This document shows, in pieces, positions 1-64,000 of a stretch of DNA of 64,000 nucleotides (its first letter is position 1; the number at the start of each line of letters is the position of its first letter). Location: contig JACXUV010000003.1 of assembly GCA_014763715.1 (NCBI GenBank), positions 111,266 to 175,265 on the forward strand, given 5' to 3'. Source of the DNA: Rhodobacterales bacterium (GTDB lineage: Bacteria > Pseudomonadota > Alphaproteobacteria > Caulobacterales > Hyphomonadaceae). The notes below the pieces were generated by a model. That model was given only the letters and a program-made list of their open reading frames with translations. It ran no database searches and had not been told where the DNA came from. The position numbers and the translations under genes were made by a program.

Positions 1-743
1 ACACGATCCGGCGTCAGACCGTACATACGCGCAGCTCTCTCCAACTGTGTGCGAGCCGTCCCATCGCCCGCAATGTCCACGCCCCAGCCCTCATGAGCAG
101 CCACGGCCTTCAGCAAAGGCATGATGACCTTGACCCTTGGCCTGTCGAGACGGCTGACAACAAGGATGCGCTTTCGGGGCGGCAGACTCGCCGGCTGCGG
201 CTGAAACACTTCCGTATTGACGCCATTCATAACAACAGACACCCGCTTCAGAGGCGACAGGGCCGCCGCTGCGGCGACCTCCCTCACTTCTTCGGAAACA
301 ACAACAACCTCTTCTGCCGCCGGCAAGATGAACTGCCTCAGCACAAGCATCCAAAGCGCTCCATAGCCCTGCTCCGCAAGGGAAAGAGGACCATGAAGAA
401 ATACGCGGCGCGGGATACCTTGCCTCTCGGCAGCGAGAACAGCCGGAAGTATGGAAGGAAACGGATGTGCCCAGACCTCTGTTACGCCGCGTTCTTGTAT
501 GGTATCGGAAAGTAGCAGGACCATTTCCCTGAGGCGGTCAGGGGTCAATGCCTTGTCAAAAGGCACCCCGAAGACTGCATGATCGTATGCAAGTCCCAGC
601 TCGTCCGCAGCGGCCTTTTCCGAGGCCGTAGCAAGGATAATTTTATAGCCGCGAGATCGAAGATAGCGGAGTTCACCAGCAATTCGTGTCTCCAACCCAC
701 CGTGGTTGAGATTCGCAACACTGATGAGAATTGTTCTGTCCAT
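1..743 (-). CDS. Glycosyltransferase (GT4-like), 3' part cut by the window edge
   Basis: Not in the ORF track because it is open-ended. Manual reverse-strand translation from ATG at 743 is stop-free to base 1: MDRTILISVANLNHGGLETRIAGELRYLRSRGYKIILATASEK...VVVVSEEVREVAAAAALSPLKRVSVVMNGVNTEVFQPQP...RILVVSRLDRPRVKVIMPLLKAV; GT4-type MNGVNTEVF and VVSRLD motifs. Confidence 0.8.
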   Translation of the reverse strand, partial: MDRTILISVANLNHGGLETRIAGELRYLRSRGYKIILATASEKAAADELGLAYDHAVFGVPFDKALTPDRLREMVLLLSDTIQERGVTEVWAHPFPSILPAVLAAERQGIPRRVFLHGPLSLAEQGYGALWMLVLRQFILPAAEEVVVVSEEVREVAAAAALSPLKRVSVVMNGVNTEVFQPQPASLPPRKRILVVSRLDRPRVKVIMPLLKAVAAHEGWGVDIAGDGTARTQLERAARMYGLTPDR

Positions 744-819
744 CAGGGATTTTCTCTCCTATTGAGGTATATTTTCGCGGATATTTGGAACCCATACGGG
801 CGTAAACAAAATCTAATCT

Positions 820-1629
820 ATGATGCAGAGTATAGTCTCCCCCAAAACGTCAGCCTCGATATTCTCGGAGCTGGCCAATGTGATCAAAACCTGGCCCATC
901 TGGTTCCTGATGGGCAATCAGGACATCAAGCTGCGTTACAAGCGGTCGATCATCGGCCCCTTCTGGATCAGCCTGACGCTGGCGGCCTGGATCGCCGGCA
1001 TCTCGATCCTTTATTCGCAGATCCTGAAACAACCCTTCCTCGACTATCTCGTCTTCCTGTCCTGTGGCTTGCTGGCCTGGAACCTGATTTCCGCCGTGAT
1101 CGGCGAAGGCAGCGTTTCGGTCATCGACAATGCCGGCCACCTGCGCAGCGCCCCGATCCCCATAAGCATCTTTGCCGCGCGCGTGATCTACCGGAACATC
1201 GTCGTGTTCCTGCACAACATTCTGGTTGTGGTATGCGTACTCATCTACGCGAAGGTCAAATTGACGCTGGCGTTGTTGTTCCTGCCGGTGGGGCTGGCGA
1301 TGACCTGCATGATCCTGTTCTTCGTCATCTCCGTTACCGGCCCGTTGTGTGCACGGTTCAGGGATCTGCAGCAGATCATTTCCAACATGATGCAGGTGTC
1401 CTTCTTCCTGACACCGATCATCTGGCAACCGGGGCAGATGGGCGGCCGCACGCTGATCACGGGCGCGAACCCCTTCTATCACCTGATTGAACTCATACGT
1501 GCCCCGCTCATGGGCCATCTTCCCGCGAAACAGACGCTTGTCGCCGCGAGCCTCATGTTGCTTGGCAGTTTGGTTGTCGCCCTGATTGTCTGGCAATATA
1601 GTCGCAAACGTATAATTTTCTGGCTTTAG
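820..1629 (+). CDS. ABC-2 type transporter permease, polysaccharide/O-antigen export (Wzm-like)
   Basis: 269 aa multi-spanning protein; KLRYKRSIIGPFWISLTLA is typical of polysaccharide-export ABC permeases; followed by the ATPase gene. Confidence 0.88.
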   Translation: MMQSIVSPKTSASIFSELANVIKTWPIWFLMGNQDIKLRYKRSIIGPFWISLTLAAWIAGISILYSQILKQPFLDYLVFLSCGLLAWNLISAVIGEGSVSVIDNAGHLRSAPIPISIFAARVIYRNIVVFLHNILVVVCVLIYAKVKLTLALLFLPVGLAMTCMILFFVISVTGPLCARFRDLQQIISNMMQVSFFLTPIIWQPGQMGGRTLITGANPFYHLIELIRAPLMGHLPAKQTLVAASLMLLGSLVVALIVWQYSRKRIIFWL

Positions 1630-1636
1630 GTAACCT

Positions 1637-2830
1637 ATGCCGTTCATAAACGTTCAGAATGCGAGCTTTTCGTATCCCATCTACAACGCGAAAAGCCGCT
1701 CGCTCAAGAATGCGGTGTTCGCGGGCCGTGCCGGTGGCCGGCGCGAGACCGGGCCAGGCTCCACCGAACTGGTCCATGCCCTAAACAACATTTCGCTGAA
1801 CCTGAAATCGGGTGACCGCCTGGGCCTCATCGGTCACAACGGAGCCGGTAAATCCACCCTGCTTCGGCTGATGGCTGGCATCGCGCACCCAACAACGGGA
1901 ACGGTTGAGTTCGAGGGCCGGGTCGTTCCCCTGATCAGCCGCGGCCTCGGCATCAATCCGGAGCTCACCGGACGCCAGAACATCGAGCTACCGCTGCGCC
2001 TGTTCGGCGCCTCCACGGCTGAAGTCCAGGAAGCGCACAAGACCGTTCCGGAATTCACCGAGCTGGGTGAGTTCCTCGACCTGCCGGTCCGCACCTATTC
2101 CGACGGCATGCGCGCGCGCCTGTCCTTCGCCATCTGTACGGCACTGCGGGGCGACATCCTTATCCTGGACGAATGGCTGGGCGCCGGCGACGCAGGCTTT
2201 GTCCGTAAGGCCAGCAACCGGCTGAAGACCATGGTGGAGCAATCCGGCATCGTTATCCTCGCCAGCCACACGACGTCCATCCTCCAGCAGAACTGCAACA
2301 AGCTCGCCTGGATGCGCAAAGGGGAAATCATCGCTGTGGGCGACCCCAAGGATGTCTCGGAGGCATATGCAGCCGAGATGCGCCGCTATGGTCAGGCTGG
2401 CGCGAGCGGGAAACCCAACGAAGGGGAAGAGGCCGCCAAGATCCGCCAGGCTTACATTGACGACCAGGTGCGCCTCATGGACGAGGCCTGGTTCGCCAAG
2501 GACTATGCCTCGGCACGCAAGATCGCCGAAATGCTCTACGCCAAGGAAAATGCGGCACGGGCATCCTACCGGCTGGGCACCATCTACTATTATGGGCGCG
2601 GCGCGGAGAAAAACCTGGCGCAGGCGCTGCCCTACTTCCGGCACACTTCCCTGACCGATGACCCGTGGAGCATCTACCATCAGGGACTGATCCTAGCGGA
2701 CAGAAATTATCCGGGTCGTGACGAAGATGTCGCCCGCAACCTGCTTGAGATTGCGATGATGCGGGGTATCCGCGATGCGGCCCAGCCACTGAAAGCGATG
2801 GAAGACCGCAAACTGGCGGTGGCATCCTGA
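1637..2830 (+). CDS. ABC transporter ATP-binding protein, polysaccharide export (Wzt-like), with C-terminal TPR/Sel1-like extension
   Basis: Walker A GHNGAGKSTLLRLMAG, DILILDEWLGAGD; C-terminus contains ASYRLGTIYYYGRGAEKNLAQALPYF (Sel1-like). Confidence 0.9.
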   Translation: MPFINVQNASFSYPIYNAKSRSLKNAVFAGRAGGRRETGPGSTELVHALNNISLNLKSGDRLGLIGHNGAGKSTLLRLMAGIAHPTTGTVEFEGRVVPLISRGLGINPELTGRQNIELPLRLFGASTAEVQEAHKTVPEFTELGEFLDLPVRTYSDGMRARLSFAICTALRGDILILDEWLGAGDAGFVRKASNRLKTMVEQSGIVILASHTTSILQQNCNKLAWMRKGEIIAVGDPKDVSEAYAAEMRRYGQAGASGKPNEGEEAAKIRQAYIDDQVRLMDEAWFAKDYASARKIAEMLYAKENAARASYRLGTIYYYGRGAEKNLAQALPYFRHTSLTDDPWSIYHQGLILADRNYPGRDEDVARNLLEIAMMRGIRDAAQPLKAMEDRKLAVAS

Positions 2831-2853
2831 CGGCGGCAGCATTGCTGCCGCCG
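2831..2853. terminator. Perfect 10-bp stem/3-nt loop hairpin between convergent genes
   Basis: CGGCGGCAGC-ATT-GCTGCCGCCG, directly after the stop codon of the ATPase gene; no U-tract. Confidence 0.5.
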
Positions 2854-2864
2854 CGCGCTGAGCC

Positions 2865-3326
2865 TTATCCGGCCGTGCTTGTGTGATAAGCTTCGATCCC
2901 GTCGCGGATCGACAGGGCCAGCTTCTGCTCCACCCCCGCCAGCATGCGCTGGAGGAGGCCCGGCAAACCCTCAAGGCTCGGACGAATGGACACCAGGGTT
3001 TCGCTGCCCTGATCGACCGCCGTGCCTTTCAGCGAAACCGGCGCAATCTTCGCAAGTTTCCCGTCGCCGGAAAACTGCAGCCCATCGGTGCTCCGTTCGC
3101 TGTTCACAATCAGGTTGAAGGCAAAAATCCCCATCGAGGCATGCAGCTTTCCCTCGAGATGCGAAGACCTGCCGACGCCCTTCTCCGGCGTGACAGGCTC
3201 GAAGACGTCAAAGATTGCCTTGGGGAAAATGGCCTGCCAAACGTCCTGGGAATGCAGGTATTCTTCCAGCTTGTCTGTCGGAACGACCGTCGTCACAACG
3301 CGCGTATTGGGCCCCTGATTCGTCAT
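2865..3326 (-). CDS. Hypothetical protein, possibly SRPBCC/polyketide-cyclase-like
   Basis: ORF 2865..3389; internal start MTNQGPNTRVVTTVV at 3326 avoids overlap with the upstream gene. Family assignment is tentative. Confidence 0.6.
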   Translation of the reverse strand: MTNQGPNTRVVTTVVPTDKLEEYLHSQDVWQAIFPKAIFDVFEPVTPEKGVGRSSHLEGKLHASMGIFAFNLIVNSERSTDGLQFSGDGKLAKIAPVSLKGTAVDQGSETLVSIRPSLEGLPGLLQRMLAGVEQKLALSIRDGIEAYHTSTAG

Positions 3327-3345
3327 CTCTGCAACCTCGCTAGAA

Positions 3346-5361
3346 TTAGGCATAAATGGAGTTTGCTGCAGATACGATGACATTTTCATGCATGGTACCC
3401 TGAACCACAGCAGCGTCCGTCAGGACCAGGCCAACAGTATTCCAGTACTTCCTGGCATCGAACCGTGTAGCACGGATACAGACCCTGACGTTCTTACCGG
3501 CTGCAAATGCACCGCTCACACGAACGTCAATCGAGTACTTCAGCTTCTCTGCATCGAACGAGCAACACAGCTTGCCGTCGACCATGACATCAACCATAAA
3601 GACGTTCCGCGGCGGCGCGACGGAAGAATGGATCTGCAGGATCAGAGTCCAGCTATTGTCGGCAGGCAGGCCCAGATCAGCTACGTCCAGTGAGATGTAC
3701 TTGTAATCCCCGACTTCGGCTGGCCGCGGCTTGTAGATGACCTCAAGCCCCATCGCCGTGCGAGCCATCGCAAAATCGGAGCCCTTGGCACCATCAGTCT
3801 CGTCCCTCACGACGCCCGCCTCAAAATACCGGAGCGGGATCGGGCTACGCATCACATGTGCTAGCCGGCGCGTGACGGCCGGTTCAAACCGCTCCAGCAT
3901 GACGCCGGCGCGTTCCTTCCAGCTGGCGTCCTGAGCGTGCTTCTGAAGGCGCTTCCTGTAGGATGCGTCCCCCTTCTTCTTCAGCGCAGCATCGATTGCG
4001 GCAGAATACTCCTGCACATTGCTGGCGCCGAAGACTTCCTTGTAGGCAACGCACTCTTGCATGTCGGCATTCACGACCACCGGCAAGTTCGCGGCAAAAT
4101 ACTCGAACAGCTTCAGCGGAGACGTCGTCTTGGCGATATTGCCTTCCTTGAAGGGAATCCACGCAATATCGAACGCGTTCAGGAGGCGCGGAACCTCAGG
4201 GTACGGAAAGGCGCCTGGCCAGACCAGATTATCTGCCGCGGGCAGCCTGATTTCCGGATTGTACACAGGGCCGACCATCACAAAGGTCAGGTCCTCACGC
4301 GCTCGCGCCAGGCTCGCAATCGCATCATAGTCCAGCCAGTCCGCCAGGGCGCCGACATATCCTACAATCGGTTTGCCGCCATGCTCGGCCCGGATCCGGT
4401 CAATCTCGGGATGTGAGTCCTTGATGGTTGTGAACCGTTCGATCTCGACGCCATTCGGCGCAAGGGCAATGAAATCCGACGGGAACCTCTGCCTGACCTC
4501 TTCGTGCAGGATGCGCGCGGTCGGCACGACGATGTCGCAATTGTCCGCCGATAGGGCCTCAAACGTCTTCTGCGCCGCACTTGCCCCATCTGCGCCTGAA
4601 ATCGCCGCATCGATGTGATCGACATATTCGTAGACTAGGTAGTGACCGAGGCATCTCCACCGTTTCAGGATCGTCGCGTTGTAGTCATAAGCGGTGCTGT
4701 AGACATCGATGAAACATGGCGGCGCCTTCTGGACGAACTCATTGAAGAAGGCGGTCTGCTTGCAGACAATCAGGTTGTCCCTGATCTCGATGGTCTCGTC
4801 GCCTTTGTCGTAGACCTTGCTGCCGGAAAAATAGACGACCAGCGCGCCCCGCGCGGCCATCTCCGCCGCGATATGTTGCGGCCGCTGGAACAGGGGCACG
4901 TTCCAGTCGATGAAGGGCGGAATCACGAAGACATGCTGCCCCCTGGAAAAGGCGGAATGCACCCGCTCCATGAGGTTGCTGAAATTGATGATCCGGGAAT
5001 TCTCGGACCGGTACAACTCGTTCGGATACTTGAAGACCTGATTGCGCAGGTGGGGGCTCGATCCCAACTGGTCCGCCATTGGCGCGACCATCTGGCCGTC
5101 GAAGTCGAACTCGTCATCTTCAATGGCCAGGGTCAGCGTGCTCGAAACGTCGACATCTTCCGGAATGTCGATTTCAAAGCCGATTGGCATATCGGCATAT
5201 TCGGCATCGACATCCGGCCGCAGGAATGCCGGCTCTGCGACAGCCACCACCTCGCCATCCGCCAGGAGCTGGATCAGAACGGTCCTGTCCTTGTCAAACA
5301 GGTCCACGACCCAGCCCGAGACGATTGAGCGATCGAAGCGATCGACGGCACCCATCAGCAT
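3346..5361 (-). CDS. Modular glycosyltransferase (GT4-like core with N- and C-terminal accessory domains)
   Basis: 671 aa; core VFVIPPFIDWNVPLFQRPQHIAAEMAARG ... LAPNGVEIERF ... IVGYVGALADWLDYDAIASLA ... TSPLKLFEYFAANLPVVV. Confidence 0.85.
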   Translation of the reverse strand: MLMGAVDRFDRSIVSGWVVDLFDKDRTVLIQLLADGEVVAVAEPAFLRPDVDAEYADMPIGFEIDIPEDVDVSSTLTLAIEDDEFDFDGQMVAPMADQLGSSPHLRNQVFKYPNELYRSENSRIINFSNLMERVHSAFSRGQHVFVIPPFIDWNVPLFQRPQHIAAEMAARGALVVYFSGSKVYDKGDETIEIRDNLIVCKQTAFFNEFVQKAPPCFIDVYSTAYDYNATILKRWRCLGHYLVYEYVDHIDAAISGADGASAAQKTFEALSADNCDIVVPTARILHEEVRQRFPSDFIALAPNGVEIERFTTIKDSHPEIDRIRAEHGGKPIVGYVGALADWLDYDAIASLARAREDLTFVMVGPVYNPEIRLPAADNLVWPGAFPYPEVPRLLNAFDIAWIPFKEGNIAKTTSPLKLFEYFAANLPVVVNADMQECVAYKEVFGASNVQEYSAAIDAALKKKGDASYRKRLQKHAQDASWKERAGVMLERFEPAVTRRLAHVMRSPIPLRYFEAGVVRDETDGAKGSDFAMARTAMGLEVIYKPRPAEVGDYKYISLDVADLGLPADNSWTLILQIHSSVAPPRNVFMVDVMVDGKLCCSFDAEKLKYSIDVRVSGAFAAGKNVRVCIRATRFDARKYWNTVGLVLTDAAVVQGTMHENVIVSAANSIYA

Positions 5362-5409
5362 ATCAAATTTCCCAACTTCCTTAGTGACTGTTCTGGCCCG
5401 GCGGCGTGC

Positions 5410-6399
5410 CTACTTCAATTCCTCAAGGACCTGCTGCCGCAACATCCCGAGTTCCTTCTTGGACTCGGCGCGTAGGGCAAAGACTGCGTCACGGTCTACG
5501 CCCGCCATGCCCGGATAGAAACGCTCAGGCAGGGTCTCGTCCGGCGCTACAGCCATGTGCGCCTCGCGGCCGATCCGGTTATAGAAGTGCACGAACTTGT
5601 CGGCGCGGCTGAGTGTGATCGTCGGCACGCCCGACATGTGGCCCACGACGCAGCCATGGAACTTCATGCTGAGCAGCAACTGGCAGCTCTGGATCTCCCG
5701 GGTCAGCTCCTCGATCGTGTTCGCAACCGTGATCGACCGGGGCGTGAACGTGTGCTCGTGCGCCTCGGCAATGTCATCGTCTGCCGTCGGCGCCGTCCCC
5801 AGCGGGATGTGCTTGATACTCCAGCCGGCATCCACCGCCTTCTGCAGGAAGGCGTTGATATTGACCGGATTGAGGTTCTGGTTTGCCCGTGTGATCAGGC
5901 CCAGAACCTTGTTCTGGGGGGAGTTGAACGGGAAATCCATTGCACAGACGATGTCCACGCCGGGATAGACGTCAACGCTCGGACGCAAATGCTTCTTGAT
6001 CCACTCTGCGCTGACCTGGCTGCGGGTATGGATGAATTTCACATTCTCGTGCTGGAAGAAGGCAGCCATCTGTTTGCAGACATTCTCGTCCCATCCGCCC
6101 CATCTAGGCACTTCCACGCCGACAATATAGACCGGCTTGGCTAGGTATTCCTCTTTCCAGTAGAGCGGGCTCAGCATCCACGGTATGATCAGGTCGCCGC
6201 CGCCGATGATGACTGCATCGAACTGTGCGACCCGCTCCTCAACGGACGTCGAGAAATACGGAGCGACGGTCATGTCATGCATTACGTCCACCTCGATATC
6301 CTCATCGCCAGCAAACAGGTCCGCCAGGACCTGCCGAAACAGCTCATCGCCGTAGTTTCCCCACTTGAAATAACCGACAAGACCTATGCGCTTCGTCAC
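5410..6399 (-). CDS. Polysaccharide pyruvyl transferase family protein
   Basis: MTKRIGLVGYFKWGNYGDELFRQVL ... DAVIIGGGDLIIPW ... HTRSQVSAEWIKKHL ... LLSMKFHGCVVGHMSGVPTI, typical CsaB/PS_pyruv_trans pattern. Confidence 0.87.
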   Translation of the reverse strand: MTKRIGLVGYFKWGNYGDELFRQVLADLFAGDEDIEVDVMHDMTVAPYFSTSVEERVAQFDAVIIGGGDLIIPWMLSPLYWKEEYLAKPVYIVGVEVPRWGGWDENVCKQMAAFFQHENVKFIHTRSQVSAEWIKKHLRPSVDVYPGVDIVCAMDFPFNSPQNKVLGLITRANQNLNPVNINAFLQKAVDAGWSIKHIPLGTAPTADDDIAEAHEHTFTPRSITVANTIEELTREIQSCQLLLSMKFHGCVVGHMSGVPTITLSRADKFVHFYNRIGREAHMAVAPDETLPERFYPGMAGVDRDAVFALRAESKKELGMLRQQVLEELK

Positions 6400-6795
6400 C
6401 GGAACTCCTAATCTATGTATAATTGCGGGAGGGACCGAGATTGATTCAACGTCAGACTAAGCGACGGTTCACATGAAATCTCTGATATAAAGCAGCACAT
6501 TCTGGATCCCGTCTCCTGATTTGACTCCGCGATGCCGGAACTTACCTGACTGCGCCGCCTGTTCGTCCCGTGCGCGCGACGCTTGCTGCATCAGTCTTCT
6601 AGAGAGCCCTGAGAGGCGAGGCAACCTGTTTGCGGCACGGCGTCCGGCAACCGTATGGTGCAAAGGCAGGACTGTCGCTCGCACCATCCTGCCATAGCCC
6701 GTTTACAGGGCGCCGCAGCAGACAGTAACCATGCGTGATTTGCCCACCTTGGCGACAGGTCCTATCGGGGCTGGGTAGACTTTCGGAGCCCCAAA

Positions 6796-7956
6796 ATGTC
6801 CCTACCCTTCATCGACCTTCAGGTCCAGCGCAAGCGGATCGAGAACGAACTTAACAGCGCCATTCTCTCCGTTGTCGAAAGCGGACGCTATGTCCTCGGC
6901 CCGGAAGTGACCGAATTGGAGAAACAGCTTGCCGCCTGGTGCGGCGCAAAGCATTCGGTCAGTTGCGCCAATGGCACGGACGCCATCGCTCTGACGCTGA
7001 TGGCGTGGGAAACCGGCCCCGGCGACGCGGTCTTCTGCCCCTCCTTCACCTTCGTTGCGACGGCGCAGGTCGTGCCGTGGACGGGCGCCTCGCCGGTCTT
7101 CGTCGATATCCTGCCCGAAACCTACAATATGGATCCAGCCAGCCTCGAAGCTGCGATTGCCCGCGTGAAGGCGGAAGGCAAGCTGACGCCGAAAGTCGTC
7201 ATCGCGGTGGACCTGTTCGGCCAGCCGGCAGACTATCCGGCCCTCAAGGCGATCTGCGACCGCGAAGGGCTCAAACTCATCTCTGACAATGCGCAGGGCT
7301 TCGGCTGCACCCTGAACGGCAAGGCGACAACCGACTGGGCCGACATCGCGACCACCAGCTTCTTCCCGGCCAAACCCCTCGGCTGCTATGGCGACGGCGG
7401 CGCGGTGGTGACGAATGACGACCGGCTCGCCGAACTCGTCGAATCGCTGCGCGTCTACGGCAAGGTCATGCCGACCGATGCGGCCGAACGCAACTTTCAT
7501 CACGACCCGAAATACCTGTCGCTGCGCCTGGGCATGAACTCCCGCCTCGACACGATCCAGGCCGCCGTCCTGCTGGAGAAGCTGAAGATCTTCGCGGACG
7601 AGATCCAGCTGCGCCAGAAAGTGGCGGGCCGGTATTCCGCAGGCCTGAAGGATCATGTCCGCCGCGTGCCGTACATCATCGAAGGCGGCCAGAGCGTCTG
7701 GGCACAATACGTCATCGAGCATGACAATCGTGACGGTCTGCAGGCGCACCTTTCCAGCCAGGGCATCCCGTCCATGGTCTACTATCCGGTGCCGATCCAC
7801 ATGCAGGACTTTGCCGCAGAATGGGCTCCGCCCGCAGGCAGCCTGCCAGTCACCGAAGCGGCCAGCCAGTATGTCATCGCCCTGCCCATGCACCCCTATC
7901 TCCCGGAAGAAGACCAGGACCGCGTGATCGACGCAGTACGGGCCTTCAACGGCTGA
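6796..7956 (+). CDS. DegT/DnrJ/EryC1/StrS family aminotransferase
   Basis: 386 aa; CANGTDAIALTLMAWETGPGDAVFCPSFTFVATAQVV, DNAQGFG, SFFPAKPLGCYGDGGAVVT. Confidence 0.93.
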   Translation: MSLPFIDLQVQRKRIENELNSAILSVVESGRYVLGPEVTELEKQLAAWCGAKHSVSCANGTDAIALTLMAWETGPGDAVFCPSFTFVATAQVVPWTGASPVFVDILPETYNMDPASLEAAIARVKAEGKLTPKVVIAVDLFGQPADYPALKAICDREGLKLISDNAQGFGCTLNGKATTDWADIATTSFFPAKPLGCYGDGGAVVTNDDRLAELVESLRVYGKVMPTDAAERNFHHDPKYLSLRLGMNSRLDTIQAAVLLEKLKIFADEIQLRQKVAGRYSAGLKDHVRRVPYIIEGGQSVWAQYVIEHDNRDGLQAHLSSQGIPSMVYYPVPIHMQDFAAEWAPPAGSLPVTEAASQYVIALPMHPYLPEEDQDRVIDAVRAFNG

Positions 7957-7968
7957 CACTCAAAGAGC

Positions 7969-8628
7969 ATGAACACAGATCCTTTCGAAGAGATCGTCAT
8001 TGCAGATGCCTGCAGTGCGGCCTTCGACCAATTCTTCGCGATCTATGAGGAGGCGCTACCCGCCGGCGAACGCAAGCCGCGCGAGGCCATCGTCGCACTC
8101 AGCAAGCGGTCGGATTCTGCCATTCTCGGGCTGTCCTGTGACGGACAGGTCGTCGCCTTTGCCATCGTCTTTGCGTCGAACACGGCGCCTGTCGGCCTGC
8201 TCGAATACATGGCCACATCGAAAGCGCTGCGGAATGCGGGGCTGGGCAAGCGACTGTTCGCAATGGCGCTGGCTCGCATGGAGGGCCGGGTGATGCTTGT
8301 GGAGGTCGAATCCGAACGCGAAAAGACAGCCGACACGCCCCTCCGTTTACGCCGCAAGAATTTTTACTGCCGGCTTGGCTGCCAGCAGGTTGAGAAGCTG
8401 GACTATATCATGCCTATGGTCAGCGCAGAGAAGCCGCCTGTGCTGGATCTTCTCTTTCACACCGGCGGGCAGGCGATCACCGTCACGGACACTCTTCTTC
8501 GGACCTGGCTGGAAACAGTCTACACGGAAGTCTACGGACGCCGCATCAACGACAGCAATATCGCCCTGATGCTGCAGCGCCGCGCTGAAGAGATGCGCCA
8601 GAGCGGCGAGGCCAAAGGAAAGGGTTAG
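7969..8628 (+). CDS. GNAT family N-acetyltransferase
   Basis: LEYMATSKALRNAGLGKRLFAMALARME resembles the GNAT acetyl-CoA binding motif. Confidence 0.7.
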   Translation: MNTDPFEEIVIADACSAAFDQFFAIYEEALPAGERKPREAIVALSKRSDSAILGLSCDGQVVAFAIVFASNTAPVGLLEYMATSKALRNAGLGKRLFAMALARMEGRVMLVEVESEREKTADTPLRLRRKNFYCRLGCQQVEKLDYIMPMVSAEKPPVLDLLFHTGGQAITVTDTLLRTWLETVYTEVYGRRINDSNIALMLQRRAEEMRQSGEAKGKG

Positions 8629-9059
8629 GACCGGCCACTCAGCTCGGTCATGACGCGGAACCATCGGTTTGCATCATCGGCTCCGACCACCTCGAAGACA
8701 CGGCCCAGACGCCTGACCTGAGCCCCTGTCAGTTCCGCTTCGAGACGTTTGCCCTTCTCCGTCAGGCACAGGCGTTTGACACGCCGGTCAGCCTCATCGG
8801 CCACAGGGCAGACCAGATTCATTTCGATCAGCTGCCGTAACGGCGCGTTCAGCGCCTGTTTGCTGATCGCCAGCGTCTCCAGAAGCTCGCCAATCTTCAG
8901 ATTCGGATTGCGCTCGATGAAGTAGAGAAGGCGGTGATGCACGCGGTTGAGGCCACGCCTGTCGAGGATCTTGTCGGCATGGGAGGTGAACTCGCGATAG
9001 GCAAAATACATCAGCTCAATCGCGCTGAGCATCCGATCATCTGAATCTGGGTCAACCAT
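8625..9059 (-). CDS. MarR family winged-helix transcriptional regulator
   Basis: HHRLLYFIERNPNLKIGELLETLAISKQALNAPLRQLIEMNLV...DRRVKRLCLTEKGK. Confidence 0.88.
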   Translation of the reverse strand: MVDPDSDDRMLSAIELMYFAYREFTSHADKILDRRGLNRVHHRLLYFIERNPNLKIGELLETLAISKQALNAPLRQLIEMNLVCPVADEADRRVKRLCLTEKGKRLEAELTGAQVRRLGRVFEVVGADDANRWFRVMTELSGRS

Positions 9060-9123
9060 ATTGACTTATAGGCACTCTGAGGAATATTTGTCGATAGGAC
9101 AACATGATTGACGTATCTGGGAG

Positions 9124-10257
9124 TTGACATTGCCCCTGCTCACACAGCGCCTCAGGGATTTGCGCCCATCTCCTGTCCGGGCCATGCTCGAAGCTTCCCA
9201 AAAGCCGGATGTCATCTCTTTCGCCGGGGGCCTGCCTGCACCGGATACATTCGTGTCACCCGTCCTGCCGCCAAATTCTGAAGCGGCCCTGCAATACGGT
9301 CCATCCGAGGGAGAACCGGAATTGCGCCGCCTGATCGCGGCGGAACTGCAGGCCGCCGGACTGGACTGCGCCGCAGACCAGGTGCTCATCCTGTCGGGCT
9401 CCCAGCAGGGTATCGATCTTGCCGCGAAGCTGACGATCGACGCCGGCACGCGGATCGCCATTGAATCGCCAACCTATCTGGCTGCCCTGCAGGTGTTCCG
9501 GTTCTTCGGCGCCCGGTTTGAAAGCCTGGACCCGAGCCTGTCTGTCAGCTGGACACGGGCCGATCACCCGGCCATGGCCTATGTCATCCCGACCTTCCAG
9601 AACCCGACCGGGCGCTGCTGGACAGCAGACGAGCGCGAGTCTTTCGCCTGTGCCTGCGAAGACGCGGATGTGATCCTGTTCGAAGATGATCCGTATCGTG
9701 ATCTCGCGTATGAGCCATGCCAGCGGCGCCCTGCGGTCTCCTGGATGAAGAACGGATCGTGGATCTATCAGGGTTCTTTCTCCAAGACGCTGGCGCCGGG
9801 CCTGCGCCTCGGCTTCATGGTCGCCTCCCGCGATCTCTTCCCGCACCTGCTCCTGCTGAAACAGGCGGCTGACCTGCACTCCAACCGCCTCAGCCAGCAC
9901 ATGGTGATCCATCAGCTCACCTCGCAGGACCGCGATGCCAGACGGGACTTCCTAGTCTCGGCCTATCGGGAAAAGCGGGATGCGTTTGACGCCTCCATGC
10001 GCCAGCATCTCGGCAATGCTGTTGAGTGGAAACGTCCTCCCGGCGGGCTCTTCTTCTGGCTCACCCTGCCGGAGCATATCGATCCGGACGCGCTCCTGGC
10101 GGAGGCGATCAAGAGAAATGTGCTGTTCACACCCGGACGGCCTTTCTATGCGGACGAGTCGCTTGCGGTGCCTTCGATGCGGCTGAACTTCAGTCACGCC
10201 TCGAAGGACGCTGCCGACCGGGGCCTCGCCATCCTCGGCGACCTGCTGCGGGCCTGA
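9124..10257 (+). CDS. PLP-dependent class I/II aminotransferase (2-aminoadipate/MocR-like)
   Basis: TTG start; VISFAGGLPAPDTF, YVIPTFQNPTGR, YQGSFSKTLAPGLRLGFMVA. Confidence 0.92.
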   Translation: MTLPLLTQRLRDLRPSPVRAMLEASQKPDVISFAGGLPAPDTFVSPVLPPNSEAALQYGPSEGEPELRRLIAAELQAAGLDCAADQVLILSGSQQGIDLAAKLTIDAGTRIAIESPTYLAALQVFRFFGARFESLDPSLSVSWTRADHPAMAYVIPTFQNPTGRCWTADERESFACACEDADVILFEDDPYRDLAYEPCQRRPAVSWMKNGSWIYQGSFSKTLAPGLRLGFMVASRDLFPHLLLLKQAADLHSNRLSQHMVIHQLTSQDRDARRDFLVSAYREKRDAFDASMRQHLGNAVEWKRPPGGLFFWLTLPEHIDPDALLAEAIKRNVLFTPGRPFYADESLAVPSMRLNFSHASKDAADRGLAILGDLLRA

Positions 10258-10304
10258 CCCGCCCCCCCCCCGGAAAGCTCCCTAAGCGCATCATACCGGC
10301 CACT

Positions 10305-10324
10305 ATAGAGGGTCCATAGAGGGT
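10305..10324 (+). repeat. Direct repeat ATAGAGGGT x2, 11-bp period
   Basis: ATAGAGGGT at 10305-10313 and 10316-10324 in the ahcY upstream region. Confidence 0.45.
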
Positions 10325-10378
10325 GTATTGAGTGTGTTCGTGATGGTGTCCGGGAACGGGTCGCACCTGCGTCACAGG

Positions 10379-10396
10379 AAGGCACATTGCCTTTTT
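10379..10396 (+). terminator. Hairpin plus T-run in the ahcY 5' region (terminator or leader structure)
   Basis: AAGGCA-CAT-TGCCTT followed by TTT; about 47 nt upstream of the ahcY start. Confidence 0.4.
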
Positions 10397-10442
10397 CCGG
10401 GCGCCATGTTACCCGCGTACAAACGTATAAAGGAATATTGAT

Positions 10443-11837
<1,395 letters not shown>

Positions 11838-11848
11838 GGGCATAAGGC

Positions 11849-12709
11849 ATGACAACCGGGGACCATATCCTGACGCTTTCCTGCCCGGACCGGGTCGGGA
11901 TTGTCGCAACACTGGCGCGCCTGATGGAAGCGCATGACTGCTTCATCGCGTCTTCGCGCACCTTTGGTGACACCGAGTCGGGGCAGTTCTTTGCCCGGCT
12001 CGTCTTCCGCGCGCCCGAGGGCGGAGACGTGCCGCTCAGCCTGCTGGGCGACATCGAGGAAGCCGGTGAGGAGCTGGAAGCCGACTGGAGCGTTGCCCCG
12101 GTTGGCCAGCGCATGCGGACGCTGCTGCTGGTCTCGAAGTCAGACCATTGTGCCAACACGCTGCTCTACGCGTCCCGCCGCAAGGAGCTGCCGATCGACG
12201 TGGTCGGAATCGTGTCGAATAATGAGACGCTGAAAGACCAGTTCGCCCATTTCGGCCTGCCCTGGTTCCACATCCCGGTCACGGCCGCGACAAAGCCCGA
12301 AGCCGAAGCGCGCCTGTTCAATGTGGTTGAGGAGACCGGCGCGGACCTCATCGTGCTTGCCCGCTACATGCAGGTGCTCAGCGATGATGCCTGTCGGGAA
12401 CTGGAAGGCCGCTGCATCAACATCCACCACTCCTTCCTGCCGAGCTTCAAGGGCGCCCGCCCCTATCATCAGGCCCATGCCCGCGGCGTGAAGGTCATCG
12501 GCGCCACCGCCCACTACGTCACCGCAGACCTGGATGAAGGCCCGATCATCACCCAGGTTACCGAAACCATCGACCATACCTACACGCCCGCCGACATGAT
12601 CGAGACCGGCCGCCACCTGGAAGGCACGGCCCTTCTGCGCGCTGTCAAGGCGCACGCAGAGCACCGTGTTTTCAGTCATGCAGGCCGGACCATCGTCTTC
12701 GCCAGATAA
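11849..12709 (+). CDS. purU: Formyltetrahydrofolate deformylase
   Basis: N-terminal ACT-like [18 protein letters not shown]-terminal [36 protein letters not shown]. Confidence 0.96.
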
Positions 12710-12728
12710 GCCCTCAGAGGAAACTGCC

Positions 12729-13910
12729 ATGAAACTCTCCAGCCACGAATTCACGTCCGAAAGCGTTTCCGAAGGGCATCCGGACAAGGTCGCAGACCAG
12801 GTTTCGGATGCGATCGTTGACCTGTTTCTGGCAAAGGACCCGACGGCCAAGGTCGCCGTGGAAACACTGACCACGACCAACAAGATCGTGCTGGCTGGCG
12901 AAGTGCGTACGAATAATGGCGCGGTGGTCTCCGACGAGGAAATGAACGAGACCGCCCGGGCCGTGGTGAAGCGGATCGGCTACGAACAGGATGGCTTCCA
13001 TTGGAAGAATTTGACGATCGACAATCTCGTTCATGGCCAATCCGCCGAGATCGCTCAGGGCGTGGAAGCGGGCCAGGGCCTGTTCAAGGAAGAAGGCGCG
13101 GGCGACCAGGGCATCATGTTCGGCTACGCTACCAATGAGACGCCGGAACTGATGCCGGCGACGCTGGTCTATTCCCACCAGATCCTCCAGAAACTGGCCG
13201 CGCTGCGCCATTCCGGTGCGCGCCCGCAGCTGGAGCCGGATGCCAAAAGCCAGGTGACACTTCAATATGAAGGCTCCCGCCCGGTCGGCGTGAACGCGCT
13301 GGTCGTCTCCCATCAGCACGGCAAGGATGTCAGCCAGGACGAACTGCGCGAGATCATCCGCCCCGTGGTCGAGGAAGTGCTGCCCGAAGGCTGGTTCCCG
13401 CCGGAAGACAAGTTCTATGTGAACCCGACAGGCAGCTTCTATGTCGGCGGACCAGACGGCGATGCTGGCCTGACCGGCCGCAAGATCATCGTCGACACCT
13501 ATGGTGGGGCCGCCCCGCATGGCGGCGGGGCCTTCTCCGGCAAGGACCCGTCCAAGGTGGACCGTTCAGCCGCCTACGCCACGCGCTACCTCGCCAAGAA
13601 CGTTATCGCTGCTGGCCTTGCCGAACGCTGCACCATCCAGGTCAGCTATGCCATCGGTGTTGCCCAGCCCCTGTCAATCTATGTCGATACGCATGACACA
13701 GGGAAGGCGGACGAAGACCGCATTGCACAGGCCCTACGGGAGATGTTCGACCTCTCCCCGAAAGGCATTCGCACGCATCTGCAGCTGAACCGTCCGATCT
13801 ACGGCCCCAGTGCCGCCTATGGACATTTCGGCCGCCAGCCGGGCGACAATGGCGCCTTCAGCTGGGAAAAAACCGACCTCGCGGGTGAACTGGCCCGCCT
13901 CGCCAACTGA
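12729..13910 (+). CDS. metK: S-adenosylmethionine synthetase
   Basis: Start reassigned from 12666 to ATG 12729 ([31 protein letters not shown]); [31 protein letters not shown]. Confidence 0.97.
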
Positions 13911-14020
13911 CGCGAACCACCGGACGATCATCACATCATTGATGGTGGCCGCGCTCTTGCCCCACACCTCCCCGGTCTGCCGTTCAGATATGAACGGACA
14001 GACCACAGGGACTCAGACGA

Positions 14021-14965
14021 TCACGAAAACTCGACGCGTTCCTGCGAGAACCGGAACAGGGATCTTGTTTCTTCATCAATGGCATCGCCGGGCACATTCA
14101 ACAGCGCGTGCATCGCGTTCTTGCGGTCTTTCAACGCGTGATCAAAGTCCTGCTCGATCAGCCGGTCCACACCCGTTCGCAACATTGCATCTCGCACTTC
14201 CATATAGAGCGTTAAAGACCCACCCAGAAACATGGATTCATAGGCAATTTTGCTGGCAATTTTGTCATGTATATCTGTGTACTGAAACTGCCGCTCCATG
14301 ACCGACTTCCGCTTACAGATGAAATCGATCTCGTGCCGGTATTGCGGATGCCGCAGGTACAAGCTCTTGAGCGCGATCATTTCGTCATCGATACGGGTCT
14401 TGATCTCGTCCGGCAGGGACTCGCTAAGGATGATAACAATATCAATATCGGACCCCTTGACCATCTCCCCGCTTGCCTCATGCTCACGCGGCTCGTTGTG
14501 GGCCAGAAAATAAGCCAGATCCCCCGCGATGAAGGCACAAAGCTGGCTGCGGACTTCGCGGCCAAGACTGACAAACAAATTCTTCATCACCTGCTGAGCC
14601 ACACCGATTTTCTCACGGCTGATCTCGCGGTGCATATTGGCCAGCGTTCCCTGCCGCTCAATCATCTGGTCTCGCTGCCCCGGCAACCCGAACAGGGTAA
14701 AGGAGAGAAAATCCCTCTGGATCGATGGGCTGAGACGCACCAGGTCCTCACGCGTGATGTCAAACCGCAGGTAATAGCTGGCAAAATGAGAGACGTGGAA
14801 CGTGCGGCTCCGATAGCAGGCCTGCCACAACGCCAACACCGGCACATCAGGCATTTCCGCCGCCAGCTCCTTGCCGATCATCGGCCCCTTGGCCGCAATC
14901 AGCTGCACCACACGGCTTTCAATGTCCTCCAGATCGCTTGCAGGCAAAGCTCGCTCCTTTTCCAC
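14021..14965 (-). CDS. Uncharacterised protein: possible N-terminal wHTH plus C-terminal pol-beta-type nucleotidyltransferase-like domain
   Basis: GTG start 17 nt downstream of the rmlA stop; GSDIDIVIILSE followed by HEIDFICK resembles the DxD...D carboxylate arrangement of pol-beta nucleotidyltransferases. Confidence 0.7.
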   Translation of the reverse strand: MEKERALPASDLEDIESRVVQLIAAKGPMIGKELAAEMPDVPVLALWQACYRSRTFHVSHFASYYLRFDITREDLVRLSPSIQRDFLSFTLFGLPGQRDQMIERQGTLANMHREISREKIGVAQQVMKNLFVSLGREVRSQLCAFIAGDLAYFLAHNEPREHEASGEMVKGSDIDIVIILSESLPDEIKTRIDDEMIALKSLYLRHPQYRHEIDFICKRKSVMERQFQYTDIHDKIASKIAYESMFLGGSLTLYMEVRDAMLRTGVDRLIEQDFDHALKDRKNAMHALLNVPGDAIDEETRSLFRFSQERVEFS

Positions 14966-14981
14966 CAGTCTCAGGACCAGC

Positions 14982-15851
14982 TTAGCCGGGTTGCCTCAAC
15001 AGGGACAACAAATAGTCCCTGTATTCATTGTTGAAGGACGCTGCCAGTGCGCGCATCTGATCATCCGAGATCAGCCCGCGGCGCCAGGCAATTTCCTCAA
15101 GGCAGGCAACCTTGAGCCCTTGCCGCTTCTCAACAGTCTGAACGAATTGCGACGCCTCCAACATGCTGTCGAACGTCCCCGCATCGAGCCAGGTGACCCC
15201 GCGCGGCAGCCGCACAACATTCAGCTCATCGCGGTCCAGATAGGCCTGATTGACCGAAGTGATTTCCAATTCACCGCGCGCCGATGGCGTCACCGAGCGG
15301 GCAACTTCCGTTACATCGGGGCCATAGAAATAAAGCCCTGTCACCGCCCAGTTGGCCCGCGGGTTTGCCGGCTTCTCCTCAAGCGACAGCGGGGCTCCCC
15401 CGGCGTCCAGCTCAACTATACCGAAGCGTTGGGGATCGTGAACCTGGAAAGCCAGCACGGAGCCCCCCGTGCGTGTATCCGCCAGATCCTGAAGCATACC
15501 TGTCAGGCCAGCGCCATAAAATATATTGTCGCCAAGCGCCAGGGCACAGGCATCTCCGGCAAGGAAGTCCTCACCGATCAGGAAAGCTTCTGCGATCCCG
15601 GCGGCGGTTTCCTGTTCAAGATAAGAAAACGTCACCCCCCATTGAGCCCCATCTCCCAACAGCGCCTTATAGGATTGCATCTGTCCCTTGGCACTGATGA
15701 TCAGGATCTCCGTGATGCCCGCCAACAGGAGAGTGGAAATCGGGTAATAGATCAGAGGTTTGTCATAGATCATCAGCAGGTGTTTCGAGACAGCCCGCGT
15801 TGCCGGATAAAGGCGGCTGCCCTTCCCCCCGGCCAGAATAATGCCCTTCAT
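14982..15851 (-). CDS. rmlA: Glucose-1-phosphate thymidylyltransferase
   Basis: MKGIILAGGKGSRLYPATRAVSKHLLMIYDKPLIYYPISTLLLAGI. Confidence 0.97.
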   Translation of the reverse strand: MKGIILAGGKGSRLYPATRAVSKHLLMIYDKPLIYYPISTLLLAGITEILIISAKGQMQSYKALLGDGAQWGVTFSYLEQETAAGIAEAFLIGEDFLAGDACALALGDNIFYGAGLTGMLQDLADTRTGGSVLAFQVHDPQRFGIVELDAGGAPLSLEEKPANPRANWAVTGLYFYGPDVTEVARSVTPSARGELEITSVNQAYLDRDELNVVRLPRGVTWLDAGTFDSMLEASQFVQTVEKRQGLKVACLEEIAWRRGLISDDQMRALAASFNNEYRDYLLSLLRQPG

Positions 15852-16732
15852 GACGCCGGGAACTCCTCAACCAAACCATCGACAGTCTCTCTCAGGCCGG
15901 CTTCCCAGTCCGGCAACTCCACACCGAACACGCGGGTCGTTTCCGACATGTCGAGACGCGCATTCAGCGGTCTTTCTGCGGGGGTGGGATAATCAGCCGT
16001 TTGAATTGGAATCACCTCAGCGAAAGGGCCTCCGATCTCCCGGCTGTATTCGAAAATCTTTTGTGCCATCAGCGCGCGATTGATTTCACCACGACCTGCC
16101 AGATGGTAGACACCCCAGGCCTCAAAACCCGGTGCTGCTGCCTGCCGGGCCATTTCGAGCAGTCCCTCCGCCAATGCGGGCGCATGTGTCGGGCACCCGA
16201 GCTGGTCCCTCACCACAGTGAGTGAAGGCCGGGTCTGGGCCAGCTTCAGCATGGTCCATACAAAATTTTTCCCGAACCGGGAAAAGATCCAGGAAACCCG
16301 CACAACAAGAGTATGCGGGGCTCGCCCGCGCACGGCCACCTCCCCCTCAAGCTTGGACCGCCCGTAAACGCCCAGCGGGCATGTCTTGTCGTCCGGCACA
16401 TAAGGCTCAGGCTTTTCTCCGTCGAACACACAATCCGTGGACAAATGGATTAGCGGCAAGCCATGCGCCGCACAGGCACCTGCCAGATTTTCCGGGCCAG
16501 TGACATTCAGCGCGTGGGCCATCGCCGGATCGCTTTCCGCCCCATCCACGGCCGTATATGCCCCGGCATTGATAACAGCCCCCGGCTGACAGGACTCAAT
16601 TGCACGCATCAGCGAGCTCCCGTCCAGAAGATCCACCTCCGGACGACCTATGCAGACGACGCCATCCCCGCCGACATGAGCCAGGGCCTGGGCCATCTGG
16701 CCACTTTTTCCGATGACGAGAACGGGCTTCAT
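15848..16732 (-). CDS. rmlD: dTDP-4-dehydrorhamnose reductase
   Basis: VLVIGKSGQMAQALA ... VINAGAYTAVDGAESDPAMAHALNVTGPENLA ... STDCVFDG. Confidence 0.95.
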   Translation of the reverse strand: MKPVLVIGKSGQMAQALAHVGGDGVVCIGRPEVDLLDGSSLMRAIESCQPGAVINAGAYTAVDGAESDPAMAHALNVTGPENLAGACAAHGLPLIHLSTDCVFDGEKPEPYVPDDKTCPLGVYGRSKLEGEVAVRGRAPHTLVVRVSWIFSRFGKNFVWTMLKLAQTRPSLTVVRDQLGCPTHAPALAEGLLEMARQAAAPGFEAWGVYHLAGRGEINRALMAQKIFEYSREIGGPFAEVIPIQTADYPTPAERPLNARLDMSETTRVFGVELPDWEAGLRETVDGLVEEFPAS

Positions 16733-17781
16733 CTGCCACGCCCAAGGCGCTGCCCCTGATAGCCCCTCTCACGCTCAGGGTGCCACCAGTCTTCATTCGC
16801 CAGATACCAGTCGACAGTCGCCTCCAGTCCGGCTTCAAAATCCTGTGTGGGGCTCCAGCCCAGCTCCCGGCTGATCTTTGCCGGGTCGATCGCATAACGG
16901 AAATCATGTGCCGGGCGATCTTCGACAAACTCGATCAATGCCTCATGCGGCGCGTGTGCTGGCCGGCGGGCGTCAAGGATACGGCAAACTTCTTGTACGA
17001 TCTGGAGGTTTGTGCGCTCGGCCCCGCCACCGACACAGTAAACCTCTCCCGGCACGCCCCGCTGCGCCATCAGGCGAAGCGCGCGGGCGTGGTCTTCCAC
17101 ATGCAGCCAGTCACGCACATTCAGCCCATTGCCGTAAACGGGAAGAGGCTTCCCCTCCAGGGCATTGAGGATCATCAGCGGAATGAGTTTTTCTGGAAAC
17201 TGGCGCGGCCCGTAATTGTTCGAACAATTGGACACAACGACCGGCAGGCCGTAGGTGCGCTGCCAGGCGCGCGCCAGATGGTCAGCCCCGGCCTTGCTGG
17301 CAGAATAAGGGGAAGACGGATCATATCTGGAGGTTTCGGTAAACACGCCTTCAGCACCGAGAGCCCCGAACACCTCATCCGTAGACACATGAACAAACCG
17401 GAACACATCTCCAGCCGCCCCACCAAGGCCCACCCAGTAATTCCGCGCTGCCTCCAGCATGGCATATGTGCCAACCAGGTTCGTTGAAATGAAGTCCGCC
17501 GGTCCGTCTATGGAACGGTCCACGTGCGTTTCAGCCGCCAGATGGAAGACAGCGTCCGGTGCGACCCCGGCCATGATCTCATGCATACGTGCCGCATCGC
17601 ACACATCTGCCTTGATATGCCGAAACCCCGTTTTCGTCTTCAGCGACTCCAGCGTGGCCGGATTGGCCGCATAGGTCATCCGGTCAATGACCGTCACCTC
17701 CGTTTCCGGATCGGACAACAGCAGATGACACAATGCCGAACCGATGAAACCGACACCACCTGTTACGACACACCGCTTCAT
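16729..17781 (-). CDS. rmlB: dTDP-glucose 4,6-dehydratase
   Basis: Start reassigned to MKRCVVTGGVGFIGSALCH at 17781; HLAAETHVDRSIDGP; YSASKAGADHL. Confidence 0.96.
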   Translation of the reverse strand: MKRCVVTGGVGFIGSALCHLLLSDPETEVTVIDRMTYAANPATLESLKTKTGFRHIKADVCDAARMHEIMAGVAPDAVFHLAAETHVDRSIDGPADFISTNLVGTYAMLEAARNYWVGLGGAAGDVFRFVHVSTDEVFGALGAEGVFTETSRYDPSSPYSASKAGADHLARAWQRTYGLPVVVSNCSNNYGPRQFPEKLIPLMILNALEGKPLPVYGNGLNVRDWLHVEDHARALRLMAQRGVPGEVYCVGGGAERTNLQIVQEVCRILDARRPAHAPHEALIEFVEDRPAHDFRYAIDPAKISRELGWSPTQDFEAGLEATVDWYLANEDWWHPERERGYQGQRLGRGR

Positions 17782-18359
17782 GTAACGCCTTCCATGGCCG
17801 CTCCGAAGCCGGACCGAAGCGCCGACAGGCCGGGCCACATCCGGTCACGGTCGGAAAGGGTCATTTCACTCGCAGGGAACGGCCATTCAATCCCCAGATC
17901 CGGATCGTCAAAAGCCAGCCCGGAATCCGCTTCCGGCGTATAATACTGGCTGACGCTGTAGATGATCTCCGTATCACTCTCCAGCGTACAAAACCCATGC
18001 GCAAATCCGGCGGGCACAAACAGCTGGTCGCCCGTCTGAGCGGAAAGCTCAACCGACACATGATGCCCGAATGTCGGCGACTGGGGCCGGATGTCGACAA
18101 CCACGTCCAGAATACGCCCACTCGTGCAACGCACCAGCTTTGCCTGCTCATAAGGCGCCTTCTGGAAATGCAGCCCCCTCAACGTCCCCTTGGGACGCGA
18201 CAGGGAATGATTCGCCTGCACGAACTGACAATTGATTCCGTTGTCTGCAAATTCGGATTGCCGGAAAGTTTCGGCGAAGAAGCCGCGTTCATCCTCAATG
18301 CGTACAGGATGGATGAGGATAACGCCCTCCAATCCATCAAATGTCTCGAATGTGGCCAT
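17778..18359 (-). CDS. rmlC: dTDP-4-dehydrorhamnose 3,5-epimerase
   Basis: QFVQANHSLSRPKGTLRGLHFQKAPYEQAKLVRC; FVPAGFAHGFCTL. Confidence 0.96.
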   Translation of the reverse strand: MATFETFDGLEGVILIHPVRIEDERGFFAETFRQSEFADNGINCQFVQANHSLSRPKGTLRGLHFQKAPYEQAKLVRCTSGRILDVVVDIRPQSPTFGHHVSVELSAQTGDQLFVPAGFAHGFCTLESDTEIIYSVSQYYTPEADSGLAFDDPDLGIEWPFPASEMTLSDRDRMWPGLSALRSGFGAAMEGVT

Positions 18360-18441
18360 ACCATGCCCTGATAAGTCGACTGCCCCCCGCAGCCCATAAG
18401 CGGCTATAACATGCCCGGATACGACCGCAACTCGCGAGGCG

Positions 18442-20268
18442 TTACTCTACTGTAACGGATTTTGCGAGGTTCCGCGGCTGGTCGACATCCGTCCCTTTTG
18501 CAACGGCGACATGGTAGGCCAGCAGCTGCAACGGGATCGACGCCAGGATCGGCAGGGTGAAGTCATCGCCATCCGGCATACGGATCACATGGTCGGCCCG
18601 GTTTCCGGCCGCAGCAATACCGGCATCGTCGGAAATCAGGATGACCCTGGCACCGCGCGCACGGATTTCCTCGACATTGGAGATGGTTTTCTCGAACAGC
18701 TCATCCTTCGGCGCCACAACCACGACAGGCAGCCCCTGTTCGATCAGGGCAATCGGCCCGTGCTTGAGTTCGCCCGCCGCATAGCCTTCAGCATGGATAT
18801 AGGAAACTTCCTTCAGCTTCAGTGCCCCTTCCAGGGCCAGCGGATAATAACGCCCCCGGCCCAGGAACAGCACATCGCGCGTCTGCGTCAGCGTTTTCGC
18901 GATCTCGCTGATCTGCTCCTCTGACTGCAGGGCTTCTGTCACCTTGCGCGGCAGGGCCAGCAGGTTCTTGACGGCGCTGGCTTCATCTCCCGGCAGCAGG
19001 TGGCCACGGGCGCGCGCCGCTGCCAAGGCCATCACAGCCAGCACAGACAGCTGAGCGGTGAACGCCTTGGTCGATGCCACACCAATTTCCGGCCCGGCAT
19101 GAGTTGGCACAATGGCGCCAGCCTCCCGTGCGATTGAACTTTCCGGCACATTGACGACGGCAATGGCGGTCGTGTTGTTCTCGCGGCAATAACGCAGAGC
19201 GGCAAGCGTATCGGCCGTCTCCCCGGACTGGCTGATGAACAGCGCCGGGCCAGACTGGGGCAAAACAGGCTGGCGGTAACGGAATTCGGAGGCGATGTCC
19301 GTCTCCAGCGCGAGGCGCGCAGCCTGTTCGAACCAGTACTTCGCCGTGAAAGCTGCATAATAGGCTGTGCCACAGGCAATCGCGACAGCGCGGTCCGCGA
19401 CTGTGAGCGCGGCGGTTGCGACCGTTCCAATGTCCAGTGTGCCCGTCACCTGATCGACATAAGGCAGGATCGACCGGGCAATGGATTCCGGCTGCTCATG
19501 GATTTCCTTGAGCATGAAGTGGTCATACTCGCCGCGCTCAATCAGGGCATCGTTAACCGCGGACGTGACACGCTTGCGGTTCACCCGCTCGCCCCGGGCA
19601 TTACGGATGTCGAAACTGTCCGGCGTGAGAATGCACCAGTCACCTTCTTCCAGATAGGTGACGTCACGGGTGAACGGCGCCAGCGCAATGGCATCGGAGC
19701 CCAGGAACATCTCCCCTTCGCCATAACCGAGCACCAACGGGCTGCCACGGCGGGCGCCCATCATCAGCCCCTGCTCACCATCGAAGACCACAGCAAGCGC
19801 GAAAGCCCCATGCAGTTCCCCGAGCGTCGCCTCGAATGCATCGACCGGGTCCAGCCCCTCGCTGACCTTCTGGTCGAGCAGCTGCGCAATCACTTCGGAA
19901 TCAGTTTCCGATTCAAAGTGACGGCCATTTGCCTGCAGCACCTCACGCAATTCACGGAAATTCTCGATAATTCCATTGTGGACGATCGCGACACGGCCCG
20001 ACATGTGCGGATGGGCATTGGTCTCATTCGGCTGGCCGTGCGTGGCCCAGCGTGTGTGGGCAATGCCGGTTGTCGCGTCCATAGGACATTCGCGCAGCAC
20101 AGCCTCCAGATTGGCGATCTTGCCCGCTGCGCGGCGCCGTTCCAGCCCACCAGGCCCCGTCACGGCGATCCCTGCGCTGTCATAGCCACGATATTCCAGC
20201 CGCTTCAGCCCATCGATCAACCGATCTGCCACGGGCCCATCACCAGAAATCGCAACAATTCCGCACAT
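18442..20268 (-). CDS. glmS: Glutamine--fructose-6-phosphate aminotransferase (isomerizing)
   Basis: MCGIVAISGDGPVADRLIDGLKRLEYRGYDSAGIAV ... C-terminal DVDQPRNLAKSVTVE. Confidence 0.98.
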   Translation of the reverse strand: MCGIVAISGDGPVADRLIDGLKRLEYRGYDSAGIAVTGPGGLERRRAAGKIANLEAVLRECPMDATTGIAHTRWATHGQPNETNAHPHMSGRVAIVHNGIIENFRELREVLQANGRHFESETDSEVIAQLLDQKVSEGLDPVDAFEATLGELHGAFALAVVFDGEQGLMMGARRGSPLVLGYGEGEMFLGSDAIALAPFTRDVTYLEEGDWCILTPDSFDIRNARGERVNRKRVTSAVNDALIERGEYDHFMLKEIHEQPESIARSILPYVDQVTGTLDIGTVATAALTVADRAVAIACGTAYYAAFTAKYWFEQAARLALETDIASEFRYRQPVLPQSGPALFISQSGETADTLAALRYCRENNTTAIAVVNVPESSIAREAGAIVPTHAGPEIGVASTKAFTAQLSVLAVMALAAARARGHLLPGDEASAVKNLLALPRKVTEALQSEEQISEIAKTLTQTRDVLFLGRGRYYPLALEGALKLKEVSYIHAEGYAAGELKHGPIALIEQGLPVVVVAPKDELFEKTISNVEEIRARGARVILISDDAGIAAAGNRADHVIRMPDGDDFTLPILASIPLQLLAYHVAVAKGTDVDQPRNLAKSVTVE

Positions 20269-20519
20269 AGTCTACTCCGCTTTCTGCCTGCCGTGCTCTT
20301 AGACCCTGCCAAAGCGGCAGAACAATGAAACTTTGTGAGCAATTGCGACAAAGCTCTCCCCCATCGCCACAGGGGTAAACTGCAATTTCCTCATGTAATC
20401 TACCCGTTTGGACAGATTGGAAGCAGTACACCCTGAAATTGAATCTTCACCTCTACCAGTAGCCGGACACCCCGCATCGCTGCGATACAGACTCTCATAA
20501 GTGCAGCTGAATGCTGGAT

Positions 20520-20533
20520 TAAGTTCCAACTTA
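20520..20533. promoter_or_regulatory. Inverted repeat TAAGTT-CC-AACTTA upstream of cysD (candidate operator)
   Basis: Perfect 6-bp arms with 2-nt spacer in the glmS/cysD divergent intergenic region. Confidence 0.4.
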
Positions 20534-20581
20534 GCCCGCCATTTGCATATAGGCCCCTCAAGCAGAACGGAGCCCGCCCCC

Positions 20582-21484
20582 TTGCCCCAACTGACCCACC
20601 TCGACAGGCTGGAAGCCGAAAGTCTTCACATCATCCGGGAAGTGGCCGCCGAATGCGAAAATCCGGTGATGCTGTATTCCGTCGGCAAGGACTCGGCGGT
20701 GATGCTGCATCTGGCGATGAAAGCGTTTTATCCGTCCCGTCCGCCCTTCCCGCTGATGCATGTCGACACGACCTGGAAGTTCCGCGAGATGATCGAGTTC
20801 CGGGATCGCAAGGCTGCGGAGATGGGCATGGACCTCCTCGTCCACATCAATGAGGACGGCGTACGCGAAGGGATTGGCCCATTCACCCATGGCTCGGCCG
20901 TGCACACGGACGTGATGAAGACGCAGGGGCTGAAACAGGCACTCGACAAGTACAAGTTTACGGCAGCCTTCGGCGGTGCGCGCCGCGACGAGGAAAAGTC
21001 CCGTGCCAAGGAGCGGATCTTCTCTTTCCGCTCGGCTGAACACCGCTGGGATCCGAAGCGGCAGCGCCCGGAAATCTGGAACGTTTACAACACACGCATC
21101 AATCAGGGCGAAAGCATCCGCGTCTTCCCCCTGTCGAATTGGACCGAACTCGACATCTGGCAATACATCCGCCGGGAAGGCATCGAGATCGTGCCGCTCT
21201 ACTTTGCCGCCGAACGCCCCGTGGTGAACTGGAATGGCGTCGACATCATGGTCGACGACGACCGCATGCCGGAAGAGCTCGCCAAAACGGCCGTGATGAA
21301 GTCCGTGCGGTTCCGCACGCTCGGCTGCTACCCGCTGACCGGCGCGGTCGAAAGCACCGCCGCAACGTTGGATGAGATCATCCAGGAAATGCTCCTGACC
21401 ACCACCTCCGAACGCCAGGGCCGCGTCATCGACGTCGACCAGTCCGCGTCCATGGAGAAGAAAAAGCAGGAGGGCTATTTCTGA
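20582..21484 (+). CDS. cysD: Sulfate adenylyltransferase subunit 2
   Basis: ORF opens at 20501; probable TTG start [65 protein letters not shown]. Confidence 0.95.
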
Positions 21485-23391
21485 TGCGCCTCACTGACGA
21501 CCTCATCGCCACCGACATCGCGGCCTATCTCGAAAAGCACGAGAACAAGTCGCTGCTGCGTTTCATCACCTGCGGATCTGTCGATGACGGCAAATCCACG
21601 CTGATCGGCCGCCTGCTCTACGATTCGAAGATGATCTTCGAGGACCAGCTCGCCTCGCTGGAAGCAGATTCCAAGAAAGTCGGCACGCAGGGCGAGAATA
21701 TCGACTTCGCGCTCCTCGTGGATGGCCTCGCTGCCGAACGCGAACAGGGCATCACCATCGATGTCGCCTACCGCTTCTTTGCCACCGACAAGCGCAAGTT
21801 CATTGTCGCCGACACGCCCGGCCACGAACAGTATACGCGCAACATGGCCACAGGTGCCTCCACGGCCGACGTCGCCATCCTGATGATCGACGCGCGGAAG
21901 GGCATCCTGACCCAGACGCGCCGCCATTCTTTCATCACGACCCTGCTGGGCATCCGCCGCCTGGTCCTGGCCGTGAACAAGATGGACCTCGTCGATTATG
22001 ACGAGACGATCTTCAACGATATTGTCGACGATTTCTATGCGTTCGCCGATGAACTGGCGACCGATCTGGAAATCCAGCCCATCCCGATGTCCGCACTGGC
22101 TGGGGTGAACATCACCAGCCGTTCCGACGAAACCGCATGGTATGAGGGCCCTGCCCTCATGGAATATCTGGAAAATGTGCCCGTGGGCGACCGCCGGCTG
22201 AGCACGTCATTCCGCATGCCTGTGCAATGGGTGAACCGCCCGAACCTCGATTTCCGCGGATTCTCCGGCCAGATCGCCTCCGGCACGGTAAAGCCAGGTG
22301 ACCGCGTCAAATCCATGCCTTCCGGCAAGCAATCGACGATCGCCCGGATCGTCACAGCCGATGGCGACCTGCCCGAAGCCGTGGCAGGCCAGTCTGTCAC
22401 GCTCACCCTGGCTGATGAGATCGACGCCTCGCGGGGCGATGCCATCGTCACAGCGGATGACCCGACCGAAGTGTCGGACCAGTTCCAGGTACGTATCCTG
22501 TGGATGAACGAAGCGCCCCTGCTGCCGGGCCGCCGTTACCTGCTGAAGATCGGCGCGAAGACCGTCACCGCGACCGTCAATGCCCCGAAATACGGCATTG
22601 ACGTCAACACCCTGTCGGACGTGCCGGCAAAGACGCTTGAGCTGAACCATATCGGCGTGACGACCATCTCGCTGGACCAGCCGATCGCGTTCGACCCCTA
22701 TGATGCCAATCGCAATCTCGGCGGCTTCATCCTGATCGACCGGATGACCAATGACACGGTTGGCCTCGGCCTGATCGACTTTGCCCTGCGCCGTGCTTCC
22801 AACATCCACTGGCAGGCCATGGATGTGGACCGCCATGCCCTGGCTGAGCAGAAAGGCCAGAAGCCGGCCGTGCTCTGGTTCACGGGCCTGTCTGGGTCTG
22901 GCAAGTCGACAATTGCCAACGCACTGCAGAAGCGTCTTTTCGCGCTAGGCAAACACTCCTTCTCGCTGGACGGCGACAATGTCCGCCACGGCCTGAACCG
23001 AGATCTCGGCTTCACCGATGCCGACCGCGTGGAAAACATCCGCCGCGTCGCAAACGTTGCGAAGCTGATGTCCGATGCCGGCCTGATTACGCTGGTCTCC
23101 TTCATCTCGCCCTTCCGGGCAGAGCGGCAGATGGCCCGCAACATGATGGAAGACGGCGAGTTCATCGAAATCCACATCGACACCCCGCTCGATGTGGCCG
23201 AGCAGCGCGACGTGAAAGGGCTCTACAAGAAGGCCCGTTCAGGGGAGATCAAGAATTTCACCGGTATATCCAGCCCGTACGAGGCACCGCAGAATCCGGA
23301 ACTCCGGATTGACACGGTGAACCGGAGCCCCGATGACGCGGCAGAGGAAATTCTTGACTACCTGCGCGAGCATGGGTTCCTCGGCGCCTGA
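21484..23391 (+). CDS. cysNC: Sulfate adenylyltransferase subunit 1 / adenylylsulfate kinase fusion
   Basis: GTPase [20 protein letters not shown] and [18 protein letters not shown]-terminal APS kinase [18 protein letters not shown] ... [15 protein letters not shown]. Confidence 0.97.
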
Positions 23392-23445
23392 TAAAAGGCG
23401 CCAGCCGGGGTTGGGGCCAAGGCAGGGGACGGCGAAAGGAAGACT

Positions 23446-24504
23446 ATGCGGATCTATCCCGTAATCATGTGCGGCGGCGCAGGCACGCGCCTGTGGCCCG
23501 TGTCTGTCCAGGCGCATCCGAAGCAGTTCCATCGCCTGGTGACCGACAAGACAGTGTTCCAGGACACTGTCCTGCGCCTGAAGGGGGATGATTTCGCTGC
23601 GCCGGTCGTGATCTCCAACCAGCGCTATGCGGGCCTCATCCGCGAACAGCTGGCCGAAATCGGTGTGGAACCGGGCGCGGTGATCCTTGAGCCAATGGCC
23701 CGCAATACCGCGGCTGTTGCGGCTGTCGCCGCCCGGCACATCGCCGAGACAGACCCGGATGGCCTGGCCCTGCTGTTGCCGTCAGACCATTTCATCGGCC
23801 AGCCCGACGTCTTCGTCAGCGCCGTGACCGAGGCCGCCCGGATGGCGAAGTCCGGCTATATCACGACCTTCGGCATCAAGCCCAACCGGCCCGAAACCGG
23901 CTTCGGCTATATCCAGCGCGGCAACACGATCGACGGGTCGCTCTATGAGGTGACCGAGTTCAAGGAAAAGCCGAACCTGGAGACGGCCACGAAATACATC
24001 GCCGATCCGGCCTTCAGCTGGAATGCGGGCATCTTCCTGTTCCCTGCTTCGCTGATGCTGGACGAGCTGGAACAACACGCACCGGACATTCTGGATGCCG
24101 CCTCTGCGGCGCTCGATGCGGCGGGCGATCTCGACGGCAACATCCTGCTGGATCCGGAATGCTTCGCCGCTGTGCGTTCCACCTCGGTCGACTATGCCGT
24201 GATGGAGCAAACCGCACGGGCGGCCATCTACGCCCCGCTGGACTGCCAGTGGAACGACATCGGCACCTGGGGCATGATCGGGGCGATCCGTCAGCAGGAG
24301 AGCGCGAATGCGCCGATTTCGATCGACGCGGAGGGCTGCACGGTACTGTCGGATTCAGGCCATGTCGTGGCGCTGGTGGGCGTGCAGGACCTGTGCGTCG
24401 TGGTCGAAGGCGGCCGTATCCTGATCGCCTCGAAAGAGCGCACGCAGGATGTCGGCAAGGTTGTCTCGACCCTGCGCGAAGCCGGCCGCGAAGACCTGCT
24501 GTAA
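23446..24504 (+). CDS. Mannose-1-phosphate guanylyltransferase (nucleotidyltransferase domain only)
   Basis: IYPVIMCGGAGTRLWPVSVQAHPKQFHRL; FSWNAGIFLF; DYAVMEQT. Confidence 0.92.
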   Translation: MRIYPVIMCGGAGTRLWPVSVQAHPKQFHRLVTDKTVFQDTVLRLKGDDFAAPVVISNQRYAGLIREQLAEIGVEPGAVILEPMARNTAAVAAVAARHIAETDPDGLALLLPSDHFIGQPDVFVSAVTEAARMAKSGYITTFGIKPNRPETGFGYIQRGNTIDGSLYEVTEFKEKPNLETATKYIADPAFSWNAGIFLFPASLMLDELEQHAPDILDAASAALDAAGDLDGNILLDPECFAAVRSTSVDYAVMEQTARAAIYAPLDCQWNDIGTWGMIGAIRQQESANAPISIDAEGCTVLSDSGHVVALVGVQDLCVVVEGGRILIASKERTQDVGKVVSTLREAGREDLL

Positions 24505-24587
24505 CCGGACTGCCGCAGCGTTACCCGCTTTCAAATTGAAATCCTGTGATACTTTCCCGGTGCCGAAAGGCACAGGGAGGAAAAAAC

Positions 24588-26240
24588 ATGCCGGAAGCCA
24601 AAGGTGCCGGTGCAGGCGAAAAGCCTGCAAAAACAGCAACATATGACATCGTTATCGTCGGAGCTGGCTTCGCCGGCATGTACATGCTGCACAAGATGCG
24701 CGGGATGGGCCTGAGCGCGCATGTCTATGAAGCGGGCAGCGGCGTGGGCGGAACATGGTTCTGGAACCGCTATCCGGGCGCGCGTGTGGATGTGGAAAGC
24801 CAGGAATATTCCTATTCCTTCTCGCCGGAGCTGGAGGAAGACTGGCACTGGAGCGAGCGGTACGCCGCCCAGCCGGAGCTGCTGAAATACGCCAATCACG
24901 TCGCCGACCGGTTCGACCTGCGCCGCGATATCAGCTTCAACACGCGCATTACCGCAGCATCATATGATGACCATACCGGACTATGGCGGATCATAACGGA
25001 TCATGGCGAGACTATAACGGCACGGTTCTGTGTCATGGCGACGGGCTGCCTGTCGGCCGCCAAGACACCGGACATTCCGGGCGCGGGCAGCTTCACCGGC
25101 CTGACGCTGAGCACGGCCACATGGCCGACCGAAGGCGTGGACCTTTCCGGCAAGCGCGTCGGCATTATCGGCACCGGCTCCTCCGGCATCCAGACAATCA
25201 CCACCATCGCGCCGGACGTGGGCGAACTCTACGTATTCCAGCGCACGCCCAATTTCAGCGTGCCGGCCCACAACCATCCGCTGGATCCGGCCGTGCGCGA
25301 AGACTGGCTGGCCAACCGCGAAACCTATCGCCAGCAGCAGCGCACATCCGGCGTCGGCATCCTGGCGGTCAGCCCGCGCGAGGGCTCGGCGCTGGAGGTC
25401 TCGCCCGAGGAGCGCGAGCGCGAATTCGAGGCCCGCTGGGCCAAGGGCGGCTTCTGCCTCGGCGCGGCCTTTCAGGATGTCGGTACCGACCGGGCCGCGA
25501 ATGACCTGCTGGTCGACTTCGTCGCCAACAAGATCCGCGGCATCGTGAAGGATCCGGACACGGCGGAAAAACTGATCCCGGCAACCTACCCCTACGGGGC
25601 CAAGCGCGTCGTGGTCGATACCGGCTATTTCGAGGTCTACAATCAGGACAATGTCCATCTGATCGACCTGAATGAAACGCCTATCGAGACGATCACGCCG
25701 ACAGGCATCCGCACACGCGAAGGCGACTATGAGCTGGATGTCCTGATCTATGCCATCGGCTTCGATGCCATGACCGGCGCACTGGACCGGATCGACATTC
25801 GCGGCCGGGACGGCCAGCGCCTCAGCGAGAAATGGAATGCAGGCCCGGTGACCTATCTGGGCCTCATGGTGGCCGGGTTCCCGAACATGTTCCTGGTGAC
25901 CGGGCCGGGCAGCCCGTCGGTTCTGTCCAACATGCTGATGTCGATCGAACAGCATGTCGAATGGATCTCGGATTGCCTCCGCGACCTGGGTGAGCGGCAG
26001 GTCACCACGATCGAGGCCACGCCGGAGGCGGAGGCGGAATGGGTGGCGCATGTCAACGAAGTGGCCGCCGGAACGCTCTACCTGCAGGCGAACTCCTGGT
26101 ATCTCGGCGCCAATGTGCCGGGCAAGCCGCGCGTGTTCATGCCTTATGTGGGCGGGGCCGGAACCTATCGCGAAAAATGCGATGCCGTGGCCGCGAATGA
26201 CTATGAAGGTTTCCGCCTGAGCCGCAGTGAAACACGTTGA
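24588..26240 (+). CDS. Flavin-containing monooxygenase, Baeyer-Villiger type
   Basis: IVGAGFAGMYMLHKMRGMG; GTWFWNRYPGARVDVESQEYSYSF; second GxGxxG VGIIGTGSSGIQTI. Confidence 0.93.
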   Translation: MPEAKGAGAGEKPAKTATYDIVIVGAGFAGMYMLHKMRGMGLSAHVYEAGSGVGGTWFWNRYPGARVDVESQEYSYSFSPELEEDWHWSERYAAQPELLKYANHVADRFDLRRDISFNTRITAASYDDHTGLWRIITDHGETITARFCVMATGCLSAAKTPDIPGAGSFTGLTLSTATWPTEGVDLSGKRVGIIGTGSSGIQTITTIAPDVGELYVFQRTPNFSVPAHNHPLDPAVREDWLANRETYRQQQRTSGVGILAVSPREGSALEVSPEEREREFEARWAKGGFCLGAAFQDVGTDRAANDLLVDFVANKIRGIVKDPDTAEKLIPATYPYGAKRVVVDTGYFEVYNQDNVHLIDLNETPIETITPTGIRTREGDYELDVLIYAIGFDAMTGALDRIDIRGRDGQRLSEKWNAGPVTYLGLMVAGFPNMFLVTGPGSPSVLSNMLMSIEQHVEWISDCLRDLGERQVTTIEATPEAEAEWVAHVNEVAAGTLYLQANSWYLGANVPGKPRVFMPYVGGAGTYREKCDAVAANDYEGFRLSRSETR

Positions 26241-26330
26241 CGTTGCGGCCTTCCCCGGCGTCCCGTCTCGAATCCCGTGCCGTCCCGCGATAAGCAGGCG
26301 GAAAGGCAAAAATATATTCGGGAGCGAACA

Positions 26331-27845
26331 ATGGCCAAAGGTGATCTTCCTGTCCTTGTCGGCGTAGGCCAGAGCCTCAGCCAGTGGGACGGTTCAGCGG
26401 GTCCGGCCGGGGCCCCCTCTCCGCTGTCGCTGATGGTGAATGCGTCGAAACAGGCGCTGGCCGATACCGGCGCGTCGAATGTTGCAGGCGCCATCGACAC
26501 GATTGCCGTTGTCCGCATCTTCGAGGACTCCGTGCGCGGGGCGCCCCACCCGCACGGGCACAACACGAACCTGCCCGGCACGCTGGCCCGCGACCTTGGC
26601 GCCTCGCCTGCGCACCTCATCTATGAAGTGGTCGGCGGGCAGAGCCCGCAGGCCCTCGTCAACGAAATGGCCGCGAAAGTCTTCGAAGGCGAAATCGAAT
26701 GCGCGCTGATCTCCGGTTCGGAAGCCAACCGCGCCTCCAAGGGCGCGCGCCGCCACGGCGTCGAGATCAACTGGGCCGACAGTGCCGATGCGGACTATGA
26801 CGATCGCGGCTCCGGCCCGATGATGCTGAGCCGCGAAGAGATCAAGCACGGCATCGTCGCCCCGGCCTATTTCTATGCCCTGTTCGAGAATGCCATCGCC
26901 GCCCGCGAAGGCCGCTCGCGCAGTCAGCACCGCAAGGCCATGGCGGAGCTGTTCCAGCCCTTCTCCGCCGTCGCCGCGAAGAACCCGTATTCCCAGTTCC
27001 CGGTGGAGCACTCTGTCGAGTTTCTCTCCACACCATCCAAGGCGAACTACGAATATGCGGACCCGTTCCTGAAATGGTTCATCGCGCAGGATGCCGTGAA
27101 CCAGGGCGCCGCCGCCATCGTGATGAGTTCGTCCAAGGCCGACGAGCTGGGCATTGCCGAAGACAAGCGCGTCTACCTGCACGGCGCCGGTGAAGGCGCG
27201 GATGACTTCATCTCCCTGCGCCCGCGCCTCGATGGTTCCTTCGCCATGGAGGCCGCGATTTCCCGCGCGCTGGAACAGTCTGGCAAGGCAACCGCCGACA
27301 TGGCGCATTTCGATCTCTATTCCTGCTTCCCCTGCGCCGTGTTCTCCTCAACCCAGGCACTCGGCCTTGACTGGAAGACCGACAAGCGCCCGCTGACCCT
27401 GACGGGCGGCCTGCCTTTCTTCGGCGGTCCCGGCAACAATTACTCCCTGCACGGAATTGCCGAGATGGTGGCAAAGCTGCGCGGCGATGCCGGTTCGTTC
27501 GGCCTGGTCCTCGCCAATGGCGGCTGGATGACCAAGGAAGCCGTCGGCGTCTACTCGACCGCCAAACCGGCAGAGTTCACGCCGGTTGCCCGCTATGCCC
27601 GCCCGACCGAGGAAGTCGATTTGTGTGCAGACAGCTGCGTCGCAAAGCTCGAAACCTTCACGGTCACGCATGGCAAGCAAGGCCCCGACAAAGGCATCAT
27701 CTTCGCCCGCCTGCCCGATGGCCGCCGCGCCCTTGCCAATGCCAGCCCGGCCGCGCTGGCCGTGCTGCGCGAGGATGAGAGCCCCGTCGGCCGCAGCGTG
27801 AAGATCCTGGTGGAAGGCGAAACCGGCACGTTCGATTTCACCTGA
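26331..27845 (+). CDS. Acetyl-CoA acetyltransferase / thiolase-like protein
   Basis: Start MAKGDLPVLVGVGQSLSQWDG; ALISGSEANRASKGARR; DLYSCFPCAVF; NGGWMTKEAVGVYS. Confidence 0.85.
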   Translation: MAKGDLPVLVGVGQSLSQWDGSAGPAGAPSPLSLMVNASKQALADTGASNVAGAIDTIAVVRIFEDSVRGAPHPHGHNTNLPGTLARDLGASPAHLIYEVVGGQSPQALVNEMAAKVFEGEIECALISGSEANRASKGARRHGVEINWADSADADYDDRGSGPMMLSREEIKHGIVAPAYFYALFENAIAAREGRSRSQHRKAMAELFQPFSAVAAKNPYSQFPVEHSVEFLSTPSKANYEYADPFLKWFIAQDAVNQGAAAIVMSSSKADELGIAEDKRVYLHGAGEGADDFISLRPRLDGSFAMEAAISRALEQSGKATADMAHFDLYSCFPCAVFSSTQALGLDWKTDKRPLTLTGGLPFFGGPGNNYSLHGIAEMVAKLRGDAGSFGLVLANGGWMTKEAVGVYSTAKPAEFTPVARYARPTEEVDLCADSCVAKLETFTVTHGKQGPDKGIIFARLPDGRRALANASPAALAVLREDESPVGRSVKILVEGETGTFDFT

Positions 27846-27901
27846 TCGCGCTATGACTTCGGCGGCTTGCCCCGCATGACGGTTTCGCCCAAATTCCGGG
27901 C

Positions 27902-28912
27902 ATGACGACGCATTTCAAGAAGTTCGGTGTGATCGGTGGCGGCGCCTGGGGCACCGCCATCGCCCAGATGCTGACCCGTGAGGGGCAGGATGTGCTGATC
28001 TGGTGCCTGGAGCCGGAGGTGGCCGAGGCCATCAATACGGCGCACGAGAACACCATCTTCCTGCCGGACGTGCCGCTGAAACCCGCCCTGAAGGCCACCA
28101 GCGACCTCGCGGACCTGCACGATATGGACGCCCTGTTCGCGGTCGCCCCGGCCCAGCACACACGCGTCACCCTGCGTGCCCTGAAGGGCAAGCTGAAGCC
28201 CGGCACGCCGGTCGTGCTCTGCTCCAAGGGGATCGAGCTGGCCACGGGTGAGTTCATGACCGACATCCTGAAGGACGAACTGCCGGAGGCTGTGCCGGCC
28301 GTCATGTCCGGCCCGAGCTTCGCCATCGACGTGGCAAAGGGCCTGCCGACGGCGGTGACCTTCGCCATTGAGGATGAAAAGCTCGGCACCGAACTGATCG
28401 CGGCGATCTCCACCCCCAATTTCCGGCCCTACCTCGCGCATGACCTGCTCGGCGCGGAAATCGGCGGCGCGGTGAAGAACGTGCTGGCCATTGCCTGCGG
28501 CATCGCCCTTGGCAAGGGGCTTGGCCGGTCAGCCCATGCCGCCCTGATCGCACGCGGCAGCGCCGAGATGACCCGGCTCGCCCTGAAGCTGGGCGCGGAG
28601 CGGGAAACCCTGTCCGGCCTGTCGGGCCTGGGCGACCTCGTGCTGACCTGTTCCTCGGAGACCAGCCGCAACATGAGCTGTGGCATGGCGCTCGGCAAAG
28701 GCGAGACGCTGGAGAGCATTCTCGGCGCGCGCAATGCGGTTACTGAAGGCGTCGCCACGGCGCCGGTGCTGCGGAAGCTGGCCGCGAAGCATGGCGTGGA
28801 AATGCCGATCTCCGATGCCGTCGCCGCCGTGATCGAAGGGGAGATCAGCGTGGACGAGGCCATTGTCCGCCTGCTGATGCGCCCGAACAAGGCCGAGGCC
28901 GTCACCGCCTGA
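27902..28912 (+). CDS. gpsA: NAD(P)-dependent glycerol-3-phosphate dehydrogenase
   Basis: GVIGGGAWGTAIAQMLTREG; SGPSFAIDVAKGLPTA; SGLSGLGDLVLTCSSETSRN. Confidence 0.96.
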   Translation: MTTHFKKFGVIGGGAWGTAIAQMLTREGQDVLIWCLEPEVAEAINTAHENTIFLPDVPLKPALKATSDLADLHDMDALFAVAPAQHTRVTLRALKGKLKPGTPVVLCSKGIELATGEFMTDILKDELPEAVPAVMSGPSFAIDVAKGLPTAVTFAIEDEKLGTELIAAISTPNFRPYLAHDLLGAEIGGAVKNVLAIACGIALGKGLGRSAHAALIARGSAEMTRLALKLGAERETLSGLSGLGDLVLTCSSETSRNMSCGMALGKGETLESILGARNAVTEGVATAPVLRKLAAKHGVEMPISDAVAAVIEGEISVDEAIVRLLMRPNKAEAVTA

Positions 28913-28981
28913 CGTTCCGTCATGTCTGGCCGTCGCGGGGCCTGCTGCTAGACTTCGCTGAAAAGCGGAGGAAAGCGCGCC

Positions 28982-29818
28982 ATGGCGTATGAATGTTTTG
29001 AAGTCACCATCGAAGACAAGATCGCCCATATCCGGATGAACCGGCCTGAGGCGCTGAACACGATGAACAAGGCGTTCTGGAACGAGCTGCCGGAAATCGT
29101 GAAGGACATCGACACAAATGCCCGCGCGCGGGTGATCGTGATCTCCTCCACCGGCAAGCACTTCTCCGGCGGCATGGACACGACCGTCTTCACCGGCGAC
29201 CGCGACGCGCCGAAGCATGACCGCTACATCCTGGCCGAAGCGCTGCGCTCCAACATCAAGCAGATCCAGTCGAGCTTCACCTGCCTGGAAGAAGCCCGCA
29301 TGCCCGTCCTCTTTGCCTGCCATGGCGGCGTGATCGGCGGCGCTGTCGACATGATCTCCGCCGGGGACATCCGCTGGTGCACCAAGGACGCCTTCTTCTC
29401 CATCATGGAAACCAATATCGCCATGACGGCAGATGTCGGCACCTTCCCGCGGCTGCAACGCTACATCCCCGAAGGCTGGGCCAAGCAGATGGCCTATACC
29501 GGCATGCGCCTGCCCGCCTCGAAGGCGAAAGAGATCGGCCTCGTGAACGACGTGTTCGACACGCATGAGGAAATGATGGCCGCCGTGATGGGCGTCGCCC
29601 GCGAGATCGCCGCCAACAGCCCGCTGGCCGTTACCGGCTGCAAGGTGCTGATCAATTACGGGCGCGACCACTCCACCGCCGACACGCTGGACTATATCGG
29701 CATCTGGAACGCCGCCATGTTCCCGCCGCCGCACATGGCCGAAGCCTTCAAGGCCCGCGCCGAGAAGCGCGATGCGGAGTATCCGGACCTGTCGGAGCTG
29801 CGCACCACACCGATGTAG
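28982..29818 (+). CDS. Crotonase / enoyl-CoA hydratase family protein
   Basis: ISSTGKHFSGGMD; CHGGVIGGAVDMISAGDIRWCTKDAFF. Confidence 0.9.
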   Translation: MAYECFEVTIEDKIAHIRMNRPEALNTMNKAFWNELPEIVKDIDTNARARVIVISSTGKHFSGGMDTTVFTGDRDAPKHDRYILAEALRSNIKQIQSSFTCLEEARMPVLFACHGGVIGGAVDMISAGDIRWCTKDAFFSIMETNIAMTADVGTFPRLQRYIPEGWAKQMAYTGMRLPASKAKEIGLVNDVFDTHEEMMAAVMGVAREIAANSPLAVTGCKVLINYGRDHSTADTLDYIGIWNAAMFPPPHMAEAFKARAEKRDAEYPDLSELRTTPM

Positions 29819-29825
29819 GCCGGCC

Positions 29826-30335
29826 CTACCTGCCTGGCTTTACCGGATAAGCCTGCACCTGCCGGGAAAGCTCGGGCGGGCGCCGCTTCTGCACGACCGG
29901 GCGCAGGGCGACGCTGGAGCGGATGCTGCGCACTTCCGAGAGCCCTGCCAGCCGCTCGGTCAGGAACCTTTCGAATTCGCCCAGCCCGCTCATGGCGATG
30001 CGCAGGAGGTAATCGGCGTCGCCCGTCATCAGGTAGCAGTCCATGACTTCCGGCGACGCCTCCATGACCTTCTCGAAGGCTGACATCGTCTCGCGCTTCT
30101 GGTCGACCAGCGAAACCCAGGTGAAGACGGAGATCGCCCCGCCCAGCAGCGCTTCGGACAGGTGCGCCTGATAGCCCTTGATCACGCCGGTCTCTTCCAG
30201 TTTCCGGATGCGGTTCACAGTCGGCGTCTGCGAGAGCCCGATGGCGGCCGAGAGGTCCGAGATGCTGATGCGTCCCTGCTCCGTCAGGACATCCAGTATC
30301 CTGATGTCCGTTTTGTCCAACGCAGTCATTTTCAC
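29826..30335 (-). CDS. Lrp/AsnC family transcriptional regulator
   Basis: LDKTDIRILDVLTEQGRISISDLSAAIGLSQTPTVNRIRKLEETGVIKGYQA. Confidence 0.94.
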   Translation of the reverse strand: MKMTALDKTDIRILDVLTEQGRISISDLSAAIGLSQTPTVNRIRKLEETGVIKGYQAHLSEALLGGAISVFTWVSLVDQKRETMSAFEKVMEASPEVMDCYLMTGDADYLLRIAMSGLGEFERFLTERLAGLSEVRSIRSSVALRPVVQKRRPPELSRQVQAYPVKPGR

Positions 30336-30492
30336 CTCACATGTCCGCTTTCATGGTGAATTAGACAACAATCGCCACGAACAGCAATGTGAATAGGTGG
30401 GATTTTCTCATGGGCCGGTGATAATCTCCGCGCAGGGCCGGCGGCATCCAATGCCAGACCGGCCAGGAGGAAGCGCAGAAGGAGCCCCGGGA

Positions 30493-32880
30493 ATGCCGAG
30501 CGAGCTGGACCACCTGAAAACCATCGAGCAGCGCCTGCTCTGGCTTTCCGCCTGGATGGTGCACAATGCCAATCACCTCCGCCCCAAGGGCGAGGGCGAT
30601 GTGAAAGTGGGCGGGCACCAGGCCTCCTGTGCCTCGATGGTGTCGATCATGACGGCGCTCTATTTCCACACGCTGCGCCCGGAAGACCGTGTCGCGGTGA
30701 AGCCGCACGCCTCCCCCGTCTTCCATGCGGCGCAATACCTGATGGGCAACCAGACGCTGGAGAAGCTGAAGAACTTCCGCGGCTATGGCGGCGCGCAGTC
30801 CTATCCGAGCCGCACGAAAGACGTGGACGATGTGGACTTCTCCACGGGCTCGGTCGGCCTCGGCGTGGCGGAGACGGCGTTTGCCTCCATCGTGCAGGAC
30901 TATCTGGAAGCCAAGGACTGGGCGGCGGACCGCCCGCTCGGCCGCATGGTGGCGCTGGTCGGCGATGCGGAGCTGGACGAGGGCAATGTCTATGAGTGCC
31001 TGCAGGAAGGCTGGAAGCACGACCTGCGCAACACCTGGTGGATCATCGACTATAACCGCCAGAGCCTCGACGGCGTGGTGCATGAGGGCCTGTGGGAAAA
31101 GATCGAGTCGATCTTCAAGGCGTTCGGCTGGCGTACCGTTGTGCTGCGCCATGGCGCGCTGCAGCGGGCCGCCTTTGAGGAACCCGGCGGCGAGGCGCTG
31201 AAAGCCTGGATCCAGTCCTGTCCGAATGCGGATTATTCGGCGCTGACCTATCAGGGCGGCGCAGCCTGGCGCAAACGCCTGATGGATGATCTTGGCGACC
31301 AGGGCGATGTCACGGCCCTGCTCTCCAAACGCAGTGACGAAGAGCTGGATGCCCTGATGAACAATCTCGGCGGCCAGTGCCTCGAAACCCTGAGCGAGGC
31401 TTTCGACAGCATCACCGATGACCGGCCGACTGTGTTCCTTGCCTATACGATCAAGGGCTGGGGCACGCCGCTGGCAGGCCACAAGGACAATCATGCGGGC
31501 CTGATGAACCCGGCCCAGATGGCAGATTTCCAGGCCCGCATGGGCGTGCCGCAGGGCGAGGAATGGGACACGCTGGCAACCGTCAGCGACCCGGCCAGCC
31601 TGCAGGCCTTCCTCGGCAAGGTGCCATTCTTCGCCGCTGGCCCGCGCCGCTATACAGCGCCGGAAGTGCAGAGCCCCGGCCCGATCTTCCTGGATGACCG
31701 CGTCCTGTCCACACAGGCAGGTTTCGGCAAGATCCTCGATGCGCTGGCCAAGAGCGACAGCCCGATCGCAGACCGTATCCTCACCACCTCCCCCGATGTG
31801 ACGGTCTCCACCAATCTCGGGCCTTGGGTGAACCGCCGTTCCCTCTTTGCCCGGACGGAAAAGGGTGACACGTTCCGCGAACAGCAGATCCCCTCGACCC
31901 AGAAATGGCAGTTCTCCCCCGCAGGCCAGCATATCGAACTCGGCATTGCGGAGATGAACCTGTTCCTGCTGCTGGGCGCGGCGGGCCTGTCGCACTCCCT
32001 GTTCGGGGAGCGGCTGATCCCCATCGGCACGGTCTATGACCCGTTTGTGGCCCGTGGCCTCGATGCGCTGAACTATGCCTGTTACCAGGACGCGCGCTTC
32101 ATCGTGGCAGGCACGCCCTCCGGCGTGACGCTCGCCCCGGAAGGCGGCGCGCACCAGTCCATCGGCGCGCAGCTGATCGGGATGAGCCAGGACGGCCTTG
32201 TCAGCTTCGAGCCTGCCTATCTGGACGAGCTGTCCATCATCATGGACTGGAGCTTCGACTATCTCCAGCGCAGCGGCGAGAACGACCCGGACGAGCGCAC
32301 ATGGCTGCGCGACGAGACCGGAGGCTCGGTCTACCTGCGCCTCACCACACGCCCGCTGGAACAGCTGGGCCTGAAGGCGCGCGATGATGAAGAGTTCCGC
32401 CAGGGCGTTGTGGACGGTGCCTACTGGCTGCGCAAGCCGGGGCCGAACTGCGAAGTCGTCATCGCCTATCAGGGCTGTGTCGCCCCGGAGGCCATCGAGG
32501 CCGCCGGACGCATTGGCAACGACCGGCGTGACATCGGCGTGCTGGCCATCACCTCCGCCGACCGGCTGAACTCCGGCTGGACCGCTGCGCGGCGGGCACG
32601 GGCACGCGGCCACCGGGACGCAACCAGCCAGATCGAACGTCTGATGGCGGATGTTCCGCGCGATGCCACGCTGATCACGGTGACGGATGGCCACCCGGCC
32701 ACGCTGGCCTGGATTGGATCTGTGATGGGCCACCGCACCGCGCCGCTGGGCGTCGAGCATTTCGGCCAGACCGGCACGATCGGCGACCTCTACCGCCACT
32801 TCATGATCGACGCCGACGCCATCGTCGCTGCCGCAAACTATCTTTCCGCTGGCCGGCGGATCGGCCTCAGCGTACGCTGA
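30493..32880 (+). CDS. Pyruvate dehydrogenase E1-like (AceE-type) thiamine diphosphate enzyme, possibly MdeB-like 2-oxobutyrate dehydrogenase E1
   Basis: Start reassigned (MPSELDHLKTIEQRLLWLS; upstream AGGAG); GGHQASCASMVSIMTALYFH; GDAELDEGNVYECL; divergent Lrp regulator. MdeB analogy is from context. Confidence 0.88.
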   Translation: MPSELDHLKTIEQRLLWLSAWMVHNANHLRPKGEGDVKVGGHQASCASMVSIMTALYFHTLRPEDRVAVKPHASPVFHAAQYLMGNQTLEKLKNFRGYGGAQSYPSRTKDVDDVDFSTGSVGLGVAETAFASIVQDYLEAKDWAADRPLGRMVALVGDAELDEGNVYECLQEGWKHDLRNTWWIIDYNRQSLDGVVHEGLWEKIESIFKAFGWRTVVLRHGALQRAAFEEPGGEALKAWIQSCPNADYSALTYQGGAAWRKRLMDDLGDQGDVTALLSKRSDEELDALMNNLGGQCLETLSEAFDSITDDRPTVFLAYTIKGWGTPLAGHKDNHAGLMNPAQMADFQARMGVPQGEEWDTLATVSDPASLQAFLGKVPFFAAGPRRYTAPEVQSPGPIFLDDRVLSTQAGFGKILDALAKSDSPIADRILTTSPDVTVSTNLGPWVNRRSLFARTEKGDTFREQQIPSTQKWQFSPAGQHIELGIAEMNLFLLLGAAGLSHSLFGERLIPIGTVYDPFVARGLDALNYACYQDARFIVAGTPSGVTLAPEGGAHQSIGAQLIGMSQDGLVSFEPAYLDELSIIMDWSFDYLQRSGENDPDERTWLRDETGGSVYLRLTTRPLEQLGLKARDDEEFRQGVVDGAYWLRKPGPNCEVVIAYQGCVAPEAIEAAGRIGNDRRDIGVLAITSADRLNSGWTAARRARARGHRDATSQIERLMADVPRDATLITVTDGHPATLAWIGSVMGHRTAPLGVEHFGQTGTIGDLYRHFMIDADAIVAAANYLSAGRRIGLSVR

Positions 32881-32886
32881 TTGCGC

Positions 32887-33798
32887 TCAGGCAGCAGAGC
32901 CTGTCAGTTCGAAGTGTGAGCGCACGGTGGGCTTTTCGTCCGGCGTGGTGACGCGGCCGGTCTTCACCAGGTCGATCATGTGGCCCAGCACGGACATGGC
33001 AGCCGCCGGGTGCAGGCGCGAATCCACGTCCTTGTACATCTCCTTCACCATATCCGGGATGGAATGTTCGCCCAGGGACAGATGATGCAGGATCGCCCGC
33101 TCACGCGCGCGGCGATGCTCGGCATATTCGGTGATGAAGGTATTGACGAACTCCCTGCCCTTCACCGGATTTCCGTGCGTCGGGTAGAGCGCGTCAAAAT
33201 TCATGACACGGATCTTTTCCAGGCTGCGCATATAGTCACCCATATCGCCATCCGGCGGGGCGACGACCGTGGTGGACCAGCCCATGATATGGTCGCCTGA
33301 CAGGCAGGTGTTCTCTTCGCGCAGACCGAAGCAGAGGTGGTTGCAGGTGTGCCCCGGCGTTTCGATCACGTCCAGCGTCCAGCCGGGACCGGAGATAACA
33401 TCGCCATCGCCCACCTTCACATCCGGCATGAAGCCCAGATCGTCCGCACTGCCCAGCTCGCCCTTGGCCGTCGGCACACCGCAATTCTTCGCATAGGTCT
33501 TGCAGCCTGCCCATTCGGCCAGCGGCTGGGCCAGCGGCGAATGGTCTGAATGGCCATGGCTGACCAGCACATGCGTGACGGTCTCACCTTCCAGCGCCTT
33601 TTTCAACGCCTCGAAATGTTCCGGCTGTTCCGGCCCCGGATCAAGCACGGCGACTTCGCCATGCCCGATGATATAGACGCCGGTACCGACATAGGTGAAA
33701 GGACCGGGATTGTTCGCGATCACCCGGCGGATCAGCGGTGTCATCTGTTGGACGACGCCGTATTCAAACTCGATTTCCCTGATGTACGGAATGGCCAT
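32887..33798 (-). CDS. MBL-fold metallo-hydrolase
   Basis: VSHGHSDHSPLAQPLAEW (HxHxDH); ETPGHTCNHLCF; YPTHGNPV. Confidence 0.93.
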   Translation of the reverse strand: MAIPYIREIEFEYGVVQQMTPLIRRVIANNPGPFTYVGTGVYIIGHGEVAVLDPGPEQPEHFEALKKALEGETVTHVLVSHGHSDHSPLAQPLAEWAGCKTYAKNCGVPTAKGELGSADDLGFMPDVKVGDGDVISGPGWTLDVIETPGHTCNHLCFGLREENTCLSGDHIMGWSTTVVAPPDGDMGDYMRSLEKIRVMNFDALYPTHGNPVKGREFVNTFITEYAEHRRARERAILHHLSLGEHSIPDMVKEMYKDVDSRLHPAAAMSVLGHMIDLVKTGRVTTPDEKPTVRSHFELTGSAA

Positions 33799-33833
33799 GT
33801 GCAGTCTCTCGAAATTCAGCCTGCAGACAAACC

Positions 33834-34772
33834 CTAACGCCGTTTGGGTGCGAACCTTGTTCCGAATGCCTGTGCCATGCGGCGGGTTGCTCTCAGCTTC
33901 GAGCTGAGCTTCAGCGCCACCGGCGGGCCCATGTCGGTCTTGTTCGCATCGACGATATAGAGTCGTCCGCTGTTGCGGTCACGTAGACAGTCCACACCGC
34001 CCCAGTCCAGTCCCATTTCCTTCGCAAAGCGCTCAATCACGGTGATTTCATCCGCCGTGTAACAATTGCGAGGTTCATCGAGCAGAACTTCGACGTTCTC
34101 ATTGGCAAAGCGCCGTTCCAGCGGACGGCGCTTGCGGAAGACGACAATCGGAGAGCCGTTCACGAGGCAGCAGCGCAGGTCTTCGACCAAGCCGCCTTCA
34201 ATCTCGTTGTCGACCAGAACCTGATAGGTCTTGCCTGGAATGGGCGCATCCAGCGGCCCTTCCAGAACGCGGCCATCATGGGCGGCGTTCAGTTCGGACT
34301 TCTCGACCATCCGGCCGGTATAGGTCGTCGGATCGACCGCCAGCGAATAGCCTGCAGCCACTTCGAAGGCAGCCGCCACTTTCGACTTCGACACGTCATC
34401 GCAGGCGAAATTGACGAGGCGCGCGCCTTCCTTGACAGCCGGGATCTCGTTGTGCGTCTCGGTGCAGTCGTCGAACTGCATCACGATGTCGGCCTTGGTC
34501 ACATCGTCGATCAGCTTCGCGCCGGCCACATGCATGACGGGCCAGATGAAATACCAGGGGCGCGGCTTGTCAGGATAGAAAGCGATGGTGGGGCGCTTGT
34601 GGCCCTCGATCCGGCGCCAGATGCGCCAGGACTGGGCGGCACAGTAGAAGGCCAGCCAGGTGGAAACGTCGTTCAGGAGGGAGAAAGTCAGCGGAATGCG
34701 GGCGCCGGTTTTCTTCACCAGCATCGCGCCGTCGTCATACTTGAAATCGGTCAGCCACAACCGGTCTGTCAT
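33834..34772 (-). CDS. Uncharacterised ATP-grasp-like protein
   Basis: 312 aa; GLDWGGVDCLRDRNSGRLYIVDANKTDMGPP resembles the ATP-grasp metal-binding segment. Confidence 0.65.
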   Translation of the reverse strand: MTDRLWLTDFKYDDGAMLVKKTGARIPLTFSLLNDVSTWLAFYCAAQSWRIWRRIEGHKRPTIAFYPDKPRPWYFIWPVMHVAGAKLIDDVTKADIVMQFDDCTETHNEIPAVKEGARLVNFACDDVSKSKVAAAFEVAAGYSLAVDPTTYTGRMVEKSELNAAHDGRVLEGPLDAPIPGKTYQVLVDNEIEGGLVEDLRCCLVNGSPIVVFRKRRPLERRFANENVEVLLDEPRNCYTADEITVIERFAKEMGLDWGGVDCLRDRNSGRLYIVDANKTDMGPPVALKLSSKLRATRRMAQAFGTRFAPKRR

Positions 34773-34906
34773 TCCGTATTCTCCTGACTGGCGAACCGTG
34801 CCTCACAGCGCCGTTCGCGGCCGGTTACCTGCCTCGCATGCCGCCAGCTCACTGACAACACACTTAATGCGGCGTGAATGTGATCTGCGACCATAAGGAA
34901 CTGCCC

Positions 34907-35317
34907 TTAGAGCAGCGATTCGATGCTCGACAGATCGTATCCCGCCCCTGCAGCTGCGTCGACGATATCCTGGCCTGATCCCTGCCCCGCATGGGTCAGC
35001 GCCCACGCGGTAATGCAGCGTGTCCCGGTGCGGCAATAGGCCAGCACAGGCTGGGGCGCTTCGTTGAGGATATTGCCCATCCGCTCGACGATTTCAGGCG
35101 TCGGTGCGCCGGAAAACGGCAGTGCGACGAAGGTCAGCCCAAGGGCTTCGGCCTTTGCCCGGATGGGGCCCATGCGCGGCTGTTCGATGCCGCCTTCCCC
35201 GTCTGGCCGGTTGGCAATGATGGTCTTGAAACCGGCTGCTGCGATTTGTTCGACATCCTCTTCGGAAATTTGCGGAGCAACGGCAAAAGCGTCGGTAACG
35301 CGGCGAATATCGGCCAT
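34907..35317 (-). CDS. TIGR01244/DUF442-like phosphatase-fold protein (beta-lactamase-hydrolase-like domain)
   Basis: QISEEDVEQIAAAGFKTIIANRPDGE; PVLAYCRTGTRCITAWAL (CxxGxR signature). Confidence 0.87.
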   Translation of the reverse strand: MADIRRVTDAFAVAPQISEEDVEQIAAAGFKTIIANRPDGEGGIEQPRMGPIRAKAEALGLTFVALPFSGAPTPEIVERMGNILNEAPQPVLAYCRTGTRCITAWALTHAGQGSGQDIVDAAAGAGYDLSSIESLL

Positions 35318-35377
35318 GTGGGAGGGTCCTGTCTGTTGAGACGGTCTTGATCGATTCGGATACCTAGCTAAGGAAGG

Positions 35378-36421
35378 ATGTGCGTTCTGCCAAGGTTTTG
35401 GCGGAACACCTTTTCGCTATGGCCCTGCAACAACGACGGAAATTTGCCCTTGTCCACCCTGCAGCGCGCCCTCAGCCGGATCCCATGGGCCTACACTGCC
35501 CGGCGTCTGCTGATCGCCATCCCGACCATGCTGGCCATCATCACCATGGCCTTCCTGATGATGCGCGCAGCCCCAGGCGGACCTTTCGACGGGGAACGCA
35601 AACTCCCGGCGGCCACGGAAAAGGCGATCGCTGCCAAGTTCGGCTTCGACAAGCCCCTGCACGAGCAGTATTTCGACTATGTCGGCGGCGTGCTCCAGGG
35701 CGATTTCGGTCCGTCCTACAAAACGCTCGGCAAGAGCGTGAACGACCTGATCGCCGACGGCCTGCCGATCTCCCTCACCATCGGTACGCTGGCAATGGTG
35801 CTTGGCATCACACTGGGCACCCTGCTCGGCGTCTTTGCGGGGCTCAGGCAAAACTCGAGCGCTGACTACAGCGTCATGGGCCTTGCCATGTTCGGGATAT
35901 CCATCCCGACCTTTGTGACAGGCCCGATCCTCATCCTGATCTTCGCCCTCGGCGCCGGCTGGTTCGCTGTCGGCGGGCTCGGCACCTACCCGAATATCGG
36001 GATGAGCTGGTACAACATGACCCTGCCGGTCATCACGCTGGCCCTGCCCCAGATTGCCATCATCTCCCGCCTGATGCGCGCCTCGATCATCGAGACGATG
36101 CGCTCCAACCATATTCGCACCGCCCGCTCCAAGGGCCTGTCGGAGCGCCAGGTGATCGCCCGCCACGCGCTACCGGCGGCGCTGCTGCCGCTGATCTCCT
36201 ATGCCGGTCCGGCCATGGCGCGGGTCATGACCGGCTCGGTCGTGATCGAAAAGGTCTTCGGCCTGCCGGGGCTCGGTTCCTACTTCGTCAATGGCGCGCT
36301 GAACCGTGACTATACGCTCGTGATGGGCGCGATCATCGTTTACGCCGCCCTCATCGTGATCCTGAACCTCGTCGCCGACATCCTGTACGCGGTGCTCGAC
36401 CCGAAAGTGAAGTACGACTGA
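35378..36421 (+). CDS. Peptide/oligopeptide ABC transporter permease (OppB-like)
   Basis: RRLLIAIPTMLAIITMAFLMMRAAPGGPFD; SRLMRASIIETMRSNHIRTARSKGLSERQVIARHAL. Start uncertain (could lie near YTARRLL). Confidence 0.92.
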   Translation: MCVLPRFWRNTFSLWPCNNDGNLPLSTLQRALSRIPWAYTARRLLIAIPTMLAIITMAFLMMRAAPGGPFDGERKLPAATEKAIAAKFGFDKPLHEQYFDYVGGVLQGDFGPSYKTLGKSVNDLIADGLPISLTIGTLAMVLGITLGTLLGVFAGLRQNSSADYSVMGLAMFGISIPTFVTGPILILIFALGAGWFAVGGLGTYPNIGMSWYNMTLPVITLALPQIAIISRLMRASIIETMRSNHIRTARSKGLSERQVIARHALPAALLPLISYAGPAMARVMTGSVVIEKVFGLPGLGSYFVNGALNRDYTLVMGAIIVYAALIVILNLVADILYAVLDPKVKYD

Positions 36422-37332
36422 TGAGCCAGGCAGACCCGCTTCTCGATCCCACCGGCCGCGTGGAGTCCGTTAACAAGGCGATCGCCGGAGGCCGTTCCCT
36501 CTGGGATGATGCCCGCGCACGCCTGTTCCACAACAAGGCTGCTGTCGCCTCCATGTGGGTACTGGGCGTTCTGGTCGCGATCGCGATCATCGGCCCGATG
36601 GTCTGGGTGCACGATTACCGCACCATTTCCGACGCGCGCGCCATCGCGCCCACTCTGCAGGACTGGCACATCCTGGGCACAGACCTGCAGGGCCGGGACC
36701 TGATGGCCCGCCTGATGATTGGCCTGCGCATCTCGCTGATGGTCGGCGTGGTTGCCACGGCCGTCAGTCTCGTCATCGGCGTCACCTGGGGCGCCACCGC
36801 CGGCTATCTCGGCGGGCGGGTCGACAATTTCATGATGCGCATCGTGGACGTGCTCTACGCCCTGCCCTTCATCTTCTTCGTCATCCTGCTGCTGACCGTG
36901 TTCGAGCGGAACATCTTCCTGATCTTCGCAGCTATCGGCGCGATCGAGTGGCTGACCATGGCGCGGATCGTTCGCGGCCAGACCCTTGCCATCAAGAACA
37001 AGGAATTCATCGAGGCCGCCCGCGCCGCCGGTGTCGGCCGCCCGGCGATTATCCTACGCCACATCCTGCCGAATGTGATCGGCCCGGTGGCGGTGTATGT
37101 GACCCTGACCATTCCGGTTGTGATCCTTGCCGAAAGCTTCCTGTCCTTCCTCGGCCTCGGCGTGAACGAGCCGCTGACCTCGCTCGGCGTGCTGATCTCC
37201 GATGGCGCCGCCCGGATGGAAGAGAAGCCCTGGATGCTCCTCGCTCCGGCCGGCACAATGGCCGTCACCCTGCTCTGCCTGAACTTCATCGGCGACGGCC
37301 TGCGCGACGCGCTGGACCCGAAGGACCGTTAA
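36421..37332 (+). CDS. Peptide/oligopeptide ABC transporter permease (OppC-like)
   Basis: ILGTDLQGRDLMARLMIGLRISLMVG; EFIEAARAAGVGRPAIILRHILPNVIGPVAVY. Confidence 0.92.
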   Translation: MSQADPLLDPTGRVESVNKAIAGGRSLWDDARARLFHNKAAVASMWVLGVLVAIAIIGPMVWVHDYRTISDARAIAPTLQDWHILGTDLQGRDLMARLMIGLRISLMVGVVATAVSLVIGVTWGATAGYLGGRVDNFMMRIVDVLYALPFIFFVILLLTVFERNIFLIFAAIGAIEWLTMARIVRGQTLAIKNKEFIEAARAAGVGRPAIILRHILPNVIGPVAVYVTLTIPVVILAESFLSFLGLGVNEPLTSLGVLISDGAARMEEKPWMLLAPAGTMAVTLLCLNFIGDGLRDALDPKDR

Positions 37333-37736
37333 ACGTCCACAATATTCGTGACGTTCTCGCGGAAGTAATCCAGCAAACCATCTGCCTCATGTGAGATGAT
37401 GAACGTTACGCTCGTCACGTCGCGCTGTCTCTCACCGTAAAAGAACCGCTGATGGAAGCGCGTCAGATGCCAGCCATCTCCCAACGCGAAGACATCAATT
37501 CCCAGCGCTTCAGTTCCCTTGGGGAAGACATCCTGCCCGAGCCGCCCGATAACGCCCATCAAGGCCTCGCGGGAAGTGGCCAGCTGCCAACTTGTATCCG
37601 CCTCATCGCGGAAGTGGTCGATGCGGAAATCCACGTCGTCCGCAATCAATTCGAAGAGCGACAAATCGCCGGCAGCGAACCTGGCAAGCACTTGTCCGAT
37701 GGTCGTCTCCGCCGTCCCGGTGTGGGTGGGTTGCAT
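37329..37736 (-). CDS. NTF2/SnoaL-like small protein
   Basis: Start MQPTHTGTAETTIGQVLARFAAGDLSLFELIADDVDFRIDHF, an NTF2-like fold pattern. Confidence 0.65.
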   Translation of the reverse strand: MQPTHTGTAETTIGQVLARFAAGDLSLFELIADDVDFRIDHFRDEADTSWQLATSREALMGVIGRLGQDVFPKGTEALGIDVFALGDGWHLTRFHQRFFYGERQRDVTSVTFIISHEADGLLDYFRENVTNIVDV

Positions 37737-37813
37737 GTTCAAAGCTCCTTTCGCTGTGATGCACCCCATATGCGACCGCCCCAAAACTTAGGAAATTGCT
37801 ATTTTATTTATAT

Positions 37814-37826
37814 TTGATATAGTCAA
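37814..37826. promoter_or_regulatory. LysR-type T-N11-A box TTGA-TATAG-TCAA
   Basis: Perfect inverted repeat 5 bp upstream of the lysR-type ATG, in an AT-rich divergent promoter. Confidence 0.55.
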
Positions 37827-37831
37827 AAACT

Positions 37832-38653
37832 ATGATTGACCTGACCACACTGCGCTACTTCACCAGCGCCTTCGAGACCGGCACGTTCAGCCAGGCCGCC
37901 CGCGCAAACGGCGTCAGCCAGCCGACCGTGTCCGCAGCAATCCAGAAACTGGAAGAGACATTGGGCGGGCCTTTGTTTCAGCGATCGAAATCCGGCCTGA
38001 CGGCGACACCGCTGGCACGCAGGCTCTATTCCGATGCAGAGCAGAGCGTCAGCCACCTCTCGACGCTGGAAGCCCGCCTGCGCGACCTGCCGCAGCAGAC
38101 GGTCCGCTTTCATTGCGCCCCCGACATTCTGGTTCAGGGGATCGCTCCGGACCTGAGCCGCGTGCGCCGGAAATCCGCGACTTTGACCTTCAGCTTCACC
38201 GACACCGCAGAAGACAGCGACATTGCCTATTTGTCGGAAGCCTGCGTTCCGGGCAATCATACGTTCATTCCCCTGGCTGAAGAACCCTTCTGCGTCGCTG
38301 TCGCGCGGTTCCACCCGCTCGCCTCCCTGTCCCGGTTACATCTGGACGATCTGCGGGAGTATCCGCTGATACACCGGCCCTATTGCCCGAATGCGGATCA
38401 TATGCAGCTGGTCCCCTCTCTCGCCGCCCCGGTTGCGCAGGCCATGAATGATACGCAACTTCTGGAGCTGGTTGCTGCCGGGCTTGGGATCGCTTTTGTA
38501 CCGCGCTCCCATGGTGATGGACGTGACGACATCACGATTTTGCCTCTGCGAGACGTGGAGACAGGGACACGCAGAATCGGCATTTCGCATCGCAAAACAG
38601 CCTTCGCAAAGGAACTGGCCCAGGAGCTGACACTTACCCGTCCAACGAACTGA
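37832..38653 (+). CDS. LysR family transcriptional regulator
   Basis: LRYFTSAFETGTFSQAARANGVSQPTVSAAIQKLEETLGGPLFQRSKSGLTATPLARRL. Confidence 0.95.
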   Translation: MIDLTTLRYFTSAFETGTFSQAARANGVSQPTVSAAIQKLEETLGGPLFQRSKSGLTATPLARRLYSDAEQSVSHLSTLEARLRDLPQQTVRFHCAPDILVQGIAPDLSRVRRKSATLTFSFTDTAEDSDIAYLSEACVPGNHTFIPLAEEPFCVAVARFHPLASLSRLHLDDLREYPLIHRPYCPNADHMQLVPSLAAPVAQAMNDTQLLELVAAGLGIAFVPRSHGDGRDDITILPLRDVETGTRRIGISHRKTAFAKELAQELTLTRPTN

Positions 38654-38796
38654 TGGCGCCGACCGGAAGGCGCTGGATCCGAAAGCGCCTTCAGCTGTAA
38701 GTTTTTGTGTCCTGCCGGGCACATACTGACCTGAAACGCCCCTGACGGGATTGGTTTTTTCTATCGGCGCCCCATCTCTTCTGCATCCCGAAATTC

Positions 38797-40038
38797 ATGC
38801 AAGAGGCGGCCCGTTTGGCGCTATTCCTGTTTCTTTGCAGCCTGGTCGTCTTTACCAGCTTTGCCATGATGCCGCTGGCGCGCCGGGCGGGCGCGCCTTT
38901 CCTGCTGCTGGCCCTGCTCATCGGCATGCTGCTCGGAGAGGATGGCCCCGGCGGGATCCAGTTCAGCAATTTCAGCCTGGCCTTTGATCTGGGCAGCGTG
39001 GCCCTTGCGGTCATCCTGTTTGCCGGCGGGCTGGAGGCCGAGCGCTCGGTCTTCCGCACAGCAGGCATTCCGGCTGTCAGCCTGGCCACACTCGGTGTGC
39101 TGATCACAGGCGCGGTGACCGGGATTGCCGCCACCTTCATCCTGAACCTGCCCTGGCTGCAGGGCCTGCTGCTGGGCGCTGCCGTTGCCTCGACCGATGC
39201 CGCAGCGACGTTCCTTCTGGTCCAGCAGAGCGGCGTGAACCTGCGCCAGAAACTGCGGGACACGCTGATGCTGGAATCCGGGATCAACGACCCGATGGCC
39301 ATCTTCCTCACTGTCTCCCTCACCATGCTGGTCGCGGCCCAGCCTGCAGACGCGACAGCTGACCTGGCCGGTTTTGCCCTCTTCCTTGCCCAGCAGGCCG
39401 GGATCGGCCTTGTGGCGGGGCTTGGCGGCGGACGGCTGCTCGCCTGGCTGACGGACCGGCTGAGCCTGCCCATGGGCACTTATCCGGCGATGACGCTTTC
39501 CGGCGCGCTGACCATCTATGCGGGCACCACACTTCTGGGCGGCAGCGGCTTCCTGGCGGTCTATCTCGCCGGGTTCATGCTGAAGGCCTATCTGCGCCGG
39601 CCGATCGACCGGATTGAGGATTTCAACGAGGCGTTCCAGTGGCTGTGCCAGATGGTGCTCTTCCTGATGCTGGGCCTTTTGGTGACGCCGAGCGCGTTGC
39701 TGAAGGATTTCTGGCCGGCGATTGCCTGCGCCGGCGTTCTCATGCTGGTCGCCCGGCCGCTGGCCGTGTTCGCCAGCGTGGGCTGGATGGGCTTTTCGCT
39801 GAAGGAAAACATGTTCCTCAGCTGGGTCGGCCTGCGCGGGGCCGTTCCCGTGCTGCTGGCCATCTACCCCGTCATTGCGCCGGGGCCGGTGACGGTCGGC
39901 TTTTTCAACATCGTGTTCGTCATCGTCACGGTGTCCCTGATTGCGCAGGGCTGGACGATTTCACAGGCGGCGCGCTGGCTGAAGCTCGGCGATACGCCGG
40001 AGCCCCAGACAACACAGGCTGAGCCTGCCCGGACCTAG
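38797..40038 (+). CDS. CPA1-type K+/Na+:H+ antiporter (NhaP2-like, no C-terminal TrkA_C/CorC extension)
   Basis: LGAAVASTDAAATFLLVQQSGVNLRQKLRDTLMLESGINDPMAIFLTVSLT; WVGLRGAVPVLLAIYPVIAPGP. Confidence 0.88.
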   Translation: MQEAARLALFLFLCSLVVFTSFAMMPLARRAGAPFLLLALLIGMLLGEDGPGGIQFSNFSLAFDLGSVALAVILFAGGLEAERSVFRTAGIPAVSLATLGVLITGAVTGIAATFILNLPWLQGLLLGAAVASTDAAATFLLVQQSGVNLRQKLRDTLMLESGINDPMAIFLTVSLTMLVAAQPADATADLAGFALFLAQQAGIGLVAGLGGGRLLAWLTDRLSLPMGTYPAMTLSGALTIYAGTTLLGGSGFLAVYLAGFMLKAYLRRPIDRIEDFNEAFQWLCQMVLFLMLGLLVTPSALLKDFWPAIACAGVLMLVARPLAVFASVGWMGFSLKENMFLSWVGLRGAVPVLLAIYPVIAPGPVTVGFFNIVFVIVTVSLIAQGWTISQAARWLKLGDTPEPQTTQAEPART

Positions 40039-40904
40039 CCGATCCGCGCTTCGAGATCTTCCAGGAAAAGTTTCACCCGCTTGGCATTGGCGCCAAGATC
40101 CGACAGGCCGACGCGGCTGACGGAGCGGACATCGATGCGGGATCCGCCTTCGCCTTCCGGCAGCACACGGATCATGACGTCGTCCTTGAACTCGAACCAG
40201 AAGGAGGTTTCCGTCGCCTCGATGCGGCCTTCTTCAGGCTCGGCTGTGACGATCGTCCAGCCTTTGGCATTCACCGTGTCGAGCGCGGCCTGGTAGGCCA
40301 TATCGAATGGAACGGATGGCAGGACCAGCGTTTCCAGATGCGGATACGGCGCGGAGACTTCCTTCTTCTGGCGCTCCGGATTGAACTCCGCCTCTTCCTG
40401 CACTTCGGAAACGAGGCGGCCTTCCATGCCGGGCCAGCTGCCCTTGGCCCGGTCGCTGATCACCGGGGCTTCCTCGATCTCATTCCCGGCATCTGTCGAC
40501 GCACGGGCGGAAAGGAGCGCCGCAGTGGGCATGATCGGATGGGTCCAGTCGGTCTGGATATCGTGCAGCGGCGGCAGGCGTTTCGCATTTTCCTTCGTCG
40601 CATAGAGCCGCCCCATGGAGAGGCCGGAGACAAGCAAGGCTGCCAGCGCCAGCATGAAGGGCCGCTTGCGCGGGGCCATGACCAGCGACACGATGATCGC
40701 GAGCGCCGAAATGGCGAGCGCCGTCATAACGATCTTCGGGCCCCAGCCCATGGCCAGCTTGCTGAAGCCGACCCGCCACCCCCAGAGGCCGAGCTTTGTG
40801 CCCCCGGCGGCGATGAAGAACCACAATGCGCCGAAGACCGCAAAGGCCAGCGCAAAAGCCGAAAACCGGCCGCGCCAGCCGCCATTCTCGTCCGTATTGG
40901 TCAT
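40035..40904 (-). CDS. DUF1499 family membrane protein
   Basis: N-terminal TM segments then LHDIQTDWTHPI...LPSVPFDMAYQAALDTVNAKGWTIVTAEPEEGRIEATETSFWFEFKDDVMIRV. Confidence 0.85.
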   Translation of the reverse strand: MTNTDENGGWRGRFSAFALAFAVFGALWFFIAAGGTKLGLWGWRVGFSKLAMGWGPKIVMTALAISALAIIVSLVMAPRKRPFMLALAALLVSGLSMGRLYATKENAKRLPPLHDIQTDWTHPIMPTAALLSARASTDAGNEIEEAPVISDRAKGSWPGMEGRLVSEVQEEAEFNPERQKKEVSAPYPHLETLVLPSVPFDMAYQAALDTVNAKGWTIVTAEPEEGRIEATETSFWFEFKDDVMIRVLPEGEGGSRIDVRSVSRVGLSDLGANAKRVKLFLEDLEARIG

Positions 40905-41065
40905 GGGGGACCCTCCCTGCTGTTGTGCTGAGGCATAGCCTGCCCCGGCCCGCTTGTCGCCCCTTCAGGATCAAGAGTGCGTGATCCGGCCGTAACGCTT
41001 TGCGCAGCAGGTTTGCCCGGAAACGCCTCTGGCGCTCCGGCAAATGCACCTGATTGTGGATGAGG

Positions 41066-41659
41066 TCAGCTGGAATCCGGCCAATCTTTCAGGGCTTCGG
41101 TCAGCTGCACGGTGAGGCCACCCGAGATGAGGGCGAGATCAGCAGGAAAGCTGTGCGTATTCGGGATCGGAACGATGTAAGGCTTCGGCTCACCCTCAGC
41201 CTTCTGACGCTGCAGCGTACGGGCAAGGCACTTCGCCCGGCGTTGTGCATTCTTCAAGGTTTCGAGCATGGCCTGCCAGCGGTCGATCAGCGGTTCAGCC
41301 AGAACGGGGCCTTGATCCGGCACCGTCTGCGGGCCTCTAAGGAAGCACGGCGTTTCACCTGCCACCGTCGGCACGAGCGAGAAGGTGCAGGTCTTCTTCT
41401 TCACCTCGCCTTCAGTCTTTTCGAAATAGTTCGAGCCCATGCGCGGCTTTACCGGCGCAAGCTCCACCTGCAATGCCATGAGGAAGATCAGACGGCGGAG
41501 CAGAATGGCGAGCCGCTTCAGTTCTGCCGAGACGCGCCGTTTCACAGTTTTGGAGATCCGCTCCGGCACCTGATGCAGGTCCGCATGCACGCCAACTTTC
41601 GCGATGGCGTAGGCAAGCGTTTTCCTGGCGTGGGAGAGAAAATCGGTGAGGTCTGTCAT
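41066..41659 (-). CDS. Hypothetical protein, no recognised family
   Basis: Internal start MTDLTDFLSHARKTLAYAIAKVGVHADLHQVPERISKTVKRR; 198-aa protein. Confidence 0.6.
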   Translation of the reverse strand: MTDLTDFLSHARKTLAYAIAKVGVHADLHQVPERISKTVKRRVSAELKRLAILLRRLIFLMALQVELAPVKPRMGSNYFEKTEGEVKKKTCTFSLVPTVAGETPCFLRGPQTVPDQGPVLAEPLIDRWQAMLETLKNAQRRAKCLARTLQRQKAEGEPKPYIVPIPNTHSFPADLALISGGLTVQLTEALKDWPDSS

Positions 41660-41859
41660 GGGGCAGAGCGTGGCATGAGGACCTATCCGGGAGGATAGAG
41701 CACGGCCCTCGCACGCCACTTTCCTTTGAAAGACGAGCGATCCCGCATGTGGAGGGCGAGGGATAAGCGCGAAATTATCCCCCACCCCGCGAATTTTTAT
41801 ATTTGCCCGCAACCGGTTTCTCTGGGACATTGAAGGGACCCAACAAAGGAGGGTCCAGA

Positions 41860-42216
41860 ATGCGCCGTTTCGTATTTCTCATCGTGCCGCTGGTTCTGGC
41901 GGGGTGTGAGGGGATGGAAGTCCGGGAGTCACAAAAAGCCCCGCTGTCGCAGCAAATTTCGGAAGGGCGCGGTGTCGCCTCTGCCGTCTGCGCCAATTGC
42001 CATGGCCTCGACCAGCAGGATGCCCTGCGCGCCGATACCCCGGCCTTGCGTTATGTGCTGAACAATTACGATGCCGATACGCTGCATGAGAATTTCGAGG
42101 AAGGCCTGAAAGTGGGCCACCCGGACATGCCGCAATTCCATTTCGGCCCACTGGGCGCAGATGTGCTGCTGACCTACCTGAAGAGCATTCAGGAGCCGCA
42201 GCCCGCCGAAGGCTGA
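41860..42216 (+). CDS. c-type cytochrome-like lipoprotein (paralogue 1)
   Basis: Lipobox MRRFVFLIVPLVLAGC; heme motif CANCHG; distal MPQF. Confidence 0.82.
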   Translation: MRRFVFLIVPLVLAGCEGMEVRESQKAPLSQQISEGRGVASAVCANCHGLDQQDALRADTPALRYVLNNYDADTLHENFEEGLKVGHPDMPQFHFGPLGADVLLTYLKSIQEPQPAEG

Positions 42217-42314
42217 GCCCCTGCCCGTAAAGCGTGCCCTGCGTGACTTTCGCCGATTGCGCGCAGGGCCGCATCGGGCGATCATTGGAGCCGTGTTCCG
42301 AAGAGGAGAGCGCC

Positions 42315-42734
42315 ATGCGCCGCCTGATGATTGCCCTTGTGCCCCTCGCCCTGGTGGCCTGCGCCCAGACCCCGCCGGGCGTGACCGAAGAGATTGAAGA
42401 GATCGAAGTCTCGCCGGAAGAAAATCTCGGCCTGACCGGCCTGCCCGTGGCCGAGGAAATCGAGCTTGGCCGCCAGATCGCGTCATCCCAGTGCGCCGAC
42501 TGCCATGGCCTCGACAAGGAAGACTCCCGGCGGCCGGAAGCCCCGGCGCTGCGCCACGTGCTGGCCGACTATGATGGCGACGCCCTGGCAGAGGATTTCC
42601 GCGACGGACTGAAAGTCGGCCACCCGGAAATGCCGCAATTCCAGTTCGGGCCGAAAAGCACCGACCTGTTGCTGAGCTACCTGATCAGCATTCAGGAAGC
42701 AGACCCAGCTATCCACGTCTCCGACGAGGGCTGA
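42315..42734 (+). CDS. c-type cytochrome-like lipoprotein (paralogue 2)
   Basis: MRRLMIALVPLALVAC lipobox; CADCHG; conserved GLKVGHPEMPQFQFGP shared with paralogue 1. Confidence 0.82.
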   Translation: MRRLMIALVPLALVACAQTPPGVTEEIEEIEVSPEENLGLTGLPVAEEIELGRQIASSQCADCHGLDKEDSRRPEAPALRHVLADYDGDALAEDFRDGLKVGHPEMPQFQFGPKSTDLLLSYLISIQEADPAIHVSDEG

Positions 42735-42756
42735 GGCCGGCGCAGCGCCTCCACGC

Positions 42757-43530
42757 TTACCTCGTCTGGCCGCCATCCACCGGCAGCACGGCGCCGGTGA
42801 TGAAACTGGCGAGCGGGCTCAGCAGGTAGGCGGCGGCAGAGCCGATTTCGTCCGGCCGGCCGAAACGCTGCAGCGGCACTTCGCGGCGGATCCAGCGGGT
42901 CCACGCATCGCCGCGCGGGCCGGTGGAGCGCTCTTCCCAATCCCCGCCGGGGAAGATGATGTTGCCGGGGGCAATCGCATTCACACGCACGCCGGAAGGG
43001 CCGGCAATACGGGCCAGTTCCTTGGCGAGATGGTTCATTGCCGCCTTCGACGTGCCATAAGTGACCGGTGTGCCAAGCGCGCCGAGCCCGGCAATCGACG
43101 AGATCATCAGGATCGAGCCTTCGCCGCGCGGCTCCATCTTGCGCAAGGACGACCGGGCGAGTCGGAAGGCGCTGTCGAGGCTCTGCTGCAGGCCCGCCGT
43201 CCAGGTATCGTCGTCCACCTCATATCCGGGCGGACACGGATGAAGCCCGACATTGGCCACCGCGCCCCAGAGAGGATCGAACTCATGCTCGATCGCCTCG
43301 ACCATGTCGTCGATGGTGCGGCTGTCGCGCAAATCCCCTGCCCGGGCCCAGACGCGGTGTTCGCCATATTCGGCCGCGAGCCGGGCACGCTGGGCTTCCA
43401 GCGCCTCTTCCCCGCGTGCCGCCATGGCAACCTTTGCGCCTTCGGCCAGCAGGGCCTCGACGATACCAAGGCCGATGCCGCGGCTCGCGCCGGCAACAAA
43501 GACCACTTTATCCTTCAGGCCAAGATCCAT
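42757..43530 (-). CDS. SDR family oxidoreductase
   Basis: [44 protein letters not shown]-terminal [11 protein letters not shown]. Confidence 0.94.
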
Positions 43531-43535
43531 CGCGC

Positions 43536-45161
<1,626 letters not shown>

Positions 45162-45260
45162 GCCGTATCCTCCTCTTCCGCCGCTTTGGCGTCATTGTCC
45201 TGTAACCGAAGTGTGTGTATTCGCGCGGGTGACGCTAGGCAAGGAATTGAGGGTCGCACC

Positions 45261-46199
45261 ATGAAAAGATTTGCATTTTCCGTGATATCTATTGCAGTTG
45301 CGGCTTGTGGAGCGCCCCAGGCGGGCGGCCCGGATGCCCCCGCGGATGCAGCAAGCATTACCCCCTCCGTCCTGCCCCTTCCGGAATATTTTGACTGCCT
45401 TCGCGAGAATAAGGGCATGGCCATTGCCGCCCACCGGGGCGGACCGGATACAGGCTTCCCCGAGAATGCCATCGAGACCTTCCAGCATGGCTTCGACCGC
45501 GGCATCCGCGTCTTCGAGATCGACATCGCCGAAACGAAGGACGGCGTGCTGACCCTGATGCATGACGACCGCCTGAACCGCACCACAACCGGCCGCGGCT
45601 ATGTCTCCGACACCGACTGGGAGACGATGAGCGGCCTGGAACTGGAAGACAATGACGGGCGGCGCACCGGCTTCCATCCGCCGAAATTCACCGATGTCTT
45701 GCTGTGGGCGAAAAAGACCGGCGCCGTGCTGGAGCTGGACAAGAAGCCGACCACCAGCTTCCGCAACATCGCCGCTGCCGTGAAGGCCGCAGGCGCGGAA
45801 GAGAATGTGATCTTCATCTCCTATGATGACGACCAGGCCGCCGAGATCGCCGCCATCAATCCCGGCCTGATGATGACCGCCACTGCCTATGGCGATCAGG
45901 ATGTCGCCAAGCTGGAAGCCCGGGGCGTGGACCGCACCCGCCTCATCGGCTGGACCGGCACGAAAAAGACGAGACCAGCCGCCTGGAGACGGTTGAAAAA
46001 GGTCGGCGTCGAAGCCGCCTTCGGCACGCTGGGACGGGCCGGCGAACGGCTGGACGATGTCTATCTCGCCGATGGCGACGGCTCGGAATATGACGCCCTC
46101 GCCGCCGACGGCCTCGTCCTTCTGGCGACGGACGAGCCCTATCGTGTGGCGGACCTGATCAAGGCAGACGATGTTGGCCGCGAGGCCTGCGGGCGTTAG
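45261..46199 (+). CDS. Glycerophosphodiester phosphodiesterase, secreted lipoprotein
   Basis: True start MKRFAFSVISIAVAACG at 45261; AIAAHRGGPDTGFPENAIETFQHGFDRGIRVFEIDIAETKDGVLTLMHDDRLNRTTTG. Confidence 0.95.
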   Translation: MKRFAFSVISIAVAACGAPQAGGPDAPADAASITPSVLPLPEYFDCLRENKGMAIAAHRGGPDTGFPENAIETFQHGFDRGIRVFEIDIAETKDGVLTLMHDDRLNRTTTGRGYVSDTDWETMSGLELEDNDGRRTGFHPPKFTDVLLWAKKTGAVLELDKKPTTSFRNIAAAVKAAGAEENVIFISYDDDQAAEIAAINPGLMMTATAYGDQDVAKLEARGVDRTRLIGWTGTKKTRPAAWRRLKKVGVEAAFGTLGRAGERLDDVYLADGDGSEYDALAADGLVLLATDEPYRVADLIKADDVGREACGR

Positions 46200-46573
46200 G
46201 CCTTAACCGCCACCGCGCGCTGCCACAGGACGAAGATCACCGGCACGACAAGCTCAATGCCCATGCCGACGACAAGATCCTGTGAGGGCGCGCCCAGCGT
46301 CATGTAGGAAACGACACGTCCGAGACCGCCGATGAAGATGGCCGCGCTGACCAGCAGCAGCGTGCGGCCATGCTTTTCAATGGCCGGAATGATGGACCAC
46401 ATCATGAAACTGACGACCAGGTACATGCCCGAAAAGTACCGGTACTGATTGTCGAGATCGACGGTGACACCCTCCGGCGACAGGCGCCCTGCCCCGGCCA
46501 GGAACCCCAGCAGCGCAAACGCTACCGGAATAAGTGAAAAGACGCCGAGCGCGATCTGCAGGCCACGTTTCAT
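46196..46573 (-). CDS. DUF4345-like small membrane protein
   Basis: Start MKRGLQIALGVFSLIPVAFALLGFLAGAGRLSPEG...LDNQYRYFSGMYLVVSFMMW; multi-TM. Confidence 0.75.
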   Translation of the reverse strand: MKRGLQIALGVFSLIPVAFALLGFLAGAGRLSPEGVTVDLDNQYRYFSGMYLVVSFMMWSIIPAIEKHGRTLLLVSAAIFIGGLGRVVSYMTLGAPSQDLVVGMGIELVVPVIFVLWQRAVAVKA

Positions 46574-46852
46574 GAAATACCTCCCCTGATGCGCGGCCAA
46601 GTATTGCCACGCGACATGCCAATAGATAGCCGCCACTGCACCCGCATGGCAATGATTGACGTTGCGTCCCGGAAGGATTATGTGGCGCGCAGGTTAAGGA
46701 CACCTGCCGCTCGCGAGACATTTGTCTTACGGTGAAGATCCTCCGGTGCGACAGCGCCGCGATACGGCAAAGACGGAACACCGGTCCACCCGGCAGTCCC
46801 GCGGCAAGGCGAGCCCCGCTGAAAAGCGACTGCCCGGACAAGGATGATTCCG

Positions 46853-47305
46853 ATGTCTTACATATCGATCTCAAATCGCGACCAGGCCAAGGCCCGTGCG
46901 CGTGAATTGCGGGCGGAACTGGCAGCGGCCGGTACGCCCATCTCTCATTCCGAAGCGCTGGAACATGTCGCGAAGGAACTTGGCTATCGCGACTGGAACA
47001 CGGCTTCGGCCCGCCTGTCGAACCTGCCGGAAGTGTTGCTGCAGGTCGGCGACCAGGTGGCTGGCCGTTACCTGAAGCAGGCCTTCGATGGCCGCGTCCT
47101 GGCAGTGCGTGAAATGGCGGGCGGCTCGGCATTCGAGGTGACCCTCGAATTCGACGAACCGGTCGACGTGGTCGAGTTCGACAGCTTCTCGGCCTTCCGC
47201 AAGCGGGTCACCGCGACGGTCTCCTCCGCTGGCGTTTCCTTCTCGAAGACCAGCGATGGCGTTCCGCATCTCGTGGTGGAACGCACATCGATCGGGCTGG
47301 TCTGA
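46853..47305 (+). CDS. Glyoxalase-related (Glyoxalase_8-like) protein
   Basis: QAKARARELRAELAAAGTPISHSEALEHVAKELGYRDWNTASARL. Confidence 0.7.
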   Translation: MSYISISNRDQAKARARELRAELAAAGTPISHSEALEHVAKELGYRDWNTASARLSNLPEVLLQVGDQVAGRYLKQAFDGRVLAVREMAGGSAFEVTLEFDEPVDVVEFDSFSAFRKRVTATVSSAGVSFSKTSDGVPHLVVERTSIGLV

Positions 47306-47730
47306 TGGCCTATCTTGCTCCGACACAGGAACTCGGCAGGCGCTTCGTGATGCGGGGACTGACCGGAAATGTCATCATGCTGAACCTGATCCGTCTGCGG
47401 ACAGTGGCCGACTATTCGGACTTTCCGGACCTTGCACCGGAGAGCCCGGTCAGCGGGCGGGCGGCGTATGATCTCTATATCGCGCATACGCTGCCCTACC
47501 TTGAGCAAAGTGGCGGCAGGCTGGATTTCCTGGCCGAAGGCGGCAGCTGGCTGATCGGCCCGGAAGACGAGCGTTGGGACCTTGCCCTGCTGGTACGCCA
47601 GAAGGACATGGAAACCTTCTTCGCCTTCGAGCAGGACCCGGATTACATGAAGATCCTCGGCCACCGCACGGCAGCGGTCGAGGATTCACGGTTGCTTCCA
47701 CTGGCGGAACTTCCGACGGGCCAGTCCTGA
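47305..47730 (+). CDS. DUF1330-like dimeric alpha-beta barrel protein
   Basis: VIMLNLIRLRTVADYSDFPDLAPESPVSGRAAYDLYIAHTLPYL; translationally coupled with the upstream gene (TGATG). Confidence 0.68.
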   Translation: MAYLAPTQELGRRFVMRGLTGNVIMLNLIRLRTVADYSDFPDLAPESPVSGRAAYDLYIAHTLPYLEQSGGRLDFLAEGGSWLIGPEDERWDLALLVRQKDMETFFAFEQDPDYMKILGHRTAAVEDSRLLPLAELPTGQS

Positions 47731-47747
47731 AGCTTCAGTCCTGGCAC

Positions 47748-48419
47748 CTACGGATAAAGACGCCCGGTTTCCCAGCCATCGCCTGCCCGCGTGAATTTCA
47801 GGCGGTCATGCATGCGGAAGGCCTGGTCCTGCCAGAACTCGATCTCGGTCGGGGTCAGGCGGAAACCGCCCCAGAATTCGGGACGCGGAATGTCCGGCCC
47901 GTCGCCATAGATTTCGGAGAGTTCCGCAATGCGCTGCTCGAAGGCGGCGCGGTCGGCCAGCGGGCGCGACTGGTCGGACGCGATGGCGCTGATCCGGCTC
48001 TGCGCAGCGCGGGTGCCGAAATATTCGTCGGCCTCGGCATCGGTCACGCGGGAAACCGTGCCGCGGATGCGGACCTGGCGACGGAGGCTCTTCCAGTGGA
48101 AGCCGAGCGCCGCGACCGGGTTCGCCTTCAGCTGCTGGCCCTTGTTGCTCTCCAGATTGGTGAAGAAGACGAAGCCCGCAGGCGTCACTTCCTTCAGCAG
48201 CACGATGCGCACGTCGGGCACGCCATCGGCATCCACCGTGGCGAGAGACATGGCGTTGGAGTCGTTCAGCTCCTTCGCGCGGGCCTCGGCCATCCAGTCA
48301 TTGAACAGGGCATAGGGATCCGCCGCGTTCGGAATCAGCGGCTTGCCCGTCGGGTCTGTCGCATAATCGGCGGCGGACGGGCTGGGCGGGATGATCGTGT
48401 CGGACGGCTGTTTGGTCAT
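47748..48419 (-). CDS. pdxH: Pyridoxamine 5'-phosphate oxidase
   Basis: DPYALFNDWMAEARAKELNDSNAMSLATVDADGVPDVRIVLLKEV; C-terminal WETGRLYP. Confidence 0.96.
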   Translation of the reverse strand: MTKQPSDTIIPPSPSAADYATDPTGKPLIPNAADPYALFNDWMAEARAKELNDSNAMSLATVDADGVPDVRIVLLKEVTPAGFVFFTNLESNKGQQLKANPVAALGFHWKSLRRQVRIRGTVSRVTDAEADEYFGTRAAQSRISAIASDQSRPLADRAAFEQRIAELSEIYGDGPDIPRPEFWGGFRLTPTEIEFWQDQAFRMHDRLKFTRAGDGWETGRLYP

Positions 48420-48548
48420 GGGACCCTCGGAATGTATCAGCTTGGATGCCTAGTATAGGTGCGCCTGCCCGGTAGCGGAACCGCGATAAGGTGACACTCC
48501 GGCGATACCCCTATACGCAAGGACCTGATCATATTCGAGAGGCACCTC

Positions 48549-49043
48549 ATGCAGAAAACCTGGCCCAAAGCCTGTGTTGCCGCCGCCCTGCTGGCCCTTT
48601 CGGCCCCTGCAGGTGCACTCGCCCAGCCCGTGATCAACACGCCCTTCGGGCAGTCAGACGACACGCCTGCCGACATCGACCCGGAAACGGTGGTGGCGGA
48701 ATACACGGCCGCCTTCAACGACCGGGATGTGGAGCTGATGGAAGCCCTCATGCACCCCGGGATCCAGATAATGGACGTAACAGCCGCCGGGACGGAAATG
48801 GTCTCGGAAGGCTACTGGGCCATCGTTTCCCACTGGCTGGACCATATCGAAGACCCCGAAACGCCCACACTGGCACTGAGCGGCTGGAGCCGTCTGGACG
48901 ACTATGTCACCGCCATCGAAACCAGTCGCTGGACCAGCCCCGATGGCAGTGCCCACGGCCAGAAACGCCTGACGGTCTACCAGGTGACGGGAGATGGGAC
49001 GATCCGCCGGATCTGGTATTATCCGCCTGTCGCGGACGAATAA
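48549..49043 (+). CDS. Secreted NTF2/SnoaL-like hypothetical protein
   Basis: Signal peptide MQKTWPKACVAAALLALSAPAGALAQP; VVAEYTAAFNDRDVELMEALMHPGIQ. Confidence 0.7.
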   Translation: MQKTWPKACVAAALLALSAPAGALAQPVINTPFGQSDDTPADIDPETVVAEYTAAFNDRDVELMEALMHPGIQIMDVTAAGTEMVSEGYWAIVSHWLDHIEDPETPTLALSGWSRLDDYVTAIETSRWTSPDGSAHGQKRLTVYQVTGDGTIRRIWYYPPVADE

Positions 49044-49157
49044 TTCAGGCAGACCGGCTCTCCCACCTGCGGCATCGGCGCAGCACGGCTTGCCCTCGGG
49101 CAACAAATTCGCCATGTGGAGGCCACAGAATTCAGCTCTGCAAGAAGGACCTCCCTC

Positions 49158-50138
<981 letters not shown>

Positions 50139-50164
50139 GCGGCGAACGGCCTCAAAGGGCAGCC

Positions 50165-51256
50165 ATGTCTCACAACACGTTCGGCCACCTTTTCCGCGTG
50201 ACGACCTGGGGCGAAAGCCATGGGCCGGCCCTCGGATGCGTGGTCGATGGCTGCCCGCCCGGCCTTTCGCTGGACGAGGCCTTCATCCAGCAATTCCTGG
50301 ACAAACGCCGCCCCGGCACCTCGCGCTTCGTCACGCAGCGCCAGGAGCCGGACGCGGTGAAAATTCTCTCCGGCGTGTTCGAGGATGACCGCACAGGTGG
50401 TCCGGTCACCACGGGCACACCGATTTCGCTGATGATCGAGAACACCGACCAGCGCTCAAAAGACTATGGCGAGATCCGCGACCGCTATCGCCCCGGTCAT
50501 GCCGACTATCCCTATGACGCCAAATATGGCGTGCGCGACTATCGCGGTGGCGGGCGCTCGTCCGCACGCGAAACGGCTGCACGTGTCGCAGCAGGCGCCG
50601 TGGCCCGGCGCGTGCTGGGCGACGGGATCACGATCCGCGGCGCCGTCGTACAGATCGGCCCGCATGCCATCAACCGCGCCAACTGGAACTGGGACATTGT
50701 CGAAGACAACCCGTTCTGGTGCCCGGACGCGGCCATGGTGCCCAAGTGGGAAGAATTCCTGGATGCCACGCGCAAGGCGGGCAGCTCTACTGGCGCCATC
50801 GTCGAAGTACAGGCCAGCGGCATGCCCGCAGGCTGGGGCGCGCCCATCTATGGCAAACTCGACGGAGAGCTCGCCGGTGCGATGATGAGCATCAACGCCG
50901 TGAAGGGCGTCGAGATCGGCGCAGGCTTTGGCGCAGCCAGCCTCTCGGGCGAGGAAAACGCCGACCAGATGCGGGCCGGCAATGATGGCCCCCTCTTCCT
51001 GTCGAACAATAATGGCGGCGTGGCGGGCGGTATTTCCACCGGGCAGGATGTAATTGTCCGTATTGCCATCAAACCGACCTCCTCCATCCTGAACGAGGTG
51101 CAGTCCGTTACCCGCGACGGCGAGAATGTGGACGTGCGCACCAAAGGCCGCCACGACCCCTGCGTCGGCATCCGCGCCGTGCCTGTGGCCGAGGCGATGA
51201 TGGCCTGCGTGCTGGCGGACGCGAAACTGCGCCATCGCGGCCAGACCGGGCGCTGA
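50165..51256 (+). CDS. aroC: Chorismate synthase
   Basis: [65 protein letters not shown]. Confidence 0.97.
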
Positions 51257-51270
51257 CAACCTCCGCAAAG

Positions 51271-51301
51271 AAAAACCCCGGAACGCCGAAACGCTCCGGG
51301 G
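51271..51301 (-). terminator. Rho-independent terminator of the minus-strand OMP gene
   Basis: Stem CCCCGGA/TCCGGGG (51276-51282/51295-51301) with A5 at 51271-51275, a U-tract on the minus strand. Confidence 0.75.
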
Positions 51302-51326
51302 TCAAGACTTCTGGAGGCTTCACGCC

Positions 51327-51851
51327 TTAGAAGCGGACCACGCCAGAGATCGAGAACACATCAGCTTCACCGGCGATATCGTCACCGCCGTCATACTTCG
51401 TGAAATCGCCACGGACGCCGAAGCTGTCAGTGAAGAAGTAATTCGCACCGACGCCATAAGCGACGCCGTCGATGTCTGCCGAACCGCTATATCCGAAGTA
51501 CTCAGCATCAAGGCTGGTGGTTGCATAGCCGAGACGGCCGAACACATCGAAACGCTCTGTGACCGGAGCGTCGAGAACGGCAAAACCGCCAAAGGAGTTG
51601 TCAATGGAGAGTTTGTAGCCGTAGCCGGACTCATCCTTCACACCGAAGGACGCTTCCACTTCACCACCAACATAGTTGGTGAACATGTAGCGGCCACGCG
51701 CCGTCACAGCACCGAGGCTGCCATCGTCCGCGTCCCAGTGCGAGTAGCCAACGCTTGCAGAAAAGCCCTGATTGCTGCCTTCGGTCGCCGACTGGGCGAG
51801 AGCAGGCGAAGCAATTGCGATCGCAGCGAGCGAGGCAAGAACAATTTTCAT
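51327..51851 (-). CDS. Small outer-membrane beta-barrel protein (paralogue 1)
   Basis: Signal peptide MKIVLASLAAIAIASPALAQ; GFSASVGYSHWDADDGSLGAVTARGRYMFTNYVG; C-terminal SISGVVRF. Confidence 0.88.
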   Translation of the reverse strand: MKIVLASLAAIAIASPALAQSATEGSNQGFSASVGYSHWDADDGSLGAVTARGRYMFTNYVGGEVEASFGVKDESGYGYKLSIDNSFGGFAVLDAPVTERFDVFGRLGYATTSLDAEYFGYSGSADIDGVAYGVGANYFFTDSFGVRGDFTKYDGGDDIAGEADVFSISGVVRF

Positions 51852-52036
51852 TTTTTATATGTCTCCCAAAAACACGCAAAATGCGTGCGAGGGACCTAAC
51901 GAGCAAAATGCAGGCGCGGAAGCCCAAAAACTACCGATGATTACATTTCGGCACACCATGTGGTTGTGCGGGCACACATCGTTGACAATGTATTAACATC
52001 GCACAATCGGCCGACCACACGGCGCTGCCATGCCCT

Positions 52037-52069
52037 AAAAAAAGCCCCCGGCACCGAAGCACCGGGGGC
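52037..52069 (-). terminator. Rho-independent terminator of the second OMP gene
   Basis: Stem GCCCCCGG/CCGGGGGC (52044-52051/52062-52069) with A7 at 52037-52043, a U-tract on the minus strand. Confidence 0.75.
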
Positions 52070-52098
52070 CAAGGCACCCATTGGAGAGGTGGGGTATC

Positions 52099-52596
52099 TT
52101 AGAATTTCATGACACCGCCGACGGAGATCACGTCAGCGTCGGTGTCGTCGCCTTCATAGCGGGTCAGATCTGCGCGCAGGCCGAACTTCTCATTCAGGAA
52201 GACCTTGCCGCCAACGCCGTAGGCGAAGCCATCATCGCTGCCGGAGGCGCTGCCAACACCCGGAACTTTGACATTGTAGTCGTTGCTTGCGTAACCGGCG
52301 CGGGCGAACACGTCGACGCGTTCAGCAACCGGCATCTGGGCGACACCGAAAGCAGCCACCGAATTGTCGAGTTCGACTGTCGCAGCGCCGACCTGATCAT
52401 CATCGATACCGATCGAGGCTTCACCTTCCACGCCAACATGCGGGGTGAAGAAGTAGGTGCCGCGTGCGGTCAGGGCGCCGAGGTTTGCGCCATCGGCGTC
52501 AAAGTGCGAGTAGCCCGCGCCGAGTTCGATATTGCCTTCAGCGAAAGCAGGCGCCACAACAGCGATGGCGGCGAGCGAAGCAAGTGCAAGTTTCAT
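52099..52596 (-). CDS. Small outer-membrane beta-barrel protein (paralogue 2)
   Basis: MKLALASLAAIAVVAPAFAEGNIELGAGYSHFDADGANLGALTARGTYFF; C-terminal SVGGVMKF. Confidence 0.88.
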   Translation of the reverse strand: MKLALASLAAIAVVAPAFAEGNIELGAGYSHFDADGANLGALTARGTYFFTPHVGVEGEASIGIDDDQVGAATVELDNSVAAFGVAQMPVAERVDVFARAGYASNDYNVKVPGVGSASGSDDGFAYGVGGKVFLNEKFGLRADLTRYEGDDTDADVISVGGVMKF

Positions 52597-52820
52597 GTTT
52601 ATACTCCTTTGTTCGCAAGATTGCGTGGCCCTGAATTAGGCCCGTTGCGAACAGAAAGAAGCTTACGAAAACACCATCTGAAGCGAGTGTGATCCCTCTG
52701 TGGCGGCGCCACAACACTTTGTGAAACCTCAGTAATCTACTGAAATTTGAGTGGCGGAATCGCTTGCGCATTCCTAGGCCACAACGCCGCCACAATCAGG
52801 TCACGTATAAATCACAAGAC

Positions 52821-53909
52821 TTAAAGGCCCGACCCATCAGACGGACGACGCCATGTGGTGACCTTGGTCAGGAACGCCAGCGCTTCGCGCTCTTTCCGGA
52901 AGCCCTGAGCCACTGCCGCACCAGTCACGTCCCAGGAGAGGTAGGAATTATAATAGGGCTCATGAAAGCCATGCGGGAAATATTCCAGCACGCTGTCAAT
53001 GCCATCATGGTCACCGAATTGCACACTATCGGCCAGGATGAAAAGGCCTCCCGGCTTCAGCACACGGAACACTTCCGCCAGCACGCCCCCACGCACCCCG
53101 GGGGGAAGTTCGTGGAACAGGAAAATGGATACGATGATGTCCCGCGATGCCTCCGGCAACGGCATCGCCTCCGCCGCCTCATGGAAGACCTCTACCTGAG
53201 GCCAGGGTGAGAGCCGCTTGCAGGCCGCCTCTGTATAGTTCGGGGACAGATCAAGCCCCGCAGCCTTCAGGCGCGGCCACACACCCATCACTGCCTCCAG
53301 GAACCGGCCATTGCCGCAGGCGACATCCAGCAGGGAGACACCGCGCTGGTCTCGCCCTTTCAGTTCCCGCGCGATCTCCGCCAGTGCCGCACGGCGCATC
53401 GCGTCGGCCGTGCCGGTGAACAGCGCCTCGACCTGCGTGTCGTAGAGTTCCGCACTCTCGTCGCTGAACCAGCCGCCGGACTGGTAGTGGAAGTTCTGGC
53501 GGTAATATTCCGGGTATCGGTTTGAGCCTTCGGGCAGCTCCGCCTGCACTTCGGTGGCATCGCGGGCCTGACGGCGGCGTTCCACCTCCTCGACATCTGC
53601 CTGAAAGGCACGGGCGGATTTCAGCGCATGGGGCAGCTGGGCCAGGCGCACATCGCGCGGCGCGGGATAGAGCCCCGCCTCGACATTGCGCCGGTCCTGA
53701 ATGAAAAGGTCGAAATAGGCTTTGCGCAGCTGGCCCATGTCCGGCTTGCCCCGCGTGGGGGTAAAGTCCGGATCGTCCGGCCTGTAAAACCCGGTCGTAC
53801 GGGACTTCGCCGCCCGCATCTGCGCCCCATACCAGGCCGAGCGCAGGCCTTGCGCCGCAGCGTAGCGGGCACGTCCAGCAGCAAGGGAGGCGCGATCGAA
53901 CAGTCCCAT
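52821..53909 (-). CDS. Class I SAM-dependent methyltransferase
   Basis: VSLLDVACGNGRFLEAVMGVWPRLKAAGLDLSPNYTEAA; MPLPEASRDIIVSIFLFHELP. Confidence 0.92.
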   Translation of the reverse strand: MGLFDRASLAAGRARYAAAQGLRSAWYGAQMRAAKSRTTGFYRPDDPDFTPTRGKPDMGQLRKAYFDLFIQDRRNVEAGLYPAPRDVRLAQLPHALKSARAFQADVEEVERRRQARDATEVQAELPEGSNRYPEYYRQNFHYQSGGWFSDESAELYDTQVEALFTGTADAMRRAALAEIARELKGRDQRGVSLLDVACGNGRFLEAVMGVWPRLKAAGLDLSPNYTEAACKRLSPWPQVEVFHEAAEAMPLPEASRDIIVSIFLFHELPPGVRGGVLAEVFRVLKPGGLFILADSVQFGDHDGIDSVLEYFPHGFHEPYYNSYLSWDVTGAAVAQGFRKEREALAFLTKVTTWRRPSDGSGL

Positions 53910-54028
53910 GCCGTGAATATGTGGCGCCTGCCGTCAGGCGTCCAGCCTTCAGGTCCGGTTCAGGTTGGCTTTGCGACTGTGCTGGCCAGACTGGTCGCCT
54001 TGCGGCTGCCGGAAAAGGAGAAAACGAG

Positions 54029-54802
54029 ATGGTGAAGTCTCTTCTGACAGGCGGCATCGCCCTTGCGGCCCTGAGCGCCGCCCCGCTGGCCGCCTCGGCT
54101 CAGGCCTATGGCGCTCAGCCTTATGGAGCCCCGGCCTATGGCTATGGCACGTCTTACAATTCGGCGTGCGCACAGCAGAACAGCAAAGACAAGGCAACCG
54201 GCACGATCATCGGCGCCATTGTCGGGGCCGCCGCCGGTGGCGCAATTGGCAACAATGTCGGCGATAATGACAGCCGCTGGCACTACAACCGGTATGGCCG
54301 GCACGGCCGCTACGGCTATTGGGACAAGGGCAACAATGACGGCGAAGTCGTCGCCGGGGCTATCCTTGGCGCGATCGTTGGCGGCGTGGCGGGCAATGCG
54401 ATGGCCTCCGGCAATTCGACGCCGTGCCAGACGGCAACGCCTTATGGCGGCAGCTTCCGGGCCGATTACGGGTCCTATCCCTACATTGCCACCGAATATT
54501 CCGGTTCGATCCCCAGTTCGACCGATGGGCTCTATGGCCGGCCACAGGACCTGCGCAGCCATCCGCAGGCAGCTGCCCCGGCACCGGCCAGCTATCCTGC
54601 CTACCCAAGTTATCCGGCCACCCCTGCCCCGCGCGCATCCGCCCCGGCGCCTCAGCCCGAGGAATGCCGCACAGTCTGGCGTGAAGTGACCCTGCCCGAT
54701 GGCTCCGTGATGCGTGATCCGGTCACGGCCTGCCGTCAGGGCTACAATGGCGACTGGGAAGTCGTCGGCGAGAACGATGAAGAACTCTACGGCGGCTATT
54801 GA
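54029..54802 (+). CDS. Secreted glycine-zipper 2TM-like protein with two glycine-zipper segments
   Basis: Start MVKSLLTGGIALAALSAAPLAASAQ; TGTIIGAIVGAAAGGAIGNNVG and VVAGAILGAIVGGVAGNAMA. Confidence 0.82.
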   Translation: MVKSLLTGGIALAALSAAPLAASAQAYGAQPYGAPAYGYGTSYNSACAQQNSKDKATGTIIGAIVGAAAGGAIGNNVGDNDSRWHYNRYGRHGRYGYWDKGNNDGEVVAGAILGAIVGGVAGNAMASGNSTPCQTATPYGGSFRADYGSYPYIATEYSGSIPSSTDGLYGRPQDLRSHPQAAAPAPASYPAYPSYPATPAPRASAPAPQPEECRTVWREVTLPDGSVMRDPVTACRQGYNGDWEVVGENDEELYGGY

Positions 54803-55527
54803 GCCTTAACCGCATGAAACAGGCGCTCGGCATTGCCGTCGCCACCTGAAATCGGGCTGGCCGTCCAGGCATGGATGGGCCAGCCTTTTTCCATCATCCA
54901 GGCGCTGAACCGTTCTGCAGCCGCATCGGAGGCGGCAAGATCGGTGACGATGCCGCCCTTGCCGACATGATCCCGGCCCACTTCAAACTGCGGTTTGAAC
55001 AGGCCGACAAAGTCCGCCCCCGGCGCGGCGAGCGACAGCGGCACGGCCAGCAGCTTTTCCAGCGAGATGAAGCTCGCATCGCAGACGAGCAGCGAAGGCG
55101 CCTCCGGCAGCATGTCCGCCGTCAGACTGCGCGCGTCGGTCGTCTCATAGTTTGTCACGCGTGCATCTCCGGCGATGCGTGGATGCAACTGCCCCCGTCC
55201 GACATCCACGGCGACAACCTGCTTCGCACCGTTCAGCAGCAGCACTTCGGTAAAACCGCCCGTAGAGGCGCCGATATCGAGACAGACCCGGCCCGCCGGA
55301 TCTATATCAAACGCCTCCAGCCCGTGTGCCAGCTTCAGCCCGCCACGCGAGACATAGGGATGGGCCGGGTCAGCCTCGATGACGGAACCGGCTGAAATCT
55401 CCTGCGCAGGCTTGGAAACGGCCACACCATCCACGCGCACAAGGCCCGCTTCGATGGCAGCGCGCGCACTGGCACGGCTTTCGAACAGGCCAAGCTTCAC
55501 AAGTAGGCGATCTGCGCGATCTTTCAT
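54796..55527 (-). CDS. tlyA: TlyA family RNA methyltransferase/hemolysin
   Basis: S4-like MKDRADRLLVKLGLFESRASARAAIEAGLVRVDGVAVSKP; CLDIGASTGGFTEVLLLNGAKQVVAVDVGRGQLHPRI. Confidence 0.94.
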   Translation of the reverse strand: MKDRADRLLVKLGLFESRASARAAIEAGLVRVDGVAVSKPAQEISAGSVIEADPAHPYVSRGGLKLAHGLEAFDIDPAGRVCLDIGASTGGFTEVLLLNGAKQVVAVDVGRGQLHPRIAGDARVTNYETTDARSLTADMLPEAPSLLVCDASFISLEKLLAVPLSLAAPGADFVGLFKPQFEVGRDHVGKGGIVTDLAASDAAAERFSAWMMEKGWPIHAWTASPISGGDGNAERLFHAVKAQ

Positions 55528-55594
55528 GGAACCGGACTTCCTGACAGGTATTGTAACCATGCTATAGCAAAGACCCGACAACAGGAGACTCCCC

Positions 55595-56194
55595 ATGATC
55601 AGCCGCATAGCCCTTCTCGGTTCCGCCCTTGCCCTCGGTGCCTGCGCCAGCGTCGCCCAGGCCGCCCCTCAGGAAGCCGAAGCCCCGGCAGCAGCGGCCC
55701 CGATGGAAGCACATGAAATGCCCGGCCCGGCAGAGGGCGTTTTCCCCACCATGGCGCATGGCAGTGCCGACATGATCGGCCTGGAAGGCCAGAGCATCGG
55801 TGAAGCAAACCTGCTGGATGGCCCGAACGGGCTGATGATCCGCCTTGAGCTTGCTCCTGGCAGCCTGACGCCCGGCTGGCATGGTATCCACCTCCATGCC
55901 ACGGGCGACTGTTCAGATATCGGCATGTACAAGATGTCCGGCGGCCATGTCGGCAAGATGGATGGCGGCCACGGCCTGCTGAACCCGAAAGGCCCTGAGA
56001 ATGGCGACCTGCCGAACATCTGGGCCGCTGCGGATGGTTCGGCGGGCTATGAAGCCTTCACCACGCTCGACACGCTGGGCGCCCTGCTTGACGAGGACGG
56101 CTCCGCCATCATCATCCATGAAAGCGAAGACGACCACATGACCCAGCCGATCGGCGGCGCCGGCGCCCGGGTCGCTTGCGGCGTGGTCAAGTAA
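55595..56194 (+). CDS. Cu/Zn superoxide dismutase family protein
   Basis: PGWHGIHLHATGDC; IIIHESEDDHMTQPIGGAGARVACGVVK; signal peptide/lipobox LGAC. Confidence 0.93.
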   Translation: MISRIALLGSALALGACASVAQAAPQEAEAPAAAAPMEAHEMPGPAEGVFPTMAHGSADMIGLEGQSIGEANLLDGPNGLMIRLELAPGSLTPGWHGIHLHATGDCSDIGMYKMSGGHVGKMDGGHGLLNPKGPENGDLPNIWAAADGSAGYEAFTTLDTLGALLDEDGSAIIIHESEDDHMTQPIGGAGARVACGVVK

Positions 56195-56392
56195 GGTCTT
56201 CGCTCAGCCTGCGGAGCGTGTCGGCACCCATCCTCGCATGACGGGGATGGTCGTGCCGGCCCGTCTCCAGCAGCCCCCTAAATACCGCCTCTCAGCAGGC
56301 AGGCGCTACTCCTCGGCTCTCCCCTTGCGCTGCGGAGCGCTCCGATACACTTTGCGCGCGGAAAAACCAAAAAAGAATCGGAAGGAAACGAT

Positions 56393-57931
56393 ATGGCACA
56401 GATGACGAGGCGCGGTGTCCTCCTGGGTGGGGCTGCGGTCAGCGCACTGGCTGCCTGCGGGCAAACTGGCACGCAGACAGCTCCAGAGACCACAGCCGTC
56501 ACGGGCCCGGCGCCGTCTGCTGCGCCTACGCCAGCAACGGCTCAGGCCCCTGCCGGCTGGATTGACGGCACCGAAATGGCAGCCCGTATCGCCAGCGGTG
56601 AGACGACATCCCTCGCCGAAGTGAATGCAGCCATAGCGCGGACCAATGCCGTCAACGGCCAGATCAACGCCATCGTTTCCGAAATCTTCGATGAGGCCCG
56701 CGCCGAAGCCGGCCACACACCCGCAGGACCATTCCAGGGCGTTCCAACCTTTATCAAGGACCTGCACAACTGGAATGGCGCGGAGACATGGTATGGCAAT
56801 CGCGCCTTCAAGGGCTATCAGCCCGGCAAGGACGATCCACTGCCGGCGAAGTGGCGCGCCGAGGGCGTGGTTGTGCTGGGCAAGTCGACCTCTCCGGAAA
56901 TGGGCCTGATGGCCTCAACCGAAGCGCTGGTGACCGGCGAGACCTGCAATCCGTGGGATACGACGCGCATCGTCGGCGGCTCTTCTGGTGGCGCTGCCGC
57001 GCTGGTGGCCGCGCGGGTGGTGCCGTTCGCGCACGCCAGCGATGGTGGCGGCTCGATTCGGATCCCGGCCAGCACCTGCGGCGTGTTCGGCCTGAAGCCT
57101 TCACGCGGGCAGCTGCCTGCCCACGGACCAGACGCCCCGCCGGTGGACATTTCCGTGCAGCACGCCGTGACGATCTCGGTGCGCGACTCCATCAACCTGT
57201 TCCGCGATACGCAGACCAATGACGGTACCTATGCCCCGCTTGCTGCGAACCTCAAGCCAGTGGGCCGCCGCCTGAAGATCGGCTTCACCACGGACGCCTA
57301 TGCCGGCACCCCGGTCGCGGCAGAAACAAAAGCGGCCACTGAAAATGTCGCCAAGCTCTGCACTGAACTCGGCCATGAGATCGTGCCCTATACCCCGCCC
57401 TATTCGGGTACGGAATTCCTCGACAAATTCCTGCTCTACTGGGCCGCGGGCGCTGCAGAATTCGCCCAACAGGCGAGCGCGTTCAGCGGCAAGCCGATCG
57501 GTCCGGATATTCTCGAACCGTGGACCCTCGGCCTGACGAACATGTTCATGTCCCGCAAGGATGAGATGGACGATACGGTCGCCTGGCTAAAGAATTTCGA
57601 GGCTGTCTACGATACCGGCTTCTCCGACATCGACGTGCTGCTGACGCCGGTGACGGCAAGCCCGGCCGTGAAGCTCGGCGAGCAGGCCCCGACAGTTGCC
57701 TATGACACGCTGTACGAACGCGTCGTCACCTTTGCCGCCTTTACTGCACCGATGAACGTTGCCGGTGCCGCGTCGATGAGCGTGCCGCTCAGCTGGACGG
57801 AAGACGGTCTGCCGGTCGGCGCAATGTTCTCCGGCAAGCGCGGCGACGACCAACTTCTGTTCGAACTGGCACTGGAACTGGAACAGGCCCGCCCATGGGT
57901 TGGCAAGGTTCCCCCAGTCTCGGCGTTCTAG
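56393..57931 (+). CDS. Amidase (amidase signature family), exported, lipobox after twin-arginine-like motif
   Basis: TRRGVLLGGAAVSALAACG; RIVGGSSGGAAALVAARVVPFAHASDGGGSIRIPASTCGVFGLKPSRG. Confidence 0.93.
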   Translation: MAQMTRRGVLLGGAAVSALAACGQTGTQTAPETTAVTGPAPSAAPTPATAQAPAGWIDGTEMAARIASGETTSLAEVNAAIARTNAVNGQINAIVSEIFDEARAEAGHTPAGPFQGVPTFIKDLHNWNGAETWYGNRAFKGYQPGKDDPLPAKWRAEGVVVLGKSTSPEMGLMASTEALVTGETCNPWDTTRIVGGSSGGAAALVAARVVPFAHASDGGGSIRIPASTCGVFGLKPSRGQLPAHGPDAPPVDISVQHAVTISVRDSINLFRDTQTNDGTYAPLAANLKPVGRRLKIGFTTDAYAGTPVAAETKAATENVAKLCTELGHEIVPYTPPYSGTEFLDKFLLYWAAGAAEFAQQASAFSGKPIGPDILEPWTLGLTNMFMSRKDEMDDTVAWLKNFEAVYDTGFSDIDVLLTPVTASPAVKLGEQAPTVAYDTLYERVVTFAAFTAPMNVAGAASMSVPLSWTEDGLPVGAMFSGKRGDDQLLFELALELEQARPWVGKVPPVSAF

Positions 57932-57946
57932 ATGGGGATCTGATCA

Positions 57947-58960
57947 GTGGACACCCAGGCGGCGCCTCAAACATCGCACGAAAGCCACGAACCCCTGCTG
58001 TTCGGCTTTGGCTTTGACGCGACAGGCGCCGCGCACTCCCTTACCTGGGATGATGTGCTGGAAGGCAAGCTGGGCGTCTATCAGCGCGCCTGGCTTCACC
58101 TTGACCGGCACTCCGCCCAGGCGCAGGGCTGGCTGTACCGCAAGAGCGGCCTGGACCGTCTGACCGTACAGGCCCTGTTGCAGGAAGAAACCCGCCCGCG
58201 CGCCGCCCGCCACGGCAAGGGCTATCTGATAAACCTGCGCGGCCCAAACCTGAACGAGGGCGCCGATGTGGAAGACCTTGTCTCGCTGCGCATGTGGGCA
58301 GGCGAGCATATTCTCATCACCCTCAGGGCCAGACCTGTCCGGTCTGTCAGCGATGTCCAGAAACTGGTTCTTTCCAAGGAAATCGAAACCTCCACGGGGG
58401 CTCTTGTGGCCGGCATTGCCGACCAGCTGACCGATCGTATGGAAACGGTCCTGGAAGACTTCGATGACGAAGCCGACAGGTATGAAGACGAACTGCTCGA
58501 TCCGAAAGTCAGGCTCGACCGCTCTGTCCTGCCGGAGTTTCGCCGCCGTGTCCTGCAGGTCCGACGTCACATCACGCCGCAACGCGAGGCCTTGGCCACG
58601 CTCGTTCGCGACGGGGCGCAGTCCGGCCTGTTCACTGACCATGACATGATGTTCCTGCGGGAATCCGCAGATCGTGTAACACGTCTCACGGAACTCCTGG
58701 AAAACATCCGGGAACGATCCAGCGTTTTGTATGAAGAGGCCATCCAGGAAAGCACGGAAGAGACCAACCAGCGCCTGTTCGTCCTGGCCATCCTGTCTGC
58801 CGTCTTCCTTCCGATCAGCTTTGTAACAGGGCTTTTCGGCGTCAATCTGGGCGGAATCCCGGGGGCTGGCAGCCCTGCCGCCTTTGCCACACTCGTGTTT
58901 GCACTGGCAGTCTCTGTGATCGGCACTCTGCTGCTGCTGCGCTGGCAACGCTGGATTTGA
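57947..58960 (+). CDS. zntB: CorA-like zinc transporter (ZntB type)
   Basis: Two C-terminal TMs and TGLFGVNLGGIPGAGSP (ZntB-type GVNxGGIPG loop rather than CorA YGMNF). Confidence 0.88.
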   Translation: MDTQAAPQTSHESHEPLLFGFGFDATGAAHSLTWDDVLEGKLGVYQRAWLHLDRHSAQAQGWLYRKSGLDRLTVQALLQEETRPRAARHGKGYLINLRGPNLNEGADVEDLVSLRMWAGEHILITLRARPVRSVSDVQKLVLSKEIETSTGALVAGIADQLTDRMETVLEDFDDEADRYEDELLDPKVRLDRSVLPEFRRRVLQVRRHITPQREALATLVRDGAQSGLFTDHDMMFLRESADRVTRLTELLENIRERSSVLYEEAIQESTEETNQRLFVLAILSAVFLPISFVTGLFGVNLGGIPGAGSPAAFATLVFALAVSVIGTLLLLRWQRWI

Positions 58961-59146
58961 TCCAGCGACGGAAACGTCTTTTCCTCACGTTAGATATTAA
59001 CCGGGGCTTGCCGGTTGTTGGTAAACTGGGTCTGACTGTTTGCCGGATAGCAAGATCACCGGTGTTAAGGAAATTTGCGCGCGGAGGTTTCTCATGCGAC
59101 CTGCCGCCCTATATTTGCTATTCGTCCCGGGGAAGGACAGCCCGAA

Positions 59147-60223
59147 GTGAACCGTTCGACCATCATCGCCGCAACGATTCTCGTTGTTATTGTGGGCTAT
59201 TTCGGCCTGCGCAGCCTGATGCGCGGGAGCATCTCTTCGCACAAGGAAGAAGCTGCCATTGAGCGCAGCGACGATGTACCGTCCGCTGTCATCGAGACGC
59301 TGAGCGCTGAACCCCACATGCTGCGCCTGAGCACCAAGGGCCGGACCGAGCCTGACAAGAGCGTCACGGTCAAGGCTGGCACGACGGGAACGGTCGTCTC
59401 TACACCGGCGCGCGAAGGCAGCTTCGTAAAGGCCGGCACCCTGCTATGCAGCCTGGATGTCGAGGCCCGCTCGGCCCGCGTGAAGGAAGCCGAAGCCCAG
59501 CGAGACTCGGCCCGTGTCAGCTATGAAGCCGCCGCCAGCCTCGCAGAAAAAGGTCTGGGTCCGGCCAATCAGGCGACCGCAGCCAAGGCACAGCTGGATG
59601 CCGCCGAAGCCGCTGTGAACGCTGCAAAGGTAGAACTGGGCAAAACACAGATCCGTGCGCCGTTTGACGGGATTTTCGAAACCCGCCTTGCTGAGGCTGG
59701 TGACTTCCTTTCGGCTGGTCAGGCCTGTGGCCTTCTGGTCGACATGGACCCGGTGATTGTGTCGGTCCAGGTCTCGGAGGCCCAGGCTGGCAAGCTGGAA
59801 GTAGGCATGACCGGTGAAGCCCTGCTGGCCGACGGCCGCCGCTTCCCCGCCACGCTGCGCTATGTGGCGCGCACAGCCTCGGGCAGCACGCGCACTTTCC
59901 TTGTCGAAGCCAAACTGGAAACGGGCGAGTCCGTCGTTGCAGCCGGCGTGACGTCCCAACTGATCATCCCGGTCGGTGACGTGCCTGCCACGAAGATTTC
60001 CGCTGGCCTGCTGACCCTTTCCGATGCCGGACAATTGGGCGTACGCTATGTCGATGACACGAACACTGTGCGCTTCGCGCAAGTTTCCGTGGTGGACGAA
60101 ACGGCCGACGGAACCTGGGTCAGCGGTCTGCCGGAGACGGTCAACATCATTTCTCTTGGCCAGGACTATCTGTCTGAAGGCGCGGCAGTGAAGCCTGTGC
60201 CTGCCAGTGGGGCCCAGCCATGA
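59147..60223 (+). CDS. RND efflux periplasmic adaptor (membrane fusion) protein
   Basis: Probable GTG start VNRSTIIAATILVVIVGYFG; TGTVVSTPAREGSFVKAGTLLCSLDVEAR; KTQIRAPFDGIFETRLAEAGDFLSAGQ. Confidence 0.92.
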   Translation: MNRSTIIAATILVVIVGYFGLRSLMRGSISSHKEEAAIERSDDVPSAVIETLSAEPHMLRLSTKGRTEPDKSVTVKAGTTGTVVSTPAREGSFVKAGTLLCSLDVEARSARVKEAEAQRDSARVSYEAAASLAEKGLGPANQATAAKAQLDAAEAAVNAAKVELGKTQIRAPFDGIFETRLAEAGDFLSAGQACGLLVDMDPVIVSVQVSEAQAGKLEVGMTGEALLADGRRFPATLRYVARTASGSTRTFLVEAKLETGESVVAAGVTSQLIIPVGDVPATKISAGLLTLSDAGQLGVRYVDDTNTVRFAQVSVVDETADGTWVSGLPETVNIISLGQDYLSEGAAVKPVPASGAQP

Positions 60224-63200
60224 CGAGTATCGTTGACGGCGCCATCGGGCGGGCACGCATGGTGCTCGCCATTCTGCTGTGTGCGGTCATTGCTGGCACG
60301 ATCACTTATGTGAAGCTTCCCAAGGAAGCAGACCCGGATATTCCGATTCCCTTCGTGGTGATCACTGTGCCGCTGGCCGGTGTGACTCCGGAAGATGCCG
60401 AACGCCTGCTGGTGCGTCCGATCGAACAGGAAATCCAGTCCATCGAGGGCCTGAAGACCTTCAACGGCTACGGCTCCGAAGGGGCCGGCACATTGCTGCT
60501 GGAATTCGAGATCGATGTCGATGTCGACCAGGCCGTGCTGGACGTGAAAGACAAGGTGGACCTTGCCAAGCGCTTCTTCCCGCAGGATGCGCGCGAACCG
60601 GTGATCCAGGAGTTCAACGCCTCGCAATTCCCGGTCATGGTGGTGAACCTGTATGGCGAAGCACCTGTGCGTGGCCTGAACGACATTGCGGAAGACCTTC
60701 AGGACAAGCTGGAACGCAACGCGGGCATTCTGGAAGCCCGCATTCAGGGCCAGCGCGAAGATGTGCTGGAGATCGTCATCGATCCGGCCAAGCTCGAAAC
60801 CTACAACATCTCCTATCAGGAAATTTACAACGTCGTTTCGGCGAACAACCAGTTGGTACCGGCCGGTGAGATCGACACCGGCGACGGCAGCTTCGCCGTC
60901 AAGGTGCCGGGCCTGATCCGCACGGCCAGAGACGCGCTGAGCCTGCCGATCAAGCGCACAGAAAACGCTGTCGTTACCCTGCAGGATGTTGCCGAGATCC
61001 GCCGCACCTATAAGGACGCGGCCGGCTACGCGACCTTCAATGGCAAGCCTGCCCTGCTGATCGAAGTGGTCAAGCGTTCCGGCGCGAACGTCCTGGACAC
61101 CGCAAATTTTGTACGGGACACGATTGCCGAGGAACAGAAGAACTGGCCCGCCACAGTGAAGGCAACCGTGACGTCCGACACGTCCGAGCAGATCGGTAAC
61201 CAGCTCGGCCAGCTGCAGAGCTCCATCGTGACAGCCGTCCTGCTGGTGATGATCATTGTCGTCGCCGCGCTCGGCTGGCGCTCCGCCCTGCTGGTCGGCA
61301 TCTCAATCCCGGCTTCCTTCGTGATGGCCTTCCTGCTGCTCGGCACCTTTGGTTTCACGATAAACATGATGGTCATGTTCGGCATGGTCATCGCAGTGGG
61401 TATCCTCGTCGATGGCGCCATCGTCGTGACTGAATATGCCGACCGGAAAATGGCTGAAGGCCTGAACCGCAAGGAAGCCTACTCCATGGCCGGCAAGCGC
61501 ATGTTCTGGCCGGTCGTCTCCTCCACGCTCACCACACTGGCCGCCTTCGTGCCGTTCCTGTTCTGGAACTCGATGCCGGGCAAGTTCATGGCCTACCTGC
61601 CCCTGACGCTGATCTGCGTGCTGACGGCCTCCCTGATCATGGCCTTGATATTCCTGCCGGTTCTGGGCTCAGTCATGGGCGCACGCCCCGAAGGCACAGA
61701 CGCGGACCTCGCCGCCCTCGCTGCAGATGCCGACCCGGAACAGGCGACCGGCTGGCTGGGCTCCTATGTCCGGCTGGTCAAATCGCTGATCGCACGCCCC
61801 TGGATGGTGACGGGCGCAGCCATCGGGTCGGTGATACTGATCTTCATCTGGTTCGGCTCTACAGGGCACCGGTCCGAGTTCTTCCTCGATATCGAGCCAG
61901 AGCAGGCCTTTGTCTTTATCCAGGCGCAAGGCGCCTTGTCGGCGGAAGAAGAGCGTGACCTGGTCAAGCGCGCCGAAGCCGCCGTTGCCGATATCGACGG
62001 GATTGAATCCATCTCTTCACGCTCCGGGTCTTCCGGTGGCGGAGGCGTCAGCTTCGACGGCGCGAACGATCAACCGATCGACACGATTGGCCGGTTGCTG
62101 CTTGACCTTGCAACAGCCGACGGCGTGCATGACGGTCGCCAGACGCTGGAAGCCGTCCGCAAGCGTCTGCAGGAAGTGCCAGGCCTGCGCTTCCAGATCC
62201 AGGCCCGTGAACAGGGCCCACCTGCTGGCAAGGACCTGCAGGTCGCGCTGCTGTCCGATAACCAGGCGACCCTCGAAGAGGCAACTAGGCAGTTGCGGAC
62301 CTATATCGAGAGCCGCGGGGATCTGCGCGAAATCGACGATACACGCCCCCTGCCCGGCATCGAATACCGTATCGAAGTCGATCGCGCCGAAGCCGGTAAA
62401 TATGGTCTCGACGTGGCCCAGATCGGCGCGGCGGTACAGCTGGTCACGAACGGTGTGCTGGTCGGCCGTTACCGGCCGGACGATGCCGACGACGAAGTAG
62501 ACATACGTGTGCGCTTTCCGAAGGATGACCGCAGCGCATCCGCTATCGATACGCTCCGCGTGGCAACAGTTAACGGGAATGTCCCGCTAAACCTGTTCAT
62601 CGACCGCGTGCCCGCCCCGCGCGTCAGCCAGATTGAACGCCTGGACGGCAAGCGCGTCTACTATGTCCGCGGCAACGCCGTGGAACAGGGGGCAGGCGCC
62701 TCCATCGTGCAGGAAGTTCGCGACTGGATAGACCAGGCCGGCTTTGGGTCTGACGTGGAAGTGCGTTTCGAGGGCGCTGATGAGGACACGAAAGAGGCTA
62801 ATGAATTCTTCGGTGGCGCAGCCATGGCAGCCCTCTTCATGATGGCTGTCATTCTCCTGTGGGAGTTCAACAATTTCTGGCAGGTCGTGCTGACCCTGTC
62901 GGCCGTGATCATTTCCACGTCAGGCGTTCTGGTCGGCATTCAGCTGGTGCTACCCTATATGTCGATCCTGATGATCGGGACAGGGATTGTGGCGCTGGCG
63001 GGCATCGTGGTGAACAACAATATCGTTCTCATCGACACCTATAACCGTCTTCGCAAGGACGGCCGCTCACCGGAGGAAGCCGCCATTGCGACAGCCGCCC
63101 AACGGATCCGCCCGATCCTGCTGACCACAGGCACAACGATCTGCGGCCTGTTGCCGATGGTGTTCGAGATGAGCGTGAATTTCGGTCAGGGCGCCATCAA

Positions 63201-63465
63201 TTTCGGCGGGGCAGAAGCCGAATGGTGGGTGCAGCTGGCCACGGCCGTCGTGTTCGGCCTCGCCTTCTCGACCATGATGATCCTTCTGGTCACGCCGGTC
63301 TGGCTGCTGGTACCGCACCGGACGGGCAACATGATCCGGCGGATCAGCGCGAGCGTCCGAGGACAGCGCCCGGCTGACGAGGTGCGACTGCTGGCAAATC
63401 GCGAAGCGGCCAATGACAAGGCCGACAGCGACAAGCCGGATTCAGCGTTGCCCGCAGCCGAATAG
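60220..63465 (+). CDS. RND efflux transporter permease (AcrB/HAE-like)
   Basis: 1081 aa; PKEADPDIPIPFVVITVPLAGVTPEDAERLLVRPIEQEIQSIEG; GMVIAVGILVDGAIVVTEYADRKMAEG; GIVALAGIVVNNNIVLIDTYNRLR. Confidence 0.96.
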   Translation: MTSIVDGAIGRARMVLAILLCAVIAGTITYVKLPKEADPDIPIPFVVITVPLAGVTPEDAERLLVRPIEQEIQSIEGLKTFNGYGSEGAGTLLLEFEIDVDVDQAVLDVKDKVDLAKRFFPQDAREPVIQEFNASQFPVMVVNLYGEAPVRGLNDIAEDLQDKLERNAGILEARIQGQREDVLEIVIDPAKLETYNISYQEIYNVVSANNQLVPAGEIDTGDGSFAVKVPGLIRTARDALSLPIKRTENAVVTLQDVAEIRRTYKDAAGYATFNGKPALLIEVVKRSGANVLDTANFVRDTIAEEQKNWPATVKATVTSDTSEQIGNQLGQLQSSIVTAVLLVMIIVVAALGWRSALLVGISIPASFVMAFLLLGTFGFTINMMVMFGMVIAVGILVDGAIVVTEYADRKMAEGLNRKEAYSMAGKRMFWPVVSSTLTTLAAFVPFLFWNSMPGKFMAYLPLTLICVLTASLIMALIFLPVLGSVMGARPEGTDADLAALAADADPEQATGWLGSYVRLVKSLIARPWMVTGAAIGSVILIFIWFGSTGHRSEFFLDIEPEQAFVFIQAQGALSAEEERDLVKRAEAAVADIDGIESISSRSGSSGGGGVSFDGANDQPIDTIGRLLLDLATADGVHDGRQTLEAVRKRLQEVPGLRFQIQAREQGPPAGKDLQVALLSDNQATLEEATRQLRTYIESRGDLREIDDTRPLPGIEYRIEVDRAEAGKYGLDVAQIGAAVQLVTNGVLVGRYRPDDADDEVDIRVRFPKDDRSASAIDTLRVATVNGNVPLNLFIDRVPAPRVSQIERLDGKRVYYVRGNAVEQGAGASIVQEVRDWIDQAGFGSDVEVRFEGADEDTKEANEFFGGAAMAALFMMAVILLWEFNNFWQVVLTLSAVIISTSGVLVGIQLVLPYMSILMIGTGIVALAGIVVNNNIVLIDTYNRLRKDGRSPEEAAIATAAQRIRPILLTTGTTICGLLPMVFEMSVNFGQGAINFGGAEAEWWVQLATAVVFGLAFSTMMILLVTPVWLLVPHRTGNMIRRISASVRGQRPADEVRLLANREAANDKADSDKPDSALPAAE

Positions 63466-63533
63466 CCACCCCCTCAACCTGACTGGAATATGAACGGACC
63501 ATTCGGGGAGCGTTTGGACAGCGCGTGAGAAAA

Positions 63534-63627
63534 GGGTCCTGCAGCGCCGGGGCACATCACGCCGCCCTTACCCTTAGGCGCCCGGCCAGGCTTCGCCCCC
63601 CTGACAGGCCGGCCCCGGTGCTGCCCT
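63534..63627. other. Nested inverted-repeat intergenic element (candidate structured RNA or bidirectional terminator)
   Basis: Outer arms GCAGCGCCGGGGC (63541-63553) and GCCCCGGTGCTGC (63612-63624) with a single G-U wobble; inner CGGCC (63583-63587)/GGCCG (63607-63611). Confidence 0.5.
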
Positions 63628-63643
63628 CCCAATACCAGCGTCT

Positions 63644-64000
63644 TCAGGCAAGCGTGACGAAGGTCGCGATGACTTTTTTGCGACCGGACTTTTCGAAATC
63701 CACGGTCAGCTTGTTGCCTTCGCTGAAAGCAACGCGGCCATAGCCGAACTTGTCATGAAAAACGCGCTGGCCTTTGCGGAAGGTCTCCGGCCCGCCACTG
63801 GTGGCAGTGAGATTGGAAGCATCGCGCGGCGCGCCCGTGCTCTGGTATTTCCCGGCGTTTTCCTTAAGGCGTTTCCAGCCAGGGCTCGCATAATCGCTCC
63901 GCTCGCCAAGGTCTTCGACCGTACCGGTGAACCCGGTATCGCCGCCCGGCATGCCGGAATAGCCGGTCTCCGACACCACTTCGACATTCTCATGCGGCAG
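63644..64000 (-). CDS. C-terminal part of UvrD/PcrA-type ATP-dependent DNA helicase, truncated by the window edge
   Basis: Open through base 64000; C-terminus FRKGQRVFHDKFGYGRVAFSEGNKLTVDFEKSGRKKVIATFVTLA is the PcrA/UvrD C-terminal Tudor-like motif. Confidence 0.85.
   Translation of the reverse strand: MPHENVEVVSETGYSGMPGGDTGFTGTVEDLGERSDYASPGWKRLKENAGKYQSTGAPRDASNLTATSGGPETFRKGQRVFHDKFGYGRVAFSEGNKLTVDFEKSGRKKVIATFVTLA

Follow-up and report, generated by a model that had tools for sequence, protein, structure and literature searches.

Gene content of the locus

The window analysed here, i.e. the whole stretch of 64,000 nucleotides, carries on its minus strand a wHTH/nucleotidyltransferase gene at positions 14021–14965, to which we refer as the query gene for short. 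It shares its strand with glmS (18442–20268), rmlC, rmlB, rmlD and rmlA (14982–15851), which precede it in this order, and metK lies convergent to it. glmS was recognised by its TIGR01135 match and occurs as a single copy in the genome, and the four rml genes fill positions 14982–18359 between glmS and the query gene. The initial annotation had described an open reading frame of 314 aa from a GTG codon, which is present in the ORF list, and had placed it 17 nt after rmlA on the same strand; the strand is correct, while the gap counted from the GTG is 16 nt. A TTG codon at 14947, residue 7 of this frame, has AAGGAG 6 nt in front of it and is the position at which the homologues begin, and we therefore consider it the likely start, leading to a gene of 308 aa at 14021–14947 and a gap of 34 nt after the rmlA stop codon. 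In the gap between rmlA and the query gene no promoter-like site was found on the same strand by a simple sigma-70 scan, which is in keeping with co-transcription of the query gene and the rml genes. By eye, we additionally noted genes for a glycosyltransferase-like protein (3346–5361), a polysaccharide pyruvyl transferase-like protein (5410–6399), a DegT-type aminotransferase (6796–7956) and a GNAT-like protein (7969–8628) elsewhere in the window.

As a single sequence, the query protein gave nothing above cut-off in Pfam, NCBIfam, PHROG, PADLOC or PDB, and the sequence search of PDB gave nothing useful with either one sequence or a profile. Its score against the Pfam model NTP_transf_2 (PF01909) was 18.5 bits (E 0.0027) and thus below the gathering cut-off of 21 bits; 25 of the 31 members show this weak likeness, which spans the DxD region. 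Searches of phage, plasmid and viral-contig sequences returned no relatives, and a viral fold library only weak matches. The query gene represents a family without any Pfam or NCBIfam model, and in the open-access literature on this combination of wHTH and nucleotidyltransferase we found no account of it.

Predicted fold and active site

The AlphaFold2 model of the query protein, built on a 31-sequence alignment, reached a pLDDT of 89.7 and a pTM of 0.85. It consists of a winged-helix domain with a beta hairpin (residues 10–96, 14678–14938), a long linker helix (residues 98–133, 14567–14674) and a nucleotidyltransferase core (residues 141–250, 14216–14545). From the motifs GSDIDIVII and HEIDFICK, both found in the protein, the initial annotation had postulated a pol-beta nucleotidyltransferase-like core with its carboxylates, and this assignment was recovered by the model, by Foldseek, in which the best matches are nucleotidyltransferases, and by residue invariance. 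In the comparison with PDB, DrrA ranked first (E 5.2e-4) and the adenylylation domain of GlnE second (E 1.4e-3), followed mainly by aminoglycoside nucleotidyltransferases scoring nearly as well. DrrA was the only nucleotidyltransferase match with E <0.001 and structural similarity was modest (TM ~0.36), so that the matches would locate the fold of the query protein and not its function.

The N-terminal winged helix, likewise postulated initially, is borne out at fold level. The modelled elements (helices 10–26, 31–37 and 43–52, strands 57–60 and 65–68) follow a helix-helix-helix-strand-strand topology, and the domain folded alone reached a pLDDT of 85, its top Foldseek matches being the winged helices of BpsR, MarR, DsrD and Z-alpha, with a best E of 0.025 and none <0.001. 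The hairpin carrying the YLRxD motif was ordered in the full-length model and poorly defined in the isolated domain, which suggests that it packs against the nucleotidyltransferase core.

Residue invariance was assessed in 91 sequences from Alphaproteobacteria and Firmicutes, comprising the one in the window and 90 distinct complete reads from fetched loci. Most positions of YLRxD and of RLSPSI-R-F, both in the winged-helix domain, are invariant in this set, and G148, D149, H156, R160, G171, S172, D173, D175, E212, D214, K239 and E243 are identical in all 91, so that none of these sequences has lost the carboxylates of DID or EID. G171-S-D173-I-D175 (14441–14455) would supply the first two catalytic carboxylates and E212-I-D214 (14324–14332) the third, in agreement with a [DE]h[DE] motif and a further carboxylate on a later strand (strands 174–180 and 213–219 in the model). 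The place of the hG[GS] motif is taken by G148-D149 (14519–14524), reading hGD, in which the glycine is kept while the second residue and the spacing to DxD differ. Exactly 24 residues separate G148 from D173 in every sequence, including an insert with the invariant H156 and R160 (14486–14500). Since about 9–13 residues lie between hG[GS] and DxD in usual nucleotidyltransferases, the G-x24-DxD spacing appears unusual at the level of sequence. It also departs from the G-X11-D-X-D motif of GlnE and SidM (PMC12409994), which is found in none of the 91 sequences. The catalytic residue set nevertheless appears intact, and the query protein is a predicted nucleotidyltransferase.

Conservation and genomic neighbourhood

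Relatives of the query gene occur in 38 of 42 Hyphomonas genomes. Among the non-carriers, glmS is also missing in G060 and G061 and cut at a contig end in G072, so these three apparent absences are likely assembly gaps; the fourth, G071, is 85% complete. The gene is also found in two more genera of Hyphomonadaceae, in other families of Caulobacterales and in Firmicutes (29/98 genomes in the class holding a Syntrophomonadaceae genome, 8/113 in a second class), and is rare elsewhere (3/387 Alphaproteobacteria and 4/398 Pseudomonadota, all of the same genus). In the tree, the Firmicutes sequences form one group with a support of 100/99, and they align to the query protein at ~30% identity with 36 invariant positions. 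dN/dS amounts to 0.03–0.06 for the query gene, 0.05–0.10 for glmS and 0.08–0.23 for the rml genes, these ratios being approximate due to high dS; the rml genes thus evolve faster than the query gene, whose pace is close to that of glmS. Carriage, selection and identity taken together, the conservation of this reading frame is, as judged from the aligned sequences, far beyond chance. The query gene is a near-core chromosomal gene, and H. jannaschiana VP2 and H. oceanitis SCH89 are laboratory strains in which it is present.

Neighbouring reading frames were accepted on a simple length criterion, which left spurious antisense frames in some maps; the key neighbour genes named here were checked by tblastn or NCBIfam, while the labels KpsF, AGE, GT2, DegT and DHH were given by eye or by likeness to genes of the window. 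In Hyphomonas, glmS lies directly upstream of the query gene in seven mapped loci (L001, L006, L009, L014, L022, L048 and L053) with gaps of 22–111 nt, and in the other loci rmlCBDA, rmlC and rmlD, or rmlD is placed in between; in L009 the rmlCBDA set sits further downstream. The rml genes are therefore a variable insert, and glmS is the stable upstream partner in this genus. A subtilisin-like (S8) autotransporter-like gene, absent from the window, was seen downstream of the query gene in L002–L005, L008–L011, L021 and L022. In other Caulobacterales (L086–L101) the query gene is not beside glmS, its neighbours being cysDN, KpsF, manC, rmlA, GT2 and DegT, in part sugar-nucleotide genes, so that assignment to amino-sugar metabolism is strongest for Hyphomonas and Firmicutes. 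A link to sulfation via cysDN seems less likely, since this adjacency looks like residual gene order (cysN-cysD followed by glmS and the query gene in Hyphomonas). In L089–L092 and L094, cysDN is followed by a gene for a DHH-family-like protein with no NCBIfam match, which we would guess to be a pAp phosphatase.

For Firmicutes, 31 loci were mapped, one of which ends at a contig edge before any downstream gene. nagB follows the query gene in 26 of the remaining 30, sharing its strand in 17 and lying convergent to it in 9, and glmM follows in three. Upstream we found a GlmU-type acetyltransferase gene in 20/31, often overlapping or ≤20 nt away. NCBIfam confirmed the neighbours nagB, glmM, YvcK and CdaA and assigned the acetyltransferase to the archaeal type of GlmU, of which it corresponds to the C-terminal half. 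rml genes were adjacent to the query gene in none of these loci. In L150 (plus strand), a glmS ribozyme (4098–4251) is followed by glmS (4333–6159), the acetyltransferase gene (6179–6997), the query gene (7001–7900), nagB (7917–8645) and a terminator-like hairpin (8655–8674). The same locus holds a second glmS ribozyme at 2441–2594 ahead of glmM, a position which seems unusual. In L118 and L119, GlmR/YvcK is encoded directly upstream of the query gene with glmM and glmS behind; together with nagB, cdaA and cdaR, amino-sugar and c-di-AMP genes are thus assembled around it. In G908, G489, G1126, G1151, G1158 and other genomes, GlmU ends near model position 330/452 and has no acetyltransferase half, and GlmU is probably split in these Firmicutes, with the stand-alone archaeal-GlmU-type acetyltransferase encoded beside the query gene.

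The neighbourhood survey thus upheld conserved linkage, to glmS, nagB, glmM and the acetyltransferase gene, and not a tie to the rml genes, on which the emphasis had been in the initial annotation, whose statement that the product is not a dTDP-rhamnose pathway enzyme we share. glmS was present in all tested carriers except G489, which has the query gene on a short contig and is probably an incomplete genome. nagB was found in 21/22 query-bearing and 3/13 query-lacking Firmicutes genomes (Fisher p 1.5e-5), a test which ignores relatedness and linkage and a count which is inflated by co-inheritance of linked genes. NagB as the common target was ruled out, since none of the tested Hyphomonas genomes contains nagB, and the common node is consequently glucosamine-6-phosphate (GlcN6P) rather than NagB. 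GlcN6P, which the partner genes serve to form and degrade, is the point at which the route to cell-wall amino sugars begins.

A proposed role at the GlcN6P node

GlmS governs how carbon and nitrogen enter peptidoglycan and LPS. Known controls of GlmS are the glmS ribozyme, GlmR, RapZ/sRNA and EIIA-Ntr, among which, to our knowledge, there is no covalent nucleotide switch. A conserved family that is found next to glmS, nagB and glmM in two phyla, and in one locus behind a glmS ribozyme, is a concrete candidate for such control and comes with a short list of putative targets. In this view the query gene may encode a new regulator or enzyme of the amino-sugar pathway rather than one of rhamnose synthesis. 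Conservation, strong selection, the predicted fold with its active-site set and the linkage to GlcN6P genes in both phyla form the observed basis for a model in which a pol-beta nucleotidyltransferase with a winged-helix N-terminus would serve the GlcN6P node of UDP-GlcNAc synthesis. It would transfer a nucleotide (AMP or UMP) from an NTP onto a protein of this node, with GlmS, the sole candidate acceptor found in essentially all carriers, as a possible target. Amino-sugar flux would be tuned thereby, as GlnE tunes glutamine synthetase, and the winged helix could act as a sensor or partner-binding module.

We propose tentatively, and with somewhat less than even confidence, that the query gene encodes a nucleotidyltransferase with an intact catalytic set that acts at the GlcN6P node, most likely by nucleotidylylating a node protein such as GlmS. 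We infer a protein acceptor from the likeness to GlnE and DrrA, the top two structural neighbours and both protein adenylyltransferases, and from precedents of direct control of GlmS, namely activation by GlmR/YvcK depending on UDP-GlcNAc (PMC7525490) and control by EIIA-Ntr as a protein partner (PMC5024086). In Streptococcus mutans, GlmS and NagB are established as acting against each other at the GlcN6P node (PMC3306399). The choice of nucleotide and target, the direction of control and the part given to the winged helix belong to this interpretation. The low TM value, the antibiotic nucleotidyltransferases following closely in the structural ranking, the departure from G-X11-D-X-D and the missing glmS adjacency in L086–L101 argue against it. 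That the query gene stands for a new family of protein nucleotidylyltransferases, which would attach AMP or UMP reversibly to GlmS or to a different enzyme of the GlcN6P node and so form a GlnE-like covalent switch common to Alphaproteobacteria and Firmicutes, is conceivable, and we regard this more specific claim as doubtful.

The main rival explanation is nucleotidylylation of a small molecule, i.e. an amino sugar, a sugar phosphate or a related metabolite, in the manner of aminoglycoside nucleotidyltransferases. The structural matches include ANT(4''), AAD(9) and AadA, and many neighbouring genes act on sugar phosphates or amino sugars; DrrA and GlnE outrank these enzymes, however, and a near-core chromosomal gene with no relatives on plasmids, phages or viral contigs does not resemble one for resistance, so that we consider such an acceptor rather unlikely. 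A role chiefly as DNA-binding regulator of amino-sugar genes, with the nucleotidyltransferase domain as nucleotide sensor, could be derived from the MarR-type winged-helix matches. Those matches are weak, the would-be recognition helix LALWQACYRS is largely hydrophobic with an invariant W, and the full catalytic set is kept in 91/91 sequences; the net acidic winged-helix region (pI 5.5) adds a mild argument, some relatives being basic, and this role is accordingly less probable still. Regulation of cell-surface polysaccharide or dTDP-rhamnose would explain why the query gene adjoins rmlCBDA here and lies near rml, manC, GT2, KpsF and DegT in other Caulobacterales, but is improbable given that in seven mapped loci no rml gene lies between glmS and the query gene, that the set is incomplete in others and never adjacent in the Firmicutes loci, and that rml genes evolve faster than the query gene. 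A CD-NTase-like second-messenger synthase or MNT-type toxin-antitoxin nucleotidyltransferase shares the broad fold, with Hailong HalB low in the structural list and cdaA/cdaR nearby in some Firmicutes loci; we hold this highly improbable, as PADLOC and PHROG gave no match, no effector or HEPN-type partner was noticed, the neighbours are metabolic in a stable context, and the cdaA neighbours presumably represent the usual cdaA-cdaR-glmM cluster. Replacement of the uridylyltransferase half of GlmU, paired with the stand-alone acetyltransferase of the archaeal GlmU type adjacent in 20 Firmicutes loci, is the least credible reading and is disfavoured because it predicts carriers without the pyrophosphorylase domain, which is present in 53/53 tested genomes, including those in which GlmU has no acetyltransferase half.

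A node-serving nucleotidyltransferase, the reading we prefer, can be set against several known systems. ANT(4''), AadA and AAD(9) belong to the same fold superfamily (structural E 0.016–0.4) and differ in being resistance enzymes without a winged-helix N-terminus of this type. The C-terminal domain of GlnE (PDB 3k7d) shares the pol-beta fold with DxD and a third Asp; GlnE, however, has two nucleotidyltransferase domains compared to one combined with a winged helix here, a shorter motif spacing and no sequence match. The N-terminal AMPylase of SidM/DrrA (PDB 6yx5, 3nku) offers the nucleotidyltransferase fold of a protein AMPylator, but is a secreted effector with its own motif spacing (PMC12409994), no detected sequence similarity to the query protein and an unrelated context. 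GlmR (YvcK), a CofD-like protein, is neither a nucleotidyltransferase nor homologous to the query protein, and nevertheless tunes GlmS flux similarly to the role proposed here, being encoded directly upstream of the query gene in two loci.
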